From assembly GCA_030672285.1 (NCBI GenBank), contig DAOVGS010000068.1, positions 1-34,644 of the forward strand: DNA of 34,644 bases, in the 5' to 3' direction. A program made the translations under genes and the position numbers. Every line of letters starts with the position of its first letter. Within the stretch, counting starts at the first letter, position 1. The notes beneath the pieces were generated by a model, which did no database searches, was not told the DNA's origin, and saw only the letters and a program-made list of their open reading frames with translations. Origin of the DNA: Hadesarchaea archaeon (GTDB taxonomy: Archaea > Hadarchaeota > Hadarchaeia > Hadarchaeales > Hadarchaeaceae). Positions 1-34,644 of the stretch are shown here, one piece after another.

Positions 1-2063
1 CTTTCTCGGAGAAACCGGCAGAGCCTCCCCAATTCTATAGTTTCGCAGAGAGATGACCCCAGAAGCCCAGGCAGCCCGTTTACGGAATCGCACCAGCCCG
101 GTTTATCTGCCTCCATTTCTATCCCAATTCCTTGCGGGTCTAGCGTGGCAATCCTGTTAGCTACAATGGAGAGGAGCTTCACCGTGAGGTTTGTTTGGTA
201 AATGTGGCCGCGGCCGTGTTTGGTCCGCACTCGGGTCGGATATTCCCGGCGGCTCTTGATCATCTGAAGTTTTTCAGGGTCGCGAATCACTGCATTGTAT
301 TGTCGGGCCCGCTCATTCACTAGGACATACTTTTTGTCCCGAGGCAGGACGATGTCAGGGTTATCATAGAACGTGTAAATCTTGCGGTCAATTAAAATCT
401 CTTTAAGCCTTTCCGGATGTATCGCTAGAAAATTGTCGATTAGGTCGAGGTTGTAGGTCCAGTGATCCACCCAGAACCCTTCGCCCAAGTCGCCCACATC
501 ATTTTGTCGGCAGAAAAGCAAAAGTTCCCCCAAGATTCTTTCGTATTCCTGTGGATCCCGGGCCTTGCCCTCCTCCAATTTCATGATGAACTCGCCGGGA
601 GTAAAAGGGCGGCTGACTATTTCCAAGAGCTCGCGGATTAGCCTTTTGTCTTTGACAACACCCCCCAGCCATTTTTTGAGCCTCCTGATATCCTCGACAG
701 TATAAGTTAGCCTCGTGACCAGTTGGGGGTTATAGCCGTCGGTTTGGAGCAGGTTGAGGAAGGTGATTAGGTTAAAGTCCTCCACTTCTGGGAAAAACCA
801 GACATCGGTTCGGCGGTTCTGGAGGGGGTCTCGGTAAAGGCTATTTCCTTGGGAGAGATATGTGGGCTCCAGAATAAAGTAGTGGTAGTCCCTCTCTAAG
901 TCTCCGTGCGCTCGGGAGTAGAGGTAAAAAACACTTTTTCCCCTAGCCGCACTGAACACCAGGGGCATACCACCCCTTAGTACGTTGTCGAGGAATGTCT
1001 GCTGGCAGTACTGGTCGAACTCCGGGGAGCTTGAGACCGTGAAGACATGGTTTTTTATCCTCTTGATGATCTCCATGTTCTCCTCACGTTTGTGGTGGAG
1101 GAAATCTCTTGTCCCGAGGGATCTTAAAAGGGCGCGCAATTTTTTCTTATCGGGAGCATTGCCAATCAGCGAGTACAGGGTAATTTCCCCGCCTGCAGGC
1201 AAGTTCAGGGAGATGGCAGTGAAGGCGCAGGGAGTTTTGTTTTCCCGAATCTGTTTCATCGCCAGAAGCTCTTGGACGGAGTTCTTTTCAAACACCCAAG
1301 GATGACCATAGGTCTCCGATTCACCGAAGACGATGCACGGATCAACGATGAAATGGCCCTTCAAGATTTTGCTTTCCTCACCAAGAAGGGTTAGATAAAA
1401 ATTGTCCCCGGAGATCTTTCCAATTTGGGAGATGTCATCTGGCGTCTGTTTCAGGCGGAAAAGAGGGATGCCGTTTAGTTGCTCCACGCTCATCATAGCC
1501 TCGATGTGCCGAGCAATAAATTTGACATGGCTCTGGTTCAGGCCATAAGGCAAGATTCGTGGGAGGCCATCGATCAACTCTAGTTTGATGGGGTGGGCTT
1601 TGAGGTTCTTTATCCTCAATTCCCTCACGAGGGCTGCTACCGGCTGGCTAACTAGGGGAAAATAGAGCACGTTTACCTCTATCCCGAGTTCGGGGTTGAG
1701 CTCGTTGATTTCTAACTCCTCGGAGGAGACAATCATTTTCTGTTTAATCCTTTTCCCCTCGTTTCTTTGGAAGGGTTCGTAGAGCGTGCGGCCGTCAATT
1801 TTTATGAAGGTTCGGAAACCCTGTTGCCCCACGAGCTGAAGAGCCTTGTTAAAAGAGTAGAATTCAAGAATCGCATGATCTTTATCCCTCACACCCATGC
1901 TGCAGATACCCTGCCCCCTGCTGACATAGTAGACCCACATTGGGATCCCCCACTTGCCCCCGATCCCGGGTAAAAAATTGGAGAACGCTTTGGCCCAGTT
2001 GTAGTTCTCCACGACGAAGCGATACCGTGAGTCAAGGTGATATCTGACGGGTTGTTGGTTCAT
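1..2063 (-). CDS. Cellobiose-phosphorylase-like glycoside enzyme, partial (C-terminus off the left edge)
   Basis: An uninterrupted frame of 687 codons begins at the ATG at 2063, preceded by a good Shine-Dalgarno (AGGGGAG), and runs off the left edge, so the C-terminus is missing. I read it by hand. The protein has no signal peptide. Near residue 650 it carries MEADKPGWCDSVNGLPGL, which I recognise from long (about 1000-1100 aa) proteins usually annotated as cellobiose phosphorylase-related (COG3459-like, alpha/alpha barrel, GH94 neighbourhood). Upstream are mostly beta-type segments such as GGKWGIPMWVYYVSRGQG and many aromatic residues, as expected for the N-terminal beta-sandwich of such enzymes. 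The substrate is probably a glucan or oligosaccharide, but whether it is a phosphorylase or a hydrolase cannot be decided without the missing half. It is less GC-rich than the replication genes to its right. Confidence 0.6.
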   Translation of the reverse strand, partial: MNQQPVRYHLDSRYRFVVENYNWAKAFSNFLPGIGGKWGIPMWVYYVSRGQGICSMGVRDKDHAILEFYSFNKALQLVGQQGFRTFIKIDGRTLYEPFQRNEGKRIKQKMIVSSEELEINELNPELGIEVNVLYFPLVSQPVAALVRELRIKNLKAHPIKLELIDGLPRILPYGLNQSHVKFIARHIEAMMSVEQLNGIPLFRLKQTPDDISQIGKISGDNFYLTLLGEESKILKGHFIVDPCIVFGESETYGHPWVFEKNSVQELLAMKQIRENKTPCAFTAISLNLPAGGEITLYSLIGNAPDKKKLRALLRSLGTRDFLHHKREENMEIIKRIKNHVFTVSSSPEFDQYCQQTFLDNVLRGGMPLVFSAARGKSVFYLYSRAHGDLERDYHYFILEPTYLSQGNSLYRDPLQNRRTDVWFFPEVEDFNLITFLNLLQTDGYNPQLVTRLTYTVEDIRRLKKWLGGVVKDKRLIRELLEIVSRPFTPGEFIMKLEEGKARDPQEYERILGELLLFCRQNDVGDLGEGFWVDHWTYNLDLIDNFLAIHPERLKEILIDRKIYTFYDNPDIVLPRDKKYVLVNERARQYNAVIRDPEKLQMIKSRREYPTRVRTKHGRGHIYQTNLTVKLLSIVANRIATLDPQGIGIEMEADKPGWCDSVNGLPGLLGSSLCETIELGRLCRFLRE

Positions 2064-2107
2064 GTTGACTCCCCTATCATAAGTACCCAATAATTTGAAA
2101 ACTATTG

Positions 2108-2185
2108 TTATTTAGATGCTTGCTTTTCCCAAAGCAACAGCCCCTCCTGCGTAATCCCAACTTTCTTCATCGCAGTTTCAGGGCA
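2108..2185 (-). pseudogene. Orphan C-terminal tail of a TSPPY-type methyltransferase
   Basis: The minus-strand frame from the Cys codon at 2185 to the TAA at 2108-2110 reads CPETAMKKVGITQEGLLLW followed by EKQASK. The methyltransferase that ends at 3441 finishes CTTPARKKVGVTREGLLLW then EK. Fifteen of 21 residues match. Over the 16 codons from R/M to the final K, I count 35 of 48 identical bases, with most differences at third positions. That pattern fits a diverged paralogue that was once under protein-level selection rather than a fresh direct repeat. The rest of that gene is absent: the frame upstream hits the stop codon of the nuclease gene. It lies in the 152-bp gap between the nuclease gene and the glycoside-enzyme gene. 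A TATA-like CTAAATAA overlaps its stop and may serve the gene starting at 2063. Confidence 0.6.
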
Positions 2186-2215
2186 GCTCGTGGGCCCTCG
2201 CACAAAATTTGAAGG

Positions 2216-3439
2216 TTAATCTCGGACGTACGGGTAGTCATCCTCGAGCCATTCGTAGGGGTCCCACTCCGAGGGGAAATAAATGTACTTAAGCCAGTTG
2301 TGATATGGATACGCCTCCTGACCCCACCGCAACAACTCGGCGTTGACATTGACCCACTGTCCATCAAGCTCCACATAAATTACCGCAATCAACCGCTCCC
2401 AGTAACCGCGGTACGGACGGCCGGTTTGCCCTCCCACGGAGAGGTCGTTGAGGTCCAAATAAACCGTAGTCCCAATGGGAATAAGGTTTTCTATTAATTC
2501 CATGGCTTCCACAGCCCCGAGGTCAGGCGGCGGGTTATACCAATTCATTTCTGGAGCGTCTACCCCCCCTCCAAATCTCACACACTCTGAGGTATTCTCA
2601 TATACCTCCCCGCTTGGGTCCAGTTCTACCACTATATTCTCTATCCATACCTGAATGGTATCACCATCGTAGATCCAAGTCACGGATGAAACTAGCTCGA
2701 AGTACGGAACCCCGGGTTCTGGTGCGGGCCCAGATATTGTTACCGGTGTGTCGGCGAAGTAAATGTGCCCACTTGGTTTGTATTTCAAACTCACGTAATA
2801 GGTTCCTTGCGCGAAAGTTCCTAAAGTGACATACGGTGAATCAAGTTCTTCAGTCCCGGTCGTCCAGCTGTAGATCCCCTCAGTTGAGCTCACCGAATAG
2901 TCCCAATCGCCAGAGGGTATGGATCCGGTCAGCACATTTATGCGTATGGTGCCGTTGCTGACCACCGGACTAGCAGCTAGTGCTGGATAAGGAGAGGGTT
3001 GCAACTCCTGATACCACTCTTCCGCAATCGCTTGGAATTGTTCAACCGTCCCGTGCGCGAGTATTAGGGTGCCACTATTTTCAATCACACCTGCTCCTTC
3101 GTTCCCCTTTTGGAAGGATAGAATATGGGAATTGTCAATAGTATTATCCAATATCTTTGACCATCCACGTTCTGACATTTCGGAACGATACCAATCCAAA
3201 ACTTCATCAGAGCTCGCTTCCGTTGTATACATCGAAGCCGAGATTCCGTGAGATTCAAAGGTGGCGAACAGCTCGGACCAAAGCTCAGGAACTTCAGAGG
3301 GAGTGGCTCCCGGATATACTGGCAACCTTTCCTTTGGGCTTTGTATCAAGAAAAAGTAACCAACTCCGATCAGGATGACAACGACGACAACTACTAGGAC
3401 AACGACAGAGCTTATTCCATTTTCTTTCATCCTACTCAC
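2216..3439 (-). CDS. Membrane-anchored staphylococcal-nuclease-like (TNase) protein
   Basis: This is a 407-aa protein. Residues 11-32 form one hydrophobic anchor after a short charged start, so the bulk should lie outside the membrane. Residues about 38-150 (VYPGATPSEVPELW and EVLDWYRSEMSERGW) look like a small alpha/beta domain I recognise only loosely. Residues about 155-240 look like an Ig-like beta domain. The C-terminal 160 residues are SNase-like: YDGDTIQVW (257-265) supplies the metal-binding Asp pair, VRFGGGVDAPE (287-297) matches the VRLxGIDAPE motif with the catalytic Arg and Glu, ERLIAVIY (348-355) gives a second Arg, and WVNVNAELLRWGQ matches the family's NVN-L-G segment. The longest frame starts at GTG 3439; ATG 3430, nine bases in, is an equally good start. 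It begins just after the methyltransferase stop. The likely role is an extracellular phosphodiesterase acting on DNA or RNA; the biological use is unknown. Confidence 0.7.
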   Translation of the reverse strand: MSRMKENGISSVVVLVVVVVVILIGVGYFFLIQSPKERLPVYPGATPSEVPELWSELFATFESHGISASMYTTEASSDEVLDWYRSEMSERGWSKILDNTIDNSHILSFQKGNEGAGVIENSGTLILAHGTVEQFQAIAEEWYQELQPSPYPALAASPVVSNGTIRINVLTGSIPSGDWDYSVSSTEGIYSWTTGTEELDSPYVTLGTFAQGTYYVSLKYKPSGHIYFADTPVTISGPAPEPGVPYFELVSSVTWIYDGDTIQVWIENIVVELDPSGEVYENTSECVRFGGGVDAPEMNWYNPPPDLGAVEAMELIENLIPIGTTVYLDLNDLSVGGQTGRPYRGYWERLIAVIYVELDGQWVNVNAELLRWGQEAYPYHNWLKYIYFPSEWDPYEWLEDDYPYVRD

Positions 3440-3440
3440 T

Positions 3441-4565
3441 TCACTTCTCCCAAAGCAATAAACCTTCTCGAGTTACTCCAACCTTCTTCCTCGCTGGCGT
3501 CGTACAAAAACGCCGGTTCACCACCAGTATGCGCTTCGCTTTGAAACCCGCCCGTTCCGCCAGCTCGCTCAGCGGAACGCATACCTCGACCACACCCTCA
3601 CGGGAGCAGGCATCGGACGTGACGAGGGCAACTTTGGCTCCAGGCTTACAGACGCGGTAAAGCTCCTGCAGTGCTGCGAACATGTCATTGAAATAAAGTT
3701 TCGTTTCGAGCGGTTTACCTTCGACGAATTCCCCAACCTCGGAAAAATCCTCCACCGCTCCCTCCTCCCGCACACCGATGAGTTGTTCCTGAGCCGGAGC
3801 ACCTAGGTCCAGCAACTGCTGCTCGATTCGGTAGGCGTGGATGTACTCCCGCTTGTTCAGGTAGGGTGGTGAGGTCACGACGGCATCAACGCTCTCGTCG
3901 GCCAGCTTGAGCTTTCGCGCATCGCAGTGCTCGATCGTCACCCTGGAGGCCTCCCCCTCGAACCGCTCGACATCGCCGCACATCCTCAAGAGCTGTCTTT
4001 TGAGAGCCTTTCGGAGGGGCGGCACTGGCTTCTTGACGACTCTTATCGCTGCGCCATCCTTGTGCGCCCAGCTGCACCGCATCGCCGCGTTCATCAACCC
4101 CAGCAACAGAAATTCGCGAATCCCCTCGTCCTCAACCTCTAGGATTTTTCGCTTGAAGAAGGCGATGTCCTCGAGCACGGGCTCCCGAAAAACTCTCGCG
4201 ACGAAGCTCGGCACCTCAACCTCTGGTCTCTCGAACTTCGATTTTATCAGCCCCCGAACTGCTTCCCCGAGTTCTTCAGCGTTGTAATCCCTGAGCTTCA
4301 CGCGCGAGGCGAACAACATGATTGGATGTATATCGTAACCAATACTATCTACCCCAAGTTGCTTGCACGCGAGCGGCGTCGTTCCGCACCCGACGAATGG
4401 GTCTAAGACGAGATCGCCTTCGCCGAGCCCCCAAGTTTCAGCAAGCAGGAGCACGAGGTCCCGCGAGAAAGCCTCCTTGAAGTAAAACCAATTGTGGACT
4501 GGAAGCCTTTTGTTCAGGATAAAAGTCGCGAGCCTACCGAGCCGAAGCTTTTCAACTATCTTCAC
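3441..4565 (-). CDS. DNA/RNA amino-methyltransferase with TSPPY motif
   Basis: A 374-aa S-adenosylmethionine-dependent methyltransferase. Residues 52-63 (LVLDPFVGCGTT) are the AdoMet-binding motif I with the FxGxG signature. IGYDIHP (75-81) is the acidic loop after strand 2. VVTSPPY (229-235) is motif IV, the catalytic (S/D)PPY loop that methylates exocyclic amino groups; the TSPPY form is typical of N4-cytosine DNA methylases. About 165 residues separate the two motifs, with a mostly helical insert. KPGAKVALVTSD (307-318) fits a late core strand. The GTG start at 4565 has GAGAGG eight bases upstream. The gene follows RFC-L by 21 bp and no restriction endonuclease is recognisable beside it, so it could be an orphan DNA methylase or a nucleic-acid (RNA) modification enzyme. 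The C-terminal tail recurs at 2108-2185. Confidence 0.75.
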   Translation of the reverse strand: MKIVEKLRLGRLATFILNKRLPVHNWFYFKEAFSRDLVLLLAETWGLGEGDLVLDPFVGCGTTPLACKQLGVDSIGYDIHPIMLFASRVKLRDYNAEELGEAVRGLIKSKFERPEVEVPSFVARVFREPVLEDIAFFKRKILEVEDEGIREFLLLGLMNAAMRCSWAHKDGAAIRVVKKPVPPLRKALKRQLLRMCGDVERFEGEASRVTIEHCDARKLKLADESVDAVVTSPPYLNKREYIHAYRIEQQLLDLGAPAQEQLIGVREEGAVEDFSEVGEFVEGKPLETKLYFNDMFAALQELYRVCKPGAKVALVTSDACSREGVVEVCVPLSELAERAGFKAKRILVVNRRFCTTPARKKVGVTREGLLLWEK

Positions 4566-4586
4566 GGGACAATCCTCTCAGGCCCA

Positions 4587-5819
4587 TCACATCGATTTCA
4601 GGTATTTCTCCTCGGCATCGCTCAGTTCGAGTTCAGCCGCTATCAGGGCAGCCGCCTTTCTGTCGTTGTTGAAAATTAATCCCAAGTAGGGCAGGAAGTG
4701 TTTCCGCGCGACCCGGGAGGAGGTGTGACAGTGGGAGGCAACTTTCTTCGCCACGCCATCGCGCAGGGCCCGCGCCGCCCGCGTCCTGCCGAAGTAAACC
4801 CCGGAGCTCGGCGGCTGGAAGCGGACGAATTTGAGGGTGCCTTCCCGGGAGAGTGCTACCCCGGCGCTCATGAGGTCACTCGCGTACCTCCAAAGCCCGT
4901 AGGCTTGCCTCCTCCGGGCGCGGCCCAAGAATATATCCGCCCGCGAGATGGCGTCGTAGGCCCGGGCCCGATCGGCGGGTTCGGTCAGCATCCGGGGGAT
5001 ATTCTCATCTATCCACGCGAGCGCATCGTCTGGCGCCTTGTCGAGCGCCCAGAGCAGCTCTCGGGCTTCCTTGACCCCCTTGGCGTAGACGAGCTGCTTC
5101 AGCACATCGAATACGTTCGCCTCCCGGTCACGCCGGTAGAGCACGACATCCTTGGCGCTCAGGCGCTTCTTGCCCATCGCCATGGTTTGAAGGTCGTTAA
5201 TCGCCGAGCGCAGGTCACCCCGTGCGCCATCGGCTATAGATTTCAGCGCCTGCGGCTCGGCCTCGATCCCCTCGGCGCGGCATATCCGCTCGAGCGTGCT
5301 TGCGATGGTGTCCTGGGTCAGGCGCCTGAAGTTTATCGCTAAGCAAGCCCCCCGGATCTCCCACGGTATCGCGTATTGGTTGTTGACAATCAGCATGAGT
5401 GGGTTCCGGGTTTCCTCGAGCAGCTGGGCGATCGCACGATACCCCCCTCGATCGGCGACACCGTAGACGTTGTCGGCTTCGTCAAGCACGATCAGCCGCT
5501 TGCCCCCGGCCCCCGCGAAGAGCGTCCCCGTCGTCGCGGCCGTGCCGGCGACCTGTTGAATCACCTGAAAGGTGCGTTTGTCGCTTGCGTTGAGCGCGAT
5601 CAGGTCCCACCCGAACTCTTGAGCCAAAATAGCTGCGGCAATGGTTTTCCCCGTCCCCGCTGCCCCGTAGAGCAGGAGGGCTGGTTTCTTCGGTTTGCCA
5701 TTCTCCCAGCTTTCCGCCCAATCGAGCATTGCCTGGAGGGCTTGAGGTTGTCCAACTACTTCTTTGAGTTTGCTGGGTTGGTACTTATCGGCCCAAGACT
5801 TGGACACAGGAGGCACCAA
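4587..5819 (-). CDS. rfcL: Replication factor C large subunit (clamp loader)
   Basis: AAA+ ATPase of the archaeal clamp loader, which opens the PCNA ring and places it on primed DNA together with RFC small subunits (not in this window). The N-terminus SWADKYQPSKLKEVVGQ is the RFC box typical of the family. Walker A is GAAGTGKT (52-59), Walker B is LIVLDEAD (109-116), and the small helical AAA+ domain and collar follow. At 410 aa it is shorter than many archaeal RFC-L proteins (about 470-500). The C-terminus (ELSDAEEKYLKSM) lacks both the Lys/Glu-rich tail and a recognisable PCNA-binding PIP box, and no PIP-like sequence follows the stop. The start is uncertain: TTG 5819, GTG 5816 or GTG 5807 are all possible and no ATG is in frame. 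The gene is divergent from mre11. Confidence 0.93.
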   Translation of the reverse strand: MVPPVSKSWADKYQPSKLKEVVGQPQALQAMLDWAESWENGKPKKPALLLYGAAGTGKTIAAAILAQEFGWDLIALNASDKRTFQVIQQVAGTAATTGTLFAGAGGKRLIVLDEADNVYGVADRGGYRAIAQLLEETRNPLMLIVNNQYAIPWEIRGACLAINFRRLTQDTIASTLERICRAEGIEAEPQALKSIADGARGDLRSAINDLQTMAMGKKRLSAKDVVLYRRDREANVFDVLKQLVYAKGVKEARELLWALDKAPDDALAWIDENIPRMLTEPADRARAYDAISRADIFLGRARRRQAYGLWRYASDLMSAGVALSREGTLKFVRFQPPSSGVYFGRTRAARALRDGVAKKVASHCHTSSRVARKHFLPYLGLIFNNDRKAAALIAAELELSDAEEKYLKSM

Positions 5820-5971
5820 GCACCATTTGTTCGGGTTTGATTAAAACAATTCGGAGCGAGAACCCCACGAAATGAGTTCGGTTTCTTTCCCGAAAACCGA
5901 CTTTTAATCGACCTCTATTTCCACTGAAAGTTTTTATCTTTGTTCCTTCAAATCGAGCGTGAAGTGGTAAG

Positions 5972-6055
5972 ATGAAGACTAAAAATGTCCGATTACAAAA
6001 ATATTCCCAATTCTTCCCGGCTGGAGCAGGGTTTCCAAAAGGTGATTTTAGATGA
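5972..6055 (+). other. Possible 27-codon upstream ORF, coupled to mre11
   Basis: ATG at 5972 opens a frame of 27 codons whose TGA overlaps the mre11 start (ATGA at 6052-6055), a geometry that would allow translational coupling. A weak GTGG purine patch precedes it. The peptide is basic at the N-terminus (MKTKNVRLQKYS) and resembles nothing I know. A TATA-like run near 5993-6003 lies inside it, and if that is the real mre11 promoter the ORF is not translated. The rest of the 232-bp rfcL-mre11 gap holds other T/A-rich boxes (near 5898-5908 and 5927-5938) that could drive either gene. Confidence 0.2.
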
Positions 6056-7353
6056 AGATCGCTGTCATCGGTGATAATCACTTGGGGACGAAGTGGGGCA
6101 CGGCACGAGAACGAGATTCTTTTGATCAGGCTAAGGAGTCTATCGAACGAGCGCTTGAGCTCGGCGCGGAACTCATCCTCGAGCTCGGCGACGTATTCGA
6201 CACCCGAACCCCCCGCCAAGAGGTCTGGGCCCAAGCCATGCGCATTCTCTCGATCCCGCTGGCCCGAGGCCGGAGCGAGATCAAGCTCGACCGCACCATA
6301 GACAAAGACGAGGATGATTTCTCCCCGGTCGCGCTCCGCGGGGCGCCCGTGGTGGCTTTGCATGGAAATCATGAGCGGCGCACCCGGGGATTCGTTAACC
6401 CCGTACAAGCGCTCGAAGCAGCCGGCCTCCTCATCCACCTGCACCACAGCGTGCTGATTTTCGATACCCCGAGGGGAAAACTAGCGATTCACGGCATGAG
6501 CAACGTGCCCGAGCAGCACGCGAAAAATGTCCTCGCGGCTTGGAACCCAAAGCCGGTAGAGGGAGCGTTCAACATCCTGATGCTACACCAATCCGTGGGG
6601 CAGTACGTGTACTCAAAGGAGGAGTTTCCCACGATCGACCTCGCGGACCTGCCGCAGGGATTTGACCTTTACCTATGCGGGCACATCCACTACCACGCCG
6701 AGGCCGTCGCGCACGGCAAACCACTGCTTTTCACGGGGAGCACCGAGCGCACCCAGCTGCTTCAGGTCGAGGCCGAGGTTCCCAAGGGGTTCTACATGCT
6801 CGACCTCGGCGATGGGCTCAGCTACAAATTCATCGAGCTCACAAGCGTGCGAGATTTTTACTACGAAGAGATGAAATTCGATGGCGTCGGAATCCCCCAG
6901 CTGAACGAGGTCGTCAGGGCGAAGGCACGGGAGCTGCTGGAGCGCCCCAGGCGCAATTTGGAGAAGCTTCCCCTGATCAGGCTAAGGCTCATGGGAACGC
7001 TCGCGAAGGAGGCGTCGCGCAGCGAGTTCGATGAGCGGGAGATTATCCAAGAGTTCGCCGATAGGGCTTTGGTCGCTATAAGCAAGGGTGACCTCACATC
7101 CCCCGGGTTCGAGGAGAAGGTGCAGCTCCTGCGCGAGTTGAGGGAGCGACGCTTGCCCATAGACGAGATGGCGATGAGCATGCTCGAGGGGAACCTCCGC
7201 GATATAAAATATAACCACCCACTCGATGTTCGCCCCTTGTACGGTCTCTTGGTCGAGAAGAGGGGGGATGAAGCGTTTCAGAAGGTGCTCAGGGTAGTGG
7301 AGGATCAAATAAAAACTGATTTGGAGAGGAAATCGGATGATAACCCAAGTTAA
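6052..7353 (+). CDS. mre11: Mre11 double-strand-break repair nuclease
   Basis: Mn-dependent nuclease partner of Rad50, which resects and processes DNA double-strand ends. The calcineurin-like phosphoesterase motifs are in order: GDNHLG (7-12, Asp8 and His10), GDVFD (46-50), GNHE (105-108, where GNHD is usual), LMLHQS (His about 174) and CGHIHYHAE (about 205-213). The phosphodiesterase domain spans roughly residues 1-230; the rest includes the capping domain and the C-terminal region expected to bind Rad50. The spacing between the second and third motifs is about 24 residues longer than I recall for the Pyrococcus protein, with an acidic stretch DKDEDDF near residue 84. The ATG at 6052 has an AGGTGAT Shine-Dalgarno. 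Its 3' end overlaps rad50 by 17 bp. The usual archaeal partners herA and nurA are not in the window. Confidence 0.95.
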   Translation: MKIAVIGDNHLGTKWGTARERDSFDQAKESIERALELGAELILELGDVFDTRTPRQEVWAQAMRILSIPLARGRSEIKLDRTIDKDEDDFSPVALRGAPVVALHGNHERRTRGFVNPVQALEAAGLLIHLHHSVLIFDTPRGKLAIHGMSNVPEQHAKNVLAAWNPKPVEGAFNILMLHQSVGQYVYSKEEFPTIDLADLPQGFDLYLCGHIHYHAEAVAHGKPLLFTGSTERTQLLQVEAEVPKGFYMLDLGDGLSYKFIELTSVRDFYYEEMKFDGVGIPQLNEVVRAKARELLERPRRNLEKLPLIRLRLMGTLAKEASRSEFDEREIIQEFADRALVAISKGDLTSPGFEEKVQLLRELRERRLPIDEMAMSMLEGNLRDIKYNHPLDVRPLYGLLVEKRGDEAFQKVLRVVEDQIKTDLERKSDDNPS

Positions 7354-9739
7354 ATTAAAAAATTGGAAATCACACCTCAACACCGACCTGCGTTTTGGTG
7401 ATGGCACGAATGTCCTCGTGGGGACGATGGGCGCGGGGAAGAGTGCCGTGCTGGACGCGATAACCTATGCTCTTTTCGGGGTCCTGCCGGCGGTGCAGAC
7501 CAGACGCATCAAGCTCGAGGACCTCATCAGGAACAGACCCGACCCGATGGATCGAGCGGAGGTCGAGGTTGGCTTCCTAACCCCCGACGGCGACGAATTT
7601 ATGGTCAAACGTGTTATCGAGCGGGGCAAGGGGACGACGCTTTCGGAGCTCCGAAAGGGCACAGGCGAGTTGGTCGAGAGTCCAAGCTCAACGCGCGTGA
7701 GCGAGGTCATCCGCTCCCTCCTCAAACTCGATTACGATCTTTTCGAGCGAGCGATTTACTCGGAACAAAACCGTTTGGATTATTTCTTGACCCTACCGCG
7801 CGGCAAACGGATGGGGAGTATCGATGAGCTCTTGGGTATAAACAAGCTCGAGCTGGCGCGCAAAGAAATCGGCTCGCTTGCGAACCGTGTCAAGGACCGC
7901 GTGGAGGAACGAAAGGGAACCATGCGACAGCTCGGACAGGATGTTTCGCTGGCTCTCTTGCCGACCTACGAGCAGGAGATGAGGGATATGGCGCTCTCGA
8001 AACAGGAGACCCAGATGAGGCTTCAGCAAATTCAGCCGGAGCTGGAGGCAGCCTCCTCCCAACTTCAACAGTTGCGCAAGACCGAACAGGAACTCGCGCG
8101 ATTGGATAGCTCATCCCGTGAACTTGAGGGGGCGATAAACGCGTTGGGCCGTCAACTCGAGCAGATCAAAGGGAGGCTCGGAGCTGCGGTCGGGATTGCT
8201 CACGAAGAACTCAAACGACGGGTGGGGGATCTCGAGCGGACCTGCCATGAGGCCGAAGCCCGAGTGAGCGAGCTCAACTCCAATTTAACTACTAGCAGTT
8301 CAAGGGCGCGGGAATTGGAAACTAGGATAGGAATGATTCGCGAACGCTTGGAAAGGCTCGTGAGCGAGATAGAGCGGAAAGACAAGTTAAGTGAGGAACT
8401 GGAAAAACTGAGGCCACAGGAGCTGGCGAAGCTGATCGAGGGGCTGCAGCTTGAGTCTAGGAGCGCCGGCGATGAACTTGCAGCTTCTCATGCCCGAGCG
8501 CAGGATCTTCGGCAGACGATGGATGAGCTTGCAGCGGCAGGCTCAACGTGTCCGGTCTGTGAAAGCCCGCTCGAGGAGGGTAAAAAACAGCAATTGTTGG
8601 AGGAGCGCAGAGGCCAGCTCGAGGCGAAACTCAAACGCGTGGTCGAGCTCGAGGCGCGCGTGAAAGAATTAAATAAAAATTTAGACGAGAAGCTCGAACT
8701 CCGGAGGAAAGCCCAGTTACTGGCGAAGGAGATCGAGGAGCTTCCCGTGCGAGAGGCCGAGCGTTCTCAGCTCCTTCAACAACTTCAGAATTCAGAACGG
8801 GAACTTCCGAGCGTGCGGGAGGCAACAAGGAAACTCACGGCTGAGGTCGAGGGGGCACGCAGGGAAGCGGAAGCGCTCCGCGAGCAGCTCACCGTGGCCA
8901 AGCAATCGCTCCAACTGCGGCTCGACTTGGACCAGCTCGAGCTCGAACACAAGCAGAAGCTCGCCGAACGATTGCGCGTGCAGCACGAGCTGTGGCAGGT
9001 GAAGAGCACCTACGATGAGGCACGGGCGAAGGAGCTCGAGAAGCGCCACGAGGAACTCATCCGCACCCACGAGCACTTACGCACCGAGCTCGTCGGGAAG
9101 GAGCAGCTTATCTCGGAGAAACGAAAGCTCATCGAGAGCATCAGGGAAAAGCGAGAGATGATCACGCGATGTGAGACAGAGATAAAGCACTTGGAGGATG
9201 CGGTGAGGGCCCTAACCACGATTCAAGCCGCGCTCGCGCGAACCCAGACGGCAATGCGCAGGGAGTTCATCGATGGGGTCAACGAAGCGATGAGCGAGCT
9301 CTGGGAGAGCGTCTACCCATATGGGGATTTCACGGGCATCAAGCTCGCCGTCGAGGGAGGTGAACGGGGAGGCGATTACGTGCTGCAGCTCAGGGATCGC
9401 GGGGGGAATTGGGTTCCGGTCGAGGGGGTCGCGAGCGGGGGCGAGCGCACCGATGCCTGCCTGGCGCTCCGGATAGCGTTCGCGATTGTACTTACGCCCT
9501 CGCTCAGCTGGATCGTGCTCGATGAGCCGACCCACAACCTCGATGAGGAGGGCATCCGAGAGCTCGCTCGGGTCCTGAGGGAGCGCCTGCCCGAGGTCGT
9601 GCAGCAGATCATACTCATAACTCACGAGCAGCGGCTGGAGGAAGCGGTGAGCGGTTACCTCTATCGTTTCTCCCGGAACAAAGGCGTGGATGAGCCGACG
9701 AGGGCCCAGCGGGTAACGGTGCCTGAGAGATTTGATTGA
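7337..9739 (+). CDS. rad50: Rad50 SMC-like ATPase with zinc hook
   Basis: ABC/SMC-type ATPase that tethers and opens DNA ends with Mre11. Walker A is GTMGAGKS (29-36), the Q-loop is YSEQNR (141-146), and a long heptad-rich coiled coil runs from about residue 170 to 630. The zinc hook CPVC (405-408) lies in the middle of the coil. The signature ASGGE (699-703, a variant of LSGGE), Walker B WIVLDEP (725-731) with catalytic Glu730, the D-loop and the switch His763 (ITHEQ) follow. At 800 aa it is somewhat shorter than many archaeal Rad50 proteins (about 880), which fits a shorter coil. The start codon lies inside the end of mre11 (17-bp overlap), so the two subunits are probably translationally coupled. 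Confidence 0.96.
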   Translation: MITQVKLKNWKSHLNTDLRFGDGTNVLVGTMGAGKSAVLDAITYALFGVLPAVQTRRIKLEDLIRNRPDPMDRAEVEVGFLTPDGDEFMVKRVIERGKGTTLSELRKGTGELVESPSSTRVSEVIRSLLKLDYDLFERAIYSEQNRLDYFLTLPRGKRMGSIDELLGINKLELARKEIGSLANRVKDRVEERKGTMRQLGQDVSLALLPTYEQEMRDMALSKQETQMRLQQIQPELEAASSQLQQLRKTEQELARLDSSSRELEGAINALGRQLEQIKGRLGAAVGIAHEELKRRVGDLERTCHEAEARVSELNSNLTTSSSRARELETRIGMIRERLERLVSEIERKDKLSEELEKLRPQELAKLIEGLQLESRSAGDELAASHARAQDLRQTMDELAAAGSTCPVCESPLEEGKKQQLLEERRGQLEAKLKRVVELEARVKELNKNLDEKLELRRKAQLLAKEIEELPVREAERSQLLQQLQNSERELPSVREATRKLTAEVEGARREAEALREQLTVAKQSLQLRLDLDQLELEHKQKLAERLRVQHELWQVKSTYDEARAKELEKRHEELIRTHEHLRTELVGKEQLISEKRKLIESIREKREMITRCETEIKHLEDAVRALTTIQAALARTQTAMRREFIDGVNEAMSELWESVYPYGDFTGIKLAVEGGERGGDYVLQLRDRGGNWVPVEGVASGGERTDACLALRIAFAIVLTPSLSWIVLDEPTHNLDEEGIRELARVLRERLPEVVQQIILITHEQRLEEAVSGYLYRFSRNKGVDEPTRAQRVTVPERFD

Positions 9740-9740
9740 C

Positions 9741-10238
9741 TTAGGTTTCAGCGATCTCGAAAATCCTCACGCTCACGGTCACAGCGATGTTCTCCCCGCC
9801 GGCCATGGTCAAACGCACCTCACCCGCCCTAGCGAATGGTTTTTCCGCGCCCAAGCCGAGCCCAGCACCCTCGGGCCATGAAAGCTTCCACGAGTCATTT
9901 TCATAACTTAGGCCAACCGCCACGGCGTATCCGGATGGGCAAAGGTATTCGAGGGCGTTCTCCATGACCGAGCGCAGGTAGGGTCCGGGCACGGTCGGTT
10001 GTTCCAGCAGGAGGTTCTCGGCGGCCGCGCGCAGGTAGCTCACGCTGTAGTTGTCGACCCAAGCGAGTTCCAGAGTTTTGTACAGGTGCTCGCTCTTGAG
10101 CTTGAGCTGGCGGTCCGTAGCCGCTTCCAGCGGCCTCAAGCTGTAGGAGTGCATGAATACGGCCGCGAGGACGAGCATCACGAACATGAATGCCATCGCC
10201 AGCACGTCGGCAACGCCACGATTGTTCAGGCCCGCCAT
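9741..10238 (-). CDS. Pilin-like / secreted single-TM protein (last gene of the cluster)
   Basis: Unknown family. I chose the ATG at 10238, which gives MAGLNNRGVADVLAM at the N-terminus; the frame stays open 18 codons further upstream, but that extension lies inside the preceding gene. The start resembles an archaeal type IV prepilin-like leader: a short polar head, a Gly, then a hydrophobic helix (about residues 10-30, VLAMAFMFVMLVLAAVF) that would form the core of a pilus or a membrane anchor. The remaining 135 residues are soluble and mixed, with strand-rich C-terminal segments (GENIAVTVSVRIFEI). It overlaps the upstream gene by 13 bp and ends 2 bp from the rad50 stop (convergent). Likely an accessory or minor pilin, or a surface protein; I cannot name the family. 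Confidence 0.6.
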   Translation of the reverse strand: MAGLNNRGVADVLAMAFMFVMLVLAAVFMHSYSLRPLEAATDRQLKLKSEHLYKTLELAWVDNYSVSYLRAAAENLLLEQPTVPGPYLRSVMENALEYLCPSGYAVAVGLSYENDSWKLSWPEGAGLGLGAEKPFARAGEVRLTMAGGENIAVTVSVRIFEIAET

Positions 10239-10645
10239 GCCATCACGCTCAGCTTGGCTGGGAGGAAACGGGCGTTCTCGTAAAGGACGCAAGGCACCGC
10301 CAAGGATCCTATTGTCCTATCATCGGGCGGGGTTGAACCGTAGGGCCCGAGAACGCGCTCGCCCCCCGCTTCATACCTCACGGTCACCTGAAAATCGAAG
10401 TTTTCCCCGGCTAACTCCCGTCTGGTGGAGAGACTTTCAAGTTTCGCTGGATCGATTATGTACATGTTGTTTTCGTATGTCAACTCCTCCACGGATAGGC
10501 TGGTAACGATTGCCGTGGTAGCATCGCTCAGCTCCGCAAGCTTGGAAATCGCGCGGTGTTGTTGGTAAGCGGAGACGGTCACGAGTAAGAAGGAAATCAC
10601 GAGGATGCATGTGATGAGCGTCTTCAGGATCTGGGTCAGCGTCAC
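10226..10645 (-). CDS. Single-TM secreted protein of the pilin-like cluster
   Basis: 139 aa, unrecognised family. The N-terminus MTLTQILKTLITCILVISFLL is a short basic head followed by a 20-residue hydrophobic helix, then a polar, probably extracytoplasmic domain containing a short acidic helix and a strand-rich part (FDFQVTVRYEAGGERVLGPYG). It resembles the small membrane-anchored components encoded beside archaeal pilins. The ATG overlaps the stop codon of the upstream gene by 4 bp (10642-10645) and its own 3' end overlaps the next gene by 13 bp, so these genes are tightly coupled. It contains one Cys (VPCVLYENARF). Confidence 0.6.
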   Translation of the reverse strand: MTLTQILKTLITCILVISFLLVTVSAYQQHRAISKLAELSDATTAIVTSLSVEELTYENNMYIIDPAKLESLSTRRELAGENFDFQVTVRYEAGGERVLGPYGSTPPDDRTIGSLAVPCVLYENARFLPAKLSVMAWRA

Positions 10646-10995
10646 TCGCTCACCACCACCGAGTTATCTTCAATTTTTATGGTTAATCGATGGTAACCCT
10701 CGCCCAGCACGGGGCTGACGATAGGTAAAGAGTACCCATTTTCGGGGAGCGTGAAACCATTGATGTTCAAGCGTTGGTTTTCGAATTTGAGCTCATAGCC
10801 GGGAGGTATGGTGATCTCGATCGTTCGATTATCATCAAATGCAATTGTGGTCAAAATGCTTTGGTTCAGCTCAAGCGCGGCGTCCCTCGCCCTGCGCTCG
10901 CGGTCGAGGGCTTGGAGAAACTGTTAGCCTAAGATAAATATTGAGACCACGAAGGCGGCGAGGATTACTAGAGCGAGGGTCCTGAGAGCTGGCAT
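10642..10995 (-). pseudogene. Pilin-like secreted protein interrupted by an in-frame TAA
   Basis: A complete 118-codon frame starts at ATG 10995, 9 bp after the upstream stop, and ends at 10642. Codon 24 (10924-10926) is TAA. Before it the protein reads MPALRTLALVILAAFVVSI then FILG, a perfect membrane-anchor helix; after it comes QFLQALDRERRARDAALEL, an amphipathic continuation like that of pilins, then a 70-residue strand-rich domain (TIEITIPPGYELKFENQRL). The reading frame, spacing and overlap with the next gene are intact, so only the one codon is wrong. CAA, AAA or GAA at that position would restore it. Possibilities are a recent nonsense mutation, a sequencing or assembly error, or restart at a later TTG. 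TAA is not a known archaeal recoding codon. Confidence 0.7.
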
Positions 10996-11004
10996 CCTCA
11001 CGAC

Positions 11005-11460
11005 CTATTGAATCCTCAGAACGAACGTGTCCGACTTCTCCAAACCATCCGTGCCGGAGCCCTTGACCGTTATCGTGACATTCTCGGGGGTTGCGGTGCT
11101 ATCGACTTTTATCGTCATCGTTGAGCCGAAATTCGGGACGCCACTCGAAGGGTTGAAGGTTATGGTTACACCGGTGTGTGATGGGCTAGAACTCAGTGTC
11201 ACGGTCTCGTTGTAACCGCCCAATATCTTCTCGACGTTTACTTGAACGGTTGTTGAGTTGTCGCCCGTGGCCGGCTTTCCAATAACAACTTCGTTTGTAT
11301 CCACATCCACGCTGAAGCTTAATTGTTCCTCGATACCTCTACCAGCCGAGCGGTAGACCGCCACCCCTATACCGAGTCCCACCGCGAGCAAGATTATGCC
11401 GGCCATGATTTTCATTACGGTCGGCTCGACTCCAGCCTCATTCTTCAACAATTTCTTCAC
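11005..11460 (-). CDS. Archaeal pilin-like protein with Ig-like C-terminal domain
   Basis: 151 aa, first gene of the minus-strand cluster. The N-terminus (MKKLLKNEAGVEPTVMKI) has a short basic head, then a 22-residue hydrophobic helix (AGIILLAVGLGIGVAVY) typical of archaeal type IV pilin or archaellin-like proteins; the G-V-E around residue 10 is reminiscent of a prepilin cleavage site but is not a canonical match. Residues about 50-150 are a Thr/Ser/Val-rich beta domain with Ig-like repeats (GVTITFNPSSGVPNFGSTMT, ENVTITVKGSGTDG), as in many archaeal secreted proteins. The GTG start at 11460 lies just after a GAGTGAG purine patch. Likely the major structural or adhesive component of the cluster. 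Confidence 0.65.
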   Translation of the reverse strand: MKKLLKNEAGVEPTVMKIMAGIILLAVGLGIGVAVYRSAGRGIEEQLSFSVDVDTNEVVIGKPATGDNSTTVQVNVEKILGGYNETVTLSSSPSHTGVTITFNPSSGVPNFGSTMTIKVDSTATPENVTITVKGSGTDGLEKSDTFVLRIQ

Positions 11461-11490
11461 CTCACTCGGCCCCCATAGCCTTAGAGCGCT

Positions 11491-11503
11491 ATCCGATTTT
11501 AAG
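11491..11503. promoter_or_regulatory. Shared TATA-like core of a divergent promoter
   Basis: CCGATTTTAAGGC reads as a TATA-like box in both directions. It lies about 35 nt before the pilin-cluster start (11460, minus) and about 37 nt before the kinase-like ATG (11540, plus), suitable for short leaders on both sides. Inference from spacing and composition only. Confidence 0.4.
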
Positions 11504-11539
11504 GCACTGGGTTAATAATGTTTGTTGGCGGGGGCACCC

Positions 11540-12052
11540 ATGCGAGTGAGTTGTGTTAGGGGTAGGCCAAAATTGGTTGGAAAGGGTATTTACAGGCAGG
11601 TGTTTAAAGTTAGAAATCTTGCGCTTAAAATTGAGAAAGGTCGTGGCAAGGGGATCAAGGAGCTGCAGAGAAGGGCGGCGGCGATGGATTCCCACCAACG
11701 GAAGATCAGGCGGGAGCTGACCTTTCTGCCGGCATATTACGGGACGATTTTGGCCGAGGTCAGGGATGGCAGCACCTCTCGGGTGATAATCACTTTCCAC
11801 GAGTACGTGGGTCCCCTCCCTGTCTATTCGATCCGGACGCTGAGGGCGATTTTCAGCTTGATAGGAAAGGCAAGTGAGAAAGGTTACGTGCTCGATATAA
11901 AGCCATCAAACTTCGGCAGGAAAGGTAAGAAAGTTATCTACCTAGACGAGTACGGCATCGGGAAAGGGCCGTTGCCTCCCGACTTGCTCGAGGATCTCAA
12001 CAAATTCGTCAAGCTCGCGCTCAGAAAACTGACGATAAAAAGAGCCGGTTGA
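11540..12052 (+). CDS. Small protein-kinase-fold protein
   Basis: About 170 aa, roughly half of a normal kinase domain. I use the ATG at 11540; in-frame TTG codons at 11522 and 11525 are alternatives. Visible kinase features are a nucleotide-loop-like GKGIYRQVFKV, an AxK-type lysine in LALKIEKG, the catalytic-loop-like YVLDIKPSNFG (D-x-K-P-S-N, as in HRDxKPxN) and a metal-loop-like VIYLDEYGIG in place of DFG. The C-lobe stops soon after. The closest group I can think of is minimal kinase-like proteins such as the YrbL type or RIO-like kinases, but this is fold-level resemblance. It is divergent from the pilin-like cluster and ends 5 bp from the purB stop (convergent). Whether it phosphorylates protein or a small molecule is unknown. 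Confidence 0.65.
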   Translation: MRVSCVRGRPKLVGKGIYRQVFKVRNLALKIEKGRGKGIKELQRRAAAMDSHQRKIRRELTFLPAYYGTILAEVRDGSTSRVIITFHEYVGPLPVYSIRTLRAIFSLIGKASEKGYVLDIKPSNFGRKGKKVIYLDEYGIGKGPLPPDLLEDLNKFVKLALRKLTIKRAG

Positions 12053-12057
12053 GCCCC

Positions 12058-13413
12058 CTACTTCCTTGCGAGGGGCCTGAGCTCCTTGACCACGCGCTCG
12101 ACGGTTGCAGCGGCGCTCCCGAGATATTTCCGCGGGTCTACCAGTTTTTCAATTTCCCCCTCCGGGATGTATCGCGTCACCCTACGCTCTCGGCGCAGCA
12201 CCGCGGCCAACGGGATATTGTTGCGCACCGAGGTCGAGCTGCACCTCCTCAGCAAGGCGTGGGCTTCCTGACGGTTCATCCCTCGCCGGGTGAGCTCGAT
12301 CATCACCGCCTCGGCCATGTTCAGCCCGCGGGTCAGTTCGAGGTTGCGCTTCATTTGTTTGGGGAACACAAGGAGGTTGTCGAGCACGTAGAGGGATGTC
12401 TTGAGCATTTCATCGGCCAGCAGGAAGCACTCGGGCAAAAGCACCCGTTCGCATGAAGAGTTCGTCAGGTCCCGCTCGTGTTCGATGACGATGTTCTCGA
12501 GCCCAGCCTGCACGTTCGCACGTAACACCCTAGCGAGCCCACATATTTTCTCGCATCGGATTGGGTTGTGCTTGTGAGGCATGGTGCTGCTCCCTATCTG
12601 TCGTGCGGCAAATGGTTCCGCGAGCTCACCGATTTCGGTGCGCTGGAGGTTCCGAATCTCGCGGGCGATTTTGTCTAGGGTGCTCCCGAGCAACCCAAAA
12701 AATGAAACAAGTTCGGCGAAGCGATCGCGCTGAAGGATTTGGTTGGAGGCCGTGGCAGCTGCTAACTTGAGTTCCCGCATCACTAGCTCTTGAACTTTTG
12801 GACCTTTGCCCCCCCAAGCGGCCCCGGCCCCGACCGCCCCGCTCATTTTTCCGACGATCACACGGGGTTTGATTTGCTCGAGTCGTTCCAGGTGCCGCCC
12901 GAGCTCGCACGCCCAGATCGCGAACTTCAGCCCAAGCGTCGTGGGCACAGCGTGTTGCCCGTGGGTTCGCCCGACCATGATCGTGTTTTTGTACTTGGCG
13001 GCTTGCTTGAGGACTATCCTGAGTAACTTTCGAAGGTCACGTTCAACTATCGTCAAACCATCGCGGATTTGCAGAGCTGCGACGGTGTCGAGGATGTCGT
13101 TGCTGGTGGCGCCGAAGTGCACATATCGCCCAGCTTTGCCCGATACCTTGGCCAATGCTAGAACGAGGGTCATCGTCTCGTGTTGGACCTCTCGCTCGAG
13201 TTCTCGAATCCGCGCGACACCTACGTGCTTGATCGATGCGCTTCGGGCAATTTTGCTCGCGTCCGCATTTGGGATCATGCCAACGTTTGCGAGGGCTTTT
13301 GCGAGAACCGCCTCGACATCGAGCATCCGCTGAAAACGAGCTTCGAGCTCAAAGATCGAGCGCATCTCGCGGCTGCCGTAGCGCTCCTCGATTGGGTGGA
13401 CGGGCAACCTCAA
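12058..13413 (-). CDS. purB: Adenylosuccinate lyase
   Basis: Fumarase/aspartase-superfamily enzyme that splits adenylosuccinate to AMP and SAICAR to AICAR, cytoplasmic and homotetrameric. The N-terminus VHPIEERYGSREMRSIFE is typical of the family. GRTHGQHAVPTTLG (about 148-161) carries the catalytic His of the second conserved region, and the signature loop GSSTMPHKHNPIRCEKI (about 271-287) carries the catalytic Ser. At 451 aa the length is standard. There is no ATG near the N-terminus: TTG at 13413 or TTG at 13407 begins the protein, with a GGGGTTGAGG purine run just before. It is downstream of hel308 on the same strand with an 81-bp gap containing AT-rich boxes. purA, the preceding pathway step, is 12 kb away on the other strand. 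Confidence 0.95.
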   Translation of the reverse strand: MRLPVHPIEERYGSREMRSIFELEARFQRMLDVEAVLAKALANVGMIPNADASKIARSASIKHVGVARIRELEREVQHETMTLVLALAKVSGKAGRYVHFGATSNDILDTVAALQIRDGLTIVERDLRKLLRIVLKQAAKYKNTIMVGRTHGQHAVPTTLGLKFAIWACELGRHLERLEQIKPRVIVGKMSGAVGAGAAWGGKGPKVQELVMRELKLAAATASNQILQRDRFAELVSFFGLLGSTLDKIAREIRNLQRTEIGELAEPFAARQIGSSTMPHKHNPIRCEKICGLARVLRANVQAGLENIVIEHERDLTNSSCERVLLPECFLLADEMLKTSLYVLDNLLVFPKQMKRNLELTRGLNMAEAVMIELTRRGMNRQEAHALLRRCSSTSVRNNIPLAAVLRRERRVTRYIPEGEIEKLVDPRKYLGSAAATVERVVKELRPLARK

Positions 13414-13494
13414 CCCCTAATCGACAAGTTTTGGCGTGCAATAAAGCTTTGCGGTTGATTGAGTACTCTGAATATCCTCTCAAATTCAGCGCAT

Positions 13495-15681
13495 TTATAT
13501 CTCGGTCGCTAACTCGCCGCCTTCTTCAACCTGCCGCTTGATGTTTCGCGCGATCTCAGCGCCGATGTAGGGCACCCGCGCTAGCTCCTTTTCATCCGCC
13601 CGTTTGATGTCCGCGAGCCCTCGATATCCCGTTTTGAAAAGGCTTCGCGCTCGCACACGCCCAATGCCTCTGAGTTGCACGAGCTCGAGCAGTTCATCCT
13701 TGACGCCGTAGCGAATCCGCCCGCGTAGCTTTCGGAGCGGGGTGAGCGCGGGTTTGGCTTTGAAGAGCTTTGCGAGATCGTGGGCAGCGTAGAGCAACCA
13801 TCTAGCCGTATCCACGTTCCTTCGGATGTCTCCAGCCCCAACGCCGAACTGCTCGTGGATGTCATCCTCGCGCACCTCCTCGAGCCAAGCTTGGAGCATC
13901 TGCGCCGTCTTCACCTCCGCGAGAAAGAACTCGTATCGGTCGGGCTCGCCGTGCTGGTCTGGGATAGGTGTCAAGAGTTCATCGGCATGCTCTATCAGGA
14001 ACTGCTCGAGGTCGGGGTAATCGTGCCGCCTCAGGTAGAGCCGCCCCATGTCAGGGGTGTGGCAGACGAGGTGGAGTAGGCTGAGGGCTGTCGGCTCTCG
14101 AGCGGCGATTCCCTTGATCCCGTCGCGCAGGACGACCGCCGATAGGGGATCGATGTAGAGGCGGGAAACGCGCTCTCCGAAGGGGGTCGCGAGCAACAGC
14201 TTTCCCTGTCTGCGGATCATCCCCTCCCGCTCGAGGAAATCCAACACTCGCTCGACGACTCGCTCGACATCGCTGACAGCATATTGATGGGCGAAGAAGG
14301 TCTGCTCCATGAACTCCATCATCCCATCGGCATCGCTAACGTACCCTGCGGCGATCGAGGCGAGCACGTGGGTTCGGAGAGCCGGTTCGGTCGCGAGCTT
14401 CGAGGTTATCCGCTCGGGCTCGGCACGAATGAACTCCTCGAACAGCGCTTCCACCTCGCCCCTCCCCTTGGCAATCAGCACGGCCTCGCCATATTTATCG
14501 TATTGCGGCCGTCCTGCCCTTCCCGACATTTGATGAAATTCTAGCACGGGGATGAGCTGGAGTCCATAGGGCTCTACGTAGCGGCGGTAGTCGCGGATGA
14601 TCGTCCGCCGCGAGGGAAGATTGACACCCGCGGCCAGCGTCGGGGTTGCACATATCACTTTTATCAAATTTCCCCTGAACGCGTCTTCGACGGCTTTTCG
14701 CTGGGCGTAGTGGAGCCCGGCGTGGTGAAATGCTGCCCCCTGTCTAACGCACTCGGCTAGTTGACGGCATGTTCGCGTGGATTCCCCGAGCGCCTTTTCA
14801 ACCTTATTCCCAACGACATCGAGCCCCTCCCGTTCCTCGGCCGAAAGAAACTCGCGCACGTGTTTCGCTGCAAGCACGGCCGCAGCTTGGGCCGAACGGC
14901 GGGTGCCGACGAAAACGAGCGCTTGCCCGCCCTCCCGCACGGTATCGATGGCGAGCGCCGCGAGCTCATTCTTGGTCCCAACTTCTACCGCCCGCTTGCT
15001 CCCGTCGTCGAACTTTATCTTTTCTCTATAGTACACCCCCTTCTTCAGGGGGACGGGACGCCATTCGCTTTTGACGAGCTTCGCGTCGAGCCACTCGGCC
15101 ATCTCATCCGCGTTTTTTATGGTTGCGCTGAGTGCGAGTGTCTGGAGCTCTGGGTTGACCTGTCGGAGCCTGGCCGTCAAAACTTCGAGCGTAGGGCCGC
15201 GTCCGGGGTCATCGATGAGATGAATTTCGTCGAGCACCACAACCGAGATGATGTCGGCGAGCCATTTTGCGCGGTGGCGGAGCAAGGAGTCGACTTTCTC
15301 GGAGGTCGCGATGAGGATGTCGTAGCGAGCGAGCCTCGGGTCAGCGACATCGAAATCGCCGGTACTTATCCCAACTTTCACCCCAAGCGGTCCGTACTTC
15401 TCCCTGAACTCCTCATACTTCTCACTCGCCAGCGCTCGAAGCGGGACGATGTAAAGGCATTTGCCCCCTCGTTCAAGCACGGATTTGAGCATGCAGAACT
15501 CGGCGATGAGCGTCTTGCCGCTCGCGGTCGGGATCGCCAACACGAGGTTTTCCCCATCGAGGGCACCCTTTTTCACCGCATCCACTTGTGGTGGGTAAAG
15601 TGTGGTTATGCCTGATTTTTCCAGCGTTGTAGCGACTTGCTTCGGCAGCCCGTACTTCTCACACAGCTCTTCGACCTTCAC
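13495..15681 (-). CDS. hel308: Hel308 DNA repair helicase
   Basis: Superfamily 2 Ski2-like 3'-5' DNA helicase that acts at stalled forks, displacing lagging-strand DNA. The N-terminal Q-motif (LYPPQVDAV), motif I PTASGKT (51-57), motif Ia PLRALASEKY, motif II DEIH (151-154), motif III LSATI (about 190) and motif VI QMSGRAGRPQYDKYGEA (about 395) are all present. The winged-helix and ratchet domains follow, and the C-terminus has the Hel308 helix-loop-helix with LRGIGRVRARSLF (about residues 674-686) and a second hairpin-like VPYIGAEIARNI. At 728 aa it matches the family. Translation begins at GTG 15681 because an in-frame TGA lies two codons upstream. It is divergent from elp3 across 52 bp. 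Confidence 0.95.
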   Translation of the reverse strand: MKVEELCEKYGLPKQVATTLEKSGITTLYPPQVDAVKKGALDGENLVLAIPTASGKTLIAEFCMLKSVLERGGKCLYIVPLRALASEKYEEFREKYGPLGVKVGISTGDFDVADPRLARYDILIATSEKVDSLLRHRAKWLADIISVVVLDEIHLIDDPGRGPTLEVLTARLRQVNPELQTLALSATIKNADEMAEWLDAKLVKSEWRPVPLKKGVYYREKIKFDDGSKRAVEVGTKNELAALAIDTVREGGQALVFVGTRRSAQAAAVLAAKHVREFLSAEEREGLDVVGNKVEKALGESTRTCRQLAECVRQGAAFHHAGLHYAQRKAVEDAFRGNLIKVICATPTLAAGVNLPSRRTIIRDYRRYVEPYGLQLIPVLEFHQMSGRAGRPQYDKYGEAVLIAKGRGEVEALFEEFIRAEPERITSKLATEPALRTHVLASIAAGYVSDADGMMEFMEQTFFAHQYAVSDVERVVERVLDFLEREGMIRRQGKLLLATPFGERVSRLYIDPLSAVVLRDGIKGIAAREPTALSLLHLVCHTPDMGRLYLRRHDYPDLEQFLIEHADELLTPIPDQHGEPDRYEFFLAEVKTAQMLQAWLEEVREDDIHEQFGVGAGDIRRNVDTARWLLYAAHDLAKLFKAKPALTPLRKLRGRIRYGVKDELLELVQLRGIGRVRARSLFKTGYRGLADIKRADEKELARVPYIGAEIARNIKRQVEEGGELATEI

Positions 15682-15733
15682 TCACACACCACTAAGAAAA
15701 TAACCTTAAACACAAATTAACTTAGGGGAAAAC
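15682..15733. promoter_or_regulatory. Divergent hel308/elp3 promoter region
   Basis: A 52-bp gap between two divergent starts. It contains ACCTTAAACAC (about 15702-15712), a TATA-like box about 25 nt before the elp3 ATG, so the elp3 transcript would have almost no leader; read on the other strand, GTGTTTAAGGT is also TATA-like for hel308. AGGGG sits five bases before the elp3 start. Inference from spacing. Confidence 0.4.
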
Positions 15734-17335
15734 ATGGCGGATGTTCAGTCGGCTGCTTGTCATGATATCTTACAAAAGATTTTGGGCGGCAAGATCGTCG
15801 ATACCCGAGGGCTGGCCAGGGCTAAAATCCAAGCTTGTCGTGAGTTCGGATTATCGAAACCGTTCAGAAACTCGGAACTCTTGGCCGCAGCGACCGGTGA
15901 ACAGAAGGCCGGAGTAATTCAACTGCTCAGGTTGAAGCCCGTACGCTCGATCTCTGGGGTTTCGGTCATCACAGTGATGCCAAAGCCTTATCCCTGCCCA
16001 AAGGAGGAGCCCTGCATTTACTGTCCAGGTGGCCCTAGCGTCGGCACCCCTCAGTCGTACACGGGAAAAGAACCTGCTTCCGCTAGAGCATTGCAGCACA
16101 ACTACGATCCCTATGAACAAGTGAAAGGCAGGATCGAGCAACTTCGGGCGATAGGACATGTGGTCGACAAGGTAGAGTTGATAATGTTTGGTGGTACGCT
16201 AACTGCTTACCCTCCCGATTATTTAGAGTGGTTCACCGTGCAATGCCTGAACGCGATGTCTGGGGCGAATGTTGTAACGATAGAGGAGGCACAAAAAGCA
16301 GCCGAAACCGCATCGGTCCGAAACAGCGATATCACGCTCGAGACCCGTCCCGACTACTGCAAGAAGCCTCATGTCGACCTCATGCTTCGCCTTGGTGCCA
16401 CGCGAGTCGAGCTAGGAGTACAAACACTTTGCGATGACATCTACAAGCTCATCAATCGCGGCCATACTGTGGAGGATGTGGCCGAGGCAACACGAATAGC
16501 GAAGGATGCTGGATTTGCAGTAGTACATCACTGCATGCCTAACCTCCCCGGCTCCAGTTACGAGCGGGACTTGGATACATTCAAAACCCTCTTCGAAGAC
16601 GAACGGTTCAAACCCGATGCCATGAAGATTTACCCGACGCTCGTCATGCCGGGCACAAAGCTTCACGAACTATGGCTGCGGGGCGAGTACGAGCCATATC
16701 CTTTCGAGCAAATTGTAGAACTCATCTCCGAGGTGAAGCGGCGGGTGCCGAAGTGGGTGCGAATTCAGCGCATCCAGCGAGACATCCCAGTTAATTTGAT
16801 AGCGGAGGGTGTCAAGCGAGGCGATCTGCGAGCTTTGATTCAGGAGAAAATGAGAAGAGAAGGCGCGCGCTGTCGGTGCATAAGGTGTCGTGAGGTCGGG
16901 CACGTGCGCTACAAGCTCGGGCTAAACCCCAACCCGGATGACGTAAAGTTCGTGGTCGAGCGATATCGCGCCTCCGAGGGTGAGGAGCTCTTTCTGTCGT
17001 TTGAGGACGTGAAGCGCGACATCCTGATTGGACTCCTGAGGTTGAGGGAGCCCTCCGCGAAGGCGCACAGGCCCGAGGCCAAAGCCACTCACTCGATGCT
17101 CGTGCGAGAGTTGCACGTCTACGGCCCGCTCGTGCAGGTCGGCGAAGCGGCCAGAGTGAATGAGTGGCAACACCGAGGCTGGGGTGAGCGTTTAATGAAG
17201 GAGGCGGAGCGTATCTCCCGCGAGGAGTTTGATGCGCGCAAAGTCGTCGTGCTTTCTGGCATAGGGGTGCGGAACTACTACCGGCGCTTCGGCTACGAGC
17301 GAGAGGGGCCCTACATGGTAAAGGGGCTGAGCTAA
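15734..17335 (+). CDS. elp3: Elp3-type tRNA U34 modifying enzyme (radical SAM plus GNAT)
   Basis: Archaeal stand-alone Elp3 that makes carboxymethyl-type modifications at wobble uridine 34 of tRNA. The radical-SAM cysteines are in YPCPKEEPCIYCPGG (Cys88, Cys94, Cys97), followed by the family's SYTGKEPASARALQHNYDPY segment. The TIM-barrel region continues through FGGTLTAYPPDYLEWF and RVELGVQTL. A Cys-rich patch (CRCIRCREVGH, about 375) is the zinc or interdomain site, and the C-terminal GNAT acetyltransferase domain contains HRGWGERLMKEAE and YYRRFGYEREGPYMVK. At 533 aa it is full length. The ATG at 15734 has AGGGG upstream. Convergent with the Lrp-type gene, 14 bp apart. Confidence 0.95.
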   Translation: MADVQSAACHDILQKILGGKIVDTRGLARAKIQACREFGLSKPFRNSELLAAATGEQKAGVIQLLRLKPVRSISGVSVITVMPKPYPCPKEEPCIYCPGGPSVGTPQSYTGKEPASARALQHNYDPYEQVKGRIEQLRAIGHVVDKVELIMFGGTLTAYPPDYLEWFTVQCLNAMSGANVVTIEEAQKAAETASVRNSDITLETRPDYCKKPHVDLMLRLGATRVELGVQTLCDDIYKLINRGHTVEDVAEATRIAKDAGFAVVHHCMPNLPGSSYERDLDTFKTLFEDERFKPDAMKIYPTLVMPGTKLHELWLRGEYEPYPFEQIVELISEVKRRVPKWVRIQRIQRDIPVNLIAEGVKRGDLRALIQEKMRREGARCRCIRCREVGHVRYKLGLNPNPDDVKFVVERYRASEGEELFLSFEDVKRDILIGLLRLREPSAKAHRPEAKATHSMLVRELHVYGPLVQVGEAARVNEWQHRGWGERLMKEAERISREEFDARKVVVLSGIGVRNYYRRFGYEREGPYMVKGLS

Positions 17336-17349
17336 CCATGCGCATTTGT

Positions 17350-17814
17350 TTAGGATTTTAGAACTTGCGCAAAAGGTTCCTCAGGCTGATCTTTCACCGT
17401 GCTATGAATTATGAATGTTTTCGTTTCCCTTACCCCTTTTAGTTTATGAATTTTTTTGACGAGTGCAGTCAGCTCCCTACTGTCTCTAGTCCAAACCTCT
17501 AGGATCGCGCTGTACTCTCCGAAGAGACGGTGGAACCCTGATATTTGATGAAATTTTTTGATCGTTTTTTCATTTTTGCGTCTAAGTTCACTTCGTGGAT
17601 CTTCTCGCAGAAAGACGTAGGCTCTCGTACCAAAACCAAATTTCTCCGGATTCAACCTTGCCACGAACGAGCGCACTACATCAGCCTCTTTGTACTGCTT
17701 GATTTTCTTCGCAACAGTTTGACGCGTAGTACCTACTTTTTTTGCGATTTCTGAAATTGATTGGTCGGAGTTACTAATGAGTTGAAGTAGTATTTTTTTG
17801 TCTAGTTTTCTCAT
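17350..17814 (-). CDS. AsnC/Lrp-family transcription regulator
   Basis: 154 aa. An N-terminal winged helix-turn-helix (about 4-50, LDKKILLQLISNSDQSISEI with recognition helix TTRQTVAKKIKQY) is followed by an alpha/beta effector domain of the AsnC type (about 70-145, AYVFLRED, YSAILEVWTRD, TKTFIIHSTV). Members form dimers to octamers and sense amino acids or other small molecules. It is divergent from PEP carboxykinase, with an inverted repeat in the 72-bp gap just upstream of its own start. The natural inference is autoregulation plus control of pck. The gene is AT-rich like pck and unlike elp3 and gatD around it. The ligand cannot be read from the sequence. Confidence 0.85.
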   Translation of the reverse strand: MRKLDKKILLQLISNSDQSISEIAKKVGTTRQTVAKKIKQYKEADVVRSFVARLNPEKFGFGTRAYVFLREDPRSELRRKNEKTIKKFHQISGFHRLFGEYSAILEVWTRDSRELTALVKKIHKLKGVRETKTFIIHSTVKDQPEEPFAQVLKS

Positions 17815-17824
17815 TTTATCGCTG

Positions 17825-17839
17825 TTAACATTTTGTTAA
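17825..17839. promoter_or_regulatory. Candidate Lrp operator: inverted repeat TTAACA-TTT-TGTTAA
   Basis: A perfect 6-bp inverted repeat around a 3-bp centre, 11 bp upstream of the regulator's start and about 48 bp upstream of the pck start. AT-rich dyads of this size are typical operators for AsnC/Lrp proteins. Occupancy here could block the regulator's own transcription or affect pck. Confidence 0.5.
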
Positions 17840-17846
17840 TACAAAT

Positions 17847-17860
17847 GCTTAAAAGCTTAA
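17847..17860. promoter_or_regulatory. Bidirectional TATA-like box between lrp-type gene and pck
   Basis: GCTTAAAAGCTTAA is nearly palindromic and reads as a TATA-like box on both strands. It lies about 30 nt before the chosen pck start (17887) and about 35 nt before the regulator start (17814). Its position right next to the inverted repeat supports shared regulation. Confidence 0.45.
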
Positions 17861-17886
17861 CTATTTTAACTTTGGGGGGTGAGGAC

Positions 17887-19815
17887 ATGGAGATTCGCTC
17901 GTTCGGGAAGATATCAAAAAGCGGCAAAGTTCCACCAAAAACTATGAGTATACTCAAGACCAGATTAGGGAAAGAAGATTATCAGAAACTTATCAAGATA
18001 AACAATCCCAAACTTCACCAATTCATTGCCGATTACGTGGAACTCTGTAATCCCGATGGGGTGTTTATCTGCACCGACTCACCTGAGGATATCCGCCATA
18101 TCAGGGAGGAGGCGATAAGAACTGGGGAGGAGAGAAGACTCGCCACAGATAGCCACACAGTTCATTTTGATGGTTATTATGATCAGGCAAGGGATGAGAA
18201 AAACACCAAATTCCTTCTCCCTAAGGGTGTTGATTTAGGCTCTAACATAAATGCAATAGATAAGGAAGAAGGACTCAAAGAAATTCACTCTCTACTAAAA
18301 AATATTATGCAATGGCGCAAACTATACATATGTTTCTTTTGCTTGGGACCAACGAATTCTAAATTCTCTTTACCTTGCGTTCAGCTTACAGATTCTAGTT
18401 ATGTGGCTCACTCATCAGATCTACTTTACAGGTTAGGGTATGAGGAATTCAAAAGGTTGGGTGGTTCCCAAGCTTTCTTCAAGTTCCTGCATGCTGAAGG
18501 GGAGCTTGAGCGGGGAGCGAGTAAAAATATTGACAAGCGCAGGATCTACATCGATCTCGATGAGGATACAGTATATAGCGTGAACACCCAATATGGCGGC
18601 AACACAATTGGGCACAAGAAGCTGGCGATGAGGCTGGCAATCCATAGAGCATCAAAAGAATGCTGGTTAACAGAGCACATGTTTCTTATGGGGATACATG
18701 GTCCAGGAGGGAGGGTAAGTTATTTCACCGGAGCATTTCCTTCCCTTTGTGGTAAGACTTCTACCTCTATGCTAAAAGGGGAGACCATAGTGGGAGACGA
18801 TATAGTCTATCTCAGGATAAAGGGCGGAAAGATGTGCGCTGTTAATGTGGAGAAAGGGATATTCGGAGTAATACAGGGAATAAACTCTAAAGATGATTCT
18901 ATACTATGGAAGGTACTTCATAGTCCAGGTGAGATCATATTCTCAAATGTGTTAGTTACTGAAGACAAAGATGTATACTGGGTTGGCAAGGACGGAGAAG
19001 TACCCAAAAAGGGAATCAACCACTCGAGGGAATGGATCTTTGGGAAAAAAGATACCGAAGGTAAGGAGATACCGCATTCACACCCAAACGCCCGTTTCAC
19101 CCTCGACATGAAGCTTTTAGGGAATGTCGACCCTGAGCTGAATAATCCTCAGGGCGTTGTGGTGAGTGGAATAATTTATGGGGGAAGAGATCCGGACACT
19201 TGGGTTCCAGTGGAGGAATCCTTTGATTGGGTACATGGCGTGATAACAAAAGGTGCATCACTTGAGTCGGAAACTACGGCCGCCGCCCTAGGAAAGAAAA
19301 AGGTCAGAAAGTTCAATCCCATGGCGAACTTGCCTTTCCTCTCGATAACTATAGGTGAATATATAGAGAATCACTTAAACTTTGGCCGTGCTCTGAAGAA
19401 TCCGCTCCCCATCTTCTCTGTTAATTACTTTCTGAAAGACTCAAATGGTGAATTCATGAATGATGTAAGAGATAAAGCAGTTTGGCTCAAATGGATGGAA
19501 CTGCGAGCGCGTAATGAAGTTGAAGCAGTAAAAACACCTACAGGCTTCATACCGAGATTCCAAGACCTCAAAAGACTGTTCAAAGAATTGCTCGGCAAAG
19601 ATTACTCCAAGGAGGATTACGTCAAACAATTTACCTTGAGGATCCCCGAAAACCTGTCGAAGATCGAGAGGATAATGAGGATCTATGAGGCCGAAGTTCC
19701 GAACACACCGAAGGTCCTGTTTGAGGTGCTGGGAGAGCAAAAGCGCAGGCTCCAAGAAGCTGCGAAAAAATATGGAAGTTACGTTTCTCCCTTCAAGTTA
19801 GCCGAAGCGGACTGA
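17887..19815 (+). CDS. pck: Phosphoenolpyruvate carboxykinase, GTP type
   Basis: Interconverts oxaloacetate and PEP with GTP/GDP, the entry to gluconeogenesis or, in some archaea, an anaplerotic route. Diagnostic motifs are GAFPSLCGKTSTSM (about 282-295), the PEPCK-specific P-loop whose Cys is characteristic of the GTP enzyme; GDDIVYL (303-309); the substrate-binding QYGGNTIGHKKLAMR (235-249); GGRDPDTWVPVEESFDW; and NPLPIFSVNYFLKD near the guanine-binding site. At 642 aa it is full length. I start at ATG 17887 because a strong GGGGGGTGAGG lies just before it; the frame continues up to a TTG at 17833 but would read through the promoter. The gene is markedly AT-rich (18 G/C in 60 bases at 18241-18300) and uses AGG/AGA arginine codons, unlike its neighbours, suggesting a different origin. 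Confidence 0.93.
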   Translation: MEIRSFGKISKSGKVPPKTMSILKTRLGKEDYQKLIKINNPKLHQFIADYVELCNPDGVFICTDSPEDIRHIREEAIRTGEERRLATDSHTVHFDGYYDQARDEKNTKFLLPKGVDLGSNINAIDKEEGLKEIHSLLKNIMQWRKLYICFFCLGPTNSKFSLPCVQLTDSSYVAHSSDLLYRLGYEEFKRLGGSQAFFKFLHAEGELERGASKNIDKRRIYIDLDEDTVYSVNTQYGGNTIGHKKLAMRLAIHRASKECWLTEHMFLMGIHGPGGRVSYFTGAFPSLCGKTSTSMLKGETIVGDDIVYLRIKGGKMCAVNVEKGIFGVIQGINSKDDSILWKVLHSPGEIIFSNVLVTEDKDVYWVGKDGEVPKKGINHSREWIFGKKDTEGKEIPHSHPNARFTLDMKLLGNVDPELNNPQGVVVSGIIYGGRDPDTWVPVEESFDWVHGVITKGASLESETTAAALGKKKVRKFNPMANLPFLSITIGEYIENHLNFGRALKNPLPIFSVNYFLKDSNGEFMNDVRDKAVWLKWMELRARNEVEAVKTPTGFIPRFQDLKRLFKELLGKDYSKEDYVKQFTLRIPENLSKIERIMRIYEAEVPNTPKVLFEVLGEQKRRLQEAAKKYGSYVSPFKLAEAD

Positions 19816-19836
19816 TCTTTTTCAAAACAGACCCAC

Positions 19837-19867
19837 TTCTCGGTTGGGATTGGTCCTCCCCCGAGAA
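19837..19867. terminator. Hairpin downstream of pck
   Basis: TTCTCGG (19837-19843) pairs with CCGAGAA (19861-19867), and GGGA (19846-19849) with TCCC (19857-19860), giving an 11-bp stem with a 2-nt bulge and a 7-nt loop. It lies 22 bp after the pck stop and before the gatD promoter (a GATTTAAG box near 19878). It may be a terminator, an mRNA-stabilising structure or a protein site; there is no U-run directly after it, so it is not a classical terminator. Confidence 0.35.
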
Positions 19868-19917
19868 CTCTGGGGCTACCGATTTAAGTCCGCGCGCATT
19901 AGTGCAAGCTGGTGCGG

Positions 19918-21267
19918 ATGTCCGGCTACAGGGGGAAGGTTCAGCAGCTTCTGAGGGCAGCTTCGGTCGAGGTCGGCGATCGGGTTAGGGTGGAAAAAGC
20001 CGGCTCAGTTTACGAGGGCGTGCTCATGCCTCGAACTGAACTAGGTGATCCGAATCACATCGTCCTCAAGCTCGCCAGCGGATACAACCTCGGCATCAAG
20101 CTCGGCAAGGGGGCAAAGCTGGTGAAGCTCGAGAAGGGAAAGCCACCGAGGTTGGGCATACCCCCCCTCAAAATCAAGCGAGACCCCTCAAAACCTGATG
20201 TGAGCATCGTTGGCACGGGGGGCACCATCGCCTCTCGCGTCGATTATCGGACGGGCGCCGTTTACCCAGCGTTCACGCCTGAGGAAATCTACAGCGCCGT
20301 GCCGGAATTAGCCAATCTAGCAAACATACGTGTCATCGAGGCCTGCAACGTTTTCAGCGAGCACATGACGCCTGAGCTCTGGGTGAAGGTCGGAAAGGCG
20401 ATCGCAAAGGAGCTGAATGCGGGTGCTAGGGGAGTGGTCGTCGCACACGGCACCGACACCATGGGCTACACCGCCGCCGCGCTGAGCTTCATGCTTAAAG
20501 ATCTCTTCAGGCCGGTCGTGCTCGTGGGCTCCCAACGCTCCTCGGACCGCCCCAGCAGCGATGCGGCGCTCAACTTGATAGGGGCGGTCACGGTGGCTGG
20601 CAAGTCCGACATCGCCGAGGTGTGTGTGGTGATGCATGGGTCGACGGAGGATGATTTTTGCCTGATCCATAGGGGCACCAAGGTCCGCAAGTGCCACACG
20701 AGCCGCCGCGACACCTTCCAGACGATCAACGATATTCCAATCGGCATGGTTCGGGGCGGTGAGTTGAAACTTTTCCGTGACGACTACAACCGCGCGAAGC
20801 CGAAAGGTAGGGTAAAGGTCGATGGAAAATTCGAGTCGCGCGTGGCGCTCCTGAAGGTCACGCCCGGGATGCCTTCGAGTGTCATCGAGGGCATGCTTAA
20901 GGCGAGGGATAAAGGTATCGTGCTAGAGGGAACGGGTCTGGGACACGTGCCGGAGTCGTTGTTTGAAGGGATCAAGTTCGCTGTGAGCAAAGGGGTGCCC
21001 GTGGTGATGACTTCGCAGTGCCTTTGGGGGCGAATCGACATGAAGGTTTACTCGACGGGTCGCGATTTGCTCCAGCTGGGCGTGATTCCAGCTGAGGACA
21101 TGCTTCCCGAGACCGCTTATGTAAAACTGATGTGGGTGCTCGCCCATGCTAAGGGAGTCGAGGAGGTTTCGAAGCTGATGCGCACGAATCTGGCTGGCGA
21201 GATTACCCCGCGGACGAGGCCGGACGTATTCCTGAAGCCAGTGTTCTCCCTTAAAGCCAGTGATTAG
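19918..21267 (+). CDS. gatD: Glu-tRNA(Gln) amidotransferase subunit D
   Basis: Asparaginase-like subunit of the archaeal GatDE complex; it releases ammonia from Asn or Gln that GatE uses to convert Glu-tRNA(Gln) to Gln-tRNA(Gln). An N-terminal beta-barrel-like domain (about 1-75, VGDRVRVEKAGSVYEGVLMP) is followed by the L-asparaginase I fold: GTGGTIASRVDYRTGAVYP (catalytic Thr), VVAHGTDTMGYTAAALSF (second Thr-Asp) and a conserved Lys region. I start at ATG 19918 with GGTG three bases upstream; a GTG two codons earlier (19912) is an alternative. At about 450 aa it is full length. gatE follows after 27 bp. Confidence 0.95.
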   Translation: MSGYRGKVQQLLRAASVEVGDRVRVEKAGSVYEGVLMPRTELGDPNHIVLKLASGYNLGIKLGKGAKLVKLEKGKPPRLGIPPLKIKRDPSKPDVSIVGTGGTIASRVDYRTGAVYPAFTPEEIYSAVPELANLANIRVIEACNVFSEHMTPELWVKVGKAIAKELNAGARGVVVAHGTDTMGYTAAALSFMLKDLFRPVVLVGSQRSSDRPSSDAALNLIGAVTVAGKSDIAEVCVVMHGSTEDDFCLIHRGTKVRKCHTSRRDTFQTINDIPIGMVRGGELKLFRDDYNRAKPKGRVKVDGKFESRVALLKVTPGMPSSVIEGMLKARDKGIVLEGTGLGHVPESLFEGIKFAVSKGVPVVMTSQCLWGRIDMKVYSTGRDLLQLGVIPAEDMLPETAYVKLMWVLAHAKGVEEVSKLMRTNLAGEITPRTRPDVFLKPVFSLKASD

Positions 21268-21294
21268 GCTGGCTGAGGTTGGAGAGAGTTTTAG

Positions 21295-23184
21295 ATGGAG
21301 TTGAATTACGAGAAACTTGGCCTGCGCGTCGGATTTGAGATCCACCAAGAGCTCGATACTCACAAGTTGTTTTGCAACTGCCCTTCAGCGCTGCGCGATG
21401 AGGAGCCGCGACTCGAGGTGAAGCGAAGGTTACGTCCGACCCAGAGCGAGCTGGGGGAGGTGGATCGCGCCGCGCTGGCGGAGGCGCTGAAGGGAAAAGG
21501 GTTCAGGTACCAGCTTTATCCCGATAGCGTTTGCTTGGTCGAGCTGGATGAGGAACCCCCGCACCTCGTCAACGAGGAAGCTGTGGACATCACGCTCGAG
21601 GCTGCCCTCTTACTGAACGCAAAGCCCCTCGATGAGGTGCACACGATGCGGAAGATAGTGATCGACGGAAGCAACACGTGCGGCTTCCAACGGACCCTCT
21701 TAATAGCCACGGGTGGCCGCGTCGAGGTCGAGGGGAAGAGTTTTCGGGTCCCAACTATTTGCTTGGAGGAGGATGCGGCGCGAAAGATGGGTGAGGGCGC
21801 CGAGCTCATCGATTACCGTTTGGACCGGCTAGGTATCCCGCTCGTCGAGATCGCCACGGGGCCAGATTTCTTCGACCCTTACACGCCGGCCAAAGCCGCG
21901 CTCTACATCGGACAACTCCTCCGCGCCACCGGCAAGGTCAAGCGGGGAATAGGCACCATCCGTCAGGACGTAAACATCTCGATAGCTGGAGGCGCGCGCC
22001 AAGAGATCAAGGGGGTACAGGAGCTCGCGCTCATCTCGACGGTAATCGAACGCGAAGTTCAGAGACAATGGGCTCTCTTGGAGATTCGCGATGAAATAAA
22101 GCGGCGCGGGGCCGGGAAGGTTGTGAAAAAAATCATCGACGTGAGGGGGGTATTCTCCAAGACGAGTTCGGAGGTCGTCCGTAGCGCGCTCCGAGCTGGT
22201 GGCACCGTACTCGTCGTCAAACTGCCCAAATTCGCCGGGTTCTTGGGCAAAGAGTTACAGCCCGGCCGGAGGTTCGGCACGGAGCTCGCGGATTGTGCCA
22301 AGCTCTACGGCGGGGTCGGCGGCCTCTTCCACACGGACGAGCTACCGGCCTATGGGATCTCGCAGGAAGAGGTCGATGGATTGAGGAAAGCAACGGGTGC
22401 TACGGAAAGCGATGCGGTCGTGTTCATAGCGGACGTCAAAGAGAAGGCGGAGGCCGCGCTCAGCGCGGTCGTTGACAGAGCAAACCAAGCGCTCGAGGGG
22501 GTCCCCGAGGAGACGCGCCGAGCCCTGCCTGATGGGAACACGGAGTTCATGCGCCCGTTACCGGGTGCCGGACGGATGTATCCCGAGACGGACATTCCCC
22601 CCATCGCGATTACCCCCCTAAGGCTGAGGCAAATTAAGGCACGGTTGCCGGAGCTGCCCGAGAAGCGGCGCGCGCGCTTGGTGGAGAAATACGGGCTTGG
22701 GAAGGAACTGGCCGAGCGGATGAGCTTGTCGGAAAATCTAGAGCTTTTTGAGGAACTCGTCAGGAAGTCCAAAGCCAACCCGACCCTGATTGCGACGACC
22801 CTCGAAGAGACATTGGTGAGCTTGAGGCGCGAGGGCGTGCGAGTAGAGGTCATCCAAAAAGCGGTGCTTGAGGAGCTCTTCGCGGGCGTGGCGAAGGGAA
22901 AACTCGCGAAGGAGGCGGTATCAGAGGTCTTGAGGGAGGCCGCGCGAGGCGTGAGCGTTCAAACGGCGATCGAGAAGCTGGGGCTTGCCGTGATGGGGGG
23001 GGCCGAGCTCAGAAAACTCGTGAGGAAAATCGTTGCGGGCAACCGCGAACTTATCGAGCGGCGGGGCCGAGCGGCGATTGCCCCACTCATGGGAATCCTC
23101 ATGGAACGGGTACGGGGGCGGGCCGATGGCAAGCTGGTGCACGAACTGCTTGAGCGGGAACTGAAGAAGAGAGGGGCCAAGTAA
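21295..23184 (+). CDS. gatE: Glu-tRNA(Gln) amidotransferase subunit E
   Basis: Archaea-specific GatB-like kinase/amidotransferase subunit that phosphorylates Glu on tRNA(Gln) and amidates it with ammonia from GatD. The N-terminus LGLRVGFEIHQELDTHKLFCNCPS is the GatB/E signature with the Cys pair; LDRLGIPLVEIATGPDF and GKVKRGIGTIRQDVNISI are core motifs. An AspRS-like insert region occupies the middle, as expected for GatE as opposed to GatB, and the C-terminal tail is helical (YqeY-like), ending HELLERELKKRG. At 629 aa the length fits. GGAGAG precedes the ATG at 21295. It is probably co-transcribed with gatD and with nagB, which starts 2 bp after its stop. Confidence 0.95.
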   Translation: MELNYEKLGLRVGFEIHQELDTHKLFCNCPSALRDEEPRLEVKRRLRPTQSELGEVDRAALAEALKGKGFRYQLYPDSVCLVELDEEPPHLVNEEAVDITLEAALLLNAKPLDEVHTMRKIVIDGSNTCGFQRTLLIATGGRVEVEGKSFRVPTICLEEDAARKMGEGAELIDYRLDRLGIPLVEIATGPDFFDPYTPAKAALYIGQLLRATGKVKRGIGTIRQDVNISIAGGARQEIKGVQELALISTVIEREVQRQWALLEIRDEIKRRGAGKVVKKIIDVRGVFSKTSSEVVRSALRAGGTVLVVKLPKFAGFLGKELQPGRRFGTELADCAKLYGGVGGLFHTDELPAYGISQEEVDGLRKATGATESDAVVFIADVKEKAEAALSAVVDRANQALEGVPEETRRALPDGNTEFMRPLPGAGRMYPETDIPPIAITPLRLRQIKARLPELPEKRRARLVEKYGLGKELAERMSLSENLELFEELVRKSKANPTLIATTLEETLVSLRREGVRVEVIQKAVLEELFAGVAKGKLAKEAVSEVLREAARGVSVQTAIEKLGLAVMGGAELRKLVRKIVAGNRELIERRGRAAIAPLMGILMERVRGRADGKLVHELLERELKKRGAK

Positions 23185-23186
23185 AT

Positions 23187-23933
23187 ATGTCAATCAATAT
23201 CTCCATCGTAAAAGATTATGATGAAATGAGCAGGAGGGCCGCGAGAATAATCGCTGATGCCATAAGGAACAAGCCGAACTTAGTTCTCGGTCTGGCGACG
23301 GGCAGTACTCCCGTGGGCTGTTATCAGGAGCTTATCCGCATGCACAAGGAGGAGGGGCTCGACTTCTCCCGCGTTATAACCTTCAATCTCGACGAATATA
23401 TCAGGTTACCACCAACCCATCCCCAGAGCTATCGATACTTTATGGACGAAAACCTCTTCCGCCATGTGAATATCAAAATAGAAAACACGTATGTTCCCGA
23501 CGGTTTATCAGCCGATCTCCAAAGGACTTGTAAAGAATTTGAGGAACTCATCAAAAGGGCGGGCGGAATTGACCTTCAGCTACTAGGCATAGGGGCTAAC
23601 GGGCACATAGCTTTCAACGAGCCGGGTTCATCATTCGACTTCAGAACGATGGTTGTGAACCTTTCAGAGCGAACGATAAAAGACAATGCACGATTCTTCA
23701 AATCCATCGAGGAGGTGCCTCGCCAAGCCCTCTCCATGGGGATGGGGACCATCATGGAGGTGAGAAAGATTATACTCCTAGCGAGCGGCGTGGGAAAGGC
23801 GGAGGCCGCTGCCAAGTCCGTTGAAGGTCCGATAACTACCGATGTGCCTGCATCTATTCTCCAGAGGCATCCCAACTGTATTTTTATCCTTGACGAAGAA
23901 GCTGCATCCAAGCTCGTGCGCAAAGCTCGCTAA
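23187..23933 (+). CDS. nagB: Glucosamine-6-phosphate deaminase
   Basis: 248-aa NagB-type enzyme converting glucosamine-6-phosphate to fructose-6-phosphate and ammonia. Clear motifs are LGLATGSTPVGCYQELIRMH (phosphate loop), FNLDEYIRLPPTHPQSYRYF (active-site Asp-Glu), LLGIGANGHIAFNEPGSSFD (catalytic loop with His) and SMGMGTIMEVRKIILLASG. The ATG at 23187 is 2 bp after the gatE stop with GAGGGGCC upstream. Composition is less GC-rich than gatDE. Since this enzyme releases ammonia and GatD consumes ammonia locally, the pairing could be mere co-transcription; I infer no functional link. The end is 21 bp from the convergent aminopeptidase. Confidence 0.92.
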   Translation: MSINISIVKDYDEMSRRAARIIADAIRNKPNLVLGLATGSTPVGCYQELIRMHKEEGLDFSRVITFNLDEYIRLPPTHPQSYRYFMDENLFRHVNIKIENTYVPDGLSADLQRTCKEFEELIKRAGGIDLQLLGIGANGHIAFNEPGSSFDFRTMVVNLSERTIKDNARFFKSIEEVPRQALSMGMGTIMEVRKIILLASGVGKAEAAAKSVEGPITTDVPASILQRHPNCIFILDEEAASKLVRKAR

Positions 23934-23954
23934 GTCGGTAATAGTAGAATAAAA

Positions 23955-24902
23955 CTAAACTTTGAGTTTCCCGCGTTCCATTATCATCTTTTCATCGAAT
24001 TTGACTGTGGGCTTCAAGAAGATACCATCCACATGAATTCCAGCCCGAACCCGCCCACCGAAGGTCGAGTTGTCCCCCAGCGCGATGTGACAGGTGCCGA
24101 GAACTTTCTCGTCCTCGAGCACATTTCCGATGAGGCGTGCTTTCGGGTTTGTGCCCATGCCGAATTCAGCTAAATTTCTAGCTTTTGCCCCGGCTTCCTC
24201 CAGCATCTTGGTGAGCTTTCGAGCAGGCCCACCGGAAATTTTCACCGCCATCCCCCTTTCGATTAAGATCTCAATTGCCCCACGTAAGGTATCGACCATC
24301 GAGCCGTCGACGACCACTTTCCCCTCAGCTGTACCCTCGATCGGCGCGATGAAAGCCTCGCCAGCTGGCAAGTTCCCGTAATCGCCCGGTTTGTGAAAGA
24401 TTCCAGTATCGGGGTGCGATCTTCGTCCCTCGATGCTGAAGGTTAAATGAGTTCCAGCTCTGGTCCGAACTTCAACTTCGGATGCTTTATCAAATAGGTT
24501 TACAACTTTCCTCGTCAACTTGCTTACCTGTTTGTAGTCAGCGAGCATTGCGCCGCGCTGCATTATGGTCTCAGTTATCATCGGCATCGTCGCGACTCTC
24601 GCGCCAGCTTCGCACGCTTTAAGGCGGGCTTGGGTGTGGGTAAGCGAGTAGGTGGTGGGCGCGAACACGACATCGGCGGTGCGCATCGCTTGTCCCACGA
24701 TTTTTGGCGGTTCTCCCCCATGCCTGGTACCAGTTGGCATGCAGATGAGCATTGTTTTGGCCCCGACGATGCGAGCGGCTTCGAGAAGGGCTTCGGCAAT
24801 TTTTCGCCTCGGGGGGTCTGTAACAACCAAGACGCGTTCTCCAGATTTGACGCTCATACAGATTTCTACGGCTATTCGTGCACCTTTTAACAACTCTCGC
24901 AT
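23955..24902 (-). CDS. M29-type (thermophilic) aminopeptidase-like protein
   Basis: 315 aa, shorter than AmpT/AmpS aminopeptidases (about 400 aa) but sharing their metal-site pattern: AGEAFIAPIEGTAEGKVVV supplies the first Glu, AEFGMGTNPKARLIGNVLED follows, and GTCHIALGDNSTFGG and GIHVDGIF give the His and His-x-Asp ligands. The N-terminal half (VKSGERVLVVTDPP, ALLEAARIVGAKT) is a Rossmann-like segment typical of the COG2309 family. It starts 11 bp after the TBP-like gene stop on the same strand, so it is likely in one unit with that gene and the histone. The likely activity is metal-dependent aminopeptidase; the reduced length makes the exact substrate uncertain. Confidence 0.8.
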   Translation of the reverse strand: MRELLKGARIAVEICMSVKSGERVLVVTDPPRRKIAEALLEAARIVGAKTMLICMPTGTRHGGEPPKIVGQAMRTADVVFAPTTYSLTHTQARLKACEAGARVATMPMITETIMQRGAMLADYKQVSKLTRKVVNLFDKASEVEVRTRAGTHLTFSIEGRRSHPDTGIFHKPGDYGNLPAGEAFIAPIEGTAEGKVVVDGSMVDTLRGAIEILIERGMAVKISGGPARKLTKMLEEAGAKARNLAEFGMGTNPKARLIGNVLEDEKVLGTCHIALGDNSTFGGRVRAGIHVDGIFLKPTVKFDEKMIMERGKLKV

Positions 24903-24913
24903 GCTAGAACCAG

Positions 24914-25201
24914 CTATTTGATCAACCCATTTTTGAAGAGCTCGTCCCTGAAGGCCAGCAGGGTCTCGCGAACGCTTCCTTCGTCGGGAGCATGAACCTC
25001 GACGTAGCGCGAGGGAAAGAGAAGGAGATAAGTGCCCCGGCTTAGCTCGAATTTCACGATCTCCTTGTTCGATGTTTTCACCTTTCGCGCACGGGGAATT
25101 CGCTTGAGGATTTCTTCGAGATCAACTTTTGAACGAAGTGTTGTGGTTGTTCGCACCGACATGAGCTTAGGCATGTCGAAGACGTTATAGAGGCGCGGCA
25201 T
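24914..25201 (-). CDS. Single-repeat TBP-like protein
   Basis: 95-105 aa. I recognise no annotated family by name, but aligned by eye it matches one half-repeat of TATA-binding protein. KVDLEEILKRIPRARKV matches the LDLEKV-LCPN segment of TBP, EIVKFELSRGTYLLLFPS matches GIICHLDDPKVALLIFSS, RYVEVHAPDEGSVRETLLAF matches KLVVTGAKSVQDIERAV, and it ends ELFKNGLIK like the LDKYGL end of TBP. Full TBP has two such repeats (about 190 aa); here there is one, so it would have to dimerise to form a saddle. Start: ATG 25201, or TTG 25231 giving 10 more residues (MSEAEPRVSE). A TATA-like ATTTTAAAT lies just downstream of the histone stop, so it may have its own promoter. Confidence 0.6.
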   Translation of the reverse strand: MPRLYNVFDMPKLMSVRTTTTLRSKVDLEEILKRIPRARKVKTSNKEIVKFELSRGTYLLLFPSRYVEVHAPDEGSVRETLLAFRDELFKNGLIK

Positions 25202-25269
25202 CTCACTTACGCGCGGCTCGGCTTCGCTCAATCAAATCCCAAAATCATTAGGGCGAGGAGAATTTAAAA

Positions 25270-25476
25270 TTAGAGCCTCTTGGCAGCCAGCCTGATATCG
25301 ACATCTCGAACGGTCCTTCGTCCAGCGTGCTCCGCGAGCTTAGCTGCTTCGTTCGCAATTGCGAGGGCGCGCTCTTCGAGAACCTCGGCCAGTGCAACGG
25401 CTGCGCTCTCACTCACCCGCTTGGCGCCTGATTTTCGGATGATGCGATCTATCGCCGCGACAGGCAATTCAACCAT
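25270..25476 (-). CDS. Archaeal histone (HMf type)
   Basis: 68 aa, the standard single histone-fold unit with no tails. ELPVAAIDRIIRKSGAKRVS is helix 1 and loop 1, SAAVALAEVLEERALAIANE is the long central helix, and HAGRRTVRDVDIRLAAKRL is loop 2 plus helix 3. The RxTxxxxD pattern (RRTVRDVD) and the Arg/Lys residues at the DNA-contact loops are present. It packages DNA as dimers and larger polymers. The ATG at 25476 has a strong GAGGAGGCGG Shine-Dalgarno and an AT-rich upstream region. The TBP-like gene follows after 38 bp. Confidence 0.95.
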   Translation of the reverse strand: MVELPVAAIDRIIRKSGAKRVSESAAVALAEVLEERALAIANEAAKLAEHAGRRTVRDVDIRLAAKRL

Positions 25477-25537
25477 TTATCCGCCTCCTCGAGTATTTCA
25501 AGCCACTTATAGGGCAAATTTTCCATTTATTTAGGCA

Positions 25538-25548
25538 GTATTTAAACC
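25538..25548 (-). promoter_or_regulatory. TATA box of the histone gene
   Basis: On the minus strand GGTTTAAATAC, preceded by a purine-rich GAGGAAA (BRE-like), lies about 62 nt before the histone ATG, giving a leader of about 35 nt that contains the Shine-Dalgarno. The 223-bp purA-histone gap also has TTTTAAATA (about 25565-25573), AACTTTTATCC (about 25623-25633) and AATAAAAATTTAAAGG (about 25661-25676), the last being a plausible purA box. I see no other gene in the gap. Confidence 0.5.
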
Positions 25549-25699
25549 TTTCCTCAAATGGGCTTTTAAATAGGTAATTTTGGTGAAAATCGAGTTTTTA
25601 ATGGCTTTGCATGAGTTGGGAAAACTTTTATCCATCAAGTGACGTTGGTCGTGGCCAAGTTCAATAAAAATTTAAAGGAGCGCCGCGTAGTGGGCAGAG

Positions 25700-26722
25700 G
25701 TGAAAGGTTTGCCTTGCATGATCGTTGCTGGGGGATTCTGGGGCGATGAGGGCAAGGGAAAAATCATCGCATATCTTGCGCTCCACGATAAACCGAAAAT
25801 CGTCGCGCGCGCGGGAGTAGGGCCGAACGCCGGTCACACGGTGTACGCCCGGGGGAAGAAATTAGGGCTGCGCCAGATCCCATGTGGATTCACCTACGAG
25901 GGGGCGCGCCTGCTCATCGGGCCCGGGGTGCTCGTCAACCCCGAGATTGTGCTGAAGGAGGTCGAGCTGACGGGCACGGGCGATAGGCTCGGCGTGGATC
26001 GGCGCTGCACGGTCATCGAGTCCCTCCACATCGAGCAGGATCGCACCTCGGCGCACCTGAAGGGCAAGATAGGCACCACGGGGACGGGCTGCGGCCCGGC
26101 AAACGTTGCGAGGGTGAACCGCGTTGCAAAGCTGGCGGAGGAAATTCCTGAACTCGAACGCTTTCTCACCGATGTCCCCCAAGAGGTTGGCGATGCCCTG
26201 GGGAGGGATGAACTCGTGCTCATTGAGGGGTCACAGGGTTTCGGCCTTTCTTTGATTCACGGCACCTACCCCTATGTCACGAGCAAGGATACTTCAGCGA
26301 GTACGCTTGCGGCCGATGTGGGCGTGGGTCCAACCAAGATCGATGACGTCATGCTCGTCTTCAAGGCGTACGTGAGCCGGGTCGGTGAGGGACCATTCCC
26401 GACCGAGATGGTCGTGGAGGAGGCCGAGCGACTTGGAATTGTGGAGTACGGCACGGTCACCGGGCGGCGGAGGCGCATCGGGGCGTTCGACTTCGAGCTG
26501 GCGAAGCGCTCGGTGATGATAAACGGTGCCACCCAAATCACCATAACCTGTTTGGATCGGCTCTTCAAGGGTAGTTCTGGGCTCCGGAGTTATGGGCAGC
26601 TCCCCGCGGATGCGAAGGCGTTCATCGAGCGCATCGAGGGTGAGCTCAAGGTGCCGGTTACCTTGATTTCGACGGGCAAGGATCCCGAGAACGTCATCGA
26701 CCTGCGCTCGGAGAAACTCTGA
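25700..26722 (+). CDS. purA: Adenylosuccinate synthetase (short archaeal form)
   Basis: Joins IMP and Asp with GTP to give adenylosuccinate. At 340 aa it is the short archaeal version (bacterial enzymes are about 430). The P-loop is [12 protein letters not shown] (about 12-23); the first position after GG is Phe where Gln is usual. [13 protein letters not shown] carries the catalytic His. Other motifs are [39 protein letters not shown] and [11 protein letters not shown] (arginine substrate site). Start: GTG 25700; ATG 25718 is possible but would place the P-loop very near the N-terminus. The stop overlaps the next ATG by one base (TGATG). Downstream purB (12058) does the following step. Confidence 0.94.
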
Positions 26723-27279
26723 TGGCGCGCTTGGTGATTGCGGTCAGCGGCACCCCGGGCACGGGAAAGTCGATTTTTGCCCGGGCGCTCGCGAAAAAAC
26801 TCAACGCTCAAGTGATCGATCTCAACGCGCTTATCCGAAGGAAGAAAATTTACAGACTCGATGTCGACGGCACGAAGATTGCCAACCTTCAAAAAATGCG
26901 GAAGGAATTCGTCCGCACAATTCGAGCTTCTCGCGGCCCGGTCGTCGTCGAGGGGCTGCTGGCACACCTGCTACCCAAAAAATACCTCACTCATGTTATC
27001 ATACTCCGGACCAGACCAAAGGTCCTCGAGCGGCGCCTTCGTGCCCGCAAGTACTCGAAGGCCAAAATTCGCGACAACATCGAATCGGAGGCCCTGAGCA
27101 TTATCCTCTGGGAAGCCGTTCAAGCGCACGGTATGGATAGGGTTTACGAAATCGACGTGACAAAACTGAGCCCAGATGCTGCGGTAAAACTGTTCTCGGA
27201 TGCGCTGGATGGCAGAGTTTCGCTCAGGCCCGGTAAAGTGGATTGGTTAGAGGAAGTTTTTTTAACAAGTGGTGAATAA
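26722..27279 (+). CDS. AK6/Fap7-type nucleotide kinase
   Basis: 185 aa P-loop NMP kinase. Walker A is AVSGTPGTGKSIFARALAKK (residues about 7-26), matching the GTPGTGK motif of the AK6/Fap7 group. VIDLNALIRRKKIY is the NMP-binding segment, VVVEGLLAHLLP is Walker-B-like, and RRLRARKYSKAKIRDNIESE is the short LID region typical of this group. Such enzymes phosphorylate AMP and related NMPs and are linked to ribosome (small subunit) maturation in eukaryotes and archaea. It overlaps purA by one base, so the two are translationally coupled: purA feeds AMP synthesis and this enzyme can turn AMP to ADP. htpX follows after 17 bp. Confidence 0.85.
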   Translation: MARLVIAVSGTPGTGKSIFARALAKKLNAQVIDLNALIRRKKIYRLDVDGTKIANLQKMRKEFVRTIRASRGPVVVEGLLAHLLPKKYLTHVIILRTRPKVLERRLRARKYSKAKIRDNIESEALSIILWEAVQAHGMDRVYEIDVTKLSPDAAVKLFSDALDGRVSLRPGKVDWLEEVFLTSGE

Positions 27280-27296
27280 TCAATTTTGGCGATGGC

Positions 27297-28157
27297 ATGG
27301 GCGGAACCGCGCGAGTCGCATTGCTGATGGCTATGCTCACGGGGCTTTTGCTGGCGATGGGTCTCGTGGCCGGATACCTCACCGGCACCAATCTAGTTTT
27401 CACCTTCACATTTGCCCTCATCATGGCCGTGGTACTGAACATCGCCATGTACTGGTACGCCGACCGATGGGTGCTTAGGCTATATAAGGCCAAAATCGTG
27501 AGCGAGGCCGAGGAGCCTGAGCTGCACCGCACGGTGGAACGCCTGGCCTCGAGTGCACGTCTGCCGAAACCCCGGGTGGCGATCATCCCCACGGACACGC
27601 CAAACGCATTCGCTACCGGGCGTAGTCCCTCCCATTCGGTGGTCGCGGTGACGCAGGGGGCGATGCGCCTGTTGAACAAGGATGAGCTCGAGGGCGTGTT
27701 GGGACACGAGCTCGCCCACGTGAAGAACCGCGACATGTTGATCAACACCATGGCGGCGATCATCGGGGCGGTAATCACCTATGTGATGTGGTTCTCGATA
27801 TTTGCGGGTGGTGGACGCAGGCGCGGCGGAGGGGGGATCTTGGCAATCCTGGCGATGGTCATGATACCATTTTGCGCGATGTTGGTCAGGCTCTCGATAT
27901 CCCGCGGGCGCGAATATGGGGCGGACCACGGTGGGGCCAGCATCTCGCGCAAACCGCTCGCGCTGGCGAGCGCCCTGCGCAGCCTTCAATCAGCTGTCAG
28001 GAACAGGCCCATGCAGGGGGGGAACCCATCGACCTCCCACATGTTCATCGTTAACCCATTCGCAAAGGTCAGCATGAGGGGGCTTTTCTCGACCCACCCG
28101 CCGACTGAGGAACGGATTCGACGGCTCGAGGAGATGGCCAGAACTGGGCGGTTCTAG
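27297..28157 (+). CDS. htpX: HtpX-type membrane metalloprotease (M48)
   Basis: 286-aa integral membrane zinc protease involved in quality control of membrane proteins. Two N-terminal TM helices (about 5-50, LLMAMLTGLLLAMGLVAGYL and TFALIMAVVLNIAMYWYA) precede the cytoplasmic catalytic part. GVLGHELAHVKNRDMLINTM contains HExxH, and GREYGADHGGAS supplies the third zinc ligand (Glu of ExxxD). Two more hydrophobic segments lie between about 155 and 200. The C-terminus FSTHPPTEERIRRLEEM is the conserved family ending. Its TAG stop overlaps the secG stop on the other strand in the CTAG palindrome at 28154-28157. Confidence 0.93.
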   Translation: MGGTARVALLMAMLTGLLLAMGLVAGYLTGTNLVFTFTFALIMAVVLNIAMYWYADRWVLRLYKAKIVSEAEEPELHRTVERLASSARLPKPRVAIIPTDTPNAFATGRSPSHSVVAVTQGAMRLLNKDELEGVLGHELAHVKNRDMLINTMAAIIGAVITYVMWFSIFAGGGRRRGGGGILAILAMVMIPFCAMLVRLSISRGREYGADHGGASISRKPLALASALRSLQSAVRNRPMQGGNPSTSHMFIVNPFAKVSMRGLFSTHPPTEERIRRLEEMARTGRF

Positions 28158-28333
28158 AACCCGAGCAAAGCTTTGCCGTAAAAACGCAGGAATATCTCGA
28201 AAATTATGACGGCAATGGTGAAAATTACTATACTCTTTGGCGAGATTTTGATGCCGTGGCCCTCCTCTTTAAAATAGCGTATCAGTCCGGCGCCCGTGGG
28301 GGGCATCGTTTCCTCTCGTCGTCGTCTGCTCAT
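28154..28333 (-). CDS. secG: Preprotein translocase subunit SecG (Sec61-beta type)
   Basis: A 59-aa protein: MSRRRREETMPPTGAGLIRY, then a Lys/Glu segment FKEEGHGIKISPKSIV, then one TM helix IFTIAVIIFEIFL near the C-terminus. GAGLIRYFKEE-GHGIKISP matches the archaeal Sec61-beta consensus (P-x-S/T-GAGLIRYFEEE), and tail-anchored topology is expected. It associates with SecY and SecE in the Sec translocon; secY and secE are elsewhere. The ATG at 28333 sits just after GGTGGCGAG. Transcription is convergent with htpX, the stops overlapping by four bases. A GGTTTAAACTTG box (28361-28372) is about 30 nt upstream of the ATG. Confidence 0.9.
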   Translation of the reverse strand: MSRRRREETMPPTGAGLIRYFKEEGHGIKISPKSIVIFTIAVIIFEIFLRFYGKALLGF

Positions 28334-28360
28334 CTCGCCACCAATTTATTTAGGTACCCG

Positions 28361-28372
28361 CAAGTTTAAACC
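28361..28372 (-). promoter_or_regulatory. TATA box for secG
   Basis: Minus-strand GGTTTAAACTTG about 30 nt upstream of the secG ATG, with a T-rich stretch and the tsr3 end on the far side. Position and sequence fit an archaeal promoter giving a very short leader. Confidence 0.45.
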
Positions 28373-28419
28373 TTTTTTTGAACGGCTGGGGTTTTTCTGG
28401 GAATACAACTCCTCAGTTG

Positions 28420-28932
28420 TTACCTCGCGGAAGGCATGAATTGACGCTGGAGGGCAACGACTTCCGTGCTGTCATCGGCGTCGGCGTAAGCTTCTAGCGG
28501 CTCGTGATTCAGCTCGAGGAATGTTGGGCCCCACTTGAAAATACTGAGGATCTCCCTCGCACGGCTTCGTTCACCCAAAATGAATAGGGCCGCCGCAAGC
28601 GCCTCGGCGGTGCTCAATATCGTTGGGCGGCCATAGTACGTGGGGTTGGCAGCGACCAAGTAGGCTAGGCTTCGTGGCACCATCCGCTTTCGGAGGCGGG
28701 AAATTTGCCCGATCTGCTTCCATGAACAATCGAGCGCCACTAACCCACGTTGGCTCGCAACCTCTACATCCCCCTTGGAAAGCGCCTTCTCTGCAAATGG
28801 GTCGAGCAGAATCGCGCCGTTCGGCAGAGCACGGGGTTGGAAAACCATCTGAATTTTCCCAAATCGATGCAAGCGCATCGTGGTGCACTTTTTGGGATCG
28901 CACTCTCGGGCGTTAAAGACAACTAGTTCCAT
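28420..28932 (-). CDS. tsr3: Tsr3-type rRNA aminocarboxypropyltransferase (DUF367)
   Basis: 170 aa. Tsr3 transfers the 3-amino-3-carboxypropyl group of S-adenosylmethionine to a modified uridine of small-subunit rRNA. The N-terminus NARECDPKKCTTMRLHRFGK is the family's DxxKCTxxKL-like start. VALDCSWKQIGQISRLRK matches the conserved DCSW segment, and RSLAYLVAANPTYYGRPTILSTAEALAAAL matches the AANPxNYG-LS-EA region, which forms the active-site SPOUT-like fold. Length is standard. It is divergent from the amidohydrolase and upstream of secG on the same strand (an 86-bp gap holding the secG promoter). Confidence 0.92.
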   Translation of the reverse strand: MELVVFNARECDPKKCTTMRLHRFGKIQMVFQPRALPNGAILLDPFAEKALSKGDVEVASQRGLVALDCSWKQIGQISRLRKRMVPRSLAYLVAANPTYYGRPTILSTAEALAAALFILGERSRAREILSIFKWGPTFLELNHEPLEAYADADDSTEVVALQRQFMPSAR

Positions 28933-28999
28933 CGACCTCGGTCATACTGAGTTTGATAAACCTTTAAGTCATGATTGAACAAGGCGGGTTGGGCGCCCC

Positions 29000-30106
29000 A
29001 TGGCCAAGCGAGTACTTTCCAACGCGACCATTCTCGAGGGCGAGGAGCTCGAGCTCACGCGCGGCTACCTCGTGGTCCGTGATGGCTTAATTGAAAAAAT
29101 TTCCGAAGGCTCCCCCTCGGGGCGGGCCATCGATCTAAAACGAGGGTTCATCCTGCCCCCCTTCGTGAACGCGCATACCCACGTCGCCGATTCCGTTTCC
29201 AAGGAGCTTTATCTCGGCTTGGTACAGCCCCAGGTGGTCGGCCCAGGCGGGGAGAAATTTCGTGCCCTGGGCTCACGTTCACGTGGCGAGTTGATTGCAT
29301 CAGTTCGCGTGACGCTTCAGGACATGCTCTGCACCGGCACCCTATCCCACTGCGACTTCAGGGAGGGTGGAGCGGAAGGGGTCGAGCTCCTTCGAGGGGC
29401 ATCACACAAAGCGGTAAAATCAATTATCATGGGGCGCCCGTTCGCGCTCGAAGAACTGAACATTGTTTTAAAAAAATCAGATGGGATCGGTTTGCCTTCG
29501 CTCGAGGCTTTCGATGAGGAGGGACTTCGGTCAATCTCCAAACAAACCAAGCGGGCAAAGAAACTTCTCTCGGTTCATGTTGCCGAGTTAACGTCTGCCC
29601 GAGATGAGGTCGAGCGAGCACTTGAACTCAGCCCATCTTTTATCGTTCACGCGACCCACGCGAACGAGGAAGATTTTGTGTCCCTACAGAGGAATAACGT
29701 TCCCGTTGTTTTTTGCCCGAGGGCGAACAGCTTGCTGGGCGTCGGCGTACCCCCCATCCACCTCGCGCTCGCAGTTAACGCTCGTTTTTGCTTTGGAACG
29801 GACAACGCGATGGTATGCCAGCCAAACATATTTGAGGAACTTTCCTTCGCTTGGGCGTGCCTGCGTCGTGCGGATGCTGCTGCGGGAAGTGAGGAAGCAC
29901 GTAAACTCCTGCGTGCAGCCACGATTGAACCCCAAAAACTTTTCAATTTACCGTGGGGGCCCGTTGAGGAGGGGGGTAGCGCGACATTTATGGTGCTCAC
30001 CCCCGGAAATAATCTCGCAAACCTCACCAACGTGCATGCGGGATTGGTCAATCGAGCGCGAGCGGACAATATCCGAGCGATTTACGCGCGCGGCAAAATT
30101 TTATAA
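29000..30106 (+). CDS. Amidohydrolase-superfamily deaminase/hydrolase (ATZ/TRZ-like)
   Basis: 368-aa metal-dependent hydrolase. PPFVNAHTHVADS supplies the HxH metal ligands near the start of the barrel; LLSVHVAEL gives the third His, SFIVHATHANEED the fourth His region, and FGTDNAMVCQPNI the catalytic Asp; CPRANSLLGVG is the family's N/G-rich loop. The beta-sandwich subdomain is formed by the N- and C-terminal ends. Family members include cytosine, adenosine, 5'-deoxyadenosine and S-adenosylhomocysteine deaminases. It is shorter than the usual 420-440 aa for the SAH/DadD-type enzymes. The ATG start is at 29000, with a TATA-like TTTAAGTC about 35 nt before. The substrate is unknown. Confidence 0.8.
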   Translation: MAKRVLSNATILEGEELELTRGYLVVRDGLIEKISEGSPSGRAIDLKRGFILPPFVNAHTHVADSVSKELYLGLVQPQVVGPGGEKFRALGSRSRGELIASVRVTLQDMLCTGTLSHCDFREGGAEGVELLRGASHKAVKSIIMGRPFALEELNIVLKKSDGIGLPSLEAFDEEGLRSISKQTKRAKKLLSVHVAELTSARDEVERALELSPSFIVHATHANEEDFVSLQRNNVPVVFCPRANSLLGVGVPPIHLALAVNARFCFGTDNAMVCQPNIFEELSFAWACLRRADAAAGSEEARKLLRAATIEPQKLFNLPWGPVEEGGSATFMVLTPGNNLANLTNVHAGLVNRARADNIRAIYARGKIL

Positions 30107-30174
30107 GCTGGGACACCGAGAAAAAATTGTGTTTTAAGGAGTTAACTTAGCGTAGCGGATGGTGGATTAGGGAA

Positions 30175-31011
30175 ATGCAAGTCAAAGATGTGATGACCAA
30201 GGAGGTCAAGTGGGTAGAGGTGCCCGGTACTCGAGCGGAGGCTCTCGATCTCTTGAGAAAAATAGGTGCAAGCGCGGTTCCTGTGGTGAAGCGGGGCACC
30301 GATGAGCTCGTGGGAATGGTGACGCTTCGCAAGTTGTTCGAGAAATCCGACGAGGAGCAGCTCGCGATGCTCGTCGATCGAGATGTTCTGACGGTTGCGC
30401 TGAGCGATAAGCTCGAGGATGCAGCGAATCGTATGCTCACGGCTCGCGTCCGAAGACTGCCCGTGCTGAAGGACGGAGAACTCGCTGGGATCATCACCGT
30501 TCAAGATATCATTTATCGCGCGCTCGCCGAGATGGACGTGGAGCGCCCAGCATCGGATTTCATGCACCCCCACATCATCGCCGTGTGGGATGGGACCCCG
30601 CTCAAAGCCGCGGTGGAGATCATAGACCTCTCTGGCTTTCGGACCCTCCCCGCGATTGATGAGGGTGGCAACTTGGTCGGGATCATCGATGACTCGGATA
30701 TCATCAAGATAAGTGAGGTCGAAACCGAATCGAAGATGAGCCAGATGACGGGGCGGAGCGAGGGCGATAAATGGACTTGGGACAGCGAAAACCGGATCTA
30801 CATCACCAAGCGGGAGCTGAAGGTCCCGGATAAGCTCGTGCGGGACGTGATGACGAAGGAGCTCGTGACGATAACACGCAAGACTCCCATTAGTAGGGCA
30901 GCTCAGCTCATGAAGCAGCACAGAATTGAGCAGACCCCAGTTCTATCTGCGGATGGCAAACTCATTGGGATTGTACGGGATATCGATCTGCTCCGCACTT
31001 TGGTCGAGTAG
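30175..31011 (+). CDS. Four-CBS-domain protein
   Basis: 278 aa made of four CBS motifs: VKDVMTKEVKWVEVPGTRAEA (about 3-60), VDRDVLTVALSDKLEDAANR (about 68-120), ASDFMHPHIIAVWDGTPLKA (about 125-178) and VRDVMTKELVTITRKTPISR (about 222-278). CBS pairs bind adenine nucleotides or related ligands and act as energy or metabolite sensors. There is no catalytic domain, so it is probably a regulator acting on a partner that is not obvious here. A GGATTAGGG purine run precedes the ATG. It is followed by glyS after a gap with a TATA-like box near 31016. Confidence 0.88.
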   Translation: MQVKDVMTKEVKWVEVPGTRAEALDLLRKIGASAVPVVKRGTDELVGMVTLRKLFEKSDEEQLAMLVDRDVLTVALSDKLEDAANRMLTARVRRLPVLKDGELAGIITVQDIIYRALAEMDVERPASDFMHPHIIAVWDGTPLKAAVEIIDLSGFRTLPAIDEGGNLVGIIDDSDIIKISEVETESKMSQMTGRSEGDKWTWDSENRIYITKRELKVPDKLVRDVMTKELVTITRKTPISRAAQLMKQHRIEQTPVLSADGKLIGIVRDIDLLRTLVE

Positions 31012-31065
31012 TGATAAATACTTAATTTTTTAGGGTTTGAGCGCGCTTCCAATTGCGGTGAAGTA

Positions 31066-32595
31066 GTGTCCAAAAAGCACGAGGAAGTCATGGAGCTCGC
31101 TAAGCGGCGTGGGTTCATCTGGCCATCGTTCGAAATTTACGGAGGCGTGGCAGGTTTCTACGATTTCGGGCCGCTCGGGGCACTGCTGAAAAATAAGATC
31201 ATCCAGAAGTGGCGCGAATTTTACGTGGTTCGGGAAGGGTTCTTCGAGATAGATTCGCCGAGCATTGTGCCCGAGGAGGTCCTGAAGGCGAGCGGGCATG
31301 TCGAGCACTTCGTTGACGCGATGGTCGAGTGTCAGAAGTGTGGGGCTGCTTTCAGGGTCGCGGACTTGGCGCGCGAACAGGCGGGCAAGGACATCGAGGG
31401 AATGACGAAGGAGGAGATGGATCGGTTCGTTAAGGGACACAAGGTGCGCTGCCCCGATTGCGGCGGCGAGCTGGGGAAAATTTTCGATTTCAACGCGATG
31501 TTTCGAACGGCGATCGGGCCTGGAAGCCAGCGCGTGGGTTACCTGAGGCCGGAAACTGCACAGGGAATTTTCATCGATTTCAAGCGGCTCCAGCGCCACG
31601 CGCGGGGTAAGTTGCCTTTCGGGGTGGTGCAGATCGGCAAGGGTTACCGCAACGAGATCTCCCCGCGCCAGGGTATCATAAGACTGCGGGAGTTCACGAT
31701 GGCGGAGGCCGAGGTCTTCTTCGACCCCGGGGACCCGCATCACCCGAGGTTTTCCGAGCTGGCGGGTGAACAACTCAGGCTTTGGTTGGCGAAAGACCAA
31801 GAGGAGGGCAAGGAGCAGTTGACCGAGGTGACGGTCGAGCAGGCGGTCAAGGCGAAGCTGGTCTGCAACGAGCTCATGGCATACTACCTCGCGCTCACCA
31901 AGCGCTTCTTGCTAGACTTGGGCATTCCGAACGAGGTGATTCGCTTCAGGGAGCAGACCCCCGGGCAAAGAGCTCATTACTCGAGCGAAACTTGGGACGC
32001 CGAGGTTTTGACGGAGCGGTTCGGCTGGGTCGAAATCGCTGGGCTAGCCTACCGCACGGATTACGACCTCTCCCGCCACGCCCAGTTCAGCGGGGAGGAC
32101 TTGACGATATTTTCAGCTGACAAGAAGCGGAAGGTGCTTTGCCACGTGGTCGAGCCCTCCTACGGCATCGATCGTCCACTTTATTGCGCGCTTGAACATG
32201 CATACGTGCAGGAGAAGAAGCGCAAGTACTTCCGGCTGAGGAAGGAGCTGGCCCCAATCGAGGTCGGCATCTTCCCCTTGCTCAACCGCGTGGGCATGCC
32301 TGAGAAGGCCCAAGAGGTGTACGGGAATCTAAAGCTAAAGGGATTCATGGCAGAGTACGACGATGCTGGATCAATAGGAAGGAGATATGCCAGAGCTGAT
32401 GAGATAGGTGTCCCCTACTGTGTTACTATCGATCACGAAACTCTAAAACAAAATGATGTAACCATCCGTCATAGAGACACGACGAAGCAAATTAGAGTGG
32501 ACATTGAAAAATTACCAGATGTCCTTAAGAAATTGCTTAACGATGAAATAGAATTTGATAAAGCTGGAAAACCGATCGAAACTACTTCGAAATAA
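31066..32595 (+). CDS. glyS: Glycyl-tRNA synthetase (archaeal/eukaryal type)
   Basis: Class II aaRS that charges tRNA(Gly). Motif 1 region GVAGFYDFGPLGALLKNKII, a zinc-ribbon-like insert with CQKC (about 86-89) and CPDC (about 129-132), motif 2 (VQIGKGYRNEISPRQGIIR and REFTMAEAEVFF) and motif 3 (PSYGIDRPLYCALEHA) are all present. The C-terminal anticodon domain ends VLKKLLNDEIEFD. At 509 aa it is standard for this type. The start is GTG 31066 with GCGGTGA five bases upstream. From about 32325 to the stop, base use changes abruptly: at 31981-32040 I count 36 G/C of 60, but at 32521-32580 20 of 60, with AGA and ATA codons in place of CGC/CGG and ATC. The reading frame and protein sequence are intact across the switch. 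Confidence 0.95.
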   Translation: MSKKHEEVMELAKRRGFIWPSFEIYGGVAGFYDFGPLGALLKNKIIQKWREFYVVREGFFEIDSPSIVPEEVLKASGHVEHFVDAMVECQKCGAAFRVADLAREQAGKDIEGMTKEEMDRFVKGHKVRCPDCGGELGKIFDFNAMFRTAIGPGSQRVGYLRPETAQGIFIDFKRLQRHARGKLPFGVVQIGKGYRNEISPRQGIIRLREFTMAEAEVFFDPGDPHHPRFSELAGEQLRLWLAKDQEEGKEQLTEVTVEQAVKAKLVCNELMAYYLALTKRFLLDLGIPNEVIRFREQTPGQRAHYSSETWDAEVLTERFGWVEIAGLAYRTDYDLSRHAQFSGEDLTIFSADKKRKVLCHVVEPSYGIDRPLYCALEHAYVQEKKRKYFRLRKELAPIEVGIFPLLNRVGMPEKAQEVYGNLKLKGFMAEYDDAGSIGRRYARADEIGVPYCVTIDHETLKQNDVTIRHRDTTKQIRVDIEKLPDVLKKLLNDEIEFDKAGKPIETTSK

Positions 32596-32670
32596 ATTCT
32601 TCCCCTTTTTCAGTCATTTTCAACCCGACCTGCAATCCGGCATGCGCTTTTAAGCGATTTTCCCACAGAG

Positions 32671-32711
32671 GGCACCGAAAGTATTCCATAAATAATACGG
32701 AAATCGGTGCC
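32671..32711. other. Long composite inverted repeat between glyS and the AEC transporter gene
   Basis: GGCACCGA (32671-32678) pairs with TCGGTGCC (32704-32711), and within it GTATT (32681-32685) pairs with AATAC (32694-32698) around an 8-nt loop. The 13 paired positions form an interrupted hairpin of 41 nt. It stands in the 155-bp gap between two convergent gene ends, so it may be a bidirectional transcription end, an mRNA 3' element or a small relic element. A smaller dyad CGCTTTTAAGCG lies at about 32644-32656. I see no protein-coding signal in the gap. Confidence 0.5.
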
Positions 32712-32750
32712 AGTTGCAACACCCTTAAAATCGGCTGGGTGAGGAACTCG

Positions 32751-33719
32751 TCAGAAAACGAGATAGATCATGAGGGGCAGCGCCACGAAGAGGGAGACAA
32801 GGGTCAGGTAGAACACCATCGCCCCGTAGAGCTTGAGGTCCAGCTTGAAATTGTAGGCGAGGAAGACGTTGAAGACGGCGGGCGGCATCATCGCCTGAAT
32901 GAGCGCGGGCTTGGGCGAGATATCGTCGGCTATGCTCAACCCGGCCATCCCGATTAATGCGAAGACCACGAGCGGACAGACCAAGAACCTTATCGCGCCC
33001 ACGGTCGCCAGCTTCGATACGTACTTGCGGGGGTTGACTAGGGGCATTTGGTAGCCGACGAACAGGAGCATCAGGGCGAAGAAGGGTTTGACGAGATAAA
33101 CGTCAAATGTATCCTGTACTACACCCCACAAGTGAGCCTGAAAACCGACGAAGAGCATCGCTGTTATTAACGCTATGGTCGCTGGGAAGACCAGCACGTT
33201 TTCAAGCACGAAGCGCAGGCTTACGCGTCGCTTGCTGGCGGATATCGCGAGCGCCACCCCAAAGACTAAGTGCGGGATCCCTATCGCCACCGCGTAAAGG
33301 CTCGCGGGACCCAAGCCCCCGATCCCGACCATGGCGTATACAAGGGGCAGCCCGAGGTAGGTGACGTTCATGAATGATGAGTTCAAGGTGAGCGCGATGG
33401 TCGTCTTTCGGTCGTGGCGCATGAGGGTCGAGAGCCCCACCGCCAGCACGAAACAAACGCCCAACCCCACGAAGGCAAAAACTGCCGCGTTGCCGAATCC
33501 TAATATTTCGCGTAGGCTGTAGCGGGCTATCGAGACGAAGACCACGGTCGGCAACATTATCCAGAGGATGCCCACGTTGAGGAGGCGGAAGCCCGGCTTG
33601 GCGAACCTTCCCAAAATTTTGACGCGACCCGTGATAACCCTTATGGCAACCCCGAGGACGATGAGCCCTATGGCGTAGAAGGCGGGCGTTAGGTAATCTC
33701 CAGGCGTGGGCCTCACCAA
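32751..33719 (-). CDS. AEC-family (auxin-efflux-carrier-like) transporter
   Basis: 322-aa polytopic membrane protein, about ten hydrophobic segments and few charged residues. The conserved N-G/A-P-type motifs of the AEC family are visible: TLNSSFMNVTYLGLPLVYA (about residues 107-125, matching N-x-GF-x-GLP) and MPPAVFNVFLAYNFKLD (about 285-301, matching the second PxA-x-NxFLxA repeat). The inverted two-half architecture of the bile acid/AEC fold is consistent. Bacterial relatives carry organic acids (malonate, malate); the substrate here is not known. It lies directly before the aminotransferase on the same strand (8 bp), suggesting co-transcription and possibly amino acid or keto acid exchange. 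Confidence 0.8.
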   Translation of the reverse strand: MVRPTPGDYLTPAFYAIGLIVLGVAIRVITGRVKILGRFAKPGFRLLNVGILWIMLPTVVFVSIARYSLREILGFGNAAVFAFVGLGVCFVLAVGLSTLMRHDRKTTIALTLNSSFMNVTYLGLPLVYAMVGIGGLGPASLYAVAIGIPHLVFGVALAISASKRRVSLRFVLENVLVFPATIALITAMLFVGFQAHLWGVVQDTFDVYLVKPFFALMLLFVGYQMPLVNPRKYVSKLATVGAIRFLVCPLVVFALIGMAGLSIADDISPKPALIQAMMPPAVFNVFLAYNFKLDLKLYGAMVFYLTLVSLFVALPLMIYLVF

Positions 33720-33727
33720 CTAGCTGT

Positions 33728-34644
33728 TTACTTGATCTCCTTCAAAGCTCGCTCGAATATCTCCAGCCCGACATCGGCTTGTTCACGCGTTAGGATGAGC
33801 GGCGGGGCGAGCCGTAGCGAGGACACCCCAGCGCCGAGGAGCACGAGCCCGCGTTCGAAGGCTTTGGTCATGAGCTTATCCCTTTCGGCCTTGGCTGGCT
33901 CCTTCGTTCCCCTGTCCTTGACTAACTCGACGCCGATCATCATGCCCTTGCCCCGGACATCGCCGATCAGCTCGTGTTTATCGGCGAGCTCCTTGAGCCT
34001 CTTGAGCATGTACCCACCAACCTCGGCGGCATTTTTGGCAAGTCGCTCAGTTTTGATTATATCCAGCATGGCGAGTGCAGCCGAACATCCGACCGGGCTA
34101 CCGCCCATCGTGTTCTCATGGGCCCCGGGCTCCCAGTCCATGAGCTCTGCCCGCGAGATGGTCGCGCCGAACGGCAGGCCGCCGGCGATCCCCTTCCCAA
34201 CTGTTATGATATCAGGTTCGACCCCCCAGTGCTCGCACGCGAACCACTTGCCCGTGCGGCAGAGCCCCGACTGGATCTCATCCGCTACGAAAATTATGTT
34301 TTTCTCCCTGCAGAGCTTCGCGAGGGCCTGTAGGTATCCATCGGGCGGAACTATGTAGCCGCCTGCACCCTGAATCGGCTCGACGATCGCACAAGCCACA
34401 TCATCGGGCGGAACCACCTTCTTGAACATTATTTCCTCGATGTAGTCGACACACCACAGCCCGCAATCGGGATAGGTCTGCCTGAAGGGGCAGCGATAGC
34501 AGTAAGCGTAGGGCACGTGGAAAACCCCCTGCATCATGCCCTTGAAGTGGCGGCGCACGGCAACGTTCGTGGTCGTGAGCTGGAGGGAGCCCATCGTCCG
34601 CCCGTGAAATCCCCCGATGAATGCGAGCACGTAAAAATTGCGGG
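33728..34644 (-). CDS. Class-III PLP aminotransferase, partial (N-terminus off the right edge)
   Basis: The coding frame continues through the right edge (the codons before the apparent GTG at 34630 read RNFY), so about 100 or more N-terminal residues are missing. GGFHGRTMGS is the cofactor-phosphate loop, AIVEPIQGAGGYIVPPDGYL, VADEIQSGLCRTG (PLP-contacting Asp) and DIITVGKGIAGGLPFGATIS (Lys that binds PLP) are the core motifs. A Cys-rich insert, YCYRCPFRQTYPDCGLWC, sits near the start of the visible part and is typical of an archaeal subgroup of gamma-aminobutyrate/ornithine/amino-acid-racemase-like enzymes. The substrate cannot be decided: 4-aminobutyrate, ornithine, or a racemase function are all possible. 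It is coupled to the downstream AEC transporter gene. Confidence 0.88.
   Translation of the reverse strand, partial: RNFYVLAFIGGFHGRTMGSLQLTTTNVAVRRHFKGMMQGVFHVPYAYCYRCPFRQTYPDCGLWCVDYIEEIMFKKVVPPDDVACAIVEPIQGAGGYIVPPDGYLQALAKLCREKNIIFVADEIQSGLCRTGKWFACEHWGVEPDIITVGKGIAGGLPFGATISRAELMDWEPGAHENTMGGSPVGCSAALAMLDIIKTERLAKNAAEVGGYMLKRLKELADKHELIGDVRGKGMMIGVELVKDRGTKEPAKAERDKLMTKAFERGLVLLGAGVSSLRLAPPLILTREQADVGLEIFERALKEIK

Follow-up and report, generated by a model that had tools for sequence, protein, structure and literature searches.

Why does the gene for glycyl-tRNA synthetase change its base composition so sharply near its 3' end? The gene, glyS, occupies positions 31066-32595 (plus strand) of the window, the whole 34,644-nucleotide stretch that was analysed, which is contig 58 of a 958-kb Hadesarchaea assembly in 69 contigs (G000). 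It is an intact frame of 509 amino acids with a GTG start and with Pfam matches to tRNA-synt_2b and HGTP_anticodon. A sequence-only reading of the window had placed an abrupt change of composition at about 32325, and the change is real: GC3 drops from 0.77 to 0.30, with a log-likelihood gain of 32.1 where 500 permutations reached 8.2 at most, and total GC is 0.585 in the body of the gene and 0.384 in its tail. The change point that fits best is codon 432 (32362). Codon 420 (32326) is a close runner-up (-0.67), so the earlier position is acceptable for composition; the breakpoint drawn from phylogeny is 20-40 bp downstream of it (see below). Elsewhere in the window, the lowest G+C (39-45%) is found at 17501-19500, over genes for an AsnC-type regulator and a GTP-type PEP carboxykinase; this stretch is possibly another import.

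When 25 glyS genes were aligned by codon and compared, a strong GC3 break was common to those of three genomes from one genus: G000, G001 (JAUWBN010000001.1, Hadesarchaea archaeon, phylum Hadarchaeota) and G002. The genomes nearest to these three, G008 (nearest to G000 and G001) and G007 (nearest to G002), have a GC-rich native tail. Third-position identity between G000 and G002 is 0.73 over codons 1-420 and 0.92 over codons 433-509; between G000 and G008 it goes from 0.83 to 0.22. No near match to the tail was found beyond G001 and G002 among the 394 genomes searched. Two other glyS genes show composition breaks of their own. The break in G009 (L015) is at codon 490, where the frame crosses a stop read as X. 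G004 (L034 1761-3075), from the same genus, has a weaker break and an AT-rich end of different sequence that is shorter by 15 codons; the next gene, also AT-rich, encodes a GNAT acetyltransferase. Composition had suggested G004 as a fourth carrier, and it was rejected because its tail sequence differs and a search for an endonuclease remnant downstream found none.

The body and the tail of the gene have different histories, and their distribution within the genus is discordant. In protein trees, the body yields ((G000,G001),G008) and (G002,G007), and the tail places G000, G001 and G002 together, with a weakly supported attraction to AT-rich archaea. In AU tests on DNA trees (13 rows), body sequences reject the tail grouping (p 4e-5), and tail sequences reject the body groupings (p 3.8e-4, p 5.8e-5). 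Separate phylogenies of the two parts had been proposed as a check on whether their trees match; they do not, and one tree for both parts is rejected. The four-taxon informative sites, 260 in total across 30266-33750, were classed as body-type, transfer-type or other. To the left of 32358 these classes number 122, 5 and 9, respectively; the counts are 0, 60 and 3 in 32358-32600, then 1, 3 and 0 in 32601-32800, and 47, 4 and 6 to the right of 32800. The suggestion of gene conversion with an AT-rich copy is borne out by the discordant trees together with the block of 60 transfer-type sites that holds no body-type site.

These sites also delimit the transferred segment. The left breakpoint falls in 32344-32364, between the last site that supports the body tree (32343) and the first that supports transfer (32364). 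Codons 421-430 are still native, because they match G008, a genome with the native tail. The gene can thus be divided into a native body at 31066-32357 (plus strand, about codons 1-430) and a foreign AT-rich 3' end at 32358-32595 (plus strand, about codons 431-509). The right breakpoint lies somewhere in 32775-32867, bounded by 32774, where the block has its final transfer-type site, and by 32867, the next body-type site, so the segment runs beyond the stop codon. The sequence-only reading had the tail covering the anticodon domain; the second half of that domain (Pfam match 400-489) is in fact what it covers, not the whole.

What lies just beyond the tail suggests how it may have arrived. Aligned with G001, the window splits into two blocks; in the window they share 8 bases, and in G001 1.27 kb lies between them. 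The 1.27-kb insert in G001 is AT-rich, and its opposite strand encodes a 412-residue protein, the sole long open frame, which matches LAGLIDADG_3 (PF14528) at 27.2 bits (Pfam cut-off 22.5). A profile built from this protein and seven distant relatives matches I-DmoI (PDB 5ak9 and others) with an E value of 0.0024. The first motif is VGDG, with aspartate or glutamate at its acidic position in all eight alignment rows, and the second is an AEGS-type motif whose glutamate, E243, is invariant in the alignment; by analogy with I-DmoI, we take these acidic residues to be catalytic. The gene is thus predicted to encode a LAGLIDADG homing endonuclease. It overlaps the end of glyS by 14 bp, tail to tail, and its GC3 of 0.30 equals that of the glyS tail.

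Searches of Pfam and NCBIfam with this protein gave only LAGLIDADG and helix-turn-helix (winged-helix) matches, with neither an HO/VDE-like intein part nor a zinc finger, and phmmer against PDB gave only a weak match to a MarR-type helix-turn-helix. A single-sequence AlphaFold2 model was set aside (mean pLDDT 42). Close relatives were confined to the G001 record itself in genome_contigs, and viral_contigs held none. The nearest other relative is a stand-alone protein of an AT-rich archaeal genome, G378 (L066 4876-6081), 30% identical over residues 70-343. Homing as an intein or group I intron was discarded as an explanation, since the endonuclease gene follows a full-length glyS on the opposite strand and the window has no Rfam match. 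An intact glyS-linked endonuclease is present in only one of the 28 genomes of the phylum, G001, which counts against a homing element, as does the lack of a donor among the 394 genomes searched with the tail.

The window and G002 nevertheless retain remnants of the endonuclease gene. At 32582-32614 (minus strand), overlapping the glyS end, the window holds its last ten codons (TEKGEEFISK) and stop, identical in frame and residues to the end of the G001 gene. The remnant in G002 is slightly longer and has a different end. The 8-mer TTCAGTCA at 32609-32616 occurs once in the window, whereas in G001 the insert has a copy at each end; in the window it is a deletion scar. The different ends of the remnants, together with this repeat that is single in the window and flanks the insert in G001, argue for two separate losses of the endonuclease. 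The adjoining segment, 32617-32730, aligns between G000 and G001, where it lies upstream of the endonuclease gene, and is absent from G002, G007 and G008; it may be a leader or promoter of that gene. Upstream of the lost gene, an inverted repeat (CACCGA...TCGGTG) was noted by eye at 32673-32709, possibly a terminator or operator.

Past the remnant, the G002 sequence aligns with the native end of glyS in G007, with a local score of 48 against a shuffle maximum of 28 (500 shuffles). The window and G001 share this stretch with G002, and we therefore assign 32731-32773 (plus strand) of the window to the native 3' end of glyS, as a copy that has been displaced and has decayed. The corresponding stretches of G000 and G001, scored by themselves against G007, reach 23 and 18 and stay within their own shuffle null, which counts against the assignment. 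The layout as a whole agrees with an element that would push the old gene end outwards. The sequence-only reading had noted neither this displaced end nor the endonuclease of a relative and its remnant in the window.

A second case was found when the neighbour genes of 20 LAGLIDADG_3 loci in 11 genomes, out of many more matches, were scanned for composition breaks. The largest break (gain 37.9) was in metG on contig 2 of G000 itself (L107 1512-4537). Residues 350-610 of its product are 95% identical to G001 and group with G001 and G008 at 100/99. Residues 1-340 are 54% identical to G001, 94% to G003 and 82% to G012, and on this part the grouping with G001 and G008 is rejected (AU, p 2e-7); the converse, G000 with G003 and G012 on residues 350-610, is not rejected (p 0.08). 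Directly next to the foreign 5' end is a LAGLIDADG gene (23.4 bits; cut-off 22.5), on whose far side 91 bp of the native start of metG are found, 96.7% identical to G001 (E 9e-40). In G003, a 15-residue remnant of the metG-linked endonuclease precedes metG. We read metG as a second, independent and clearer case, in which the 5' end has been replaced in a mirror image of glyS.

The glyS gene of the window is very probably the footprint of a homing element that replaced its last 79 codons and whose endonuclease has since been lost here. This reading draws on the chimera and its discordant tails, the G001 endonuclease and its remnants, the displaced end in G002, the equal GC3, the metG case and a yeast precedent in which cleavage was demonstrated (PMC7282813, as far as its account of that system is used here). 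What we infer is that the enzyme cleaves, where it cuts, that the tail resists it and how the break is repaired. The complete element, as in G001, would consist of the replacement glyS 3' end, the antisense endonuclease gene and then a displaced piece of native glyS. Its endonuclease would cut glyS alleles with a native 3' end, at a site predicted to lie within native codons 431-496, and the break would be repaired from the element-bearing allele. Conserved glyS upstream of codon 430 would provide the homology on the left, and the displaced glyS end together with the gene downstream would do so on the right. The recipient would gain both the endonuclease gene and the diverged tail, which would keep GlyRS functional and should escape recognition. 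The endonuclease gene would later be lost, by deletion between the 8-bp repeats in the window and by a different deletion in G002, and the swapped tail would persist.

Several other explanations of the tail have to be weighed against this homing element. An assembly chimera of two strains, the alternative offered by the sequence-only reading, would suit a metagenome-type assembly in 69 contigs such as G000. However, the identical junction is present in the separately assembled G001 and G002, which have different bodies and whose nearest relatives keep the native tail; the break is thus no assembly artefact, the relatives already refute a chimera, and we give this explanation almost no credence. 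Selection or a local mutation bias might instead have reduced G+C at the 3' end of glyS, as the weaker low-GC3 end of different sequence in G004 could illustrate. Such a process has to contend with tails that are nearly identical in G000, G001 and G002 though the bodies differ, with the conflict between body and tail trees, and with 24 amino-acid changes from G008 over the 79 codons of the tail, and its probability is negligible.

The remaining two alternatives concern the insert and its neighbour. The 8-bp direct repeats that flank the 1.27-kb segment of G001 might be the target-site duplication of a transposon or integrase insertion, but the only long frame of the insert is the LAGLIDADG one; moreover, one copy of the repeat lies inside that frame and G002 retains endonuclease sequence past that copy, arguing that the difference was made by deletion rather than insertion. 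We regard such an insertion as highly improbable. The divergent glyS end might also have been moved by ordinary homologous recombination, with the endonuclease gene beside it by chance. Recombination itself is established by the informative sites and the AU tests, and nuclease cleavage is only predicted. Yet the endonuclease is where the swap stops, and its gene matches the tail in composition and overlaps glyS; G002 has a displaced native end past the endonuclease, and plain recombination would not create a second, shifted copy of the old end; and metG has the same anatomy. Chance proximity is therefore unlikely, and the homing element is preferred.

How far does this arrangement extend? LAGLIDADG_3 matches occur in 26 of the 28 genomes of the phylum, and being so common, they lend weight by nearness to a chimeric gene only together with displaced ends and remnants. 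A wider test took 30 LAGLIDADG loci and 94 non-endonuclease control genes and asked whether the adjacent gene has a displaced copy at the opposite flank of the endonuclease or control gene. At E <=0.01, five of the 30 loci scored (metG, G000 aspS, the ATP-NAD kinase gene of G012 and two weak cases); three did so at E <1e-5, and the G001 glyS locus gave no score. Two controls also scored, a run of CBS repeats and a DNA-methylase-like gene in the window, and the difference between 3/30 and 2/94 is not significant (p 0.09), which counts against the homing reading. At aspS (L105 3285-5819, contig 45 of G000), the synthetase gene is followed by a LAGLIDADG gene (64.6 bits) and then by a second AspRS C-terminus with its own stop, in which residues 415-452 are duplicated (82%). 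We rank aspS as a third case, and a weaker one, because most of its in-frame end still agrees with G001. In G012 (L073 121-2658), the LAGLIDADG gene has the ATP-NAD kinase gene on one side and, on the other, a displaced copy of 23 N-terminal residues of the kinase, 70% identical. The control locus in the window consists of the DNA-methylase-like gene at 3441-4565, a displaced copy of its last 21 residues at 2123-2185, and between them a gene at 2216-3439 (minus strand) that has no Pfam match and that, judged by eye, may encode a secreted staphylococcal-type nuclease.

A second family of stand-alone LAGLIDADG genes (L067-L070, L072, L098 and L089) lies just downstream of tfb at seven of the 25 Hadarchaeota tfb loci, with a remnant in G012; members compared over at least 340 residues are about 55-64% identical. 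Replaced tfb ends were looked for at these endonucleases and none were seen, which counts against the homing reading and argues that not every stand-alone LAGLIDADG gene here swaps gene ends. Inteins are probably present in six tfb frames, which measure 650 to 860 aa.

On balance, we lean towards the broader proposal that Hadarchaeota host natural home-and-rescue elements: LAGLIDADG genes at either end of essential genes, chiefly those for aminoacyl-tRNA synthetases, would cut unprotected alleles and swap in their own diverged, resistant end. Gene ends would thus move between lineages, once including the whole MetRS catalytic domain, and chimeric synthetases would remain after the element is lost. 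If so, mosaic aminoacyl-tRNA synthetases, a source of disturbance in deep phylogenies, would gain a concrete mechanistic explanation, and the swaps could be counted from their scars. Homing by replacement of gene ends, described for fungal nuclei and mitochondria in the accounts drawn on here (PMC7282813, PMC3630166), would reach archaeal chromosomes, and would extend to essential translation genes and to 5' ends. It would also provide a natural counterpart to engineered home-and-rescue drives.

In the open-licence PubMed Central literature, judged mostly by title and the start of the abstract, no archaeal chromosomal example of such elements was found. The archaeal endonuclease I-DmoI is located in a 23S rRNA intron. 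The glyS-linked protein resembles it in its two LAGLIDADG motifs and its sequence-profile match, and differs in being stand-alone. The free-standing endonucleases of T4-like phages (intronless homing) likewise act without an intron or intein, and repair of the break co-converts the flanks; these are phage systems, and the portion of PMC2988022 used here does not describe a displaced copy of the host-gene end. In engineered home-and-rescue and Cleave-and-Rescue drives (PMC7968924, PMC7951863), a nuclease attacks an essential gene and the element supplies a working copy, but these are synthetic Cas9 systems in animals and the likeness is one of analogy only.

The closest parallels are fungal. 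The mitochondrial mORFs of Glomus (atp6, atp9, cox2, nad3) and Allomyces (atp6) create hybrid genes with the order foreign gene end, endonuclease ORF, displaced native end (PMC3630166, in the part that describes them); that order is found here with a clear displaced end at G002 glyS and G000 metG. The mORFs are organellar, several form in-frame fusions with the host gene, and their endonuclease is on the host gene's strand, whereas the elements here are chromosomal and stand-alone, and antisense at glyS. WHO elements of Torulaspora and Lachancea yeasts home into FBA1 and replace its 3' end, leaving the old end downstream; resistance comes through allelic difference, and cleavage has been demonstrated (PMC7282813, for the features covered here). 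The likeness includes a stand-alone endonuclease gene beside a conserved host gene, a replaced 3' end, the old end past the endonuclease (present at G002 glyS and G000 metG) as a putative second homology arm, scars and discordant trees, and resistance by allelic difference is predicted here as well. The elements here fall outside the WHO family, since Pfam and NCBIfam show neither the HO/VDE-type protein nor the zinc finger; they have instead a LAGLIDADG_3 and winged-helix protein whose cleavage is predicted from sequence alone, and they occupy aminoacyl-tRNA synthetase genes of an archaeal chromosome, where at metG it is the 5' end that was replaced.
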